A DNA stretch of 64,000 bases, from positions 186,001-250,000 of the forward strand of contig NW_022985071.1 in NCBI RefSeq assembly GCF_010015585.1. Reading direction: 5' to 3'. Below the pieces are notes generated by a model. The model did not search any database. It saw nothing but the letters and a program-made list of their open reading frames with translations, and was not told where the DNA came from. This document shows positions 1-64,000 of the stretch, in pieces (positions within the stretch are counted from its first letter, which is position 1; each line of letters starts with the position of its first letter). This stretch comes from Eremomyces bilateralis CBS 781.70. Lineage: Eukaryota; Ascomycota; Dothideomycetes; Eremomycetales; Eremomycetaceae. A program made the translations under genes and the position numbers.

Positions 1-830
1 CCCTATCGTCGCATCCTAACCTCTCAGACCAAATCCGCCGCACCCGCCGCCAAGAAAACACCGACCGCGAAGAACGCCGCCGCCTCCGCCGCGAAGCCCG
101 CGAACGCGGCGACCTCGCCGCCCTCGAAGAGCTCCGCGAATCCACCCGTGCCGCCTCCGAAGCCGTCCACACCAACCCGGAGCACTCCGCCGCGCTTATC
201 GCCGCACACCAGACCGTCAACCGCGACCGCCGCGTCTCGTCCGTGCAGTATGGCAACATCGGCGTTGTGCAGCACGACGGGTCGCGGCTGCGATCGCACT
301 CGACGGAATCGGAGCGGCCGCTGCTAGAGGGGGCGGCGGGGATGGATGGGCAGGAGAGGAGCGTGAGTAGGTCGACGTTGACGACGCATCATCGTGGACG
401 GTCGGCGTCGAGTGTCATGAGCGTGTCGACAAACGCCTCGGACGACGGGTTTCACACGGCGGCAGCGTCGCCGGCGTTGTCGCTGTCACAGCCTTCGCGA
501 AACGGGAACGGGGAGTCGGAGTTCGAGATGGTGGCGGTGGGGGGGAGGGGATCGTGGCCGTCGCCGATGGCGAGAGCGCGGTCGAATACGGGGACGACGG
601 CGGAGGGGACGGGAGGGGATGTGGCGGATCAGCGGATTCCCGAACTAGACCCGCCGATGTACGAGGAGGCGTTTGAGGCGGTGCCGTTGGAGGATGCGCC
701 GCCGTACGAGTCGCCAGTGAGGGTGGGGGCGCCGCAGTTGCCGATGCTGGAGCAGTTGCCGAGCATCACGGTGACGGAGAGTCACTCCCCGGTGACGCCG
801 CCAATGGGGGGAGACGAACGGAGGTTTTAA
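1..830 (+). CDS. PY-motif protein, 3' part only
   Basis: This is the C-terminal part of a protein whose start lies before the window. The frame runs open from base 3 to TAA at 828-830. A CTAAC branch-like site at 16-20 and an AG at 26-27 suggest that the last exon begins at 28. The protein begins with a charged Arg/Glu-rich helix (RTRRQENTDREERRRLRRE), followed by a long Ser/Thr/Pro/Gly-rich disordered tail. The tail carries PPMY and APPYES, two PPxY-type motifs of the kind bound by WW domains of Rsp5/Nedd4 ubiquitin ligases. Such tails occur in arrestin-like trafficking adaptors and in some membrane proteins. No catalytic domain lies inside the window, so the family is not identified. Adaptor function is inference only. 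Confidence 0.6.
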   Translation, partial: LSSHPNLSDQIRRTRRQENTDREERRRLRREARERGDLAALEELRESTRAASEAVHTNPEHSAALIAAHQTVNRDRRVSSVQYGNIGVVQHDGSRLRSHSTESERPLLEGAAGMDGQERSVSRSTLTTHHRGRSASSVMSVSTNASDDGFHTAAASPALSLSQPSRNGNGESEFEMVAVGGRGSWPSPMARARSNTGTTAEGTGGDVADQRIPELDPPMYEEAFEAVPLEDAPPYESPVRVGAPQLPMLEQLPSITVTESHSPVTPPMGGDERRF

Positions 831-1479
831 AGAGTGGGATATAATACTTGCTCGCAATTTTCTTCACGATCTGTACTGTGCTGTCTGGGCCTTGCGAGGA
901 GTTTTGGTTTGGACTACACCATATTGGATGGGGCGGGTACGATGGGACGTATGCGCCGGCGTTTGTGTGCATAATAGGTCTATGGACAGGTCCCTTAGTT
1001 GGATCGGTCTATGTTTGGATGGGTTACGCCTTTGTCTCCAACTTCTAAAGGCTGTTTCTAATCCAGCATGGGAGCTATTTAACGCTAAATCTAAGTAATA
1101 TCACTGTATAGACAGCAACATCATGTTGTGGCATCCTGAACACCACTGTAGCACTGAATTTCGCTATTGGCCAATTGTTTACAGAAACCTGCTCGTCCAA
1201 CCCCGTTTTTCCATGAGGCTTAAAGGACTAGTGCAGTGGGCAGTGAAAGCAAGATTGCAATCATGCAACGCAGCCTTGAGAATGTATTAGATGGACTGGA
1301 TGCTAAGCCTCAATGAATCCCACCAGGCGTTCTTGCCTCGATATTTCTCCAGTCCAGGCACTTTTTGGATTTCATAATGTCTATCAAGTGAACCTGTATC
1401 TTTGCAGCAAGCACTACTTACCCATGTTTCTATCTACGAAGCATCGCCGAAGAAGCGCCAAAGAAGCAGGCAAAGCACC
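831..1479. other. intergenic, HET gene upstream region
   Basis: This stretch lies between the 3' end of the PY-motif gene and the ATG of the HET gene. I see no convincing coding frame, repeat or RNA gene. It should hold the first gene's terminator and the HET gene's promoter. No individual element could be assigned. Confidence 0.5.
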
Positions 1480-3201
1480 ATGCGGTTGCTCAACGTATCA
1501 ACACGGAAACTTGAGGAGTTTCAGGGCCCGCGGCCACGGTACGCGATCCTATCACATACCTGGGGCAAAGAGGAGGTAACCTTTGAGGACCTCAAGACCA
1601 GCGACTATACCGAGAAGCTAGGGTACAAGAAGATCGATGGGTGCTGCAAGCAGGCTCAAAAAGCTCGGATCGAATACGTCTGGATCGATACTTGTTGTAT
1701 CAATAAGTCAAGCAGTGCGGAACTATCTGAAGCAATCAACTCCATGTTTGAGTGGTATGCAAGATCGCGGGTCTGCTATATATACCTGAGCGATGTGCCG
1801 CCTGCAAGCCTTGATGAGCACAAAAAGCCCGGCTCTCTGTTTCGGTCGAGTCGATGGTTCACAAGAGGATGGACCCTGCAAGAGTTGCTCGCACCAAAGA
1901 ATCGAATGTTGTTTGATTCAAGCTGGCAGCAAGTCAAGTTTGATATAGAGGACCGCATAAGATACGACGGAAGAGACCTTGGCTACGGCTCCAGGTACCT
2001 TGAGGAAGAGAGAATACTGAGTGAAATCACCGATATCCGCATCGAGTGTCTTCAAACTATAGCCAATCGATCTCGGCGGCTCCGCACGCCACTGCACGAG
2101 TTCTCAGTCTCGGAGCGGATGTCTTGGGCGTCTCGAAGGAAAACAACAAGAGAAGAGGATGTGGCATATTGTCTACTCGGAATTTTTGGTGTAAACATGC
2201 CTCTACTCTATGGTGAAGGAAAGCGTGCGTTTCATCGTTTGCAAGAGGAGATCATACGCATGACCCCGGATGAGACGATACTCTGTTGGGGCTTAGGCCG
2301 AGCCGATCAACGATCGATGGAGAAGCCAATTGGCGCTCTGGCTCAATCTCCAAGGGCGTTTGCTAAAGTCGGAGGTCTGATCAATGGCCGAAAGGAGGGA
2401 ACCACAGGTGACAATACAGGACGAACTTGTCGTTATGAAGGTTCTCAACGATCGCAGATGGCATCACACTCAATAGTAACGAGCCGAGGAATATTGATCG
2501 GACTACCTCTCGACTTCATAGATGGTTCTAATGGCTTAGCTCTCGGCATACTTGACGTCTACCTTAGACGTCTGGATCAAAGAGTCGCACTGCCCCTCGT
2601 GCGTGCAAATCACTTATATTCAAATGTCTTCACAACCGCTCCGGGCTGCAACCCTTTCATCCTGCCGAAGGACTATCGGCCACCCTCTTCCAGTACAACG
2701 ATATATCTGCAGCACCATACCACTACGGAATGGGAAATATCCACCTGTCTACCCCATGACCATATGGTTGAGTGGAGAATTGAGGGCGTTGGTGCCGCCT
2801 GGGGGGATGACGGGTGGCAATGTCGGGGATGGTATCCTCCGATACCATTATCTGTATTAAATGGCTTCAACAATCGCCATGGAGGTTCTAAAGTTCTCCC
2901 ACCTCATTTTCTGATGATATACGCCAACAAGACAGGTTCTATCCTCTGCCGCCTAGAAACTACAAAAGACGGCCCCTCGTTCCGAGTGAAGCTCGAGGTG
3001 GCCGTGATTTCGGAGCCCGTGTCGACACCCCTTGACATTCTATACGACCAGACATCAGAGCAAGTAGAGACTTCTCGTCTTGAGCGATTTCATTGGAGCG
3101 AAACCGGCATCGTATCTATCGGGAATCGTGCAGTCCGTGGGGTGGTGCATCGCATAGGCTGGGGAAAACCTCGATTTATATTTCAGTTGAGCATGACATG
3201 A
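1480..3201 (+). CDS. heterokaryon incompatibility (HET) domain protein
   Basis: This is a single-exon gene of 573 aa. The start is the ATG at 1480 in a good context (aaagcaccATG); the open frame extends further upstream but has no earlier ATG. The N-terminal half is a HET domain with three diagnostic blocks: YAILSHTWG (residues 21-29), YVWIDTCCIN (66-75) and RWFTRGWTLQELLAP (about 125-139). The post-HET block SERMSWASRRKTTREEDVAYC (about 211-231) and LLYGEGKRAFHRLQEEI (242-258) follow. The C-terminal half is variable and has no recognised repeats (no WD, ankyrin or NACHT). HET domains trigger cell death on recognition of non-self partners in vegetative incompatibility. Filamentous ascomycetes carry many paralogues, so the specific role and partner cannot be inferred. 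Confidence 0.93.
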   Translation: MRLLNVSTRKLEEFQGPRPRYAILSHTWGKEEVTFEDLKTSDYTEKLGYKKIDGCCKQAQKARIEYVWIDTCCINKSSSAELSEAINSMFEWYARSRVCYIYLSDVPPASLDEHKKPGSLFRSSRWFTRGWTLQELLAPKNRMLFDSSWQQVKFDIEDRIRYDGRDLGYGSRYLEEERILSEITDIRIECLQTIANRSRRLRTPLHEFSVSERMSWASRRKTTREEDVAYCLLGIFGVNMPLLYGEGKRAFHRLQEEIIRMTPDETILCWGLGRADQRSMEKPIGALAQSPRAFAKVGGLINGRKEGTTGDNTGRTCRYEGSQRSQMASHSIVTSRGILIGLPLDFIDGSNGLALGILDVYLRRLDQRVALPLVRANHLYSNVFTTAPGCNPFILPKDYRPPSSSTTIYLQHHTTTEWEISTCLPHDHMVEWRIEGVGAAWGDDGWQCRGWYPPIPLSVLNGFNNRHGGSKVLPPHFLMIYANKTGSILCRLETTKDGPSFRVKLEVAVISEPVSTPLDILYDQTSEQVETSRLERFHWSETGIVSIGNRAVRGVVHRIGWGKPRFIFQLSMT

Positions 3202-3344
3202 AACGAGGGGAAGGGGTTGAATTTATGGGAGAGTCTGTAAACCTGGCTTTTAAAATGCACCGTTTCCTGAAATGCACGTGGCCTCTGCCTGGATGACGGT
3301 TTATAAAGCGGTGGCTTGAGTTCCCCGGTAAGAACCGGGGACAC

Positions 3345-4664
3345 TCAATCCCAATACTTGATCACACCGTTCAGATCCCCCGTCACCAACTTGCTCTTCT
3401 CCCTTGGATGCCACTGACACGCCAACACCGCCGCATCACTCGCCTGGATCTTATGCCACATCTTCGTCGTCTTCCAATCCCAGAAGCAAACATACCCACC
3501 GGAGTCTCCCGACGACACGATATTCCCCATCGGACTGATCGCCACATCAATCGCGTATCCCGCCGTATTATGCCCCCGAAACGACTTCTTCCGATTCTGC
3601 CGAAACCGATCCGACGACCCGTAAATCAGCACCTGGTTATCCGCGGACTGATACGCCACGAATGGCTTCGACGGATGCGGCGACGACCGCACCATGCTGA
3701 ACATGCTCGGGTCGGACACCAGCTTGATCGGGACGGGGATACCGTACTCCCACGCGCGCAACGACTTGTCGTCCGACGTGGTCATGAACCGGCGGTTCTC
3801 ATCGCAGAAGGTGATGGTGTTGACGGGACCGAGATGATGGTCGTATTCCTGCACCTGCGCACCCGTGCGCGTGTCGAACTGCACGATCTTCTTGTCCGAC
3901 ATACCGGCCAGGAACTCGTGGTTCAGGGACGGGTCGGGGTTGAAGCGGAGGACGTGGGCGGTCTTCCCGGTGGAGAAGCGGGAGAGGCAGGCGCCGGTTT
4001 CGGTGTCCCAGAGTTTCATCTGGCGGTCGTAGGAGGAGGTGAGGAAGCGGGTGCCGTCATTGTTGAAGCAGATGTCGTTCACGGATTTGCTGTGGCCCAT
4101 GTAACCGCGGAGGAGCTCACGGCTCTGGACATCGTACAATTTGACGGTGCTATCCGCGCTAGCAGAGAGAAGAAGGTGACCGGACTCCGGGAAGAATCGA
4201 AGCTGGGAGATGGCTTTCGTGTGGTCTTTCCATGTATGTACGAGCTTCTTCGGCACGTAATTCTGCGTATGCGCGACTTCGCCACGCAGCTCGGAGGGTA
4301 TATGAAGAAAACTTCGCCCTTGATAGTCGTGTATTGATTCGCCATAGAAAGCTGTGGTTTCATGTCCATCTCCCGTCTCTTCATATGCCGTCCCAGCTTT
4401 GGTGGCCGGTGCCGTCGGTTGTTCCTCAATCTCATCCTCCTCGTAGATCACCTCCACGCCTTCCTCGTCCGAGGATGCTTCCGGAGTTCTCTCATCTTCG
4501 AATTTGTCCCATGGACTTCGGCGAGGTTTCGGCGCGCCGGCTTCTTCTCTCTTGCGCTTTTTGTTGGTGGATGATATCACCGACTGGTGGGCGAGGCGGA
4601 ATGACGCATCGCTGATAACGGTCTCTTCGGCCCATCCGGTGGGCACACGTCCGCGTCCTGCCAT
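3345..4664 (-). CDS. PRP17: pre-mRNA splicing factor Prp17/Cdc40, WD40
   Basis: This is a single-exon frame of 439 aa that ends in a seven-bladed WD40 propeller (about residues 144-439). The Prp17/Cdc40 family is recognised by the block HDYQGRSFLHIP (112-123) just before the propeller, and by WD units such as GHSKSVNDICFNNDG and TGDLNGVIKYWD at the C terminus. Prp17 acts in the spliceosome at the second catalytic step. The N terminus is acidic and lysine-rich (NKKRKREE, EEVEVIYEEDE-type). It looks shorter than in typical fungal orthologues, so an upstream non-recognised exon is possible. A TAA lies 16 codons upstream in frame. The gene is convergent with the HET gene, 143 bp apart. Confidence 0.93.
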   Translation of the reverse strand: MAGRGRVPTGWAEETVISDASFRLAHQSVISSTNKKRKREEAGAPKPRRSPWDKFEDERTPEASSDEEGVEVIYEEDEIEEQPTAPATKAGTAYEETGDGHETTAFYGESIHDYQGRSFLHIPSELRGEVAHTQNYVPKKLVHTWKDHTKAISQLRFFPESGHLLLSASADSTVKLYDVQSRELLRGYMGHSKSVNDICFNNDGTRFLTSSYDRQMKLWDTETGACLSRFSTGKTAHVLRFNPDPSLNHEFLAGMSDKKIVQFDTRTGAQVQEYDHHLGPVNTITFCDENRRFMTTSDDKSLRAWEYGIPVPIKLVSDPSMFSMVRSSPHPSKPFVAYQSADNQVLIYGSSDRFRQNRKKSFRGHNTAGYAIDVAISPMGNIVSSGDSGGYVCFWDWKTTKMWHKIQASDAAVLACQWHPREKSKLVTGDLNGVIKYWD

Positions 4665-5398
4665 TTCGGGTTGTGACCGTGGATATTGGATAGATCGACT
4701 TAGGGAAACTTAGGACACGATCAAACGGAGTTGTCCACCATGAGGTTGACACTTGAAGCTGGACGAGAGATGGGTATGGTTGCCTTGGTGCCTCAGGCCA
4801 ATATCATATTTGTCTCACGGCATGAATTCGTTCAGTGCAGTTCCTTTCCAAAGTCCATGACGGATGCGGGAATCAATCAATCAACCATTTCCAAATTCCA
4901 TGGTATGAATCCTCAATGAAGTTTTCGTATTAATGTCACTATTACACCAATTCGAACGAAAGAAGTTCAATGCGAAAGCTTCCAAGCGATCCCATCGTAG
5001 GCACCTCACTCAGTTGATCGTGAGAAACAGCTCATCTGCTCCATTCTAACATCCGTAGATGCCTTCTAATCCATTCGAAAAATTCAGTGACTGAGGGGTA
5101 TCTTTGTACAGCAGCACTTATTGTACATGTGCCAGCAAAACGCCGACGGGAAACCGCAAAATGAAAGAAAGGTGGCGTCGGGCCAGATCAGTCTCGTTCT
5201 GACAAAACAAATGCCCCTCGAACCATATTATCGCCGGGTATCAAATCCGTCCGCCCAATGTTCCCTTTCCCAAATTTCACAAACCCAGTGGTCAGACTCT
5301 GGTGTAGAGTGTCATCGAACGCCGGATCCCACCCAATGCATGGTTCGGCCTTGAACGTGTTAACAAAGGAAAAGAACGTGGAATACGCCGTAAGCCAG
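4665..5398. other. intergenic, Prp17 promoter region
   Basis: This stretch lies between the start of Prp17 (minus) and the 3' end of the coiled-coil gene (minus). I found no convincing frame. It should contain the Prp17 promoter and could hide a short 5' exon, because the Prp17 N terminus seems short. Confidence 0.45.
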
Positions 5399-7471
5399 TT
5401 AGAGCGCATCCGAATCCGTATCCAACTGGACATGGCCAGCTGAGGCAGGTTTTTCACCCGCTAACTCCGTCTCCCCCGGAAGAGGCCTGATCGCAACCAA
5501 CGCCTCCCCCGGCTTCTTCCCCATCCACGCACTAAACGCCCCAATCTCCTCCATCAAGTCTCGACTCTCGTCCATCTCCCCATCCGACTCCACTGCGGCC
5601 CCGATCGCATCCTCTTCATCCGCATGATGGAGTACCCGACCCCCCAGCTTAACGTCGCTGACACGGACCCGATACTCCAGCGCTTTTTTGCCCGAAACGA
5701 TCAGTTCCTCCGTCCAGCCCAGACATCGCCGCAACGACTGGTTCATCCGCTGCGAATCCACTAACAACTCCCGATGCTTTTCCAGATCCAGTCGGAGGCG
5801 CTTCTCGTCCTTCATCAACCGCGCGTCGTTCGCGGCCGCCGAGAGCGACGACTCATCGGTGGAGTCGTCCTCGTCCTCGGATTCGGAGAGGTCGGAGAGG
5901 CCGAAGTTGGAGTCGGTGCCGCTGTCAGGCGCCTCCCCCACCGCGAGTGACGAGCGGGCGGTAGCGGCGGAGAATTCGGAGAGGCGGCCGGCGCGGGTGA
6001 GGCGGCGGAAGCGGCGGAGTTCGCCTTTTTGCTTGCGCACTTCGCGCTCGAGCTGGCGGTTGATGGCGAGGAGGGAGGAGTTGCTGATTTCAAGGTCGAG
6101 GACCTTGCGCTCGCGGCGGGCGTTGGCGGCCATTTCGTCGAAATTTGTGGGGGGTGGGGTTGGTTTGGTGGGACTTTGGGGACGGGATGTGGAGGTAGGG
6201 GAGGGGAGAGGTGGCGCTGTATTTGCTGGTCCACTGGAGAGGGAGGTCGGGCTCAGGCTATTTTGACTGGTATCTGATCGGCGTAATGGTAATGCGGCGC
6301 TCGTTTGCGTCCGAGTTGAGGGGGCGGATATAGGAGTGGGGGTGGATCGGGGCTCAGGGATGGTTGCTGCAGCCTTGGAGATAGAGCGCGGCCGCCGGGA
6401 AGGGTTAGAGTCGATGGACGATATGCTCGATGACTTTCCGTGCCCAGGCGTTGCAGAACCGCTGCTCGATCGTCGTCGTGTATTATCTTGTTCGGATACC
6501 GCCTGCAAGACCGGACTCACTACCGATCTTGGATGGTTTGTAGGCCTCATGATTTGGGAGGCGCCCTTTCTATACGAGAGATGGATGCTATCCTTGGTCG
6601 GCGAAGGTGAGCGCCGCATTAGAGGGTTCATCATGTCGCGGAGAATCGGTTCGGGGGATACGACCATCGGAGGTGGAGTCGGTGCTGCATGACGTTGTCC
6701 TTCCTCCCTTCCGTCCGCATGGAAGAACTTGGCCTGCGATCGCGTGCTGACCGAGGACAACGGTGGTGAGGGTACATCTGGTTGTTTCGGCCCTCCTTCC
6801 TCTTGGATACCATTTGCGTAGAAAAACGCGGCAGGCTTCTTCGCTGGCCGCGGAGGGGCGGGTTCTTGTACTTTCGGATCGTTTGCGTGGAAGAACAGGG
6901 GAGATCCTGCGCGTAGTCTGTTGTCCACCCCCAATCTGCCGTTTAAGCTGCCCGTTGGCGAAGTTATGGAGGGTGAAGCGACCGATGGCGCATTATGAGT
7001 AGAGCTTGCAGTCCCAACCATACTCAATGGTCTTCGGGAGCCATTGGCGAACCGGCCTGGTGTGCTGCGATCGGCGCTGGAAGCTGAACCAGGGCTGAGA
7101 ACCCTGGACATGTCTGCCGTTGACGCGGACTTGACGGTATTTGGAGTTCCAGAAACCGGCGTCCCAGAAGGCGTGGAGCTCGCACTGTCAACTCTTGACT
7201 TGCGCGCAGACGATCTCGGGGTGACATTGCTATTCAAGAATGATTTGACCGGGGTGGATATCTCATCTTTTATCGGGGACCTCGGCGATGACGCCGCCGA
7301 ATCGCCGCGCACGGTAGGACGAGGGAAGGTTGAACCGGCGGACGAAACAATTGGCGATTTACTTGCAGCTAATCGAGGAGTGATGGGTGTTTTCGCGGTG
7401 CGGTTCGAGGCCAAGGTCGGCATCAATGGGCGCGGAGGATTCGCATGGTTGGACCGCTCGGAAGGGGGCAT
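5399..7471 (-). CDS. conserved fungal Ser/Pro-rich coiled-coil protein
   Basis: I give this frame from an internal ATG at 7471 (MPPSERSNHANPPRP), about 690 aa. The frame stays open upstream with further ATGs at 7702 and 7777, but that extension looks like translated leader (a His run and low complexity). The protein is mostly disordered and rich in Ser/Thr/Pro, with many SP/TP sites that could be phosphorylated. A short repeated motif (LFFHAND, AFFYANG, KFFHADG) occurs three times. Near the C terminus lies a basic coiled coil (ARRERKVLDLEISNSSLLA, then INRQLEREVRKQKGELRRF), then an acidic Ser/Asp patch and a second helical segment (LDLEKHRELLVDSQRMNQSL). I do not recognise a named family. The architecture suggests a cytoskeletal or spindle-pole scaffold, but that is inference. 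Confidence 0.75.
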   Translation of the reverse strand: MPPSERSNHANPPRPLMPTLASNRTAKTPITPRLAASKSPIVSSAGSTFPRPTVRGDSAASSPRSPIKDEISTPVKSFLNSNVTPRSSARKSRVDSASSTPSGTPVSGTPNTVKSASTADMSRVLSPGSASSADRSTPGRFANGSRRPLSMVGTASSTHNAPSVASPSITSPTGSLNGRLGVDNRLRAGSPLFFHANDPKVQEPAPPRPAKKPAAFFYANGIQEEGGPKQPDVPSPPLSSVSTRSQAKFFHADGREEGQRHAAPTPPPMVVSPEPILRDMMNPLMRRSPSPTKDSIHLSYRKGASQIMRPTNHPRSVVSPVLQAVSEQDNTRRRSSSGSATPGHGKSSSISSIDSNPSRRPRSISKAAATIPEPRSTPTPISAPSTRTQTSAALPLRRSDTSQNSLSPTSLSSGPANTAPPLPSPTSTSRPQSPTKPTPPPTNFDEMAANARRERKVLDLEISNSSLLAINRQLEREVRKQKGELRRFRRLTRAGRLSEFSAATARSSLAVGEAPDSGTDSNFGLSDLSESEDEDDSTDESSLSAAANDARLMKDEKRLRLDLEKHRELLVDSQRMNQSLRRCLGWTEELIVSGKKALEYRVRVSDVKLGGRVLHHADEEDAIGAAVESDGEMDESRDLMEEIGAFSAWMGKKPGEALVAIRPLPGETELAGEKPASAGHVQLDTDSDAL

Positions 7472-8235
7472 GGTGGAGATGTTAGGTGGTCCGGAAAGTG
7501 AACGACGAGATGTCCGCCATATCGGGAGTCGGGAGGGTCGATTGGAGGGCCGATTTGCCTTTGCGATGTCGATATCAGGATACGAGGTGGATGGGGAAGA
7601 CTGGGGGATGGTGGGATGATGGCGATGGTGATGGAGATGGTGAATGCCGTCAACATCAACAACAACGCGAGAACCGGAGAGAGGCCCTGGGGAACGAGTC
7701 ATGACTACGCCCCGCCAATCAACTGTGGCGTCTCGGTGGATTAGCGGAATGACCACTGTTGGTGAGCCGATCCGCATCTAGTATCTCTCATCCATTAATT
7801 AAGTCTTTAATGAAGTACGGTATTGTCCTCCATTTCATATGTACTGTCTGATACTGAAGTCGGAAATCAAGTCAGGTTATTTTTCTACTAGTTATAGGAA
7901 CTCGTCAGAACCCGGGTGGTTACTTGTTGGTTACTTGTTAGTTAGGTACTTGTTTGGTTACTTGTTTGGCATCAATCCCGCATCTCCCCGCCCAAGGTCA
8001 CCCCATTCTGCACTTCTACTCCAAGATCCCCAAGTCAAGCCTATGCTATCTATACCACCTGTGACAGTTAGAATTAATTGGATTCAGTGAAGTTTTGACG
8101 TTCATGATCTGCTAAAGAGAAAACCTCTACAGTCGAGTCTGCAGATATTTACGTCTTGTATATTACACGGGACACATTAACTACCATACATCACAGTCAG
8201 GCCGCAAGGCCAAACAACCAAGTCGTAGCGACGGC
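7472..8235. other. intergenic with short GGTTACTTGTT repeats
   Basis: This is the 5' region of the coiled-coil gene on the minus strand. About 7917-7968 holds four loose copies of a GGTTACTTGTT-like unit (microsatellite-like). Nothing else is recognisable. Confidence 0.5.
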
Positions 8236-9208
8236 TCAAGACGGTGACACCGCCAGTCCATTCAGTGACGTTTCCAACTCAACAAGGCTGCTTACATCAA
8301 TTCCAAGATCGTTCTTGTCTAGTAGGGGTGGTCCGTCATCGGTCCAGCTCCTCTCTTTAACCTCATCCCAAAACCGCATCAGTATACCCAGCTCCTCCGC
8401 CGACACGGGCCACAGGTTATGAAAGGTGTCGTCATCCGTCTGGACGAAAGCAGCGGCGACCCTGTTCACTTTGGCCCAGGTCTGCAGCAACCCACCAGCC
8501 GTGGTATCTCCGATCGCAGCCTTGACAATGGCACCGTTACGGGTCCAGTCCGGCTGCTCTATGACGGCTTTCACGAATGGGCCGATGTTCGCGCGGACAT
8601 CGCCAATCGTGTGGGTCATCGTCTCCGGGGAGTAGTTCGCAAATTGAGCGTACTTGTTGCAGGTGGGGATGAAGTTCGGGGTGAATACGGGGGAGGAGTA
8701 GTTGGAGATGTAGAAAGTGATCCAAAGGAAGGTGGTCTTCGCAAGCAACGTCTTGTTGGAACGGATGAAGGCATCGACACGGTTCTTGCCCTCAAAATGC
8801 GGCACCAAGTACTTCCCCGCTAAGATCAGTTACGCGTTCGGCAGTGTGCTCCAAATATAGTGCTCCAGTGTCGATGTCGCCGCCGCCGCAGTCGCCAAGT
8901 TGATGCCTTGTTGTGCTTCAACCTTCATGCCTCAGGGCCGGCCTTAACAAAGGGTTCCGAGAAATCGGTTATGGCATAGATGACTTGGCTGCCCTGGAAG
9001 GCCTTTTTCAACGATTCGACGCCATTAACATCTGCTGCAACTACTTCGGCCCCTTTGTTTCGTAACTTTGCCGCAGCAGCACTGTCGGGGCGACGGGTAA
9101 TGGCGCGAACTTGATAGCTGGGATGGTTGAGTAGTATGGTACGGAAACCACACCACCTCCTTAGTTTCCAGTGGCTCCGACGACTATGATAAGTTTCTTA
9201 CTAGCCAT
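8236..9208 (-). pseudogene. decayed NmrA-like NAD(P)-binding protein gene
   Basis: On the minus strand an ATG at 9208 opens MASKKLIIVVGATGN, the Rossmann start of NmrA-like proteins. The rest of the family pattern can be followed down to TGA at 8236-8238, but not in one frame. A TAA follows GATGN directly, where the family normally has Gln (GATGNQG). The frame shifts within the next 10 codons (NHPSYQVRAITR lies in another frame) and shifts again after SEPFVKAGPEA near 8930. A second TAA sits after STLPNA near 8830, and an intact C-terminal stretch runs from VPHFEGKNRV to the end. No GT-AG intron explains these breaks. Intact NmrA-like proteins bind NAD(P) and act as redox-linked regulators or reductases. 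A dead or dying gene is the best reading. Confidence 0.8.
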
Positions 9209-9439
9209 TGCGATGCTTGGAACTGACAGAATTGGAAGGAAAAGTTTCAATGAGACGCTCGATATCCGAACATAAACATTAAGACTTAAGAACAAGAACC
9301 ATTATTTATAGCTTAAAAAACTCGGTGGAGGCTTTCCGCACAGTACCGTATCCCTTATGGATATGGATAGTACATAGAAGAATAAAAATGGACCGGGACA
9401 GTGAGAAATCATCGAATTGCCCACCACCAGAAGTGAGTG
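9209..9439. other. intergenic spacer upstream of NmrA remnant
   Basis: AT-rich sequence between the NmrA-like remnant and the hAT-like remnant. No coding frame or RNA gene seen. Confidence 0.4.
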
Positions 9440-10016
9440 AGGGGTGGACACGAATATTCGTAGTCGAATACGAATAAATTTGGAATTTCCGCTTACTAGT
9501 TACTAATATTCGCAATTATTCGTATATCTCTGAAGCTATTCCATATCTCGTAGCGGAGAGATAATCGACAGAGAGCTTTCAGCTGGGGTCACTTGGCTTG
9601 CGGAATCGTCAGGAGTGATCAATTCGACGCTATTGCGGGATCCACCTGAACAACGCCTTTTGCTGGTGCTGTTCTCTGGAGTCTGGGGAGACTTCTTCGT
9701 CACTGCCATCATTAAGAAGATGATAATCAACTCTCCGGGAGCGAAGACGGCGCTTTCCAACTCCCAAGAGATATGGATGAGTCATCCATATTATTGGGAA
9801 AGAAGTTGCAACATACTGGTAACTATGCTTTGTATCTCCTAATTAGAACTCAAATCCTCTAATTAGAGCGTGTTCGGATACATAAACAAAGGTCGCGATT
9901 GCTGGGCATTCATTCATTGGCTCGGCTTTGGCCGAATAATGCGAATAATGCGAATAAGACGTCTCGAAATTTAGTCGAATATGAATAGCCAAAATCATTA
10001 CTTGTGTCCAGCCCTA
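9440..10016. mobile_element. hAT-like DNA transposon remnant (non-autonomous)
   Basis: The ends look like imperfect terminal inverted repeats. The left end reads AGGGGTGGACACG; the right end read on the minus strand is TAGGGCTGGACAC. A core of AGGG-TGGACAC is shared, which resembles hAT-type termini. Just inside both ends lie AT-rich blocks with repeated ATTCG motifs (ATTCGTAGTCGAATACGAAT on the left, TATTCATATTCGAC on the right, inverted). The element is about 577 bp, too short for a transposase. One small minus-strand frame (9536-9760) could be a remnant. I could not find matching 8-bp target duplications, so the boundaries and the family are tentative. Confidence 0.4.
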
Positions 10017-10392
10017 ACAAGGACCTTCAGCTTGCGGCCTCGATATAATATGATACTCCATACTACGTATTCTAATTCCTATGTACTAAGGGGGCAAATG
10101 ACAATAGAATTCATTGGAAGTTCCTCACCCCGGCTCATGGCTCGCCCCCTGTTCTGACATGGTTGTTGATTGTTGGGTGACATGGATTGTTTCGCTTTCA
10201 TCACTTTCATCGCTTTCCAGTCACGCGTGACGCGTTGTATGGAGAATCACGCTTTGAAGAATCGAAACATTGCTCGCAGACCCCGCGGCTTGTGGCGGAC
10301 AACACCAAAGTCTGCAAGTAGCATCCCTTGGACCGTGTTGGCGAGAGATATCTGCCTATGAACTAGTGACTACATCTACAGCATGGTACGAC

Positions 10393-12304
10393 ATGCACGA
10401 TGAGCCAACTGTTGCCGGCCCTTCTGGACTGCCGGAGGAGGAGAGAGATGGGGAACATGATACCTTGAAATACAGCCTGCTTGGACCGTCGTTAACAAAA
10501 GCTGGACAGGATGCGGTGGATCAGAAGAAGGTATTCCGTGTTCCCTAAAAATCGCAGTCTATACCAGACGGTCTGACTCTTCCAGGTCTCGGAGATCATC
10601 TACCACGCCTCTAAAGGCTCCAAGTTCTTCAATAACGAAGAAGTCAAAGACCGGACTCTCACCGAAAAAATCACCCGCATCCTAGCCCGTAAACGCCAGC
10701 TCGAGCGCCTCGATCTTACCTCCGACATCCGTCGCGCAGACGACTACATCGCCGAACTCGACCTCGGCCGCGACCTCTCCCAAGTCGTCGTCCACCTCGA
10801 CTGCGATGCCTTCTACGCCGCCGTCGAGGAACTGGACCGTCCCGAGCTGAAGAACCTCCCCTTCGCCGTCGGCAAGGGCGTGCTCACGACATGCAATTAC
10901 GAGGCGCGGAAGTTCGGTTGCCGCAGCGGCATGGCGAGCTTCGTGGCCATGAAGCTCTGCCCGAAGCTGATATGCCTGCCGTTGAACTTCGATAAGTACT
11001 CCGCGAAAGCGGAGGAGGTGCGCGCCGTCATCGCGCGATATGACCCGCGATTTGAGAGCGCGAGCATCGACGAGGCGTATTTGAATGTTACGGAGTATTG
11101 CAGACTACACGAACAGACGCCGTGGGACGCCGTGGCGCAGATGCGGGAGGAGATCCACGAGACGACGAAGATCACGGTGTCTGCGGGCATCGCTGCAAAC
11201 GCGAAATTGGCGAAGATCGCATCGAATCAGAGGAAGCCGAATGGGCAGTTCCAGATCGCGCCGGAGCGGGATACGATCATGGAGTTCATGCGCGATCTGC
11301 CGACGCGAAAAGTCAACGGTGTCGGACGCGTCTTCGAGCGCGAACTCGACGCCGTCGGCGTCAAGACATGCGGTGACATCTACGCCGAACGCGGCCTCCT
11401 CAAGAAGCTATTCGGCGAGAAGGCATTCCTGTTTCTCATCCAATGTTACCTGGGCCTCGGCCGCACAAACATCCAGCCGGCGGAGGAATCCGAAAGGAAG
11501 AGCGTTGGGACTGAAAGCACCTTCGGTGACCTCAGCGGCAAAGACGTGCTGCGCGCAAAGCTGCGATACAGTGCGGACGAGCTCGAGAAGGATCTCGAGC
11601 GCACGCAGGTGAAGGGCCGAACCCTCGTCCTGAAGATCAAGCTGCACACGTACGAAGTCTACACGCGCCAGGTCGTCACCCCATTCGCGGTCCACAAAGC
11701 CGACGATCTCTACCGGTTCGCGCTGCCCATCCTGGCCAAACTGGAGAAGGAGATGGGGGACCTGAAGCTCCGATTGATGGGTCTTCGGGTGACGCACCTC
11801 GTTAGCACAAAGAAAGAAGGGATCGATTTCTTCGGAATGCATGCGCGTCCGAAACCGCCGTCTGAGAGCGTGAAGGCGAAGGTTGAGGACGAGGGCGAGT
11901 GGGAGGTCTGGCCCGAGGAGGAATTCGAAGAAGCCGCACGTCAGGAACGGCAGGATGAGATGAACGAAATCGAGGCGCTCAGCCAAGATCCCCAGGACGC
12001 AGTTGACCGCGGAGACGATCCTCCTGCCGAAGGACCAACGCAGCCTCAAGCCTCAGAGTCGTGGTTCTGCCCGATCTGCTCACTCCCCCAGCCTGCCAAC
12101 GACCGAGTATTCAACGCGCATATCGACTTCTGCCTTTCGAAGCAGACCATCCGTGACGCGGTCAAGGACACGAGCGATGCCATGCCCGATCGAGGACCGC
12201 GCAAAGATCCCACGACGAAACAACCTGCAACCGTGCGAGGGCGCAAGAGGAAGATGGCTGAGACGAGGGATCGGCCGTTGAAGCGGTCTCCGTTTACGAT
12301 GTGA
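10393..12304 (+). CDS. DNA polymerase kappa (Y-family, DinB)
   Basis: Two exons, 10393-10530 and 10586-12304, give 618 aa. The 55-nt intron (GTATTC, CTGAC branch, TCCAG) lies in phase 0. This is a Y-family translesion polymerase. The palm carboxylates are LDCDAFYAAVE (D118, D120) and SASIDEAYLNVTE (D208, E209). Nucleotide-contact residues lie in TTCNYEARKFGCRSGM (about 147-162). The little-finger region follows (GTESTFGD, RTLVLKIKLHTYEVYTRQ). A C-terminal ubiquitin-binding zinc finger reads CPIC-x14-HIDFC (about 541-562), followed by a basic tail (GRKRKM) that could be a nuclear signal. The N-terminal helix extension before the palm is typical of Pol kappa rather than Pol eta or Rev1. It inserts nucleotides opposite minor-groove lesions during replication stress. 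Confidence 0.95.
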
Positions 12305-12629
12305 CGAATTTCATGAGGGTGCATTGCATGGTTTGGGGTTGGTAGTGTACATAAGTCGCTTGTTTAAATCTCTAAACAATGCAGGTATTTTGCTATGTAT
12401 TTGTCAACTTAACCATGACCCTGTTCTTCGGATTCCTTTTTTAGGACCCCAGACAGATCTCTACAGCTCGCATGTCCAATACCAACCCGTAGAGCCGCAA
12501 AGAGCAAGACTTCACCCACCGTACCCAAAAAACCAAAGCTCGTAAATCATTCATATATCAATAGCGCCGCCTTTGACCCCACACACAATGCATATAACCA
12601 GAAAATGGGATCGCCTGAAGTCCCAGACA
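12305..12629. other. convergent intergenic, 3' regions
   Basis: Space between two convergent genes (Pol kappa and the GPI-type protein). It should hold both polyadenylation regions. No repeat or frame stands out. Confidence 0.5.
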
Positions 12630-14768
12630 TTACAACCCAACCGCCACCCCACCCATCACCGCAGCCAGCGTCCACCATGCCCCGCTCTCCCAACCCTTCC
12701 TTCCACCACTACTTGGCGTCCCCGTGCCACTCGGCGTCCCTGTTCCCGTCGTTTTCCCGCTCCCACCACCAGTACCGCTCGGCACCGTCAACCCCGTCCA
12801 TTCATACCTGCCACTCCCGCTCGCGCTCGCGCTCGCGCCCGTCACCGTCGCAGTCACGCCATTGACCACAATAAGCGACTCCGTCGCACCGGACGCGGCG
12901 GCGGTCGTGTAGAGGACTATAGTTGAGGACCCTCCGGCGCCGGGGGAGGAGGGAGGGAGGGTGATGGGCGTGCCGGGGGAGATGATGGTGCCGCTGATGA
13001 CGAGGGCGGAGGGAATCGCGGTGAGGGTGACGCCGTTGATGGCGAGGGTGGTTTTTGGGCCAGGGAGGGTGGCGGGGATGAGCGCGGTGGTGGCGGAGGG
13101 GGTGTCGGGGTTAGCGATGATGAGGATGCCGACTCCGTTGGTGGAGGAGGAGTCTCCGGAAGGGTTGGCGGGGGTGCCGCTGGGGTTGTCGTTGTTGGCG
13201 GGATTGGCGAGGTAGCCACTGGGGTTGCCGTTGTTGGAGGAGGGATTGGCGGTGGAGATGGCGACGGGGACGCCGCTGACGGTGGCGGTTTGGCCGGGGA
13301 GGAACGTCGAGTCGCCGATGATGACGCCCGTCGCGGCAGTGGGGACGCCATTGATATTTGTGGAGACGGGCACGGGGTTCGCGGTGATTTGAATACCATC
13401 GGCCAGAGTGATGGTAGCTGGTGAGCCGGATCCATCGTTCAGTGACCCCCCTGCGTTCTCTCCCTCTCCGCCTGCCCCTCCTCCACCAACTGAATTCATT
13501 CCTCCGTCCCCTCCTGCTGGTACTTGTGTAGCCTGTGGTGAACTAGAATCTCCTGCTGCTTGTGAAGTAACCATAATCACCCCTGTCGCTCGTGTCACTC
13601 CGCTTTGCCTGCTCATATTCTGCACGATGCTATCCTCGCCATTTTCAAGGCCCGCAGTGGACGAAGCGGGACTCGGCGACGGCGTCTTCGGACCATCGAG
13701 TGAGGACATCGAAGATTCCTGATGAACAAAATCAAAGTTCAATTCCGTCCGAGTGTGTGACACAGTCAGAAACAGTGCGCCGTTGAGAACGGCGATCGGC
13801 AGGCGGGCGGCCACTCCGCAGGCCTTGAAAGGGAGTTCGTCGGGGAACGCGATGTCCCAGAACGAGGGGCCAGTGCCGATGGTGCTGTCCACCGCAAGTC
13901 TCTCGCAGATATCTTCCGATTCCGGCGTCGATGTGCGAAGAGGAGCTGAGGGGTCGATGGGTGGGCAGGTGGTGGGATAGACATATGTTTGCGTTTTTCC
14001 AGGGTGCACAACACCTGAAACAAGGGCAAATAAGGTGCCATCCCGGTTCTTCTCATTGTCATCGCCGGGAAAGTCGACGGGGTAATCGTATGCGGTCTTC
14101 GGGAAAATGAAGTCCTCGACAGGTGGATGAGATTGGAATGGGACTGCGTTTCCGGTGTTTGTCATGCATGCCTCATAGGTTGGGAAGGTCCCGCTGATAG
14201 TCTCCTTGGGGTTGATGCTCGTCGATACCAAACTACCTGACCACGTGTAGTCGAGTGGATAGTCGGTATATCTGGTTGGGTAAGTGAGAACAGTGCTTGT
14301 TAACCCAAAAGGACCATTGTCCCAGGTGACTGTGGAGATGACGGTGCCGTCGGAATTCCATTCGGGTGCGGTATAACCGGCTGGAAGTTCGGCGTACTCA
14401 GTCACTATTTCCGTGGAATTATCGACAGAATTGATGACGGTGATTACAGTTGCTGCTGTTATGGTGGTGTTCACCGTATACCGCTGCCATATATAACCGA
14501 CCAAGTTTGGCTGGTAGACCAAGCAGTCATTCGTACATGATGGCGCGGGAGTTGGACTTGGAGGTGCCAGGAGTGATTCGGCTGGTGCATCTATCGTGCA
14601 ATAGCAAATGTTAGTGACACAGGATCTTGATACATGTGCATGAATCAGTGGGTGCCTCTCACCTGTCCGTTGTGGTGTCCCATATGCGACGTCCGCCGCG
14701 AAAAACAACAGAATCCATAGCCAACATCTTGCGAATGCGAATGGTGATCGGCCTTCAAGCTTCGCCAT
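12630..14768 (-). CDS. secreted Ser/Thr/Gly-rich GPI-type surface protein
   Basis: The start is the ATG at 14768, followed by a signal peptide (RCWLWILLFFAADVAYG). An intron at 14591-14662 has strong signals (GTGAGA, CACTAAC, ATAG) but is 72 nt, in frame and free of stops. Splicing gives about 688 aa and retention about 712 aa. The N-terminal half is Cys-containing and Tyr/Thr-rich (NDCLVYQPNLVGYIW). The middle is a Ser/Gly/Pro/Asn-rich stalk with short repeats of the NPSG/NPA type. The C terminus has a Gly/Thr linker (SGTGGGSGKTTGTG) and ends in a short hydrophobic tail (WWTLAAVMGGVAVGL) right at the stop, the usual shape of a GPI-anchor signal. I do not recognise a catalytic domain. It is probably a cell-wall or plasma-membrane mannoprotein. 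It diverges from the Kre9-like gene. Confidence 0.8.
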   Translation of the reverse strand: MAKLEGRSPFAFARCWLWILLFFAADVAYGTPQRTGERHPLIHAHVSRSCVTNICYCTIDAPAESLLAPPSPTPAPSCTNDCLVYQPNLVGYIWQRYTVNTTITAATVITVINSVDNSTEIVTEYAELPAGYTAPEWNSDGTVISTVTWDNGPFGLTSTVLTYPTRYTDYPLDYTWSGSLVSTSINPKETISGTFPTYEACMTNTGNAVPFQSHPPVEDFIFPKTAYDYPVDFPGDDNEKNRDGTLFALVSGVVHPGKTQTYVYPTTCPPIDPSAPLRTSTPESEDICERLAVDSTIGTGPSFWDIAFPDELPFKACGVAARLPIAVLNGALFLTVSHTRTELNFDFVHQESSMSSLDGPKTPSPSPASSTAGLENGEDSIVQNMSRQSGVTRATGVIMVTSQAAGDSSSPQATQVPAGGDGGMNSVGGGGAGGEGENAGGSLNDGSGSPATITLADGIQITANPVPVSTNINGVPTAATGVIIGDSTFLPGQTATVSGVPVAISTANPSSNNGNPSGYLANPANNDNPSGTPANPSGDSSSTNGVGILIIANPDTPSATTALIPATLPGPKTTLAINGVTLTAIPSALVISGTIISPGTPITLPPSSPGAGGSSTIVLYTTAAASGATESLIVVNGVTATVTGASASASGSGRYEWTGLTVPSGTGGGSGKTTGTGTPSGTGTPSSGGRKGWESGAWWTLAAVMGGVAVGL

Positions 14769-16399
14769 GAGGGCAGCTTTTCTTCCCAAAAATCCAAACC
14801 TCTTCTATGCTCCCTGTATTGTGGTCTTGAATCGCAATCGCTTGGTTTAAGTATATTGTAACATCCACCGACGCGGAGGAATTAACATGCTGATAATAAT
14901 AGGGCGAAATTTTTTTTCAATTCGAGAATGAAGGACAGTTTAGCGTTCCACGCCATTCGGGATGGAATTGTCCTTGGTGGAATTGTCCTTGGTGATATGA
15001 ACAATCGTTCCACTGCTGTGTAGCAACTAGTAGGTACCGGTAGTTATCGCTTTATCTGTCGGTTCGACTGCGATTCCGTGATCACTTTATCCCTCAAACG
15101 GGTTCCTTCGCAAAACTCAATGATTGAATAACTTAGTGAGCGTTTGAATGATAGCAATAGATAATGAATGAATGAGTGAGTGAATAAATGGAAGAACGGA
15201 AGAATTGGACGCTGGGCGAGACTCAATCTTCTCCAGAATCTAGATCCCACTCCTCAGCTCCTGCGCCGATCGCGTTACCATTGGCACTTTGGTAGCCGAT
15301 GGCTAGAATCGCTGGGGTCAGATGGGAGATTGCTGATCGACGTAACAGCGACAAGTCGGGACTCGGGAGCATGCCGGTGGACTAGACAGTCGACTACAGG
15401 AGCGGAGAGAGTACTAGTGCCGACACCAAAGTTTCGTCGCACTATCTGCCGTGATCAGCCCATTAAGGCACCCACATCTTCAATGTTCAACAAACATGCC
15501 CAGTGCCCGGTCCACATGGGCCTCGCTGAGAGGCCTGACGGGCGTATGAATCTCTCTCTCTCTCTCCCCAGTGCCCGGTATGGCGGTATCTGAATCTCCC
15601 ACGTGCAACGCAATTACGGAGAACGGCGATGGATTTAAAGGCAGGGGAACCCCTCTCCATTTGGTCATTGTTTTGGAAGCCGAAACACTAGTTATTCCGT
15701 ACTAACCAAGATATTTTGTCCGGTCAGTTTTTCGGCTCTTAGCTCTAGCCTCTTGGCCGTTGAGGCTGGAGGGTCCGTGGGACGTTGAACGCTGGCTTGG
15801 CTTGGCAGGCTTGCGCCTTGCGGCACTTGCCGGCTTGCAAGTTGCATGGTCAGGAACTCAGTACATATTGAAGCGCCATCCAAGGATCGTGGGGTTCTTT
15901 AGTTCCTTGCATTTGTTGCACTAAAGCTTTAAGACACAGACACGGGTCATCTCCGAAGATTCGATATTCGGTAATCTGCAGCGCCACGGGATGGGCATTG
16001 GATCATTGGATGATTAATGCTGTGGCTTGGGCGACTGATGAAACAGGAAAATATCGCCCAATTGCTTGGAGTCGGCTGTCCATTTATGTCCAATGGCTGT
16101 ATGTTGTTGAAGCCATATCATCCAGAGGTAGAAAGGCTGCCCATTCTTCCAATAAGGGAAGAATACGTCCGTCAATGCCGAGAACTGAGAAGCGAATGGA
16201 TAGCTTCCAATAATAATTAATGATATTTCCAACTACAGCCTCGAAGCCACCGTCAATGGAGAACGCCAGCCTTTCCGTCCGCGAGGTTTCGCTTCCCTCT
16301 TTCTTTCACGGAAGTGCGTCTATTTGGGGCTCGAGGAGAGTTCATTGATACCATGATCATTCTATCCAATGCGTTTTAGCATCAGCTGGATTCTTGAAA
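14769..16399. other. 1.6-kb shared upstream region of two surface-protein genes
   Basis: This region separates two divergent genes and should carry both promoters. Visible features are small: a direct repeat of GAATTGTCCTTGGTG near 14966-14996, a GAAT/GAGT run near 15165-15187, two copies of CCCAGTGCCCGGT (15499 and 15568) and a (TC)n run near 15551-15563. No convincing coding frame was found. Confidence 0.5.
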
Positions 16400-17471
16400 A
16401 TGATCTTGTCAGCGAGCCTATGGTTGCACCTACTCTGTCTTGCTGCTCTCTTTGTTCAGCCTGTCTACCTGCAGGAGAGGGGGGCGGCGCCTACGGGCAG
16501 GGAAGATTTAGGACTTGTCAATTTCCCGTTGTCTGCGATAGTTGGTCAAGCGGCCCTTATCAGCTATACTGCTCCAGATTTGAACGTTGTAAGGGCATTT
16601 CCATTTCGCATCAAAGCTACGTCTCAGTCCGTCGGTGCTTTGCTGACTTGCGTTTCAAGCCTGTTACTATCACTCTACGAAAAGGAGATTCTCGTAATCT
16701 AAGGGTTGTCGAGGTTCTAACAAGTAGGCTGCCTACAACATCTCCCATAGATGCATGTCCCCGTTGTCCGCACTAACGTATTCGCAAGCTTCCGCCACAG
16801 GAGGAACTTACATATGGACGCCCTCGGCAGGTCTCGAGCCCGCTAGCGACTATGTGCTGGAGCTCAGCCAAGGGGGAGGAGATCCCAATTACTCGGCGCA
16901 ATTTGAGATAATGATCGGAGGGTCCAGCTCCACGGTGGCCGTATCCACCGCAACTGCTGGACCACCGAGACAGACAACGACGGGGGCCTCGTCACAATTG
17001 ATCCCACCAAGCCGTTCCTCGATCTCTTCTGTATCTACAACCACTCTCCCTTCCTCTGTCTCTGCCTCTGCCTCTGCCTCAGAGCCAGCATCGTCCGCTT
17101 CGACGAACCCTTCCAATACTTCAAGCCCAGCACCGGGACCGACTCCGGGAGGGAACACAGGAGCGAGCGGCGGCGGGCTTTCCACGGGCGAGAAAGTTGC
17201 CATCGGTGTCGCTGTGCCGATCGGCGTTATACTCATCGGCGCCGCAGGCTTCTTCATCGGACGAAGGAAGAAGCTTTCGCCCGCGGCGGAAGGTCGTGCG
17301 GAGGCGGCGGAGTTAGATGGAAAGGAATGGAGGGGGCCGGAATTACCTGCAAATGGAGGACAGGCGCTCGATGGTAGGCAGGTCGGAGGAGATGCACCGG
17401 CGGAGTTAGCGGCGCGGGATAGTGGAAGGGGAGGTGGAGGAGGTCAGGGGGTAATAGGTGAATTGCCTTGA
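16400..17471 (+). CDS. Kre9/Knh1-like single-pass surface protein
   Basis: Three exons, 16400-16588, 16660-16723 and 16789-17471, give 311 aa. The introns are 71 and 65 nt (GTAAGG..TTCAAG and GTAGGC..CACTAAC..GCAAG), in phases 0 and 1. Splicing joins three different frames into one continuous beta-rich domain. The order is signal peptide (LWLHLLCLAALFVQPVYL), then an N-terminal Ig-like Kre9/Knh1 domain (VNFPLSAIVGQAALISYTAP, PVTITLRKGDSRNLRVVEVL, GGTYIWTPSAGLEPASDYVL). A Ser/Thr/Pro stalk follows (about 140-215), then one membrane segment (VAIGVAVPIGVILIGAAGFF) with a basic stop-transfer (RRKK) and a Gly-rich cytoplasmic tail. Kre9/Knh1 proteins are linked to beta-1,6-glucan assembly. The membrane-anchored layout also resembles wall-stress sensors. 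Confidence 0.82.
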
Positions 17472-18138
17472 GGGGTTTTAAATAGGAAGGGATTTGGGGA
17501 CAATATTACCATTGAAACATGTGCTTGCGTGCTTGTTCGGAGTCTTCACAATACCATCTCAGGACATTCCCGTGCTGTCGGAAACATATGGACTGGTGAA
17601 CTTGAATTCAATCAGTCCAACGTAATATAGATATCTTCTCTGGCCCCGCATGACCGCATCCCAACACCTCATGTTCTTGGGGTAGTGTCATGTTCCACTA
17701 ATATGGGTCTCATTATCTCGTGTCATTCCTTGTAGCATGAGGAACACAAAGTTGAGGGGGGCGGTCCGTTCCGACTTGCCACGCCACTTTGTTCCTATTC
17801 CCGGTTAATGATGAATTGATGATATTGTTTGCACTGTCCTTCGGCTGTTGACCTCTGAACTCAACTTTGGTGCCGAACCCTGAATGAACTTGGTTCTCGG
17901 CCCCAATGATTGGGGTTGCCTATTGCGCGTCGCATGGAGCTGTGAGAGCAAGCTGGCAAGCTGGCAAGCTCCACGACGTGGTGACACAGACCACAGTCCA
18001 TCTACATGAGTGGGGGTGATTTAGAAGCGAGATTCTTACCGCTATTTATCCAAAAACCACCAGCCCCGTCGACTTGCTCGGCGCAAGTTGTACAGAAATT
18101 TCAGCAACCGACCGAGAGCGGTTCAGCTATGCAAGGAA
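17472..18138. other. intergenic, P450 promoter region
   Basis: Tandem gene spacing with no convincing frame. A short direct repeat AAGCTGGC(AAGCTGGC)AAGCT lies near 17951-17970. It is the likely promoter of the P450 gene. Confidence 0.5.
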
Positions 18139-19983
18139 ATGGATATCATCGCGGAGCTCAAAAGGCTCCCTCCGGCGGGAGTCGTCGTAGCATGCGTCGC
18201 TGTCGGGTGGTATCTTAGCCTCTTTGTCTACCGACTACATCTCCACCCACTCGCTAAGTTCCCGGGTCCCAAGCTGGCGGCACTGAGTAAATGGTACGAG
18301 TTCCACTATGAAGTGGTGCAGAGGGGCCAGTTCAGTCGCCATATTTCGGAGCTCCATGAGAAATATGGTGAGATTGCCTGGAAATATGCTGCGAGCGCAC
18401 CCTAATATCACCGATAGGTCCTGTGGTGCGCATTACTCCCCATGAGCTTCACGTTAAAGACAGTAGCCTCTGGGACACGTTGTATGCGAAGCACCCAAAG
18501 ACCGACAAGTATGCATGGATGAATGGTCGGTTCGGCAACCATGGTTCGATCTTCACTACGTCGGATCAGGCTCTGCACCGACTTCGCCGCAGCGCACTGA
18601 ACCCAATGTACGACATTTCAGTGGTCGTTGATCTTCTACAATGTTGCCACTTGCTCATCTGATCAAGTAGGTTCTCTAAACGAGCAATTGGCCAGTTTGA
18701 GCCATTTGTTCGGGGAAAGGTCGATTTCTTCTGCGACAGAATCGCGAAATACAAAGGCACCGGCGAGGTATTGGCCGTCAACAAACTCTGGAACGCCTAT
18801 GCGGGCGATGTGATCACAGAGTATTCATTTGGATTCAACTACGATCACTTGGCATCAGAAGATTTCAAGGAGACCTTCCACGATGCGTTCATGGCCGTCA
18901 GCGAGTTTGGGCACATTGCCTTGCAGTTCCCCTGGGTTACACCTGTAAGTCTGGTTACTCGGAGACGAACATTCGAAAGACATTAACAAGGTCTTCGCAG
19001 CTGTTGAACATGTTGCCGGATGATATGGTGCAGAAAATGAATCCGCCACTCGAGAAGCTACTGCAGCTCCAGCGCGTATGTGGCATCGAAAGGACGGCCT
19101 CCACATGTGCTAATTGTTCGTACAGGATCTCCAGAAAACCATCTTCCGCATCGGTCAGGAGAGAGATCAGATGGACAAGCAACCGAAGCAGCCGACAATC
19201 TTCCACGAGATCTTGCAGTCCGATCTTCCTTCGCAGGAGAAGATGCTGAAGCGGCTAGGAGACGAAGCGCAGACGATCATCGGTGCCGGTCTCACGACCA
19301 CGGCCTGGGCTCTCACCAACATCATGTATTATGTCCTCGCAGACACACAAATCCATGCCACCCTCCGCAAAGAGCTTCACGACGCCGTGCCTGACCTCTC
19401 CTCCCCAGATGCGTTGAGCTTCCAGAAACTAGAGCAGCTGCCGTTCCTGCGAGCCTGCATCCGAGAAGGCATCCGTCTGTCGCACGGGGTGACGGCGCGG
19501 AATCCCCGAGTCCTCAGCGTGCCATTGACCTATGACGAATGGACGATCCCGCCGCAGACTCCCGTGTCCATGACCATCACAGACGTGCATTTTGACCCGG
19601 AGATTTATCCGAATCCAACCGAGTTCGTGCCTGACCGGTGGATGAGCAATCCCAAGGCACAGGACGGGAACTCGCTGGACAGGTACTTTGTTGCCTTCGG
19701 GAAAGGGCCGAGGCTCTGTTTGGGCATCAAGTAAGTCTAAACTCATTTTATGGCGTCGATTAGGGAATGTCCGCCTCCCAGAACGCTGAAGCTGACTGGT
19801 ACTGTGTATAGTTTGGCGTATTTGGAGCTCTTCACAGCGATTGGATCAATCTTTCGGCGTTTCCGCTTCGAGCTTTACGAAACGGACCTCTCTGATGTTA
19901 TCATTGTGCACGATTTCTTCTTGCCAAGTCCGAAGCTTGACTCAAAGGGAGTTCGAGTGAAGGTTGTCAATGTAGAGAGCTAG
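18139..19983 (+). CDS. cytochrome P450 monooxygenase (Tri4/CYP58-like)
   Basis: Six exons: 18139-18367, 18418-18607, 18671-18944, 19001-19075, 19126-19730 and 19812-19983. They give 514 aa, and all junctions keep frame. An N-terminal membrane anchor (AGVVVACVAVGWYLSLFVY) is followed by the proline hinge (HPLAKFPGPKLAAL). Later motifs are the I-helix IGAGLTTTAWAL, which lacks the common acidic residue before the Thr, the K-helix E370-x-x-R373 (IREGIR), PDRW, and the heme loop FGKGPRLCLGI with ligand Cys454. The pattern ALNPMFSKRAI in the N-terminal half resembles fungal trichodiene-oxygenase-like P450s. It should be an ER-bound oxidase acting with P450 reductase. The substrate is unknown, and no terpene cyclase or PKS lies nearby. 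Confidence 0.93.
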
Positions 19984-21346
19984 GATCCATTTTCCTTGCC
20001 AGTAGGCTCACATCACCTCATATTTCAATATCGGATTCATCAAATTCTGCCATCATGTGCTCTCGGCATGTGTACACCAAATCATACGTCAACCGCACGC
20101 CTACTCCAAAACATGTCATAACCACGTACGGCTCCTAGCCTCTTTGCGTCCGAGACAACTGCGTGGGATACAAGGACGTCCATTTCGCCAAAGTCTACAA
20201 AAAGTGTGGTACTTGCCAGAAGTCCCGAAAGGAAGAAGGGAGCTTCTGTTGTGATATGATCACATGGGTTTGATCTCGTTAGAGAGGAACATCAGTCTCA
20301 GTAGAGTAGGTACACAAGCAGGTAAGCAGAGTATGTAGTTAGAGCTAACTAGTCGAAAGTAACTCATTTGAGTTAAACGTAAGACCTAGAGAATGGAGGT
20401 CTTGCTTCCTTATATTCTGTATACTAGATGTGCTTCCTTATCTTCTTAGAGCCCTTTATTGTGACCGAAGTGACCGTAGTGACCGCTTGTGGCCACTTTG
20501 GCCACGATAGCCAAGTACGCCACGATGCTTATTATACTGTAAGAGATCCTCGTCGTGACAGTTGCTGCAAGTAAGACATCGACGCCCACGACGGTCACTA
20601 ACCCCTCTGCTGTCAATGGTGTAACATGATTGGTAGTTCAAATACTTCCTTGTCCCGAGATCATAGCAAACCCCTCCAAAAACCTCCCAAAAACGGCGTC
20701 AGAAACCTCCGTTTTGGGAGGCAATTTCGGTAGCACACAAACGTTACTCTGTATGAAACTCGAGATTCGGTTACTGAGCCTGAACTTAGCATAAGCACTA
20801 GTTATAGGTACCGTAGTACCTAACCGTACCCAGTACTTAGAATGTAAATCTGTCATCCCTACCACCCGTGTTTACGGAGCCTAACGCTGATTCACCTTTT
20901 TAGGGAAGGCTCAACGCCCAACGGATTGCAAAGGCCTACGGAATAATTACCGTTTTATGTTTAAGCAGAAGATCGCCTGTTAGAGGATTTAGGGGCTCGC
21001 GGAGAATCTACAGGGTGCTGCGTTTTATTGGACGCCCTCTAACGCCATTGCATAGTATGCCGAGATCCCGAGACGCTGACTGCTCACCATTTACCAGGTG
21101 GCACGGGCACCGATATCAAGAGACAAGAAACACTGGCCATCGTTGCTGACAGTGTTTCTTTCATCTTAATACTTATCCGAGTGTCTATCACTTCCGAGTC
21201 TGTTAAGGGAACCCTCTAGAGTCATGATCGGGTACGACGTTCTTTGATATTTTCCCGTCCAATTGACTTGGATAGCTATTGGTGGAATCGGGTAGCGTTT
21301 TGGATGTCGAGTCTTGGATTCCTTTCTTGCGATGACGTGGAGAATA
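19984..21346. other. gene-poor region: LTR-like segment and a hairpin
   Basis: No host gene was recognised. About 20247-20560 is a 314-bp TGTT...GACA-bounded segment. It follows a purine-rich tract (about 20225-20242), so it could be an old solo LTR, but no target duplication was found. A near-perfect hairpin lies at 20683-20721 (CCTCCCAAAAACGG against CCGTTTTGGGAGG, one bulged base). The rest shows nothing recognisable. Confidence 0.35.
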
Positions 21347-23486
21347 ATGGAACGCTCTCGGTTCGCTGGATTGGCGCTGCTTCTCTCGCTTATCGGGATT
21401 CCGTCGGGGTCTTGCGAGCCAAATGCGTCCGCAGCTGCAATACTAGTACCTTATAGCCAGTACTGGTAAGTTGACCATCCGGACCCCTCAGTTCTATCCG
21501 AATCGAAGCTAATCGGGTCTGCGTAGGGACGGTGACGATGGGCCATGGTCTTCCTTCTCGATCCAGATCGGTACGCCTCCGCAGCGATCAAGATTATTCG
21601 CGTCGACCCGTAGTACTAGTTTCTGGGTACCAGTACCAGAAGGATGCACGAAGGACGACCCGGATGATTGCGGTGAGAACCGCGGGTTCCTGTTTAACAC
21701 CGGATCCTCGACCAGTTGGGAGAGCAAAGGATTATACGAATTGGAGACATACGAAGAGGCCAAGTTAGGCCTGTCCGGGAATGGGCTCTATGGCTTCGAT
21801 TCGGTCACGATCGGGTGGCCTGGGGATAATGGACCGACTGTCAGCAATCAAGCCATCGCCGGCATTGCGACCAAGGATTTCTACCTTGGCGGCATCCCTT
21901 TAACTCCATGGGCGACCAATTTCACCGATATTCAAAATCCCTTCCCGAGTTTTCTGACGACTTTGAAGGACAACGGATCGATTCCGAGCATTAGTTGGGG
22001 ATACACCGCTGGAGCGTACTATAACGCGCCGCAAGTATTTGGAAGTCTGATCCTTGGTGGTTACGATTTAGCCAGAATAGATCCGACCAAGCAACAGGTG
22101 TCTCTTTCGCTGGGCTCGGATGTCTCACGGGAGCATCTCATCGCCGTGCAAAATATCACGTTTACCTCGGGCTCATCCCCTCAAAACCTCGCAGCTGCGA
22201 GCGACGGCATTTTTGCAAACATCAACACTAATGTGGGTGGGATGTGGCTGCCGAAGCCCGTCTGCGATCGGTTTGCGGAGGCGTTTGGAATCACATTCGA
22301 CAATAGGACGGACCTCTACCTAATCAACGACACCCAGCACGAAACTCTGAAGCAATCAAATCCGTCAGTCACCATGCAACTTGGCGGGTCGCTTATCGAT
22401 GCTTTGTCCACCGACATTGTTCTTCCATATTCGTCATTAGCCTTGCAAGCCAAGTCTCCTTTCCTAAAGGGTTCGGCTGGTAGCGAAGCACGCTACCTCC
22501 CTATCCACGTCGCTCCGAATAACACCGCATATACCCTCGGACGCGTCCTCCTCCAACACGCGTACGTCTTCACCGACTATGAACGCATGAACTTCACTGT
22601 TGCCCCCGCACTTCTCCCCGGTGCGACCAACCCAACTGCCGAGATTGTCCCCATCCGAGTCCCAGGTTATGTAACCACCACCAAAAGCAGCAGCCTCGGC
22701 GGTGGGGCGATTGCCGGGATCGTCATCGGCGTCGTTGCCGCCATCACTGGGGTCGCTCTGGTGTTCTGGTTCATGTACCGGAAGCGACGACAGCAGGCAA
22801 CAGCCGCAAAGGAAGGATCTCAAGAAGATGACGTCCAGGAAACAGTGGAGCAACGGCCAGCCGATGTCGTCGCAGCCGGCGTCGTCTACCCAAAGCACGA
22901 GATGGACGCTATTGAAACCACCGTCCATCCAGGTGGCGTAGATCCGAAGACGAAAACAAATGACTTCTACGCTGTGGAGGCGCCCGGCGAGAATGGCCGA
23001 GTGGAGCTCGCGGATGGCATCAAGGCGAGTGAACTGCCCACGGATCTGCACGACGGGAAGACTGGCACAGAACTTGGTCCGGTCGATGGCGTGCCCAGTG
23101 GACTTTTCGAGATGGATGCCGGATACACTGGATCGGAGATGCACACTCCCATCGATACCCCGGGCATCTCGCGAACCGGAACCCCTGTTGGCGCGAATCC
23201 ATCGGTCCCTACGGAGTACGTCGAGCGTCCACAGCTGCAGTACCAGCAAATGTTCGATGAGCAGCAAGTGGCGCGGCCGCCTCACGCAGTCGACCTCCGC
23301 GATGACGAGTACGTGGACACGTGGGGCTCGTCGGCGGGTCGGAGTCTACCACCCAGCGGTGTGAGCAGTGAGACCTCCCCGACGGTCATGGGAAGTTCCC
23401 TGGTGAGTCCCACCAGCGCGACGAGGTCAACACGACCGAGTCCGTTGGCTGAGCATGTGAAGCCGGTGGAGAGGGGGCAAGATTAA
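21347..23486 (+). CDS. membrane-anchored aspartic-protease-like protein, catalytically dead
   Basis: Two exons, 21347-21465 and 21527-23486, give 692 aa. The intron is 61 nt (GTAAGT, GCTAAT, GCGTAG). The order is signal peptide (FAGLALLLSLIGIPSGSC), a pepsin-like A1 bilobed domain (about 45-420), one membrane segment (IAGIVIGVVAAITGVALVFW, about 435-454) with a KRR stop-transfer, and a long acidic/Ser cytoplasmic tail. The first active-site loop, normally DTGSS, reads STRSTSFWVP with Ser66 at the Asp position. The second reads ANINTNVGGMWLP with Asn273 at the Asp position. Other family marks are kept (GTPPQ, GIATKDFYLGG, LGGYDLARID, YTLGRVLLQHAYVFTDYER). It probably works as a binding or sensor protein rather than a protease. 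Confidence 0.87.
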
Positions 23487-25188
23487 GACTTCTAATACCC
23501 CCAATCATGCGCGACGCTGCATAGGAACAAGAAGACGCGCTTGGTGAAACCTGGCGGACCTTAAATTTCGCTATCTTTTCGACATTTCACCAAAGTGGTA
23601 TATTCTTCGGTCATTCACTCTCTTCCTGGAAAACCCCGCGGTGGCCATATCAGTAAATCTGAGTTGCAAATCCCTTTGAGCAGGATGGGCCTGAGAGGGT
23701 GTAGTACGTGAAAGGACGTGCAGCGGAGCGAAGACTGGGATGACCATGACGGGAAGCACAACAAGTGCCTGGCCTACCAATTGGACAAGTCTTGGAAGAT
23801 TTATCACCGTCTCCACTTATGGCTGAACGTCCGTTGCACGTTCCGACCGTTCACTTGACATAGTCAGGGGGTAATAGCACCGGATTCGCTTATGATAGTG
23901 GTGTGTGTAAAGGAGTAAAGACATTTTGGAGGATCTAGGAGTGTATATACCGATGGGTTGTTCGGGTGTTTCGTGTATGGGTCGGTGTTTTCCTGACTAG
24001 TTCCCTTGTTATTGACCGGCGATCTTTCAGGTCCATTCCAGCACAAAGACTTCTAGTGGGGTGTGATAGAATCCCTTTATTACTTGCATTTGAACATGTC
24101 TATGTTGTATTCACCCCATTTGAGCGAGCTTTGTCTAGGGTGTCAATGATTTAGCAGGCTGATAGAAGCCAATATTGAAATCATAGGTAATGCCACTGAA
24201 CCATCCGCCGTTTCTGTGCTTCACCGAACGCCATGAGCTCCTTTGGCCTCGCCAATATCTTTTCCTCAAAATCCTGCACCCGGCAGTGAATGGTTAAAAG
24301 GTTGTTATGTCACACAACATCCGGGGTTGGTACTGGAGTCATGCTTCCGCCTCCAAAAACTATGAACGCTACCACTGCAAGTCGCCGTCGCCAGTACGGA
24401 GTGAGCACGGACTTCATCTCTGGACAGACACGGGGCTTGAAGACCGTTGGTAGCCCACGGTCAAGTGAAAACGTCTCCCGGTTACGGCTACGGGGAGTAG
24501 GAAGAAGAACGAGGATATGGCAGAGGCGAAGGAGGTGATATATATGCTTACATGTCTAGCGTACAGATGACCTGAATAATAACCTACTACTAAACTTTGA
24601 CATGTCACCTCGTCCAAAGTGAAATATGCTAGTGTCCCATATCTCTTCCAATCCCTTCCCCGAAGGCCTACGCCAGGCAGAGCAGTCGATGAAAAGATGT
24701 GTGCAGCACAACGGTCTGGAGGCAGTGTAATACCAGAGTCGTACTGCAGTGATTCCAAAGATGGGTGCCACCAATTGCACGCTTGGACCGCCAGATTCGT
24801 TCCCCGTACTGGAACTGGAATCTGGTGCCAGTAACACTGATGAGACTCAGTGGTTGGACATGGCCAGTCAAGCCAGTCTGTCCGCTGGTGGCGGGACGAA
24901 TGGACCGATGTTACGAAATGACTGCCAGGCGGCATGGAATATGGAGAAGAGCAAAGGAAGTTAAGTTGCATTTTGAAGTGTTTTAGTATTTACATCAGGA
25001 ACACGGAAAAACCTGTGTTAGTCATCTATCACTACACTGAACTGGCAGGAGCCACCTTCGAACATTTTTAACAACGATAATCAGTCACTAATGCCGGTAA
25101 TGTGAGCTTTACACCAGCATCAACACCACCTTGGCTCTACCAAAACTTATACAGAATGGATTCGAATTAGCCTGGATTAGATAGTTCT
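23487..25188. other. gene-poor region with no supported gene
   Basis: Several overlapping short frames occur on both strands, and none dominates. The longest (minus, 24414-24971, 185 codons) shows no recognisable domain and competes with other frames. I call nothing here. It includes the 3' flank of the protease-like gene. Confidence 0.4.
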
Positions 25189-25945
25189 CTATTGGAGCGT
25201 TGAGATGATAACCAACCTTGTATGAGTGCTCCATGGCGTGCAGGATGTCACGTCGAAACAGAACTCAATCCGAATTCGAGAATGAGCTAGCATCTCGACA
25301 GTTGAAAAGAGCTCGCATGAAGAGCAATGGTTGAACTCGGGGAACGTGAGAACATAGAGTGCCCGATCATCTTTATTCCTCTTTGGATTATCTTCGGTGT
25401 CGGAGACTACCCTCTGGAACTTACTAGATTCGAGAGACGCAGTAGAGGGAGAAGGGGCTCGAAATAATGACGAGGTTCGAAGAGGAGTTGGACTGAGATC
25501 AGTAGGATCAGGTAGTATTGTTTCGGGAAACCTCATCCACAGCGTGTAGTATGACATAGCATGAGCTCTCTCGCGCTCGGACACTCGTTATTACGGGTCG
25601 CTGAGAATTTCCGGTATGATTTCTTCGGGTTGACTTTCAGCTCATACGGCATCTCGATCGCTTGGAGTTCATCCTCCGCGTATAAATTCGGGAGGGTGCC
25701 CCAGATCGTTGCGATACAGGCGATCTTGCTCCGTTCGATGCGCTTGAATATGGCCTTGTCCTGGAGCTTATCCATGGAATGCACCACGGCCCAATAATCC
25801 TCGTCGATCTGCCCGGCAAAGGTGCCGTAGAAGTATTTGCGAAATGGAATTGTGTGGATTTCAGGAGCCAGAGGCTGATATGGCTTTCTGGTTTGTTGTT
25901 GTTGGTTGTGGTCGTGGCGCCACCTCTCTGGCCCAACATTCCCGC
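25189..25945 (-). pseudogene. unrecognised coding-like block with a frame break
   Basis: On the minus strand, protein-like sequence begins near 25945 (RKPYQPLAPEIHTIPF, then YFYGTFAGQIDEDYWAVVHS, then IACIATIWGTLPNLYAEDEL). It runs to about 25580 in one frame (to NNECPSARE) and seems to continue in another frame (RAHAMSYYTLWMRFPETIL) to a stop at 25189. The switch lies in a GAGCGCGAGAGAGC run. No good intron fits there, since the only GT..AG pair is about 27 nt apart. Amino acid composition and codon use look genuine. I do not recognise the family. It may be a pseudogene or a sequence error. Confidence 0.35.
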
Positions 25946-25972
25946 GTTTAGGTTTATTTCGTTCTCACCCCT

Positions 25973-26190
25973 TTAAGGATGAGACAGCATGCCCCCATCT
26001 TGGTTGCTATCCTCATTCTCCACGGCGATCGTGTTTGGACCTTCATTGGATAGAGAAACGGTAGCTTCAATGCCACCGAAGTAGATGGTGTTCGTCACAT
26101 CGAAATCAAACTCTATCCCCACTCGATAATGTGGCGGCACATTATTAAAGAGATTCTCATCCTGGGGGCTAGCGATTTTCCTGGCCTTTC
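25973..26190 (-). pseudogene. isolated coding-like fragment
   Basis: A minus-strand open stretch of about 70 codons has good composition (NVPPHYRVGIEFDFDVTNT, IYFGGIEATVSLSNEGPNT) and ends at TAA 25973-25975. In-frame stops close it upstream. It lies directly 5' of the block at 25189-25945 on the same strand and could be an upstream exon of that gene, but the stop precedes the only nearby donor (GTGAGA). No family is recognised. Confidence 0.25.
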
Positions 26191-26580
26191 TGCCAGTTAA
26201 TTATAGGCTGCAAGGAACCCCAAATTGTATAATTTGCGATGCATTCTTCTCAAGTCCAATTTTACACCTTGGTGATGCATTCAGTGTCTTCAGTGTGACA
26301 ACGATTGGATAGTACTGTAGTATCCGAAAATCTGCTCGTTAATATAAAAAATATATAAACGGTAAATGTTACGTTGTCATAATTTAGAGCCTACGACCGT
26401 AATGTAGAAAGAAAAGCTTTCGATAACTATACGAACTTAACTACTCTAGAGCCAAGGAAAAAAGAAAATACAAACGGGCGCTAACGATATGGTAAGTAAG
26501 CAATCAATTCATCACATGAGGTATGAACACACTCTGGGGCATCCTCTACCTTTCCTCTCATAAACTAGTAGTACACCAGC
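26191..26580. other. AT-rich spacer
   Basis: AT-rich sequence without a convincing frame. No repeat was identified here apart from its proximity to the duplication at 26581. Confidence 0.4.
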
Positions 26581-26776
26581 TCCTCACATGCACAGCGGTT
26601 CCTCAGCCCACTGCAGAAGTCCCCCGGACCTGTAGCTCAATATCCTCTATTTTCTTCCGTGGATCCCTGTCCCTGATACTCTGGCGCATATAGACATCGA
26701 TTCCTCACATGCACAGCGATTCCCCAACCCATTGCAGGAGTCTCCCGGGCTTGCAGCTCAGTATCCTCCATTCTCC
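26581..26776. repeat. duplication, 121-bp offset, copies differ by transitions
   Basis: Bases 26581-26655 and 26702-26776 align without gaps. By my count they differ at 13 of about 75 sites, and every difference is a transition (C/T or A/G). The shared core includes TCCTCACATGCACAGCG at both starts. The copies diverge fully after about 75 bases. Transition-only divergence between duplicated copies is the pattern left by repeat-induced point mutation or other cytosine deamination. Confidence 0.75.
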
Positions 26777-26793
26777 TCGAATTTCCTTGACCC

Positions 26794-27215
26794 CTAAGGA
26801 GACCTGGTGAAGAACCTCTTAACCGTCGCTCCAAACTTTTGAAGCATCCCTTTCTTGGCGACCTTCGCGGCAATCCCCGCTCCATCTTTCGCCGCGACGA
26901 CATAGTCCAGACCGATGGAGAAAGCTTTTGAATCGAGTTGGAACGCGGCGTTCATGAGAAAAACTCTTCAATCCTCGTCCTGTCACTTATATTGAGACTT
27001 GGACTCTCCGTGGCGGCGATGACCGGAAAATCTAGCTTTTCAGGCAAGGCGATAGTAGCGGAGTCGAATTCCTCGGTGGTTTCAACTGGCCTGACTTGAG
27101 CATACTCGGAGCTATGTAATGCCACAATGCTCTTCTCAGACGCGGTATGTTCAGACTTGCTCTCACCGCCGTGGCTCTCGATATCGGGAATGTTAAGTTG
27201 TAGGCAAATATGGCC
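26794..27215 (-). pseudogene. second unrecognised coding-like block with a frame break
   Basis: On the minus strand one frame reads HICLQLNIPDIESHGGESK, continuing through VETTEEFDSATIALPEKLD and ISDRTRIEEFFS, then TGA at 26952-26954. The sense appears to carry on one base shifted (MNAAFQLDSKAFSIGLDYVV, AAKDGAGIAAKVAKKG) to TAG at 26794-26796. The C-terminal part is basic and Ala/Gly-rich. No splice pair joins the frames well. I do not recognise the protein. It could be a decayed gene or one with an unusual intron. Confidence 0.3.
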
Positions 27216-27916
27216 ATGTTGCCGATTGACAGGACTTGAAGAGATTACTGAAACAAAGTATTAAGGAAAGATTGTCCATTCTAGTCGCTCCTCAAACTTT
27301 GAAGGCCTAGGCAATTTGAAGACAGAGAAAGAAATTGGCAGGAGTACTGGCACCGAGAGATTGTGGACGCAGCGTGAAACCTTCCGAGCAAGAACTGGAC
27401 GAAAGGAGGACTCCAAGACAAGAACGGGACTCTGGCGAACATAGTTTATCGAATGGCAAATGAGAGCAGGCTTCTTTTCGATGTAGTTTGCAGGCGAAAC
27501 ATATAGTTACGATAATTGTGGGTGGCCTGAAGCAAGCAGAGTACAACAATTATTAGAGCCCCCACATCCATCGAGGTTTTGCTGATGATACTAAAGCGTG
27601 ATAATCGGTCATCCTATGGAAGAGTATATTTGAACGCAACTGTTTTACTGTCACCGCTTAGTCGTCTCTCATCGCTGGTAATAGTAGGTTGATCAATGAA
27701 TGGAAAGAGACATGGAATACAACCCCCATCCCTTCCTAGGTAAAGGGCACATTCAGGATTTGGGAAGATCTTGTAAATACCAGGAGTTAAAGGAATTCTG
27801 TGGCATGGTAGTCAGTGGTGCAAGCTGAAGGAGGTCGAAGTGGGTATGGATAATTATCGGCGATTTGATACGATACTATCAATCAAAAGCCACCTTATTA
27901 GTTGGCCTACGGCCCT
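27216..27916. other. intergenic, no supported gene
   Basis: Short frames only. This is the 3' flank of the hemerythrin-like gene. Nothing further is recognised. Confidence 0.4.
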
Positions 27917-28576
27917 TTAGAATCGGAGTTGATCCATCTCCTCGATTTTCCAATATTTCCGCATATTCTCAGCGGTAAGTTCATCCACTTCTTCCTTCAT
28001 ATGTGTCCATAGGATGTTCCCGAACTCGTCCATGATGGCCTTCAACTCCTTCAACCTCAGCTCCTGCTCACCATTCCTGCAGCCCTCCAGATATGCCTCC
28101 ATTCTCTCCAAACCCGGATGAATGAGGTCATGCTGATTTAGTAGCTCAGGACCATCTGTGGAACCATCTGCTAGCTTCCTCGACATATGGCGCTTGAATG
28201 AAGGCATCCGTTTCGCCAACTTTGGGAAGACATAGGATTCTTCAATGCTATGATGCATCTAGAACGGTCAGCTGGTATCAAACACTTAACTGAGGGACGT
28301 ATCGTACACTAAGCTTCGTGCAAAATTCGAGTCCAAGTTGGATAAATTGACGAATGGACATGCCCGCAGGCCGCTTGTTGGCCTTACAAGCGTCATGCAA
28401 AGTGGTCCACGACTGTCGGAAATGGTTGTGCTAGGCACCGGTGAGCAAATGGTATCGGAATATCATGTTTCCCATACATAGTACTCCATCATCTCTGCCA
28501 AGTGGTTATATCTTTTGAACTCCGCCGCTGAAAGTGGTGGCAATGACTCCGCCATATCCTTTTCGGTTGCCGCCAT
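27917..28576 (-). CDS. hemerythrin-like HHE cation-binding protein
   Basis: Three exons on the minus strand (28576-28478, 28430-28308, 28258-27917) give 187 aa. The introns are 47 and 49 nt, both in phase 0 (GTATGG..CCTAG and GTACGA..TCTAG). The start is the ATG at 28576 (MAATEKDMAESLPPLSAAE). Helical segments carry the His/Glu ligands of the HHE fold: HNHFRQSWTTLH, MHHSIEESYVFP, NQHDLIHPGLERMEAYLE and LWTHMKEEVDEL. Such fungal proteins bind iron or a di-iron centre and are linked to oxygen or NO sensing and metal handling. The exact role is unknown. The frame is continuous across the junctions, which supports the exon calls. Confidence 0.88.
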
Positions 28577-29469
28577 ATTCAGATTCGAACGACGACAGCT
28601 TGACCCAACGGAATAACTAACAGAACTCTGAAATTGAAATGGAATGAACAGCTGAAAAGCCCTTCGTGCGATACTATGAATTATATACCGACTCCTTGGC
28701 CAAACGATACATCGCTGCATTTGCTGACAATTGTTCGGATATCGTAGGTTCTGAAGTGAGAAAACGCTGTAGATGTAATATTTGGTGGCGAGCTGACCTT
28801 GAACGTTTCCTAGGGAGGGCTCTAGCTACTAAGAGCTCTGCGCCTTTGTTCGAGTCGGAATACCATCACCAGTTCATCACCGGGGGACGTAGCATTTGAA
28901 GATACCGATATTTGAAAGACCGAGGCTCGATATAAGCTATAGGATTCAGTTCCGTCCGATGACGGACTATAGTAGTTCATTCTCCTACCTATAACTAGTG
29001 TTTTGGGGTTGCCTCCTTGGTGGTGCCAAGGCAACAAGCTGAAGGCATGATTAGGCAGCAGATCTTGCTGCCCGACTCAAATCAATGCAGGGGGTTAGAT
29101 CATGTGCAGGGGTCATGTGGCTGATCGACATCGAATGTGGCTTGACACTGCTCAGATCCCAGTCCAGCTGGGGAAGTCGCGATGGACGTCAGGTCAAGAA
29201 GGTCGCGGCAAGTTCGGAATATCTGTTTGATCCTCCATCTCTCTTTTGAATCTCAATACCCCTCCCTCATGCCTGGAGACTGGATCATCGTTTAAGATCC
29301 ATCTAGGAAATGCGAAGTCGATCATCGGGCCGGGCAGTTTCGCATATTGTTCGACAATCGCTGCGGCGCGCATTGCATGCCAATACGGAATCCACTGGGA
29401 TCAATTCAAGCGTGAAGAGCACCGCACAATGATGCACTGAATACACGCACAATCGAAAACGACGCGGAT
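28577..29469. other. divergent upstream region of hemerythrin-like gene and Scc2
   Basis: Shared 5' region of two divergent genes. I see no convincing frame or repeat. Confidence 0.5.
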
Positions 29470-32400
29470 ATGGATCAAGCAGAGACTGGCAAACTGGCCG
29501 GTGGGCACAATGCAGATACCCGATATAGACCGCCAACTCTGGAGGAGGCTCTGGCATACACTCCAGTCACTTCGATCTTGCCTTTCAATCCAGGTACGAT
29601 ATGGTTCTTAACTATACGGACGCAATTCAATGCTATTTGCCTTCTCACGAGGAAGCATATCCTGTTAACGCGTGTCTGCATGTCAACTCTTGCATAAGGT
29701 CAAGAGTGACTGTTACCTCTGAGTAACTGGTTTGAAGCAACTACTGACCGGTAATCTGATTATAGAGATCATAAGCGCCCCATCCGTGAGCCCCCCGATC
29801 TCATCGACAGCTTTTACACCTTCGAAGGAGCGCGAGACTGGCAAAGTGGAGCTGGAGAACCTCGGTCGATTGGCACAAGAGGCACCAACTTCAGTCAGAC
29901 TGGAACAGACTTTAAAACACCTAGGTGATCTGCTACAGAGAGATGGGTTGACTCAATATAAGTTTGCGAAACCTCCTGGTTTCACTTCGGAAACAGCGGC
30001 ATCGTCATCGAGGCCTTCTAAGAAGCGAACAGGCCAAAGTGCTCTCGATGAACTGTCACCCTTCGCGAAGATGGTCTTAAAGCGAACCAATGTCGATTTT
30101 GCATATTCGAAAGCACCGGCATCGACTGCCAAGTCGCGACAGCAGAGAACGCCATCAACGACTCCAGTTTCCATGCAATCCCCGGGCACTCGTCAAACCA
30201 TCAAGGCGGAAAGCAGGACGCCTACGGTTGAGAGGAAGTCACCGCTTCCACCACCAGTTCGATCGGCGCATATGGAGGTCAAACCGCGCGTAACACCACC
30301 ACATCTGGAACGGGCACCCTCGAATAATCAATCCCAAGTATCCAGTATGGGATACGTGGAAGTTCAATCTCAGAACGCGACCGCCATCGACCATAATGCA
30401 TCGATGACGATCAATCCATCTTTACTGATGAAGGCCCCCCCTCAGCCAACTTCACAAGTCATTATTCCGCCGCCGTCGAGCCCTCTGAGTAGCGTTCCTC
30501 CATCATCTAACCCCCAGCCTCCATCCCAGCAGTCTACTTCAAAGCACAGTGCTCCTCCATCTCAAACTCCAAAAGAGCCCGTTGTCAAGCGTCAGTTGAA
30601 TGGGAATGACATGATCATGACCCCGTCCATTCCGAGCTCCTCTCAAGCCGACTACGTTGCGGATCCACGAATTGATGCTCGCGTTGCTGCTAGAGACACC
30701 TTTAATATCTCGAAGAAACGAATACACGATGAGATGACAGGCGGTGAAGGTTACGTCTCAATGAGCGTCGACGTCCGACACAAGGCAAACGCAGAATTAC
30801 ACAAGTTGTTGGAGCTGGTGGAAGACCTGCTAGAGACAGAAAATGCATGGGATCCAGACGCATCACAGGTCAATCAATCAGATGTTGGTCGCTACTTCAT
30901 CATTGGTGCATCATGGGTCGACCAAGATGCACCTAGCTCGTCTGTTCCCCGTTTGCTTCCCCAAACGCAAGCAAAGCTGGACAAGGCTATACAAACGGTC
31001 ATCTCGGCCAAGAGGTTCCAAGAGGTATCCGCGGACAGCTTGGTGCGAATACAAAGAATGTGCGAAGCATCAATTGTGCCGGTTGAAAGGCTGAAGCTTC
31101 TTGTGAGTGGCTCCTGGACCGATCAGGATATTCAAGATTGGGCCGGCAGCCTTGCCACTGCGGAGCATGGAATGCAAGCAGCAAAATTGCTATTGCGTAT
31201 CATGTGTGCAGGAAGAGAAGAGAAGGTCCTGTATTCGGAACATTTGGTCCGCCAGACTCTTGACGCGGTGAAACATGTGCTTGAGATGTGCCTATTGCCA
31301 GCAGTCGAGACGAGGAATATGGAAGCTCAAGCCGACGTATTCCGTATATTGGCTACACACAAGAAGCCATTGTCCAACCTCATGGCGATAGTCGGCCGCG
31401 TCTTCAGGCTTCTTGGCGATCTTATTGCGAAGGTGGACGTCGCGGAAACGGCTATCAATTCAGTCGAGGACACTGCCGTCAAGCTCATCTTTGTGGAAAA
31501 TGCTCATGCAGAAAGGGACTCGGCGCTTGGCACACAGAAATATGAGACACTCCGTCGTACCGCCATGGACACTTTGGCGCGAGTGTTCGCCAAGTACTCC
31601 GAAATGCGACAGGGAATTTTCAACGACATTCTTACCAGCCTGGAACGGTTGCCGGTGCAGAGGCAGTCCGCGCGGCAGTATCGCCTCATTGAGGGCAAAC
31701 CCATACAACTCGTCAGTGCTCTGCTGATGAGATTGGTTCAAATGGCTGGCGCACCCCTGCGTGAAGACGCCCGAAGGAGGGCAAAGGCTGCAATGGCCAA
31801 TGGTGGAGAAAGTTCGGATGAAGACGAGGAAGACATCGAAAGTGATGAAGAGCCACTGGCGAAAACCAAGCCCCAGGCTGTTGTCCAAGCTATGGACCTT
31901 GATATGGTTGGTGACATGACTATCTCCACTGCAATGAAGGAGCTTAGGAGTATTAGTACTCCTTTGTTCTCGAGTGCACAGCAAAGTGCGAGACACCTGG
32001 TTGGTTTCCTCGTCTCGAAAGCTCTAGGCGCTACCAAGACTGGAGATACTCCGTTCCGAAATCTCCTGGACATTTTTGTTGAAGATTTCTTGAACGTTCT
32101 CGGTCACGCGGAATGGCCTGCAGCCGAACTGCTTCTGCAGACCCTCCTGACGCAGATGGTCGGTCTTGTGGAAACCGACAAGATGGCCACCAACGCAAAA
32201 GTCATGGCTCTTGACCTGATGGGATTGATGGGCTCTGGCATCTCCGATGTTCAGTTATATGTGCAGCACAATTACCGGTCTCTCGATACTCGGGATTCCG
32301 ATCTTTCTGTCAGACTATCGATCATCGCCGATACCGTCCTCGAAGAGCGACAAGCAGATCTCGACGGCCTGGAATTCGACGGCCCCTATCGAACCGCTAT

Positions 32401-35400
32401 TGAATATCTTCACACGAGGGAGAGTGGAAATGATCCCCAGAATCAGAGCGCAAGAGGCTTCACCATGGCCCAATGGGCGGCCCAGCTTTTGGTAGTGTTC
32501 GAAACAGCGCGAAAGAGAGGCGATGACGCCGATGCAGAATTGCCACGCGATCTTCTCCTTCAAGTCCGGAACATGATCGCGGACGACAGTTGGCTCCAAA
32601 CGGAATACGAATTCGAGACCGTGTCCGACACCCAAGGAAGGATCGCATCCGCACTCGTAGCGTTGAATCTACCGTTCTGCAGATCTTTCAAACGGATATT
32701 CCACACGCTGCTCCTGTCAATGAATAGTGATCAAGCATCTCTCAAGAGCCGGAGTTTGAAGAGCGTGGTTCAACTCCTGGAGAAGGACCCGAAGATTCTC
32801 GACAAAGGCAACCATGTCATCAACCACATCCTTCGGTGCATGGGAGATCCTTCGACAATGGTCCGAGATTCCGCGCTAGGACTACTAGCAAAGTGTCTGA
32901 CACTGAAACCATCGCTCGAGAACGAGGTCTGTGATCGTATCATAGCTCGATCTGCGGATGCGGCCGTTGTAGTCCGAAAGCGCGTAATGAAGACCCTGAA
33001 GGACATCTACTTGAGGAACGAGAGTCAAGATGTCAAGGCCGCCATCGCGGATACTCTTCTTCAACGGATTCGGGATACCGAAGAATCCATCGCAGATATG
33101 GCGAGACAAACCTTCGAAGAGATCTGGATCACACCATTTGTCGAGTCCAAGGGAACAGACGAGGACCCGCACATGAATCTACGCCTCAAGAAGCAGGTAG
33201 CGCTGATTGTCAGGACTGTACAACGCGGGGATGGCGTACTCAGCGTCCTCGAGTCACTTCTCCACAGTGCTCTCTCTCCCCAGTCGAAGCATGCATCTAT
33301 CAACACCGGGGTTTGCAAGACCATGGTTGCAGCGATGTTTGACGCGATTATCGACAACGACCAAGCGTTCAGCGGTCTGCCGCAGCACAGTATCCTTCAG
33401 ACAATGGCAGTATTTTCCAAAGCCAGCCCGGCGCTCTTTACGGCGGATCAATTGAAGCTATTGGAGCCGTATATTAAGAACCTTTCGAACACCGACGATC
33501 TATTAATTTACCGATCGGTCATCAGCATCTTCCGATATACGATGCCGTCGCTGTCCTCTCTCCAGAAAGGATTTTTAGAGAACGTCCAGCAAGCGCTCCT
33601 CAGCAGCGTTGCGAAACTTGGAAAAAGCGAACTCGAAGAGGTCGCTTCATGTCTCTGGATTATTGATAGCGTCCTTGAAAATACGGAGAGACTTATCCGG
33701 CTTATTGTGTCCGTGATTCGCGGCATCGGTGCCAAGAAACTGGTCAACTTCAATGACGCTGCACAGGCCGTGGAACTCAACCGAGTCAAGCGGTACATCA
33801 TGATTGCTGGCTACTTCGGAAAGGCGTGTGATTTCGAGAAGTATCTCAACGTTTTCAAGAAACAGTTGGGCTATCCAGGTTCTACCGTATCAGGCATCAT
33901 CATTGATGTCCTCATCCCGTTTGTGAAGACAAAACAGCCGATCGATCTTCGTGAAGCAGCCCTCGAGAGTATCGGCATGATATGCCAAGCTTGGCCACAA
34001 CAATTCAACCGGCCGGATGTCACTCGAGCCTTTGACTTAGTCTTTATCAACGATGACATGAAGCTGAAGTATGTCGTGCTCCTCTGTATACGCGACTTTT
34101 TTGCCGCCGAAGAGAAGCGATCCGAGACAGGTGCAGAGATCAAGGTTGGTGAGGGTGTGAAACACGGCCAGGCACGTCTTCAAAAGTCACTCGCGGCCAA
34201 TGAAAATGATGGCGTTTCGACCTGTCTTGCGCAGAATTACCTCCACTATATTCTCAAGCTTGCGTTGGCCAAGCCGGATGAACAGGCCTTCCTTGCGACG
34301 CAGATCATTGCAAGTATCAACCGACAAGGCTTGGTGCATCCTAAGGAATGCGGTCCGGCCCTTGTCGCGCTCGAGACCTCTCCACATGAACAAATTGCTG
34401 CGATTGCCTTCCAAGAACACCGCAGCTTGCATGAAAAGCACGAGAGCATGTTTGAGAAGGAGTATATGAAGGCAACCAATCAAGCCTTCACATACCAAGC
34501 GGATGTGCTCAGCGACTCCAAGGGCACCACGGGCCAGCCACCCGTTGCGAAGATGAAGCCGCTTTACGAAGTGCTCAAGATCGGAAACAGCAAAGTGCGC
34601 AAACGGTTCTTGCAAAATCTCTGCTCGCGATGCGATATTGAGCCGGTGAAATTTCAGAGCAATCCGGAAGGTAGTCGGCATGGACATTTCGTCCGGTTCT
34701 GCATGGAGAACCTTGCTCTTTTCGACTATTCTCGGGTCGATGAGCTGCTTCATGTGGTTTCCTGCATGGAAAAGCTAGTTACCTCTAGCGGAACGACAGT
34801 AGCCCATAGCATCGAGACGGAGATATTAAAGATGGGCATGAACAGCCAGCAAAACCCGACGAACAGTGGACCGCAAGCCGATATAGCGATGCAAAATGGT
34901 GATGTGCAAGTCAACGGGTTCGACTACGCACAAGCCAATGGATTAGCGGTGGGCGATGTCGGAAACCATCAATCCCTTCCAGCAGTTCCCGATATCGACC
35001 CAAGCCGTCTCAACACGCTCTCCTTATCGGCCGTCATCCTGTTGACGATCTGGGAAACCCGCAGCCACCTCCGCCGTGCCTGGAACCTCGCGAAGCCACA
35101 CGCCTCCAAGCAATCCAAACCGAGCGTCAAAGACATGAACAAGACCCCCATCCGCAACCCCGCGTTCCCCCACGACAAGTTCCTCGAGCGCATCGCGTCC
35201 CTCCATCACCTCCTCGCCACCCCTGCATCCGAGATCGAAGCCTGCCAGTCCCTCGTGCACCTTCTCAGCGTCGACAACGAGCATCGCATCGTCGACAACG
35301 AGGACGACGACGAGGTCGCGCGCATGGCCGCCGGGTACGAGACGCCGAGCGACGCGGGGGGCGGCGCGAGCGAGAACGGCGGCAGCGCGGAGAAGCGGGG

Positions 35401-35551
35401 CCGGAAGCGGAAGAGCAGTATTAGTCTGGGGGGGCATCTGGGCATGACGCCGAAAAAGAAGCGGGGGCGGCCGGGGAGCGCGAAGAATAAGGGTGGCGCG
35501 GGAGGGAGGAGGAAGAGTACTAGCAGCGGGGACGATGATGGGTGGGATTGA
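29470..35551 (+). CDS. SCC2: cohesin loader Scc2/Mis4/NIPBL
   Basis: A short exon 29470-29593 and a large exon 29766-35551 give about 1969 aa. The intron is 172 nt (GTACGA .. ATTATAG). The N terminus (PPTLEEALAYTPVTSILPF) is followed by about 300 disordered, Pro/Ser/Gln-rich residues, the part that binds Scc4/Mau2. The body is a HEAT-repeat hook (for example GDPSTMVRDSALGLLAKCL and RKRVMKTLKDIYLRNES). The Scc2 C-terminal block is conserved (LVHPKECGPALVALETS, IAFQEHRSLHEKHESMFEKE). The tail is highly basic, with KKKRGRPGSAKNKGG that looks like an AT-hook or nuclear signal. With Scc4 it loads cohesin on chromatin and activates its ATPase. The length fits the family. It is the largest gene in the window. 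Confidence 0.95.
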
Positions 35552-36454
35552 ACTTGAGGGTATCTGAGGGGTCTAGAGGCGCTAATACGGGCGCGAGTTT
35601 CGGATCAGATGAATGTGGAGATCCACGGAGTAATCGGGGTATGTCTTCGAGCATAGGAAATCGGAGGCGCTTCACTGGGAAATGATCATGGCTCAATGGG
35701 ACTGCATAGATTATGGCTGCATACTGCTACTTAATATATATTCACGGCATTAAGACGGTTTAGACGGATCGGAAGTGAAGGAGACGACGAGTGAAATTTA
35801 GACAACCATAGTCTACGTTGCTACGGTCATGCGGAGATAAAACCGTTATGTTGGGACAGTGCCCTGTGATAGATGCACTATACAAGATAGCAATGAGCCT
35901 CCTCCGTCCGTTCCGATCCATTCGCTAATGCCCATGTCTCGTTCGAATTCCGAACCCCCAAACCCATCCTAAGGTATCCAGCCGCTCCAAACTCCATGAT
36001 ATGCACAAGACTTGCATCCCAATGTATCCTCCCTTGCGTCCAATAATGTCCTGCAATAATTCCGCCTGGCATACCAAATGCATATCGTAGCCGATGCGAT
36101 TCAAACGACTGCCTTCGATGACTCAACTGGTGCAAAAGGGTCAGCACAGCCCAGGCATCGAACACGATGTAAGAGAAAAGAAAGTGGAGGACGCGAGCCC
36201 TCGTCAGACTAGGAAAAGATTCATAGAGGCGTCCGAGTAGAAGGCTCTAATGGGTATGCCAATATCACTTACAACTGCGTGAATTCTTCAGCGGGAGACC
36301 CAAAGCCTGGAAGCACATGCTCAGGTGAGAATGTTTTATGGACAGCAAAGGAGATGGTGATGATGAAACGTCCAGCCAGCACGCTGCTGACGGAGAAAAG
36401 ATCGCCAATCCTAACTTCCGACGAGTACAGCAAAACGACATCAAAGTCGGACTT
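35552..36454. other. convergent region with a possible unrecognised minus-strand reading
   Basis: Space between Scc2 (plus) and the DUF2293 gene (minus). On the minus strand a reading from about 36450 (VVLLYSSEVRIGDLFSVSSV, LAGRFIITISFAVHKTFSPE) can be spliced at 36271 (GTAAGT donor) to a 110-codon open frame ending at 35878 (VFDAWAVLTLLHQLS, FGMPGGIIAGHYWTQ). It has no clear start and no known family. It could be part of the DUF2293 transcript's 3' region or a degraded membrane-protein gene. I do not call a CDS. Confidence 0.3.
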
Positions 36455-39024
36455 TCATGATTGTGCATAGTAGTGCTGGGGCCGATGAACTGGAGGTTCG
36501 TGACTGTGAACGGTTAGAAGGAAGAGAGAAAAACAGTGTGCCTATCATACTATCGTGGACGCACATCCACAGGGCGAGGTCGATCCCGCGGGAAATCCAT
36601 TAAGTGGGTGCGATTTGTGGTGTTGACTGTGCGAATTCTTGCCTCTTCAGGCGCCCTTACCGCCCTTGCGGCTGGATTCGGGTGCGATTGAAGTTCAACG
36701 TAGCCAGGCGGACTCCTCCGCTCCATCCCATATATCTCACGATGACTAGGCTGTGACTCGAAAGCAGGTCTTTCAGACGGATGATGAGGATGAGGATGAG
36801 ACGAGTAAACACTACGCTCAACAACACGCGGACTTTCTCTTCTGCGGTAACTGTGACTTAGAATAGAAGACTCGGGAGGAAAGGCAAGACGTCGAGGTGC
36901 TTCAACTGCCAACGCGCCCCTACCTGGGGATTCAACGTAATGCGGAATGGGACGAGAAATATCATGCGCTACAGGTAGTCGATCCTGCCCTCGTGGCGAC
37001 TTTGGCCGATTAAGGCTGGGATAGGTGAGGTCCACAACCTTTGGTGGTGTCCTTCGACGCGACGATTCCACCAGTTGTGCACTTTGGTGTGCGCCAGGGT
37101 AGTCAGGGCGAACGCGCTTGTATGAAGGGTCATGAACCTCATCAGTATAAGCGTCATGCCAAGACTTCCGTTTCACCAGCAGATTTGGTCTTCCCTGAGC
37201 TGCAGTGCTAGCCTGTTGCCTAGGACCACGAGCTTCTGGAATAGCCTGACGTGGGTCATACGGCTCAACTCGATCACGAGGGGGTTCATGACGATTTATC
37301 CTAGCATACTGATCCTTTGCTGGATCACTGCTGAATGGAACGTTCTGCGGACTGGCCGCCTCAATGGATGGTAGCGCGACATCTTCATCGCGAACTTGCC
37401 GGGGAGGACTCTGTCTGGTGGTGGGCTGAGTGGGCTGGCTACTAGTTGGAATAGGTTCTCTATGTGTTAGTTCGGGCGCACGTCTGGAAGCATGATCCTG
37501 GATATGGCTGTCCTCTACGTAAAAACGTGATGGAGGCTGTCGACGCTGCTCAAGATGAGGTTCAGAGACTTGCAGCGCTCTTACTGGTGGCGGGATTGGT
37601 CGATGAGATCTCTGTCGTGAATAGTAAGCACATCTAATTATATTATTGCGATCTCGGGAGGACATACCTCGTACGCATCATCGGGGCGAGACCTCGCAAG
37701 TTGCCGCGGTATGTCGTCGACATATGGATGCATTGGTCTTGTGGGGTGCTGCGGTGACTCATAGATGAATCGTTCGGATTGTGGAGCAGCGTACACTCCA
37801 CGAGGTGGAGGCGCTGCTTCAGAGACGTACACACGCTCAGGTCTCGTAGGAATTAGCCGGGGAGGAGGCTCGTATGCTCGAGGGCGGGTGGACAGAGTGG
37901 GTGGAGGAGGATATGGTAGCCGCATACGACCAGGGACGCGGATGAGGTAAGTCCCACGATGCCTTCGAGATTGAGGATGAGGCACCCATTCAACATTATC
38001 TGGCTCATCCCATCGGATATCTTGGTGCCGCAGTGGACGCGACGTGATCTCAACGCTCTCATGGCGTTCTTCTGTTTGGTCGTCACTTGTGGTGCCGTCA
38101 TCTTCATCCTCGGAATCATCGATGACGATGATTTCGCGGAACATCTCCTCGAGCTCACGCTTGCCAGAGTCATTCTCGCCACGCCATTTCATGAGTCGAT
38201 CAAGTGTCGTCGGTTCAACCCTCGACCGAGCTTCATGATACGTATTTTGCTTCAGCAATTTGTCGTAATTGGTATATTCGTGTCGGATATGTGCGACCAC
38301 CGCGAGTTGAACTCGCCGAGGGAGGGAAAGCTCTGCGGCATTTCCTACACGGGAGGTTCCGTTCCGAAAGGCGTGTTTGATGATATTATCAAGATCTTTT
38401 TTTGGGATTTTGGGGAATAGATCGCGAATGGCGAGTCTAACTTGCTCGCTCGTTTCCTTGGAACTATGCGATTGCAAGGATTTGGCCAGTCTTGATGTGT
38501 CAACTGTATCTTTGTTCTTCCGGAATTGACCATGATGGATGGTATATCCCTCCCATTCGCAGGCGAGATCAACGATATCATTGGGAAAGTGATGACCTAT
38601 TCGATGAACATGATGGGCGATCTTTTCGGGGTTATTGTGAGCTCGGTTCTTTGGTGCTACCTACATGGATGTCAGATATTGTTCAAAACACAATTTAAGC
38701 TCGGACGATGCGACTTACCGAGACAACATGGACATCGAGTCCTCGCTTCCTGCAAAGCTCTTTACATCGAGCAGTGAGCTCGGGGGCGCCCGTGGGAACG
38801 AATGTATATCCTGGAGGGGCATTTGCATTATATGAGATCTGTAAGACTTGTTAATAATAACACCAACGGACGGAACAACATCTGCTGACAATGGACTGGA
38901 GTTTCTTCTTCTCTTGGGTTACATGCTCCAACACAATTTTGTACGGCTTTTTCTTCCTTTGCGTATGACGCTCGCCAAGGCGAGGTAGCCTCGAGGCTAA
39001 AGAGCGATCGTTCACTCTCGTCAT
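36455..39024 (-). CDS. DUF2293-domain protein with disordered tail
   Basis: Five exons on the minus strand (39024-38890, 38838-38719, 38660-37668, 37611-36551, 36503-36455) give 785 aa. The introns are 51, 58, 56 and 47 nt. The N-terminal third is the DUF2293 domain: GYTFVPTGAPELTARCKEL, NNPEKIAHHVHRIGHHFPND, then IRDLFPKIPKKDLDNIIKHA and VVAHIRHEYTNYDKLL. A patch EEMFREIIVIDDSEDEDDG looks like a SUMO-interacting hydrophobic-acidic motif. The rest is Pro/Arg/Tyr/His-rich and disordered. The last intron begins at the G of an apparent TAG (CGATA|GTATGA..CTAACCGTTCACAG). Splicing replaces the stop with a 16-codon tail (YHEPPVHRPQHYYAQS). The first donor is GTCAGC, weaker than the others. The function of DUF2293 is unknown to me. 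Confidence 0.82.
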
Positions 39025-39608
39025 GTTCGTCGCAGTGTCCGTGAATGCGAACACCCCATCTTCCAATCACAGAAAGGTTCCGAGGTAATAGGAGGACCTG
39101 GAGATTAGCATGCCATTAACTGGAGCAAACAAGGACAAGCAGACGAGAGATCTCTAAAAGAGAAGGAGGAATCTAATGCAACTACGGTTGCCTCTGAAGC
39201 TACGACACTATGGGCACTTGTAAAGTGATGAAGTGCGGATGGAAGATGCAGGAGGAAAGTGAGGCGGTTCAAGGGCGAGTTGTTGGTGGTGATAAAGAGT
39301 ATTGGTCCAACACAGATGCACCGGCATGCACGTGACTTTAGCAATCACGTGCCTTGATAGGCGTCATGTCACGTGCAGATCTATCAACAAACATCTCCAT
39401 CATCCCTGTCGAGTGAACGCTGCTAGAGATTCAGCAGTAGTGAGAGGTATGGATACAGGTATGAGCTTCAAGTTCCAACTTTACTCGCCAAATGCTAATA
39501 AAACCATAGTAATTTGGGCGGACAAGCATGCAGGCCCTCTCCCTTAGGCGTATACTTCCTAACCCATCTCCCTCCATCCCAATCTCGTAGTCCCAATCCC
39601 GTATCACC
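39025..39608. other. divergent promoter region
   Basis: 5' region shared by the DUF2293 gene (minus) and the DUF1763 gene (plus). It contains several CACGTG-like hexamers (near 39311, 39344 and 39370). No frame is convincing. Confidence 0.45.
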
Positions 39609-40004
39609 ATGCCTTCTCCCCCCCAAATCATCCACGCTTACCGCACCCTCTATCGCACCGGCCTCCGCGCCCTCAAATACCACCTCCACCACCGACGCGC
39701 CCTCCTCACCCACCTCCGGCACGCCTTCCGCACGAACCCCCCCTCCGCCTTCTCCCCCCAAAAGATCGCGAACACCGTGACGTTCCTGCGGGTGGCGGCG
39801 CGGCGGCAGCCGGCGAGCGTGGAGTATCGGGTGTTGGTGAACTTGCTGAATGCGGGGTATCATCGGGAGCGGCGGCTGGCGAAGGGGAAGGCGATGCCGG
39901 TAGTGGGGACGGTGGAGAGGGGGGTGAGAATGCATAGAGTGTATGAGGGGTTGGATTGGGAGGTGAGGATGTTGAATGAGAGTATGGGGATGTGCTTGCA
40001 ATGA
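39609..40004 (+). CDS. DUF1763-like small basic protein
   Basis: A single exon of 131 aa, with ATG at 39609 in good context (tcaccATGcc). The N-terminal pattern IIHAYRTLYRTGLRAL followed by RRALLTHLRHAFR is typical of the short fungal DUF1763 family and resembles LYR-type helical proteins of mitochondria. The protein is very basic (RVAARRQPASVEYRVLV), which fits mitochondrial import. The GC-rich third positions agree with a real gene. The function is unknown. It is convergent with the CCDC25 gene, about 166 bp apart. Confidence 0.72.
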   Translation: MPSPPQIIHAYRTLYRTGLRALKYHLHHRRALLTHLRHAFRTNPPSAFSPQKIANTVTFLRVAARRQPASVEYRVLVNLLNAGYHRERRLAKGKAMPVVGTVERGVRMHRVYEGLDWEVRMLNESMGMCLQ

Positions 40005-40170
40005 GGTGGACTGGGCTGGAAGGAAAGGGTCGTATATACCCCTCAAATATGTATCAACACGCGTTGCATTGGATAGACAGCATCAGGCGCTTTGGGGTCC
40101 ACGAGATACCCAACAACCGTCTTAGCCATCTATGTAACTCATTAAATAATCCCCTCCCTCACGAATCTCT

Positions 40171-41210
40171 TCACCAGAAGTCATCTTCCTCATTCGCCCC
40201 TCGATTCTGATTACTCGACTGCTCCATCGCCTCCTCCGAAAACAAATCGTCGTACGCGTGATCCTTCTGATACGCCTTCTCCTTCCGCTCCTTCGCGATC
40301 CGCACCTCCTCCTTCGACTGTAGATCTTGTCAACACGGCCCTGCAATCGGAAGACCTCTCAAGTGCGGTGAATTTAAACTTACCCTCGCCTGCCGCGCCG
40401 CCTGATCCCGCCGCCGCAAGTCCTTCTGCCGGTCCTCTTTCTCCTCCCGGAGATTTGGATGCCGTTCGACTTTCGTCTTGTTCAGGCGATTGACGATGGG
40501 GTTTTCGCGTTGGGGGATGTGGATTTTCTTGACCTGATGGCCGTTAGATACCTTATGACAAATTGTTACGATGATCTCGAACGGTACCTTCTTGTTGTCC
40601 TTGAAGCCCACCTGGCCAGCGTCCATACGGCCGTCTTTCTTGAGGTTGGACCATGGAGTGTAGATGACGGTGACGTTGTCCTTTTTGTTTCCTGGTTAGG
40701 AGGTTAGACTAGATTACACGAACACTTCGATCTGGATGATCTCCCAGGTGGCATACCTTCTATAGAATTCGCCTTCGTCAACTGCGCGCAGTCTTCCAAC
40801 AACTCTGTCGGAATTTCATTCCACGTCTGCCCGTCCGGCAACCGCAAGTAGACATGTGCACTCGACAAATTGTCGACGTGGAACTATATCGAGTACTCTA
40901 GTCAACCCAATACTCCGTGCCGCCATAGAAAATTTATCGAGCTTACCCTACAGCGCAGTCAGCACCCATATAAACCCACCCAGACAGGCTCGAAGTCGGC
41001 GACAACACTCACCACACATCCTCCTCCCAGCCAAATTTAATCAATTCTTCATCTGATACAGAAACATCTGTTAGCCTAATCCGTTCTTCCTCGATAAATC
41101 GGCGGATGCGTGCCGCGAAGGGATCGTGAGCATGTACTTTCAAATTTGTCTTTCCCCACATAGATGAAGGCGGAGGGCGACACCACATTGCTGGTGAAGA
41201 AATAGACCAT
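40171..41210 (-). CDS. CCDC25/Jlp2 family (NFACT-R) protein
   Basis: The exons on the minus strand are 41210-41138, 41052-41013, a single base 40947, 40883-40757, 40691-40588, 40533-40384 and 40317-40171, giving 213 aa. The protein follows CCDC25 end to end: [76 protein letters not shown]. It ends in a charged Arg/Lys/Glu helix and an acidic tail (DDFW). The NFACT-R fold binds RNA; in animals CCDC25 is also reported as a DNA sensor at the membrane. Two introns (40948-41012 and 40884-40946) are separated only by one G, which completes the Trp codon of WFHVD. A further 54-nt intron (40534-40587) is in frame and stop-free. Confidence 0.9.
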
Positions 41211-41594
41211 GGTTACGCCCGTGCGGGGATTTGTAGGAAAATATAGTGGGCGAAGGGGATGGTCTGTTGAAGATGATTTTATTATCGGTCGTTTGGAGGG
41301 AATGCGGCGATATAACGATGTATTCGGAGGTCTTCTCTTAGGAGGGGAAAAATGGTAGAGCAGGCAATCACTGTAAAACGAAGGGGTTGGCCTATGACAA
41401 TCTTCACCAAGAGTTAATATAAAACAGAGACATTATTTTCTCGATCGTAACGCTGCTTTACGCATGATAAACGTGATAATATCTACAGAATAATCGATAA
41501 AACACTCCTGGTTCAACCATGAAGCCTACGTCCAAAAACGCCAAATTCCCATCCCAGCCATACGCCTAATACTCTATCATCACCCCGCCGAAAA
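41211..41594. other. intergenic, CCDC25 promoter region
   Basis: Short tandem-gene spacer on the minus strand. It should hold the CCDC25 promoter and the apyrase 3' end. No frame or repeat seen. Confidence 0.5.
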
Positions 41595-43830
41595 CTAATC
41601 CACACTCTCCTTCTCCCTCACATGCCATATCGGACTCCTCCCCCCCCTCACCGGACTCCCCGTCCGACTCCTCACCAACCGATCCCGACTCTCCACCCGC
41701 GCCATCAACCCCTCCCCCCCTCTCCCTTTCCCCGGACTCCCTACCCCCAATCCCAACGCCACCCCTTGCCCGATCAAATCCCCTCCCGACGGTCCATCCC
41801 CCCTCGGCGTCGCCCATCCGGAACTCCGCCCCGCCGCCGACACCAATCGTGAACTCGACGGCCGCATCGCAGACGCGGATACCGGCGACTCGTCGGAGTA
41901 CGCCTCCTCGACGTCGCCGAGCTCGAAGGCCGCAGGGTCGTCGAGGTCGGTGGCGGCGACACGCTCGTAGCGGGGATCGCGGTGGGAGCCGAAGACCTGG
42001 GTGACGAGCTTGAGGGGGCCGGCGCGGTGGCGTTTGGTTGGTGGGGGCGGGGCGCGGCGGAGTTTGGCGAGGAGGGAGGAGCGGCGGGTGCGGCCGAGGA
42101 GGAGGTAGGTGGCGAGGAGGAGGATGAGGGCGAAGAGGAGGAGGCCGGGGATGCGGCGGGGGGAGTCAGTGGAGAGGGGGTCGGGACGGTCTTTGGGGGG
42201 AAGGGGGGAGGTGGTGTGGTTGGTGGAGGAAGAGGGGTGGGAGGGGAGAGAGGAGCCGCCGGCGGGGTGCCAGTCGGGGGTGGTTTCGACGTTGAGTTTG
42301 TTGGGGCCGAAGCCGACGAGGTAGGGATCGGTCATGGCTTTGGGGGCGGGGGGGACCTGGGAGGAGGCGTAGAGGATCATTTTTCCAAGGGTCCAGGAGA
42401 CCTCGACTCCGTCGATCTTGTCGACGGCTTGGAACGGGTCAACGTAATCGGTGGTCGACTTTGAGCTCGCGGACAGACCGTGCTTGTCGCCTTTGGATTT
42501 GCTGTGTTTTAGGGTGGTGTTATGGGAGGATTGCTCGATCCCAACGCGAGGCACGCCGATCCCCTCGTGAAGCATGTTGATGAGCCAACTGGCCTTGAAG
42601 CACACTTCCCTCGCCGTCTCCTCGTCCACCTTTTTGCCCCATTGCTTGCCGACCTGGCCGCTCTGGATCGCTCCCCACGGCTGGCTGCAGAATTGGTCTA
42701 CCATGGCTTGATAGCTTTTGAAATCGTAACCCCGGTCGGTGTGCGCCATCTCGAACACTTGGTGGGTGGTATGCCAGTACTCGCTGACGCCAACGAAATG
42801 GTTCACATCGAAGTCGAGCGCTGGAGTGTGTACGCCGTGCACGAGACATGGCTTGTCGGGACATGGTGCATCCTTTTCGAGGAGCGGGTACGTTGCGTGC
42901 AAGCATTCCGAGAAGATTCCGGTGCCCAGCAAGTGCGGCTTGCGTCCAAGCCACTCCTCCGACCCCTCAGTAATCGGTTTTCCTTGCGTCGTGACGTTGA
43001 GTCCCTGAGGCAAGCATGGATCGGGCACCTCTGCGAGTTTGTGTTCGGTGTAATCCAGCAATTTGTTGACGTATCGTTCCCGTGCTTTGTTAACGCCGAA
43101 CTCCAGCCACGTTGTCACGAAGACCCGGTACTCTTGGGGCAACCCGTCCATGGTTCGCAATCGGAGGAGCGTCAGGTCGTTCGCATGCTTCTCGGCTTCG
43201 GTGGTGTTTGGCGCGAAAGCAATCTGTGCCGATGCACCCCCCATATCCAGGAACCCATACGTATGATGATCTTTCCCATGGTCATGGTGTTCCGGTTCAT
43301 CAAAGCTCTGTAGTAGGTAGTTCGCAGCGATCCAACCGTACAGCCCTTCGGTCTCTCCTGGGATGATCTGAATGTGGATGTCGCAGTCTGGGAGGTGGAA
43401 GTTGGTGTGGGATTGTGCATAAGCGCAGACTTCTTTTAGGATGGCCGATTGTTCATATGGTTGGAGGAGTCGCATGCCAGCCGTGGCGAGGAGGAAGATC
43501 GGGGTATTGGCGACTTCATCTTTTTCGACGATGTTGAGAGCATGCGAAAACAATTCTTCTAGATAGCCGCCGACCTCTTCCGGCTTATCGTTGAATGTGG
43601 ATATCCCTAGGAGAGAATTAATCTCGACAATTGCAATCGTGGCTTAAATATACCGTACCAGGCTTCTTCTTGACGGTCCAGTCCTTTCTGGTTTCGAGTC
43701 TCGGAAGGCTACGCAGGTCTTTTGCGTTGGCCTTCGCGCGGGCCTTATCCGGCTTCAACCATTTGTATACATGGAGTCGAGTGCCCGATGACCCGGCATC
43801 CAAAATAACCCCGTAACTCCACTTGCCCAT
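41595..43830 (-). CDS. YND1: Golgi apyrase, GDA1/CD39 family (Ynd1-like)
   Basis: Two exons (43830-43659 and 43606-41595) give 727 aa. The intron is 52 nt (GTACGG..CTCCTAG). Apyrase conserved regions are all present: ACR1 ILDAGSSGTRLHVY (about 9-22), ACR2 LATAGMRLL (about 97-105), ACR3 YGWIAANYLL (about 147-156) and ACR4 GFLDMGGASAQIAF (about 175-188). A later GAIQSG lies in the ACR5 area. One membrane segment (LLLFALILLLATYLLL, about 546-561) near the C terminus, with a long basic/Ser tail after it, matches Ynd1 rather than the N-terminally anchored Gda1. It hydrolyses nucleoside di- and triphosphates in the Golgi lumen, which supports nucleotide-sugar exchange for glycosylation. Confidence 0.92.
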
Positions 43831-45034
43831 CTGCTTGCATGGATCGCGTTATCGTTAAGAAGGATGTTATGATGGCAACGTCATAGGGAGAGCAGGAGAA
43901 AGAATTTGTAGGGTATTAACGAGTGACGGATACAAACGATTGTTAAGGAAAGCGCAGCGCACACTCAATGACACAACAATGGCATGAATTGGGTGGAGCG
44001 GGATCCGATGGGTGGAAAGCCAGGAGGAGAGAACCAGGAGTTGTTGTAAGGAGGTTGGCGAGTTCCACGAGATTCAGCAACGCATCACGATTGGGAGATT
44101 GGGACACGACGGGATCAGATCAGGAAGGAACAAGGAACAGAATCGATTGCACGACTACGCGTCACCCAAAAATACCAGCCACTCAGAGATAGGCCGACGT
44201 TTATCCCCCATGTTTCAACGCCACACACTGACAGGGGGCATGGCCCGGTGTTGCATCCGTCGTATCGATTATCAGCATCCTCCCCCATCCCTCTCCTCCC
44301 TCCATCAGATAATTGTCATTCTCCAATCCGGTAATGTTGCCTCTCAAGCTGATGCATCGTACCTTTGCTTATATGTGGCGAGATCTATATTAATAGGATC
44401 TGCCCGTCCACGCAGCTCTCGGCTGTGTACTCCATGCTTCGGCCTTGATCACCAAGTTCGCTTCTCAGATTCTCTCCTAGCTCGGGTGACATAATCTGTC
44501 GAAACAGCGACCCCTCACTCCCCTGGCAACGATGCAGAGCGAGTGGACGAGAGGAATGGAGGCTGCAGGCCGATTTTGGTCGAATGCTTACTATGGTACT
44601 TGTAACTAGTGCTCAACATGCCTGTGCGCATTCTATGAAGTCGGAATCAGAGTTCCGAATCTTGGTGACTGGTGGTTTTGATAGGCTACTGAGTGATACT
44701 GACTTATCGATATCGGTACCTAGGTTCGTAAGGAGGACGGCACTGATCCGACTCCTGCAACCCAAAGCGCGGGTTTGAACTTCAAAGAGTCCGCTAACTG
44801 CGCTTGCCTGCGTACCCTAGAATGGGAATTGCGTTGTAGTGATTGGTTCATGTCGATGGCATCAGGCAGCAACTTTATGAGGATATTAATCGAAGGGAAG
44901 TCGGAAGTGAACTGGTTTTCTCAAAACGTAGGATAAACAGTCCTGTATTCACCAAGTCCATCCGTTTAGTCGTGTCATCTTCTGCCAGCAGCATCTCAGT
45001 ACACATCTGTATCAATCAAAATCCAATACTCACC
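43831..45034. other. intergenic region, no supported gene
   Basis: Divergent region between the apyrase gene (minus) and the methyltransferase gene (plus). Short frames occur near 44012-44494, with no recognisable domain. It contains CT-rich patches typical of fungal promoters near 44280-44310. Confidence 0.45.
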
Positions 45035-45454
45035 ATGGCCTCCCTCCCCCAACCTCACCCCCGCCCCTGCAGACACCACCTTGACCACCACACCTCCACC
45101 GGCGGCCACCTCACCACCCTCCTCGACGCTGGCTGCGGCCCAGGCATCGTCATCCGCGCCCTCGCCCCCCACTTCACCCATGCCATCGGCCTCGACCCCT
45201 CCGAAGGCATGGTCTCCACTGCCCGCTCTCTCGGCGGCACCTCCTCCACCGCCGAACCCATCCGCTTCGAGATCTCGACGGCCGAGGAGCTGGGAGTAAA
45301 GCTCGACCCCCCGGTGGAGGAGGGTAGCGTCGATCTAATCGTCGCGGCCACCGCGGCGCATTGGTTCGATATGGAGGCGTTCTGGCCGCGGGCAGCAAAG
45401 GTTCTGAAGCCGGGAGGGACGGTGGCGTTCTGGTACCGATATCTTCTGCTTTAG
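45035..45454 (+). CDS. truncated class I SAM methyltransferase
   Basis: An ATG at 45035 opens 139 codons. Motif I (LLDAGCGPGIVIRALAPHF), the acidic loop (IGLDPSEGMVSTARSL), SVDLIVAATAAHWFD and motif VI (AKVLKPGGTVAFWY) are intact. They place it with fungal Crg1/Tmt1-like methyltransferases. Those are usually about 280-330 aa and continue after the AFW motif with about 150 further residues. Here the frame stops seven codons after GGTVAF. The first 28 residues (PQPHPRPCRHHLDHHTSTGG) do not look like the family N terminus. A donor-like GTACCG at the break finds no acceptor that restores a family-like tail. It is either a truncated gene or one whose 3' exons I failed to find. Confidence 0.5.
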   Translation: MASLPQPHPRPCRHHLDHHTSTGGHLTTLLDAGCGPGIVIRALAPHFTHAIGLDPSEGMVSTARSLGGTSSTAEPIRFEISTAEELGVKLDPPVEEGSVDLIVAATAAHWFDMEAFWPRAAKVLKPGGTVAFWYRYLLL

Positions 45455-46664
45455 TACCTGCACATAAAAAATCGGCAGTTGACACATAATTACACCACAT
45501 GCCAGCCGGTCATGGAAGTTTGCCTCTCCAGGGGTTGCTGTCCGCATCAGCTCACTCTATCGAAATGATACATAGATCGCGGAGGCACTATCAAACTCGG
45601 TCCAGAATGGCATCTTGCTTGATTCCGTCATTCACCAGCTATTCGACACTTGCTGCATTTCAATTAATCCAGACGTACGTTGTATACCTATTTATGGAGG
45701 TTGTAGCTAATGTTCTATCGCAGGAGAACTACAAGGTCGTAGCCTTTAGGCCTAACATCAGAGGCATTGGTAGCTATCAGCTTGATCAGGAGTATTTTGC
45801 TCGTCCTAATGCACCTCTTGATTCGCTTCTACGGTGACATTTCAAACAGGCAGTCTTAGCAAACATGAGGAATGAGGGGGAGCCGATATTTGAGCACGAT
45901 TTCCCGCCTGGTTCCAATATTATTGGAAATATACTCCATGGTCCAAAGGCAGCTGGGAGAATGGAGTCTGAGCTATCTGGCCGCCTTGGTGCTCAAACGG
46001 AGTTATTCCCCTGAGCGCCTTGCCATTACACCGAACAACTCTTAAGTTGTTCCCATCTCCCCAGCAGTATGAAAGAACATCGCTACTCTCAATGAGGCGT
46101 GGACAAGTTCAAAGTTTATGGGAAGCGATTGTCTGTCATTCGGGAACGAAAGAAAACGACACTCACCGGGCGCCAAGGGTTGATAGCGATAACGGCGATC
46201 ATATTTCGTAAATTTCCAGATTAGACCATGATCGATTCTTTCTATCGTCAGCACGAGACGCGTAACAACCCAATGGGAGCCGAGAGAAAGTGCATGAAGA
46301 ACTTCACAAAGCTGATATGAAAGGCCAAAACAGACATGGCGCTTAATGGATAACAGGCTAATGGAAAACAGGTTAATGGACAACAGCAGTTCCTATCTAC
46401 AACATCAGGACATCACGGCGACCAGAGTCTCTTCAGAGGGAGGTATATGGATGGAGGAGAGGGGAGGGAAAGGGGAAAGGCTGTGACGCGAATATCACGA
46501 TGGAGGGGAAAGAGTTAAGTGGACCATAGACGCCCACAGTGCAATAAGTTTTTTGAGACCATCAAGGTCAATATCCATGGCATATCGTACTCTAGGTGAA
46601 CCAGGATCAAAATAATTTCTGTCCTACGCCTTGTTTTGTGAACCCTCCCAAAAAATCCTTCAAG
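45455..46664. other. intergenic region, no supported gene
   Basis: Downstream of the truncated methyltransferase. One frame (45499-45837) is open for 112 codons, but it has no recognised domain. A minor repeat TAATGGA-AACAGG occurs three times near 46345-46385. The last few hundred bases should be the promoter of the hydroxylase gene. Confidence 0.4.
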
Positions 46665-47699
46665 ATGGCCGAAACCCTCGAAAAAACCGCTGGCGACACC
46701 GTGTCCAAGCTTCGCGCCGTCCTCACCTCCGAATCCCAGCCCCTCGCCCACCGATTCCGCGCCCTCTTCTCCCTCAAGCACGTCGCCTCGCAACACCCTC
46801 CCACACCCCAGACACGCCCCGCAATCGACGCGATCGCCGCAGCGTTCGCTTCGCCCTCCGCTCTACTCAAACATGAACTCGCATACTGCCTGGGCCAAAC
46901 GCGGAATCAGGCCGCGGTGGCGTATCTGGACCAGGTGCTGCGGGATGTGACGGAGGATGCGATGTGTCGACACGAGGCGGCGGAGGCGTTGGGGGCAATT
47001 GGGGATGTGGAGAGTTTGGGGGTGCTGAGGGAATTCCGGGATAAGGAAGGGGAAGAAGTGGTGGTCACGGAGACGTGCGACATTGCGGTGGGGAGGATCG
47101 AATGGGAGACGTCGGAAGAGGGGAGAAAAGAAAAGCTAAAGGCTAGGTGAGTTCATGCTAACCAATTTTTTTTATTTGTGTATCTGATTTGTTTTTCCAG
47201 CGATTTTGCCTCAATAGACCCGGCGCCACCAGTCCCGATGGCCACAACACAACCCGAAATCAACGAGCTAGAATCCCGTCTACTAGACCGAAACTGTCCG
47301 CTCTTCGAACGTTACCGCGCTATGTTCGCCCTGCGCGACCTCGCATCCCCGCCTGACCTCCCGACGGCCGTTCCCGCCGTCCACGCGCTCGCCAAAGGTT
47401 TCACGGATGGATCAGCGTTATTCCGGCACGAGATCGCGTTTGTCTTCGGGCAGCTCTCGCACCCGGCGTCAATACCGAGCCTGGTGGAGGCGCTAAGCAA
47501 CACGAAGGAGGCAAGTATGGTTCGACATGAGGCTGCGGAGGCACTCGGCAGTTTAGGGGAGGAAGAAGGGGTGGAGGATGTGTTGAGGCGTTTCTTGGAC
47601 GATGAGGAGCAGGTGGTGAGGGAGAGCTGTGTGGTTGCCTTAGATATGGCGGAATATGAAAGAAGCGGGGAGGCAGAGTATGCGATTGTACCGTCATGA
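46665..47699 (+). CDS. LIA1: deoxyhypusine hydroxylase
   Basis: Two exons, 46665-47146 and 47201-47699, give 326 aa. The intron is 54 nt (GTGAGT..CTGAT..TTTTCCAG). It is an all-helical HEAT-like protein built from two symmetric halves. Each half carries two His-Glu iron ligands: LKHELAYCLGQ and CRHEAAEALGAIG in the first, FRHEIAFVFGQL and VRHEAAEALGSLG in the second. It hydroxylates deoxyhypusine on eIF5A to hypusine. All four HE motifs and the family length are present, and the intron lies in the linker between the halves. It is convergent with RPA12. Confidence 0.96.
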
Positions 47700-47727
47700 A
47701 CGACAATTGCCCACCCCGTTCTTGTTA

Positions 47728-47895
47728 GATAAGAGGTAAACCACATGCATGAAAAGAGATATGCGGGTCCGTATCCAAGGTTGCCTTCCGGCACATTCTG
47801 CTTTGTGCCCAAACCGTTGTTTGATAGAGATAGACCACCTGCATGAAAGGCATACACGGGTCCGTATCGCAGCGTTGCCTTCCGGCCCATTCTGG
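47728..47895. repeat. direct duplication, 95-bp offset
   Basis: Bases 47728-47800 and 47823-47895 are two similar copies that share GGGTCCGTATC and GTTGCCTTCCGGC-CATTCTG. They lie entirely between two convergent genes and show several substitutions. No coding role is evident. Confidence 0.7.
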
Positions 47896-47947
47896 ATGGG
47901 CCCTTTCGTTTACAATGAAGACAACCCACGCAAATGCAGCGGGGCTT

Positions 47948-48525
47948 TCAATTGTTTGTGTTCCATCTACGTGATAACCCATCAGCTTGGCCCTCAAAAT
48001 TTAGAATTGCGATCCAACTTACGAATGACCGCAATCGCAGTTGTAGAAAATAGTAGACCCTTCGTCCGCGCTTCTCAACTGGACCGTATGATATCGAACC
48101 TGCTCTCTCCCACACTTGTCGCACGTCTCATCAATCAAGGCATCTTGCTGAAGATCGTCTTCGGAGATCTTCTGCACTTCTGATCGCTTGGCTCTTAGCG
48201 CGGAGGGAAACGCTGTGTCTTTCGATCTCGTGATGATCACTTTTGCTGATGTATCTAGACATGGTCGTCAGCCACGGTTCAACAGAGGCGAATGGTCTGT
48301 AGGATATCGGCTCCCGACGACGGCACCGCGATTATAGGGACAGAAGAATACCGCGAAACAAACACGGGCGAAGAGATCTTCCGCGCTCCCAAGGAGCATA
48401 GGACTCGTACCTTTATTCTTCGTTCCGCAGACGCCACAGTCGAGGACACTGCGCGCGATCTCGGTGCTCTTGTCCAGCAGACTGCCACATGCGGTGCAGA
48501 ACACGCACGATCCGATGGACGTCAT
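47948..48525 (-). CDS. RPA12: RNA polymerase I subunit RPA12 (A12.2)
   Basis: Three exons on the minus strand (48525-48411, 48254-48023, 47966-47948) give 121 aa, the normal family length. The introns are 156 and 56 nt. The N-terminal zinc ribbon has CVFCTACG and CGVCG. The linker FPSALRAKRSEVQKISEDD is typical of RPA12. The C-terminal TFIIS-like ribbon has CDKCGREQ, the catalytic acidic hairpin RSADEGST, and CDCGHS. The last exon is only 19 nt and supplies WNTNN and the stop. Without it the frame ends after GHS at a GTAAGT donor. RPA12 promotes transcript cleavage and termination by RNA polymerase I. Confidence 0.92.
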
Positions 48526-49648
48526 CTCGCCTCTGTTGCGCACGGCAATTCCTTGCTCTGGTTGTGATGCGTCTGTTTCTGTTAACACAGTCGGAAAAAG
48601 TTTGGGATAATTTGTTGCTGTCACAGTCCGCAGGGATTGTCATCTCGGCGACGTTAAATCTTGCGGGGGTCCCTCGTCGATCTAAACCCGTTGTGGCGCA
48701 GATCCCCGTTTTATCTCGACGTCGCCAGTTTAATCCGGCTCCTCTGCTATTTCTTTGTTTCTTCCTCTTCCTCTCTCTTCTTCTCCTCGTCACATCTTTA
48801 TCTGAAAATATTAGAGATGCGACTTGTCAGGCATGTTGTTGTCCTCAAGGATTCATGGCTCAATATCGGAAGAGACACGCTGTTTGGCGATAATGTATAC
48901 GCTATTGGTTCTCCAAGGAACTCTTGACATATATCCGCAGGCCTCCTTAACATATGGACCCCTTCCTTCTCTCTGAGTCTTTCTCTTGCTGGAGTCTACA
49001 ATGTGTTTCTGTAGTGGGAGTCTTGCTCCAAGTCATCGTCTGTTTTCAAAACTCAATATCGGGGTTATGCGAAAAGAGCATGGATAAAAGCATAATATTT
49101 CGTCCGAAGATGAAGACGATGCTTCCCCTCATCTTCATGTTGGTGTGTTGAGTTCGTCGATAAGTACTACGGTTGCGGTGGAGATGTACGTGGTACGTAC
49201 GGGTACTGCGTCGTACTGTACCAGCACGTGCACTTGCCCCGAGCGACGCCTCATCCCATATCGACTTATTAGATCATCGGAACAGGAATAGCGTAGCCGT
49301 TTGATATCACTTTGTTACGCCTACGCCTTGCTTTATGTGATTCACATATGATCATAAATGCGCTAAGCACAGCACGTCACTTTCAGATGGAATACAGTGA
49401 ACGCCGCCCGCTCATCGTGAGAAGTTGATTTCGCACAACCTTTCTCAACCTTCTACCTTGTGCTCACACCTTCTCTCATCCTCTACCCCTTATTTCTCAC
49501 GCTTCATCATATAGATCGTGTGGAATCTGATCCATTAATTGATATCACTGGGAGATCCACGGCCAGCCCCTGGGCCCTCCCATTATCCGTTCTCTGAAGT
49601 CAGCTCATCTCATCGACGCGCTAACGCTCACAATCCAACCGAACCCAC
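48526..49648. other. divergent upstream region of RPA12 and MFS genes
   Basis: About 1.1 kb without a supported gene. Pyrimidine-rich stretches occur near 48740-48790 and 49430-49500, common in fungal 5' regions. It should carry both promoters. Confidence 0.5.
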
Positions 49649-51820
49649 ATGGGGAACGTCATCAGTGCCGCATTAGCGGCGACAACAGCCCCTGCCAATG
49701 GCACTGGGCCATCTATGCCTATGTGGCAGTGGATTCTAATTGAATTTGGGTGAGTGATGCATCAGTGGTGTTCACGAGTTGTGGTTCGCAGTGGACTTGC
49801 GTGAAGCAAAAATCAGTCGACTCAGTCGCAGTTCCGTAACAATGGGCATTCGAATAGTTAACTACGTGTTAGTATCTGCATGGGTGTCTTTATCTCCATT
49901 ATGCAGACAACCGTTCTCAGCCCTGCGATGGAGCCAATTGAGAAGGCCATCCGCGCACGGCCCGGACAACCTGACTGTGCTGCCCTTGCCTACAATCTTG
50001 CCTTTATCGCATTCGCGTCGTTCATGGTCTCTTTGGCGGATGTCTCTGGCCGGCTTTTCATGTACTTCTTGTCTGCTATGCTCTATATCTTTGCGTCCCT
50101 TGCATGCGGAATTGTACGCACAGTTATTCCACTCATGGTACTTCGTGCGCTCCAAGGAATCGGCGGCAGCGGACTTTACGGGATAGGTGCTGTCATCGCG
50201 ACGGAGGTTACTCCTATCAGCATGATCCAGTTCAATAGTGCCTGTTTCGGATTCGCCATTGCGGTTGCTGGTATGACGCCCTCTTTTGAATTGAAGGTGA
50301 TGAACTATACTGACCGAACTCAGGTGTTTGCGGTCCCCTGATTGGTGGTGCCATTGCCAAGCTGAAGTGGAATTGGATCTTCTGGATGAAGTTGGTCTTC
50401 CCACTATTCAATGGCTTCTGTACTGACAGTATCTAGCTGCCTTATCATCACCGTATCCATGACAATGGTCATGTACTCCCTGCCCCGTAATGGTAGGGCG
50501 CGACTTCACCTACAGGTCCCCTTCCGGAGGATTGACTTCTTTGGCCACCTCCTCTTCGCCATCATCTCGGTGCTGCCGATCACTGCCCTTCAACTCATAG
50601 GAATCAATCTCTACACCACCTCAACCCCCGGAGTGACTCTCTTCTCCGTTCTCATGAGCATCGGGGTTGTCTGCTTAGTTGCGTTGGCCTTCTGGGAACG
50701 ATGCCAGACCCAAGTGCAGTCCGGACGATCTACCGCCCTGGTGCCGATGAGTTTCATGCGAAACGGCGCGTTCGCGGCAACTCTCATCGCCATCTTCTTC
50801 AATGGTTGGATCTATTTCGCCATCGTCTTTGGCCTGCCTCTCCGCCTGACTATCGTCAACAAGTTCACGAGCGCGAGAGCAGGGCTCGCCTTGGCGTCGG
50901 TGCTTCCTGCAGTTGCACTTGGATGCATCACGGCGAGCTTATGCTCACGCAAGCTCAATCGCACCACTCTAGTGATGACCCTTGCTGCAGTCCCCGTGCT
51001 CATCGGTACGGCACTACTCACGTGGCTCGGCGATATAGACAGTGTCAGGACTGACCCAATCTCATCCAAAGTGTTGCTCGCGCTCCTCGCCCTGGGATTC
51101 GGGCTTGGACTCACCATCTCCTCCGCCACCCTGGTCGCCAGCTTCGAGAGCGGTCTGTGGGACTACGGCTCTGCCCATGCCCTGCTCGGCCAGCTGCTTG
51201 TTTTCGGCGGCACCTTAGGCGTCGCCGTCAACACAGCCCTCGTGGGCGTCGCCGATCTCAAGCACCAGATCCTGCAGCTCTCCTGGCTCCACGCCTACCG
51301 CACCACGATGATCATCTGCTCGGCGCTCGCCGGCGTAGTTCTGGTGATCATGCTCGTCTCCTCCGCCTTCTGGCCCACCCGCTACCCCTGGGTCTCGAAG
51401 CAGAAATACATCGAGAACCAAATGTCCGCATGGACGACCGCGAACCCGCCTCCTCCTCCGCCCACCGCACCGGCGCCACACACGACCCTACAGCTCGCTC
51501 TGATGCATATCGGGTTTTCCCACCAAGCGCCCGCACCGCCTGCTACATCCGATGTGTCCAATACGGGGTCGGCGCATGATCTCTCGAATCTTCCTCAACC
51601 GGCCGGCAACCAGAAGCAGCCGGAGGGGACCGAAGGCCAGAGCCTGACCAGCGTGTCGAGCCAGACCACCTACGCGACCGGTAGCGAGACCACCTACGCG
51701 ACCAGTAGCGAGACCACCGATACGACTGGTGGCAATACCACCGACGGGGACCGAAGCTATACCGCCCCTAATGACACGAATGGATACCCGCGTCCCATGT
51801 CCGTGTACCAGCTCGTTTGA
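49649..51820 (+). CDS. MFS drug/metabolite efflux transporter
   Basis: Four exons (49649-49749, 49873-50270, 50324-50390, 50437-51820) give 649 aa. The introns are 123, 53 and 46 nt, and the last donor is GTTGGT. The protein is multi-spanning. The loop between helices 2 and 3 has the MFS motif A remnant LADVSGR. Motif C-like glycines lie in FAIAVAG and CGPLIGGAIA. Later helices (GLALASVLPAVALGCI, FGLGLTISSATLVASF) fit a DHA2-type 14-helix family. The hydrophilic C-terminal tail carries short repeats (TTYATGSE, TTYATSSE, TTDTTGG). Such transporters export toxic compounds or metabolites across the plasma membrane. No biosynthetic neighbours suggest a substrate. Confidence 0.9.
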
Positions 51821-51924
51821 GGGTCACCCACCTGCTCTTTATATGCGATGGATGTACAAGGGCGCGTGAAGGTGTGGGATTGGTGGTTGCGATTGTGGGA
51901 TTGATGGTTATGGTGGAGTATGGT

Positions 51925-52266
51925 GCTGGTGTGATATGGTCGGTCGAGTATGGCGTTCCGGTCTACAGTTCTTACTGAACTGGACTCTTGTACCCGTTGG
52001 CCGTTGCTTTAATGATGGCTTTCAAGAGGATGATGAATTGTGGCTTACGAACTGCTTGGTGAGCAGTGTTCATGGCTAAAATTCAATAATTATGGCGGAG
52101 TTGGCGCTGGTGTGATATGGTTAATGGAGCATGGCGTTCCGGTCCGCAGTTCCTTGCTGAACTGGACTCTTATACCCGTTCACCGTTGCTTCAATTACTT
52201 TCGAGGTGGATGATGAATCGTGGTTCGTGAACTACTTGGTGAGAAGTGTTCATGGCTGAGATTCGA
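51925..52266. repeat. tandem duplication, 181-bp offset
   Basis: Two copies, about 51925-52084 and 52106-52266, both start GCTGGTGTGATATGG and both end GTGTTCATGGCT(A/G)A. They also share ATGGCGTTCCGGTC and GAACTGGACTCTT. Differences are mostly transitions with a few other changes. The duplication fills the space between two convergent genes (MFS and Suv3), so it lies in their 3' regions. Confidence 0.8.
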
Positions 52267-52290
52267 CGGATATGTACAATAATTCCTCCA

Positions 52291-54917
52291 CTACGTGCTA
52301 GTACCAATGCTCTTCCTTTCCTTTTCTTCTACACGTTTATCTTGCTCCGTGTTGAACTTAAACGACCTATAAGCCAACGGTTCACCATCTGCCCCATCAC
52401 GCTGACCTTCCTCATCTCTCGAAGTCTTCGGGTCCGAAACCCCATCCTTCGCCGTCTGATCCAGCAAAGCATTAGCCAGCTCCTGCAAATGCCTCTGCTT
52501 CTCCTCCCACCGCTCCCGCCCCGTCATCGCCGCCAATGTCCCCAGCGACTTCTCAATCTGCTCCTGCGTCATCTCCTTCGCCTTCACCGCCATTGCCCGC
52601 GCCGTGAACACCCCGTTGAATCGATAACTCAGCCACAGATACAGCACGATCGCCTTATGCAGATCCTCCAGCGCGCTCAGACCCAGCGCCGAGTTCTCCG
52701 GGCCTGGCGTCAGCGCCTCCAGCGGAATCTCCTCCATGTCCGCGATCGTCACCGTGCGTCCTTCCGACACGCAGCGCGCGAGCGCCACGATGATCTTGAT
52801 GAGGAACGGGCTGCGGCCGGCAGGCGCGAGGCTGAAGACCGTGCGGTCGGTGAAGGTCAGGTCGACGGATTCGATGGCGTCGGCGATGGCGAGCTTCTCG
52901 TCGATGTCGCAGAAGTGGAAGACGGAGCTGAGTTGGGAGTGTTCGACCAGCTTGCGATAAATGTAGCTGAACGGGGTCCCCGGTTCGAAGAAGCCGGCAA
53001 AGTCGTGGAGCATCCAGGAAGGGGGTTGGAGGCCGGCGGTTTCGATCGGTTCGGCCTCGCCTTCCATGGCCTCCACGAGGATGGGGTGGTCTTTTTCTAG
53101 GAGGGTGGTTACCCAACCGATGGTTTTCGAATTCTTTGGCGCGACCTTTTCTTCTCTATTGGAATCCGTAGTCTCGCCCAATGGTTCATCATCGGCTGCA
53201 GGCGAAGCATCGATATCATCGATTTTGGCAGAGCCTTCTACTTCGATCGGAATTTCGGCATCCAAGGCGATACTCTCCGGTTCGGGGGTCCCAGTTTTCA
53301 CATCTTGGTTAGCAGCGCGATATCGCCCAGCTCTGCCCGCGATCTGTTTGATCTCGTTGATAAACAGTTGCCGTCGACCTCCCTGATGCTTCTTGGACAG
53401 GGTATGGAAAATCACGCGCTTGATGCTCCTGGAGGGTGTCAGTCGTCATTTGCTCAGGTTTGGAAAAGTCTTACAGGTTAAGCCCCATTCCAACAGCATC
53501 GCTAGCCACAAGATAGTCGTAATCATTGTCCGGGTCATTGAACAGTTTCGCTTGTTGTGCACGAGTCTCAGGGGGCAGTGCGCCATATACGATTGCGACG
53601 TTCTTCCCGGTCAAAATCTGGATTTTACGCTTCAACCTGTGGATCTGCACGACGGAGAAGCAGACCATACAGTCTCCTTTACGCAATTTCTTCAAGTCTC
53701 CATCGAGGCTCTTGGGCGCAACTTTTAAAGGGCTCAGTCGCTTGTATCGGTGAATCTCCAGTTCGTCACCGGTAAACGCCGCCAGCTTCTGGATGATGGG
53801 CAGTGCACGCTCCTCACCACATAAATGCAACTCCCTGGCATCCGCACCGAGAATGATGTCTGTCCAACCACCGCCCCGATAGTCGTCCCCAATCATCTGG
53901 ATCTCATCGACAACCACGACGTCTACGGCCTTTTTCGGCGCCATCTCCACCGTGCAGCTCACCTTGGACACGGACTGGTCGTTGTCCGGGTATCTTCTGT
54001 CGTCGCCGGTTAACAGGGCACATTTCGTGCCTTGCGCATTTAGCCGGGTATACACCTCGTGGGCCAGGAGCCGCAGAGGACCGCAGTAGATTCCCGATTG
54101 CGCCTGCTCGAGCCTCTTCAACGCGTTGTAGGTTTTTCCCGAATTCGTCGGTCCGATGTGTAGAACGATTTTCCTCCGCATGCGACGCGCCCATGCAAAC
54201 CATTCGTTGGGATATCGAAGGTTTGCCGCCTTCGTCACCAACTCCCAGTCGATGCCGGAGTATTGGGACTCGGCATACCATATATAGAATTCGGATCGGA
54301 TCACCTGCTCCAGCGCTTCAGGGGAGTCGGGGGACACCTTTTTCGACATGGCATTCTTTGCGGCGCGGACAATCCGGTCTCTCCGGTTATACCGATCGGA
54401 ATTGGGTGGAGTAAAATCGACCGTCAGGGACCGCCAAAACGCGTTCAACACATTCGGTGAGGCGGGATATGAATCGTGTCGAAGTTTCGCGGACGGTAAC
54501 GGCTTATGCTCGATTTCTATCATGCGCCCGACATAATGCCAGGCATGACCGATGGCAGCGAGCACTCCCGGGGGAATGTTTCCTTGACTTAGGCTGATAA
54601 TGCTCTTATAGTCCTGTGAGCCCGATTAGTATGTTGCAGCGATATAGGAAGAGACGAATCCGTACTGCATCCACCCCATCACCAGGGACATCATCTCCTA
54701 CAGCTCGCTGGGCGGCAATCAGCCGATCCTTGACGAATGACGGCCGATTGATGCCATGTTTTGCCTGACAGGAGGCATCGCCGGTAAATTTTCGAATTAG
54801 ACTCCATCTAGCATTGACGAGACGACGATGAAAGGGGATTGTCGGCGTGAAGGATGAGAGCGAAGAGACTATGGATCTGCCGGCGACGACATGATTCCGT
54901 CGCATGCCCTTTAGCAT
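52291..54917 (-). CDS. SUV3: mitochondrial RNA helicase Suv3
   Basis: Three exons (54917-54666, 54613-53475, 53428-52291) give 842 aa. The introns are 52 and 46 nt. The N terminus is Arg/Ser-rich with few acids (MLKGMRRNHVVAGRSIVSSL), a mitochondrial presequence. The helicase core has Walker A GPTNSGKT, motif II VDEIQMIGD, YGALPPETR, SDAVGMGLNLS and the arginine-finger motif QIAGRAGRY. A Suv3-type C-terminal region follows, then a charged tail. With an exoribonuclease it forms the mitochondrial RNA degradosome. The ATG at 54917 is the first; another at 54905 is also possible. The gene diverges from sec1. Confidence 0.95.
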
Positions 54918-55335
54918 GCAGGAAGCTCCCTCCAGGCGCTGGCCGGGATACCAGAAGAATTATGACTCGCGAGGATTAAATGATGGGATAATTGCTATGC
55001 AAATGTGGAGGAAACGAGAGAACCATAGTAGTTACTAGGGAATAAAAAGTTAGATACGGAATGATCTGATACTCGTCAGGGATAGACGACGTCAGGGCTC
55101 CGACACTGGCTGAATCGCACAGACAGCTGCTCCTCCTCCTCATCCCTTCCCACTGTCCCCTCATGCACATGCAACAGGTTCCGAATTTCGAATCCTGCAA
55201 TCAATTACGACTTCTTTAATCAACCGTGTGAGCCCAAGCTATCGGTAAGCATCAAGTGTGACGCCCATATTGGACTCACGGACACGGCACGGAACTGGCT
55301 CGTAACGCCTCGATGAAACCCTCTCCGCGGCCGCC
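54918..55335. other. divergent promoter region of Suv3 and sec1
   Basis: 418 bp between two divergent start codons. No frame or repeat stands out. Confidence 0.5.
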
Positions 55336-57733
55336 ATGAGTGCTTCGATTTTCGATATACAGAGAGAACGTGAGTCATTCGCGGACGGAGTCGAAGGTGT
55401 CGACTAATGGATTGCCAGTTATTCTCGACACCATCCGAAAGAATGCACCGGGAGAGGTAGTTCTCGCCATCCCCCCTCGATCCGAGATGCTAGCTGCTGA
55501 ACGTCACATAGTGGAAAGTCCTCATCCTCGATCAGACCAGCCGGAAGCTGGTCGAGAACGTCGTCAATGAGGACGACATCATCAAAGAAAATGTCTTGAG
55601 TATGCTTGTTGGCTCTGTATTCATGGACGGATCTGATCCGGCGTAGAAATCGAAGACATCGAGGCGCGACGCCAGTCCGACCCTGAGAGCGATGTTATAT
55701 ATATCCTTACCCCCGAGCAGCACATTGTGGACTGTCTTATGGCGGACCTGGAGAAGAGGAGGTACCGGAGAACATTCCTAGTATGGACATCAAGTCAGTG
55801 TGGATGCTCGTACCGACATCGTCAATTGCTCACGAATAGCAGTATTGCCGCCAGAGCAGAGACAGCGTATCGATCGCTCGAGCTCAGGACGAGATCAGAT
55901 TGCCAAACTTGGGATCACGCATCTGGATTTCTATCCTCGAGAGTCACATCTCGTCACATTCCGAGATCCATGGAGCTTTCCGATCCTATATCATCCGAGG
56001 TGCAGCAATTTGGTCCAGAAACACATCTCGGACCTGGCTCAAAAGGTATGATCATGACATTCTTCTCGTTATTATATGCTGACAGTGCTTAAGATTGTCG
56101 GGATCTGTATTGCCCTAGGAGAATACCCTACGATCCGCTACTACAAACCGAAGGATCCCCTCCCTTCGCACGAGGCGCATGTTCTCAGCGACTTCATCGC
56201 CCAAGCGGTCCAAGATGAGATCGATATGTATCGTAAATACCACCAGGACAGCTTTCCACCGGCCACCACTCGTCCCAAAGGCGCACTGTATATCCTCGAC
56301 CGGTCGATGGATCTGTTCTCGCCGTTCCTCCACGAATTCACCTACCAAGCCATGGCGCACGACCTGCTGCCGATCCGCGACGGCGATAAAGTCACGTTCC
56401 GCACACTGATCAACGAAGGGCGACCGGATGCGGAAGAGAAAGAGATGGAGATCGGGGAGAAGGATCAGCTCTGGGTGGAGAACCGGCATCGGCACATGCG
56501 GGACACGCTGGAGAAGCTGATGAGCGATTTCAAGAAGTTCTTAAAGGAGAACCCGCATTTTGCGAATAGCGGCAACGCGAGCAGCCTGAATGCGATCAAG
56601 GATATGCTTGCGGGGCTTCCGCAGTTCCAGGAAATGAAAGATGCGTATACGCTTCACATTAATATGGCCGAGGGCTGCATGGAAATCTTCCAGAAGCACA
56701 AGCTGCCGGAGATCGCGCTCCTAGAACAGGTACGCATCCTTCGAACATTTCTAAGCTCCACACTGATCGTCGTAGACACTCGCAACCGGACTCGACGAAG
56801 ACTATCGCAAACCCAAAGGCCTTGCCGACCAACTCGTCCGCATCGTCGACGAAGCGGACGTCACCCCCGCAGATCGCCTCCGCCTCCTCGCCCTCTTCTC
56901 CATCTACCAAGACGGTCTCATACCCGCCGACCGCAACCGCCTCTTCGCGCACGCCGCCCTCCCTCCTTCCGATGAATCCATCCTCCTCAACCTCTCCCTC
57001 CTCGGCGCCCGTAGCGACCGGCCCCTCGGCACCAAACGCCCCCCCCGCCCGCCAACCCGCCCTTCGCGCTCTCCTCGACGCCCACGTCACCGGCTCCCTT
57101 GACCCCCTCACCTTTCCTTTCGCCAAGCCCCACGAAGCCAACGAGTTCCACGCCCTCACCCAGGAGAACGCCTCCAGCGCCTCCCTCCGCACCACCGAGC
57201 GCGCAAAGCCCACCTGGGCACGCAGCCGCCTCAACTCCGTCGAGCCGCGTCAGCGCGTCGTGGTGTTTATCGCGGGGGGGGCGACGTTCAGCGAGGCGCG
57301 TGCGTGCTACGAGGTGTCGCGTGCGACCGGGCGCGACGTGTATCTTGCGACTAGCCACATGCTCACCCCCGCGCTGTTTCTGAGGCAGTTGGGGGATCTG
57401 TCAAGGGATCGGGCGCAGTTGCGGATCCCGGCGTTGATGCCGCGGCCGAAGGCGCCGGCGCATTTGTTTGAGGAAAGGCCGGCGGTGGGGTCGACGCCGT
57501 CGGGGGGAAGTGGGAGGTCGGGGAGGCCGGTGGGGATGGCGGGAGGGCCAGGACAGGGGTTGCCGATTAGGCCGGGGGCCAGTCGGTCGGTGACGGAGGA
57601 GAGCCAGGCGCCGTCGTCGTCGGCTACTTCGCAGAATGGAGGGGGGAATGAGCGGAATGAGCGGAATGGGGGGAAGTTGACGAAGGATCCGGATCGGAAG
57701 AAGAAGAAGCTCCATTTCTTGTCGAAGAAATAA
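55336..57733 (+). CDS. SEC1: Sec1/Munc18 exocytosis protein, with a frame break
   Basis: Seven exons: 55336-55369, 55419-55456, 55512-55599, 55647-55793, 55840-56045, 56094-56729 and 56776-57733. The introns are 46 to 55 nt. The frame is continuous through the first six exons (SASIFDIQRELILDTIRK, EWKVLILDQTSRKLVENVV, LYILDRSMDLFSPFLHEFTY). Exon 7 starts in frame (TLATGLDEDYRKPKG) but hits a stop near 57102 unless one base is skipped around a run of eight C at 57039-57046. Beyond it, family sequence resumes in the next frame (KPTWARSRLNSVEPRQRVVV, FIAGGATFSEARACYEVS, TSHMLTPALFLRQLGDL) to TAA at 57733. Sec1 binds SNARE complexes at sites of exocytosis. The break may be a homopolymer sequencing error. 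Confidence 0.88.
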
Positions 57734-58043
57734 GTGGAGGGAGGGGGGATCGCTGGCGACGGTGTCTAGGATGGCATTGGATCGCGTGTCTCGTAATGGA
57801 AATGTGATGCGGCACTTATTTATGATGCGGGACGTGACACCGGATAGCCGAATGTATGTCGGGTAGAAGTGCATATTTCACGAAATTTGTTTTCATTGTA
57901 ACGATATCTGAGGATGTTCTCAACCGTACTTCATCCACCGTCTCAGAAAATCGGTATCATTTCTTAGGAAATCTGCATTCACTCTACAGTGATGTCACCA
58001 TCCCTCCGCCCACAGCTCCATCACAACATCCTCCCACATTCTC
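57734..58043. other. convergent intergenic, 3' regions
   Basis: 310 bp between sec1 (plus) and the thioredoxin gene (minus). Nothing is recognised beyond expected 3' ends. Confidence 0.5.
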
Positions 58044-58588
58044 TCACGCCGTTGCCCCCTCCCCATACCCCTTCTGAATCGCCGCCTCCAACGCCTTCGG
58101 ATTCGCGCCCAACACACTGCCAATATTCTCCCCGTTCTTGAACAGCAGAAACGTCGGCATGGCGCGGATGCCCAGCTCGAGGGCGACGTCGGGGACCTCG
58201 TCGACGTCGAGCTTGTAAAAGCGAGCCTCGGGGTAGGCGTCGGAGAACTTCACGACGGTGGGGGCGATCACTTTGCAGGGGCCGCACCAGGTGGCGAAGC
58301 AGTCGAGGACGATGAGGCGGTTAGTTTCGGCGAGGGCTTCGTCCCAGTCGGATTTCCTAGGTGAGGTTAGAGGTGAGTTTTGGGGGGTGAGAATGGGGGT
58401 GATGCTTACTTGGCGAGGTTGTGGACTCCTTGCTTGGTTTCAGACATGGTGAAAAATCGGGGATGGGATAGAGGTTTAGAGAGGTGTTGGATCGTGAGGA
58501 AGGATGGACGTTTGCTGGTTGCAGAGGCTGTTCGGGAGGCAGCGATTAGCGTTCGTCGGATGGCGATGGTGGAGATGGCGGAGTACAT
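58044..58588 (-). CDS. thioredoxin with mitochondrial-type N-terminal extension
   Basis: Two exons (58588-58410 and 58356-58044) give 163 aa. The intron is 53 nt (GTAAGC..CACCTAG). The active site is [13 protein letters not shown]. The conserved cis-Pro lies in [14 protein letters not shown], and the buried Asp equivalent in [10 protein letters not shown]. The first 47 residues ([20 protein letters not shown], then [14 protein letters not shown]) are basic, hydroxylated and lack acidic residues, as in mitochondrial presequences. A second in-frame ATG at 58447 ([13 protein letters not shown]) would give a plain 116-aa cytosolic thioredoxin. One gene could therefore supply both compartments. 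Confidence 0.93.
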
Positions 58589-59061
58589 GAAAGCGAGGAA
58601 GTAGATGGAAGGAGATGAGGATTGATGGTTTTATATACAAGGAGCTGGTGGCGGGGTTGTTCGTTGGGGGAGAGAGAGCTGTGTTGGTGAAGAATAGAGC
58701 TGATTACTCCTAGTGAAGATTCTAGAGGGGATGGCGGCATCGGCAAACCCTCGGAGATGGGATGTACGGATGATGTCAACCATGAAATGGGAGCATTACT
58801 TACAGTGAATAAGATGTGAGATAGCTAGTTGTTACGAGAATCTTCGTTCACGGTGATTTGGAATATTCGGTTATTACTGAACTATTAAGCCAGAGAGAAG
58901 AAATTGTATACAGATAGAGAGAGATACCAAGAGCTGCTTACAACACAGCGACGATCCAGACTCGATGACGTGACCACCCAACCGATGACAATTCCTGTAA
59001 CCAAGCCAGCGCGCAATGTTTGACAAGAAAATTCGTATTATTAAGGCAGGTATTAATCTAT
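58589..59061. other. thioredoxin upstream region
   Basis: 5' region of the thioredoxin gene on the minus strand, bounded by the foldback element. No frame is supported. Confidence 0.45.
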
Positions 59062-59478
59062 GGGAAATGCTTCATGTACATTCCTACTTTGGTTGAGTAT
59101 TACCCTTCGCATACGTACCTTTCCGCTTCGACATACATCTCAATCATGTGATGTAGGAATCTTGTGCTCTGATTGGTCAATATCGAAATAAATGGTTTAG
59201 CACGTGACTGGTGTTGACAAGTCCTTACTACGTGGGCACCCCCACCACACATTTTAGGCACGCTATACCGCCTATTTCGGGCACTCTCTACCGCCTGTAC
59301 GGCCCCGGCCACATATACATTCCATGGCGAACGGCTTACTATTTTAATCTATTATTTTCTTAAATAGGCCAATCATAGCACAAGATTCCTATATATCACG
59401 TGATTGGGATATATGTCGAAGCGAAAAGGTATGTTTGTAGATGGTAATAGGGATGTATATGTACATGAAACATTTCCC
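59062..59478. mobile_element. foldback/MITE-like element with long inverted repeats
   Basis: The left arm (59062-59185) and the right arm (59362-59478) are imperfect inverted copies of about 120 bp. Shared blocks, read inward, are GGGAAATG-TTCATGTACAT, CGCTTCGACATA, TCAATCA-GTGAT and AGGAATCTTGTGCT-TGATTGG. The loop of about 176 bp encodes no protein. The whole element is about 417 bp. There is no transposase, so it would need one in trans. The target duplication is not clear (a TA or TTA at both edges is possible). Confidence 0.72.
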
Positions 59479-59640
59479 TTAATCTATTCGCACTGAAGCC
59501 CGATCCTCATATCTCATCCCCTATATATCCAAACGAACCTGCCGTCCCAAAAAATCTGTCGTAAACTGTCCCAAAAGCAAACTCCAAACCCCTTCCCTTG
59601 CAGACCTAATGCTCGATGGTATCATTCCCGTCTCTCATCT

Positions 59641-59916
59641 CTAAGCCTGCGGCGTAAACGTCCCCTCCTCTACCCTGCTCCCCTGCCGACTCTCGTCCGA
59701 GCTATACGTCCTGGCACCGTAGTAGGTCATATACGCCTCATTGACGCTGTGATGATGCTCGCGGGCTTTGCGGGCGACGTTCTTCAGCGCGGATTTGAGG
59801 GAGGAGGTGGACTTGGTGGAACTGGCGAGGGTGGGGGTAGAGGTGGAGGGGAAGGTAGCGGTTTTGTGGTCCATGGCGTCGGGGCGGGAGAGATGTTGGA
59901 GGGTGACAGATTCCAT
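59641..59916 (-). CDS. small conserved-looking fungal protein
   Basis: A single exon of 91 aa, with ATG at 59916 and TAG at 59641-59643. The N terminus is Ser/Thr-rich (TSTPTLASSTKSTSSLKS). A basic helix follows (ALKNVARKAREHHHSVNEAY), then a Tyr-rich block (MTYYGARTYSSDES) and an acidic/Gly end. The wobble positions are GC-rich as in neighbouring genes. I do not recognise a named family. The size and composition resemble small stress- or development-induced fungal proteins, but that is only impression. Confidence 0.6.
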   Translation of the reverse strand: MESVTLQHLSRPDAMDHKTATFPSTSTPTLASSTKSTSSLKSALKNVARKAREHHHSVNEAYMTYYGARTYSSDESRQGSRVEEGTFTPQA

Positions 59917-61715
59917 TGCGAGTTTGGTTGGTTGGTTTTGTTTTAGCTGGTGGTGAGGTGGTGATGGTTGGTGGAGGTGGTTGTGTTGTGGTGGTTGATG
60001 AAGGCTTGATATAGGACTTGATATGCTTTGAAGGTTGATTGACTGATGCGATACTTTGATGCTTTGATGCTTTGATGCTCTGATGAACTGATGAACTGAT
60101 GCTCTGAAATATTATCCTACCTTTTGCCGACTTCTTCAGCCCTCTTTATACTTTTCTAGATGTCCATCCATCATGTAATATTCACACCCTTCAGAGCTGC
60201 ACATATGACACCACGTCCATGCGTTGTTGGATTGTGACTCCAAAATCTTGTCACGGCATCAATTATTAAGCTGTACCCTGCGCATCCATGGCGCATCAGG
60301 CACTGCGAAACGGCTGGAAATGCTGAAAATGCTGAAAACGGTGGTGAGAAACGTATTGGTCAGCGTCGAATTCACGATGCTGGGCGGTGGTGGGGACAGG
60401 GGGGGTGTCATTGATTGAGTGCGAAAGGCGTGGTTGTTCATGTAAGCAGGTTGACATAAAGACAATTGATTGGTGGGATGGGTGACAGGGACGGTGTCAT
60501 ATTGCAGATGGACCAGTGAAATCTCAGAGTGACGCCGCTTTGTCAGGAATTGCTCTTAGGGGACGCTAGTTGTCGTGTTGACAGTATGCATTTCACGATA
60601 ACGCGCCCTTTACTGGACGTTTGCGCTGTGATGGAGCGCATGAAGCTTGGATATACGAGCTCGTGTTGGCTGCAAGCGTGAAACGGTGTCTTAATAATGC
60701 CATTGCGACATCGCTATGATGGGCATTATTTGCAATTACATATCGGCTCTGCACCTTCCGCTAGAAGCACCTCCAGTCATGTAATACCCGTACAAAGACA
60801 GAGAACAAGGAGGAGTCCATCTTCCATCTTCCATCTTCCATCTTCCATCTTCCATCTTCCATCTTCTAGTTCATCCGTCTAGGCATTTGTCCACCCCATT
60901 GTAGCTTGTATCTAGGATTCAAGTCCATACGTCGCAATTGACTACTATGGTAATAATGTTGCAGAGATTCGCAGCCTATGATGTACCAGTACCCTCCTCG
61001 CCCATCGGCAACATGTGGCGGAGGCTGAAGCTCCGGGTTGCATACCAAGAAAATGTACGTACCTAAGATCCCCGTGCTGCAAGTTAATTTCACAAGTTTT
61101 CTATGCACTGTACATAACACATTCGAAACACCTCACCCTCATCCGCAAATATATTGGGATCTATCTTCATTTCTTATTTATCCATCATTGAATGCAATAT
61201 TGGGACATTTTAATCGCGTTGCGACTGAAGAAGGATCGTGCTGAATAGATAGGATACGTACTGTGCTTCGTAAGTCTCCTGAATCCACTCTGCCCATCTG
61301 CATACATATACCGTGGTCCCTGCATTCAATCCGTCCTTGCTAGTGAGAGCGAGCCTCTACAGTATCATTCGATCAACTTTAGGCCCGTTATTCGATGGAA
61401 GTCGATAGCAATGCCACCTCTAAGATCACCTACATTGGTGAAGCATGGCGCAAGAAATCTTAAGATACAGTTGCACGCTGAGCATTGGGAGTCGTGTGCT
61501 TAGGACTTATCGCATTTCATGTCTCCTCCTTTAGCATATCAGAATGGATTTCAAGTGTGCAAATGGGACAGTGGGAACTGAACCACTAACTATTGGACAG
61601 GATATTCACATCGATCATATTGAATGGGGTCAAAGTTGCAAGGCTGGCCTTGACGCTGGGACGCGGACTCCAAGGCGAGAAGTAAATCAAAAGAGCAAGG
61701 TCTACACGTCCGATC
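59917..61715. other. intergenic region with simple repeats
   Basis: Upstream of the small protein (minus) and of the glycosyltransferase (plus). GGT/TGG-rich sequence lies at 59930-60000. Repeats of GATGCTTT/GATGAACT lie at about 60046-60106. A run of about eight 7-mers CATCTTC lies at about 60819-60868. No other gene is supported. Confidence 0.55.
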
Positions 61716-63545
61716 ATGCGCATCCAAGCCTCAAAGCTCTTCTGGCGCTGGCTGCCCGTTCCCCTCTTCCTCACCATCCTCTTCTTCCTCGTCGTCCTGT
61801 TCAACGACCATGCCCCGGCCACCCCCCTGGACCGCGGCGACCATCCCGTCGACCGTCTGATGCGGCACGCGGACGACGAATTCGATGTCCTCACCGGAGA
61901 TGCAATGAACGGCCATAGGTCGCCGGCAGACGTCTACCGTGCGCAACGGGGACGGCATCCGCCCCCGGGCTTCGACGCGTGGCTTGCCTTTGCCAAAAAG
62001 CACAACGCGCTCATCCACGAGCGGTTTTTCGACCGCGTGTACGACGACCTGCGGCCGTTCTGGGGCGTGAAGCCGGCGAAGATCCGAGGGTTTGCCGCGG
62101 GCTTCGGGGATGCGTTGGTGGTGCGGAACGGCACGGTTACGATTCGCTCGGACGGGGTGGACCGCCCGTGGCTGGGTCCGTGGGCGGAGATGGTGCAAGA
62201 GGTGGCGGAGCATCTGCCGGACTTGGAGATGGCGATGAACGTGCTGGATGAATCGCGGGTCATCGTGCCGTGGGAGACGATCGCGGGTGCTGTGGAAAAG
62301 GAGATAGCCGGTCGCAAATCGCCCGAACAGCTCTTCGAGTCGTTGGCCTCGTACCGCACTGAGTATGATCTGACGTGGCCCGATGAGATGTCCCGAGGGG
62401 TTCTGTCGTCAAGTGCGCAGTTTGTGACCGCTGGGAAGTACTGGGATCTTGCAAAGCCCGGTTGCCACCCCGCGTCCCTGGCGCGCAACGATCCCTTTCC
62501 CAATTATTCCGGGGCCTATCCTCCTCCCACGCAATTCCTCACGCACTTGTTCAACGACTACGTCTCGAACTGGACCCGAGCCAAGGACCCCTGCTCGCAA
62601 CCTCATCTCCGATCGCGCCACGGCACCTTTATCGAACCTCTCTCCATCTCCACCACCACCGACCTCGTCCCCATCTTCGGCGGCTCCAAGCTCTCCATGA
62701 ACAACGATATCCTCCTCCCCGCCGCCATGTACTACCATGACGTCTCTCCCGGCCACGTCTACTCCAGCAGTGGCACCGAGCCTCCCTGGGCCAAAAAATC
62801 CACCAAGATGATCTGGCGGGGCGTCGCTTCCGGCGGCCGCAACCGCCACGACACCTGGCCGCACTTCCACCGCCACGGTTTCGTCTCCATGGTCAATGCC
62901 ACCGCCGCCCACCTCGTCGAGACCGGCTCCAGCACCCCCGCCCAAACCTTCCGCCAGCTCTCTCCCACCGCCCACCTCCGCATCCAACCTCTCCGCGAAG
63001 GCCGCCTTGGCCAATGGCTCCCCGCCTTCTCCGACGTCGCCTTCACCGGCCTCGAATGCTTCCCGCAGGAACCCGGTTTCGGCTGCTCTTACACCGACCC
63101 GTACTTCGCCCTCGCCACCCCGCTCCCGTTCGCGGAGATGCTCACCGCTAAATACCTCCCCGACCTCGACGGGAACTCGTACAGCGCGCGCTACCTCGAG
63201 TTCCTGCGTTCAGGGTCACTGCCCATCAAGGCGACGCTCTATAATGAATGGCACGACGGGCGGCTGGTCGCGTGGAAGCACTTTGTCCCGATGGACAACA
63301 CCTTCATCGATATCTACTCCATCATGGAGTATTTCATCGGGTATGGCGAGAAGCCGCCGCACGATCGCGCGGCGAGGAAGATCGCGACCGAGGGGAAGGA
63401 GTGGGCGGCGAAGGTGTTGAGGAAGGAGGATATGGTGCTCTATACGTTTCGGTTGTTGCTGGAGTACGCGCGACTCTGCGACGATGGGCGCGAGGAGTTG
63501 GCGTACGTTGGTGACCAGGCGGACCGTAGCGGAGCGATACGTTGA
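61716..63545 (+). CDS. GT90/CAP10-type glycosyltransferase
   Basis: A single exon of 609 aa. The start is the ATG at 61716. A type II membrane anchor lies at about residues 12-30 (WLPVPLFLTILFFLVVLF), followed by a luminal stem. The catalytic domain belongs to the CAP10/GT90 family: FGGSKLSMNNDILLPAAMYY, KMIWRGVASGGRNRHDTW, SARYLEFLRSGSLPIKATLY, EWHDGRLVAWKHFVPMDNTF and DIYSIMEYFIGYG. In yeasts, members such as Cap10 and Cxt1 transfer xylose in the Golgi and affect capsule or glycan structure. Several paralogues are usual in filamentous fungi. Substrate and sugar are unknown here. Confidence 0.92.
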   Translation: MRIQASKLFWRWLPVPLFLTILFFLVVLFNDHAPATPLDRGDHPVDRLMRHADDEFDVLTGDAMNGHRSPADVYRAQRGRHPPPGFDAWLAFAKKHNALIHERFFDRVYDDLRPFWGVKPAKIRGFAAGFGDALVVRNGTVTIRSDGVDRPWLGPWAEMVQEVAEHLPDLEMAMNVLDESRVIVPWETIAGAVEKEIAGRKSPEQLFESLASYRTEYDLTWPDEMSRGVLSSSAQFVTAGKYWDLAKPGCHPASLARNDPFPNYSGAYPPPTQFLTHLFNDYVSNWTRAKDPCSQPHLRSRHGTFIEPLSISTTTDLVPIFGGSKLSMNNDILLPAAMYYHDVSPGHVYSSSGTEPPWAKKSTKMIWRGVASGGRNRHDTWPHFHRHGFVSMVNATAAHLVETGSSTPAQTFRQLSPTAHLRIQPLREGRLGQWLPAFSDVAFTGLECFPQEPGFGCSYTDPYFALATPLPFAEMLTAKYLPDLDGNSYSARYLEFLRSGSLPIKATLYNEWHDGRLVAWKHFVPMDNTFIDIYSIMEYFIGYGEKPPHDRAARKIATEGKEWAAKVLRKEDMVLYTFRLLLEYARLCDDGREELAYVGDQADRSGAIR

Positions 63546-64000
63546 TGGGTTGTTGGATAGTCCCCGGCGTCTGGGTTCTGGTGTTTCTCGCTGATCTAGA
63601 GCTCGGGCACAGGACAGGTGCCCGTTGCCATTAGACGAGCAATATCATTGATTTAGATATCAGTTTCTGCATTCCACCCCACCCGACCTTCTCCAACGCC
63701 ACGTTCACCCCCCTGTACGTCAACCAGGAGCGCGGGCGGAGAACACCGCCTCGACTTTTGTAGGTACCTAACAAAAAGTTATGTTATCTCGTCGCATTTA
63801 TTACACAGTGCACGCTACTGTTTTGCAAGGGGATCATAGCACTCGGAGGGGATGGAGTCGTTGGAACCCATGCTAGCTATCAAATGATTGATTGATGAAA
63901 TATTCCAACGAATACGAGTAGTGTACCATTAGAGGGACCGTATATCCCTAATTAAGCTCAATGCGAGGGGGTCCACATGCATCGCATGCTTAAATTCCAT
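63546..64000. other. 3' flank, window end
   Basis: Downstream of the glycosyltransferase. No coding frame, repeat or RNA gene was recognised in these last 455 bases. Confidence 0.45.

Follow-up and report, generated by a model that had tools for sequence, protein, structure and literature searches.

How the codon of Trp38 is put together is the question raised by the CCDC25 gene of Eremomyces bilateralis CBS 781.70, a dothideomycete according to a lineage look-up. The first two bases of the codon stood at the end of one exon, the next codon was found 129 nt further on, and those 129 nt held two sets of intron signals around a single G. The gene was studied within a stretch of 64,000 nucleotides, called the window below, on a contig of 1,525,390 bases in a genome of 26.6 Mb. 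A sequence-only reading of the window had explained the arrangement by either a one-nucleotide microexon or a two-step splice akin to stwintrons. The microexon was well supported in the present analysis. The two-step splice was not, since the signals of both introns were complete in the unspliced DNA.

The gene occupied window positions 41210-40171 on the minus strand, and translation of the spliced exons gave a product of 213 aa with the WFH motif intact. The product was identical in 213/213 residues to P0001, the public protein model of Eremomyces bilateralis CBS 781.70 annotated as coiled-coil domain-containing protein 25. The NFACT-R_1 domain (Pfam PF05670) was recorded over residues 1-112 with 119.6 bits, the cut-off being 29.8. 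A solved CCDC25 (7eof_B), which we take to be the human protein, matched the product with an E value of 2.9e-60 and read IWFHVD in the corresponding stretch. Trp-Phe-His also showed no variation in the 16 intact homologues picked for alignment. Two neighbours of the gene were noted. A GDA1/CD39 nucleoside phosphatase (290.5 bits) was located upstream of CCDC25 at 41598-43643 on the minus strand. A convergent open reading frame at 39615-40004 on the plus strand gave no Pfam match at E 0.001 and contained a YRTLYRTGLRAL stretch, which we take to be reminiscent of LYR-motif proteins.

The exons and introns were placed on the minus strand as follows. Exon 1 (41138..41210) started with the ATG at 41210, its translation agreeing with P0001, and was followed by an 85-nt phase 1 intron (41053..41137) with the signals GTACAT, CTAAC and CAG. 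Exon 2 (41013..41052) ended in GAT GTG TG, the last two letters being bases 1-2 of the Trp38 codon. The first intron of the pair (40948..41012, 65 nt, phase 2) had a GTGAGT donor, a CTGAC branch site at 40962-40958 and a CTGTAG acceptor, with the branch A 11 nt from the intron end. The G at 40947 supplied base 3 of the Trp38 codon. The second intron (40884..40946, 63 nt, phase 0) had a GTAAGC donor, a TTGAC branch site at 40905-40901 and an ATATAG acceptor, with the branch A 18 nt from its end. From 40883 onwards TTCCACGTC resumed as exon 4 (40757..40883), beginning with TTC CAC GTC for Phe-His-Val. The remainder consisted of a 65-nt phase 1 intron (40692..40756), exon 5 (40588..40691), a 54-nt phase 0 intron (40534..40587), exon 6 (40384..40533), a 66-nt phase 0 intron (40318..40383) and exon 7 with the stop codon (40171..40317). 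Hence, the order of a 65-nt GTGAGT intron, a G and a 63-nt GTAAGC intron given in the sequence-only reading was confirmed to the base (41012-40948, 40947 and 40946-40884).

The four other introns of the gene measured 54-85 nt and had CTAAC or TTGAC branch sites. Both introns of the pair fell inside that length range and carried branch sites of the same kinds. Each of them therefore looks ordinary, whereas one fused intron would, at 128-134 nt, stand out. The AG and the GT of two complete introns thus flanked one base, and this base was needed for both the reading frame and the conserved motif. Skipping of the G shifts the frame and leads to a stop, retention of the first intron produces an immediate stop (TGG TGA), and retention of the second one produces a stop 14 codons past Trp. 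Two further AGs were observed within 6 nt after the branch A of the second intron (TTGACTAGAG, 40905-40884 on the minus strand), upstream of the ATATAG that is used; neither occurred in the open solutions with the GTAAGC donor in the enumeration described below. The 129 nt matched their own genome only at the locus itself in a search that skipped common words, which gave no sign of an introner or repeat origin. A common origin of the two introns was not indicated by global alignment either, the score being 19.0 against a shuffled mean of 19.7 and being reached by 573/1000 shuffles.

The uniqueness of this solution was investigated by two enumerations. Single introns of 35-160 nt with a GT or GC donor were enumerated over the exon region around Trp38, as were pairs of GT-AG introns of 35-110 nt each with at most 40 nt in between. 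Three single introns left the frame open, and just one of them reached TTC, namely the 134-nt GAT|GTGTGG...ATATAG|TTC, which deletes Val-Trp. Its donor is an in-frame decoy at the Val37 codon (41012..41017, minus strand); splicing from there to ATATAG yields GWEED|FHVD, which is how the error appears in relatives. Among the 14 intron pairs that left the frame open, a single one encoded DVWFHVD, and the same pair was the only one in which both donors agreed with GTRNGY. The earlier statement that only TG + G + TTC yields Trp-Phe-His accordingly held, the described pair being the sole two-intron solution for DVWFHVD with introns of 35-110 nt. The number of open pairs rose to 43 under wider limits (introns of 20-130 nt, at most 60 nt in between). 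The sole other pair that kept VWFHVD under those limits was rejected, as it inserted Pro before this stretch and required a 29-nt intron. The claim that no other acceptor keeps the frame was correct for the GTGAGT donor, whose only in-frame acceptor for introns of 35-160 nt ended at 40861, outside the interval, and destroyed WFHVDNLSS. The same claim failed for the 134-nt intron from GTGTGG to ATATAG.

The frequency expected by chance was estimated by counting pairs of elements of 45-110 nt, each with a GTRAGY donor, a YTRAY branch site and a YAG acceptor, that lay n = 0-30 bases apart. The count covered both strands of 264 kb of the E. bilateralis genome (the window and 20 loci) and five Markov shuffles. 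Two strict pairs were found, one with n = 14 and one with n = 1, the latter being the CCDC25 locus, whereas the shuffles gave a mean of 0.04 pairs per n over the whole 264 kb. The looser donor GTRNGY gave seven pairs in total, again with n = 1 once, against 0.21 per n in the shuffles. The acceptor-G-donor arrangement is more than chance would provide.

Very probably, G 40947 acts as a constitutive one-nucleotide exon, with the canonical GT-AG introns of 65 and 63 nt being removed on either side of it. Inclusion of the G in the mRNA would join TG + G + TTC into Trp38-Phe39 and produce the junction GTGTGGTTCCAC. Only one base separates the first acceptor from the second donor, so the two sites would exclude each other sterically and could not be occupied at once; the introns would therefore have to be removed one after the other. 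Either order should work and no two-step construction of a splice site would be needed, since all six splice signals are complete. Removal of the first intron first would leave TGG|GTAAGC, and removal of the second one first would leave CTGTAG|GTTCC, both of which would be ordinary substrates. When the first intron is taken out, the bases at -1 and -2 before GTAAGC stay the same (GG), and changes occur only at -3 and further upstream. Short-range intron definition should favour the pairing of each donor with its own acceptor. The risk of such an arrangement would be a direct joining of the outer sites, by which the G would be lost and the junction GTGTGTTCC formed, a frameshift expected to end in a premature stop.

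Further, gene models of homologues were compared at codons 37/38. The best 120 of 5228 matches of an unaimed search were aligned to P0001. Two aimed searches used the junction region of models lacking Val-Trp as queries, favoured such models by design, and contributed the best 120 of 1886 and the best 120 of 528 matches; the three lists together held 281 distinct proteins. In the unaimed list, 14/120 models had an insertion or deletion at these codons, nine of which were deletions of exactly two residues, and the remaining indels of the list comprised two extensions at the N-terminus, an insertion after residue 115 and a deletion at the C-terminus. Over the matches of the three lists together, 150/281 were wrong at the codon, 140 of them missing exactly Val-Trp so that D was joined to FH and ten, including P0056, having another error there; 131 were intact. 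Intact models made up 84/98 of the genome-annotated ones in the unaimed list, and the structure may be absent in many of those species or simply well annotated there.

The residue before Trp in the 131 intact listed proteins was Val in 118, Ile in 11 and Leu in 2. Since a Val codon is GTN, it makes a decoy donor available. When one GT-AG intron was forced on the E. bilateralis locus, the same Val-Trp loss resulted as in the models of relatives. This common error points to the same structure in those relatives, as on the E. bilateralis locus it is the only way for a gene finder that allows one ordinary intron to reach TTC. Lineage look-ups for nine species carrying the deletion gave Sordariomycetes, Dothideomycetes, Eurotiomycetes, Lecanoromycetes, Leotiomycetes, Pezizomycetes and Geoglossomycetes as well as Zoopagomycota (Piptocephalis) and Glomeromycota (Geosiphon). 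Val-Trp was missing from models of, among others, Glonium stellatum, Cenococcum geophilum, Verticillium dahliae VdLs.17, Sporothrix schenckii, Exophiala dermatitidis and Terfezia claveryi; intact models came, for example, from Lineolata, Trichodelitschia and Pleosporales. Verticillium dahliae was represented by an intact and a deleted model that were otherwise identical (211/211), Phyllosticta citricarpa and P. paracitricarpa differed only by VW (211/211), and two P. citriasiana models, one intact and one deleted, agreed otherwise in 210/211 residues. Since models from the same or sister species differ by VW alone, Val-Trp do not seem to have been truly lost.

Other errors were also recorded at this codon. 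Between D and FHV, P0183 (Sporothrix schenckii) read TDEFR, while P0153 (S. epigloea) and P0273 (Elasticomyces elasticus) read VCVR. As far as protein letters can tell, the Arg before Phe in these three models would fit AGG, that is, the acceptor AG plus the exon G with the second intron next. The same interpretation was tried on P0049, P0078, P0087, P0104, P0220 and P0242 and did not fit. The models P0049, P0078 (Sodiomyces), P0104 (Remersonia) and P0242 (Vezdaea) showed VWFF, VWWF and NDGAF at the same codon, and a simple decoy donor did not explain these forms. Elsewhere in the gene, the Trichoderma viride model P0192 (203 aa) lacked ten residues, VSFHDQRKAS, that were present in P0193 (213 aa), and five further Trichoderma models were also 203 long, which suggests a second annotation error in CCDC25. 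No relative was found in the viral contigs searched. The genome contigs searched yielded one locus, L005 (3000-3060), where about 60 nt of CCDC25-like sequence (LIKYGLPHDVWFHVDNLS) had no intron at the site. The contig, which is attributed to a Schlesneria MAG, passes at its end from bacterial-looking sequence into LIKYGLPHDVWFHVDNLS and looks chimeric or contaminated.

A separate group was formed by 32 proteins for which lgn, jgi or ena contigs were the only source. The error occurred in 0/32 of them and in 150/249 of the others (Fisher p 2.5e-12, which is not a clean probability as the lists were selected); within the unaimed list alone the figures were 0/22 and 14/98. In 29/32 the protein had 212-222 residues, the contig was 0.9-5 kb long, and the coding sequence ran unbroken across the intron positions of the window gene, whereas P0236, P0278 and P0281 were shorter and had unrelated ends. 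The features of these 29 are the reason for taking the short contigs as presumably spliced RNA. One such protein, P0027, was identical in 211/211 residues to P0222, the genome model from Glonium stellatum, and had VW in addition, and another, P0017, was 99.5% identical to the Cenococcum model P0118, again plus VW. As these two proteins correspond to genome models with VW added, Val-Trp is very likely encoded in the mRNA of such relatives, even where annotation of their genomes did not place it. P0001 and, in a relative, P0027 also lend indirect support to the presence of the exon base in mature mRNA.

Several other explanations of the locus were considered. True use of the decoy donor GTGTGG, giving a protein that lacks Val-Trp, would involve a 134-nt intron that is GT-AG and in frame, and 140 listed relatives were annotated in this way. 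However, Val-Trp was missing in none of the 32 short-contig proteins, was present in P0001, and was carried by P0027 where the Glonium genome model lacked it; V. dahliae had both model forms, and GTGTGG deviates from GTRNGY. Such a splice is extremely unlikely to be the natural one. Equally hard to credit is a single 128-nt intron with non-canonical ends (GT..TA or TG..AG) that yields TGG TTC. The mRNA would be identical, and an aligner without microexons would draw it so, but a junction other than GT-AG would be required although two complete GT-AG introns with frame-restoring spacing are present. We also considered it very improbable that one G had been lost before GTGAGT by an assembly error, the true gene having one ordinary 129-nt intron after TGG. 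The sequence comes from one assembly, and a base could have been dropped in the short G run GTGTGGTGAG. An error of this kind would nevertheless leave a complete acceptor-G-donor pair with branch sites to have arisen by chance, which happened once in 264 kb against 0.04 per n in the shuffles. It would make the intron 1.5 to 2.4 times as long as the four others of the gene, and it would leave the 150/281 listed homologue models that are wrong at the same codon unexplained.

The remaining alternative was a stwintron, in which one intron is nested in the splice signal of the other and the order of removal is fixed. With two short introns side by side in a filamentous ascomycete, which would be excised in succession, the locus resembles [D1,2] stwintrons as these are presented in PMC5639578, PMC9024468 and PMC12403724. 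Against this, no interruption was seen in the donor, branch site or acceptor of either intron, and no nested signal was found. GTAAGC and CTGTAG were complete in the genomic sequence, so the second site does not await the first removal. A [D1,2] stwintron requires the T of the outer donor after the internal acceptor, where G-GT was found here, and no family of sister copies was seen, the 129 nt having matched their own genome only at the locus. It would be most surprising if the pair were a stwintron after all. Judged from its sequence, the structure is a one-nucleotide exon, not a stwintron.

The wrong gene models also bear on the age and the spread of the one-nucleotide exon. They make it likely that many other Pezizomycotina have the same structure at their Trp38 codon, overlooked there by annotation software, and that it is probably ancient in this group. 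We lean, with less assurance, towards a one-nucleotide exon that was present in the Pezizomycotina ancestor, perhaps before the split of Dikarya from Zoopagomycota and Glomeromycota, and that has been kept since, many models dropping Val-Trp by annotation error. Retention since such ancestors would span hundreds of millions of years. The same model error could also come from a GC-AG intron or some other non-standard arrangement, above all in the distant Zoopagomycota and Glomeromycota. Should the structure really have the age implied by the annotation errors, arrangements of this kind would be able to survive for a very long time, the structure could serve as a phylogenetic marker, and many public proteins of the CCDC25 family would be without the conserved tryptophan only on paper. 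A one-nucleotide exon from a fungus would also be a convenient model, the gene being conserved, its introns short and its relatives tractable.

One-base exons as such are already known, and what would be unusual here, if confirmed in DNA, is the age and spread. Among the matches listed from the open PMC literature, no paper concerned a one-base exon of CCDC25, nor one of any fungal nuclear gene besides CYP621A, and nuclear ones were few altogether (APC11 and VPS55 in plants, CYP621A in Fusarium); in PMC8208691, the term stood only in the reference list. The word rare used in the sequence-only reading thus suits the literature searched, but the structure is of a known kind and may be common across fungi, hidden by annotation error.

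In organelles, a one-base exon is described between group II introns in the mitochondrial rnl of an Ophiostoma relative, a fungus (PMC12308204), and another is reported for placozoan cox1 (PMC5436844). Both share with CCDC25 a single base between two introns, although the rnl introns are mitochondrial group II and not spliceosomal. The case of Trichoderma Xlr2 (PMC11121469) likewise concerns a microexon in a filamentous ascomycete, with regulated inclusion, unlike that proposed for CCDC25. Fungal stwintrons, as outlined in PMC5639578, PMC9024468 and PMC12403724, are also adjacent short introns of Pezizomycotina that are excised successively and misread by automatic annotation. There, the inner intron splits the outer splice signal (PMC5639578), while the CCDC25 introns are complete with an exonic base between them. 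The 1-nt microexons of plant APC11 and VPS55 are, by the account of PMC4674806 and PMC8831610, conserved across land plants, missing from the reference annotation and tested by RT-PCR, APC11 also by reporter constructs; in Arabidopsis APC11 the exon consists of an A within an interval of 422 nt (PMC4674806). The CCDC25 exon is 1 nt long as well, but those cases concern plants and other genes, and here a G stands between introns of about 64 nt.

The closest case was the single-nucleotide exon of Fusarium CYP621A (PMC12940212). According to that paper, the interval with AG-G-GT is short (139 nt in F. graminearum), the base is required for a conserved motif, and RNA reads are given. Transcripts derived from gene models are almost all wrong at this exon, one correct transcript standing beside an exon-less model, and the authors call it the first one-base exon for a fungal gene. 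CCDC25 is likewise a fungal nuclear gene with AG-G-GT, a base in a conserved motif and models in relatives that probably miss the exon. The two differ in that the CYP621A G occupies the second position of a Gly codon and is described for Fusarium, whereas the CCDC25 G is the third base of a Trp codon and may span classes.
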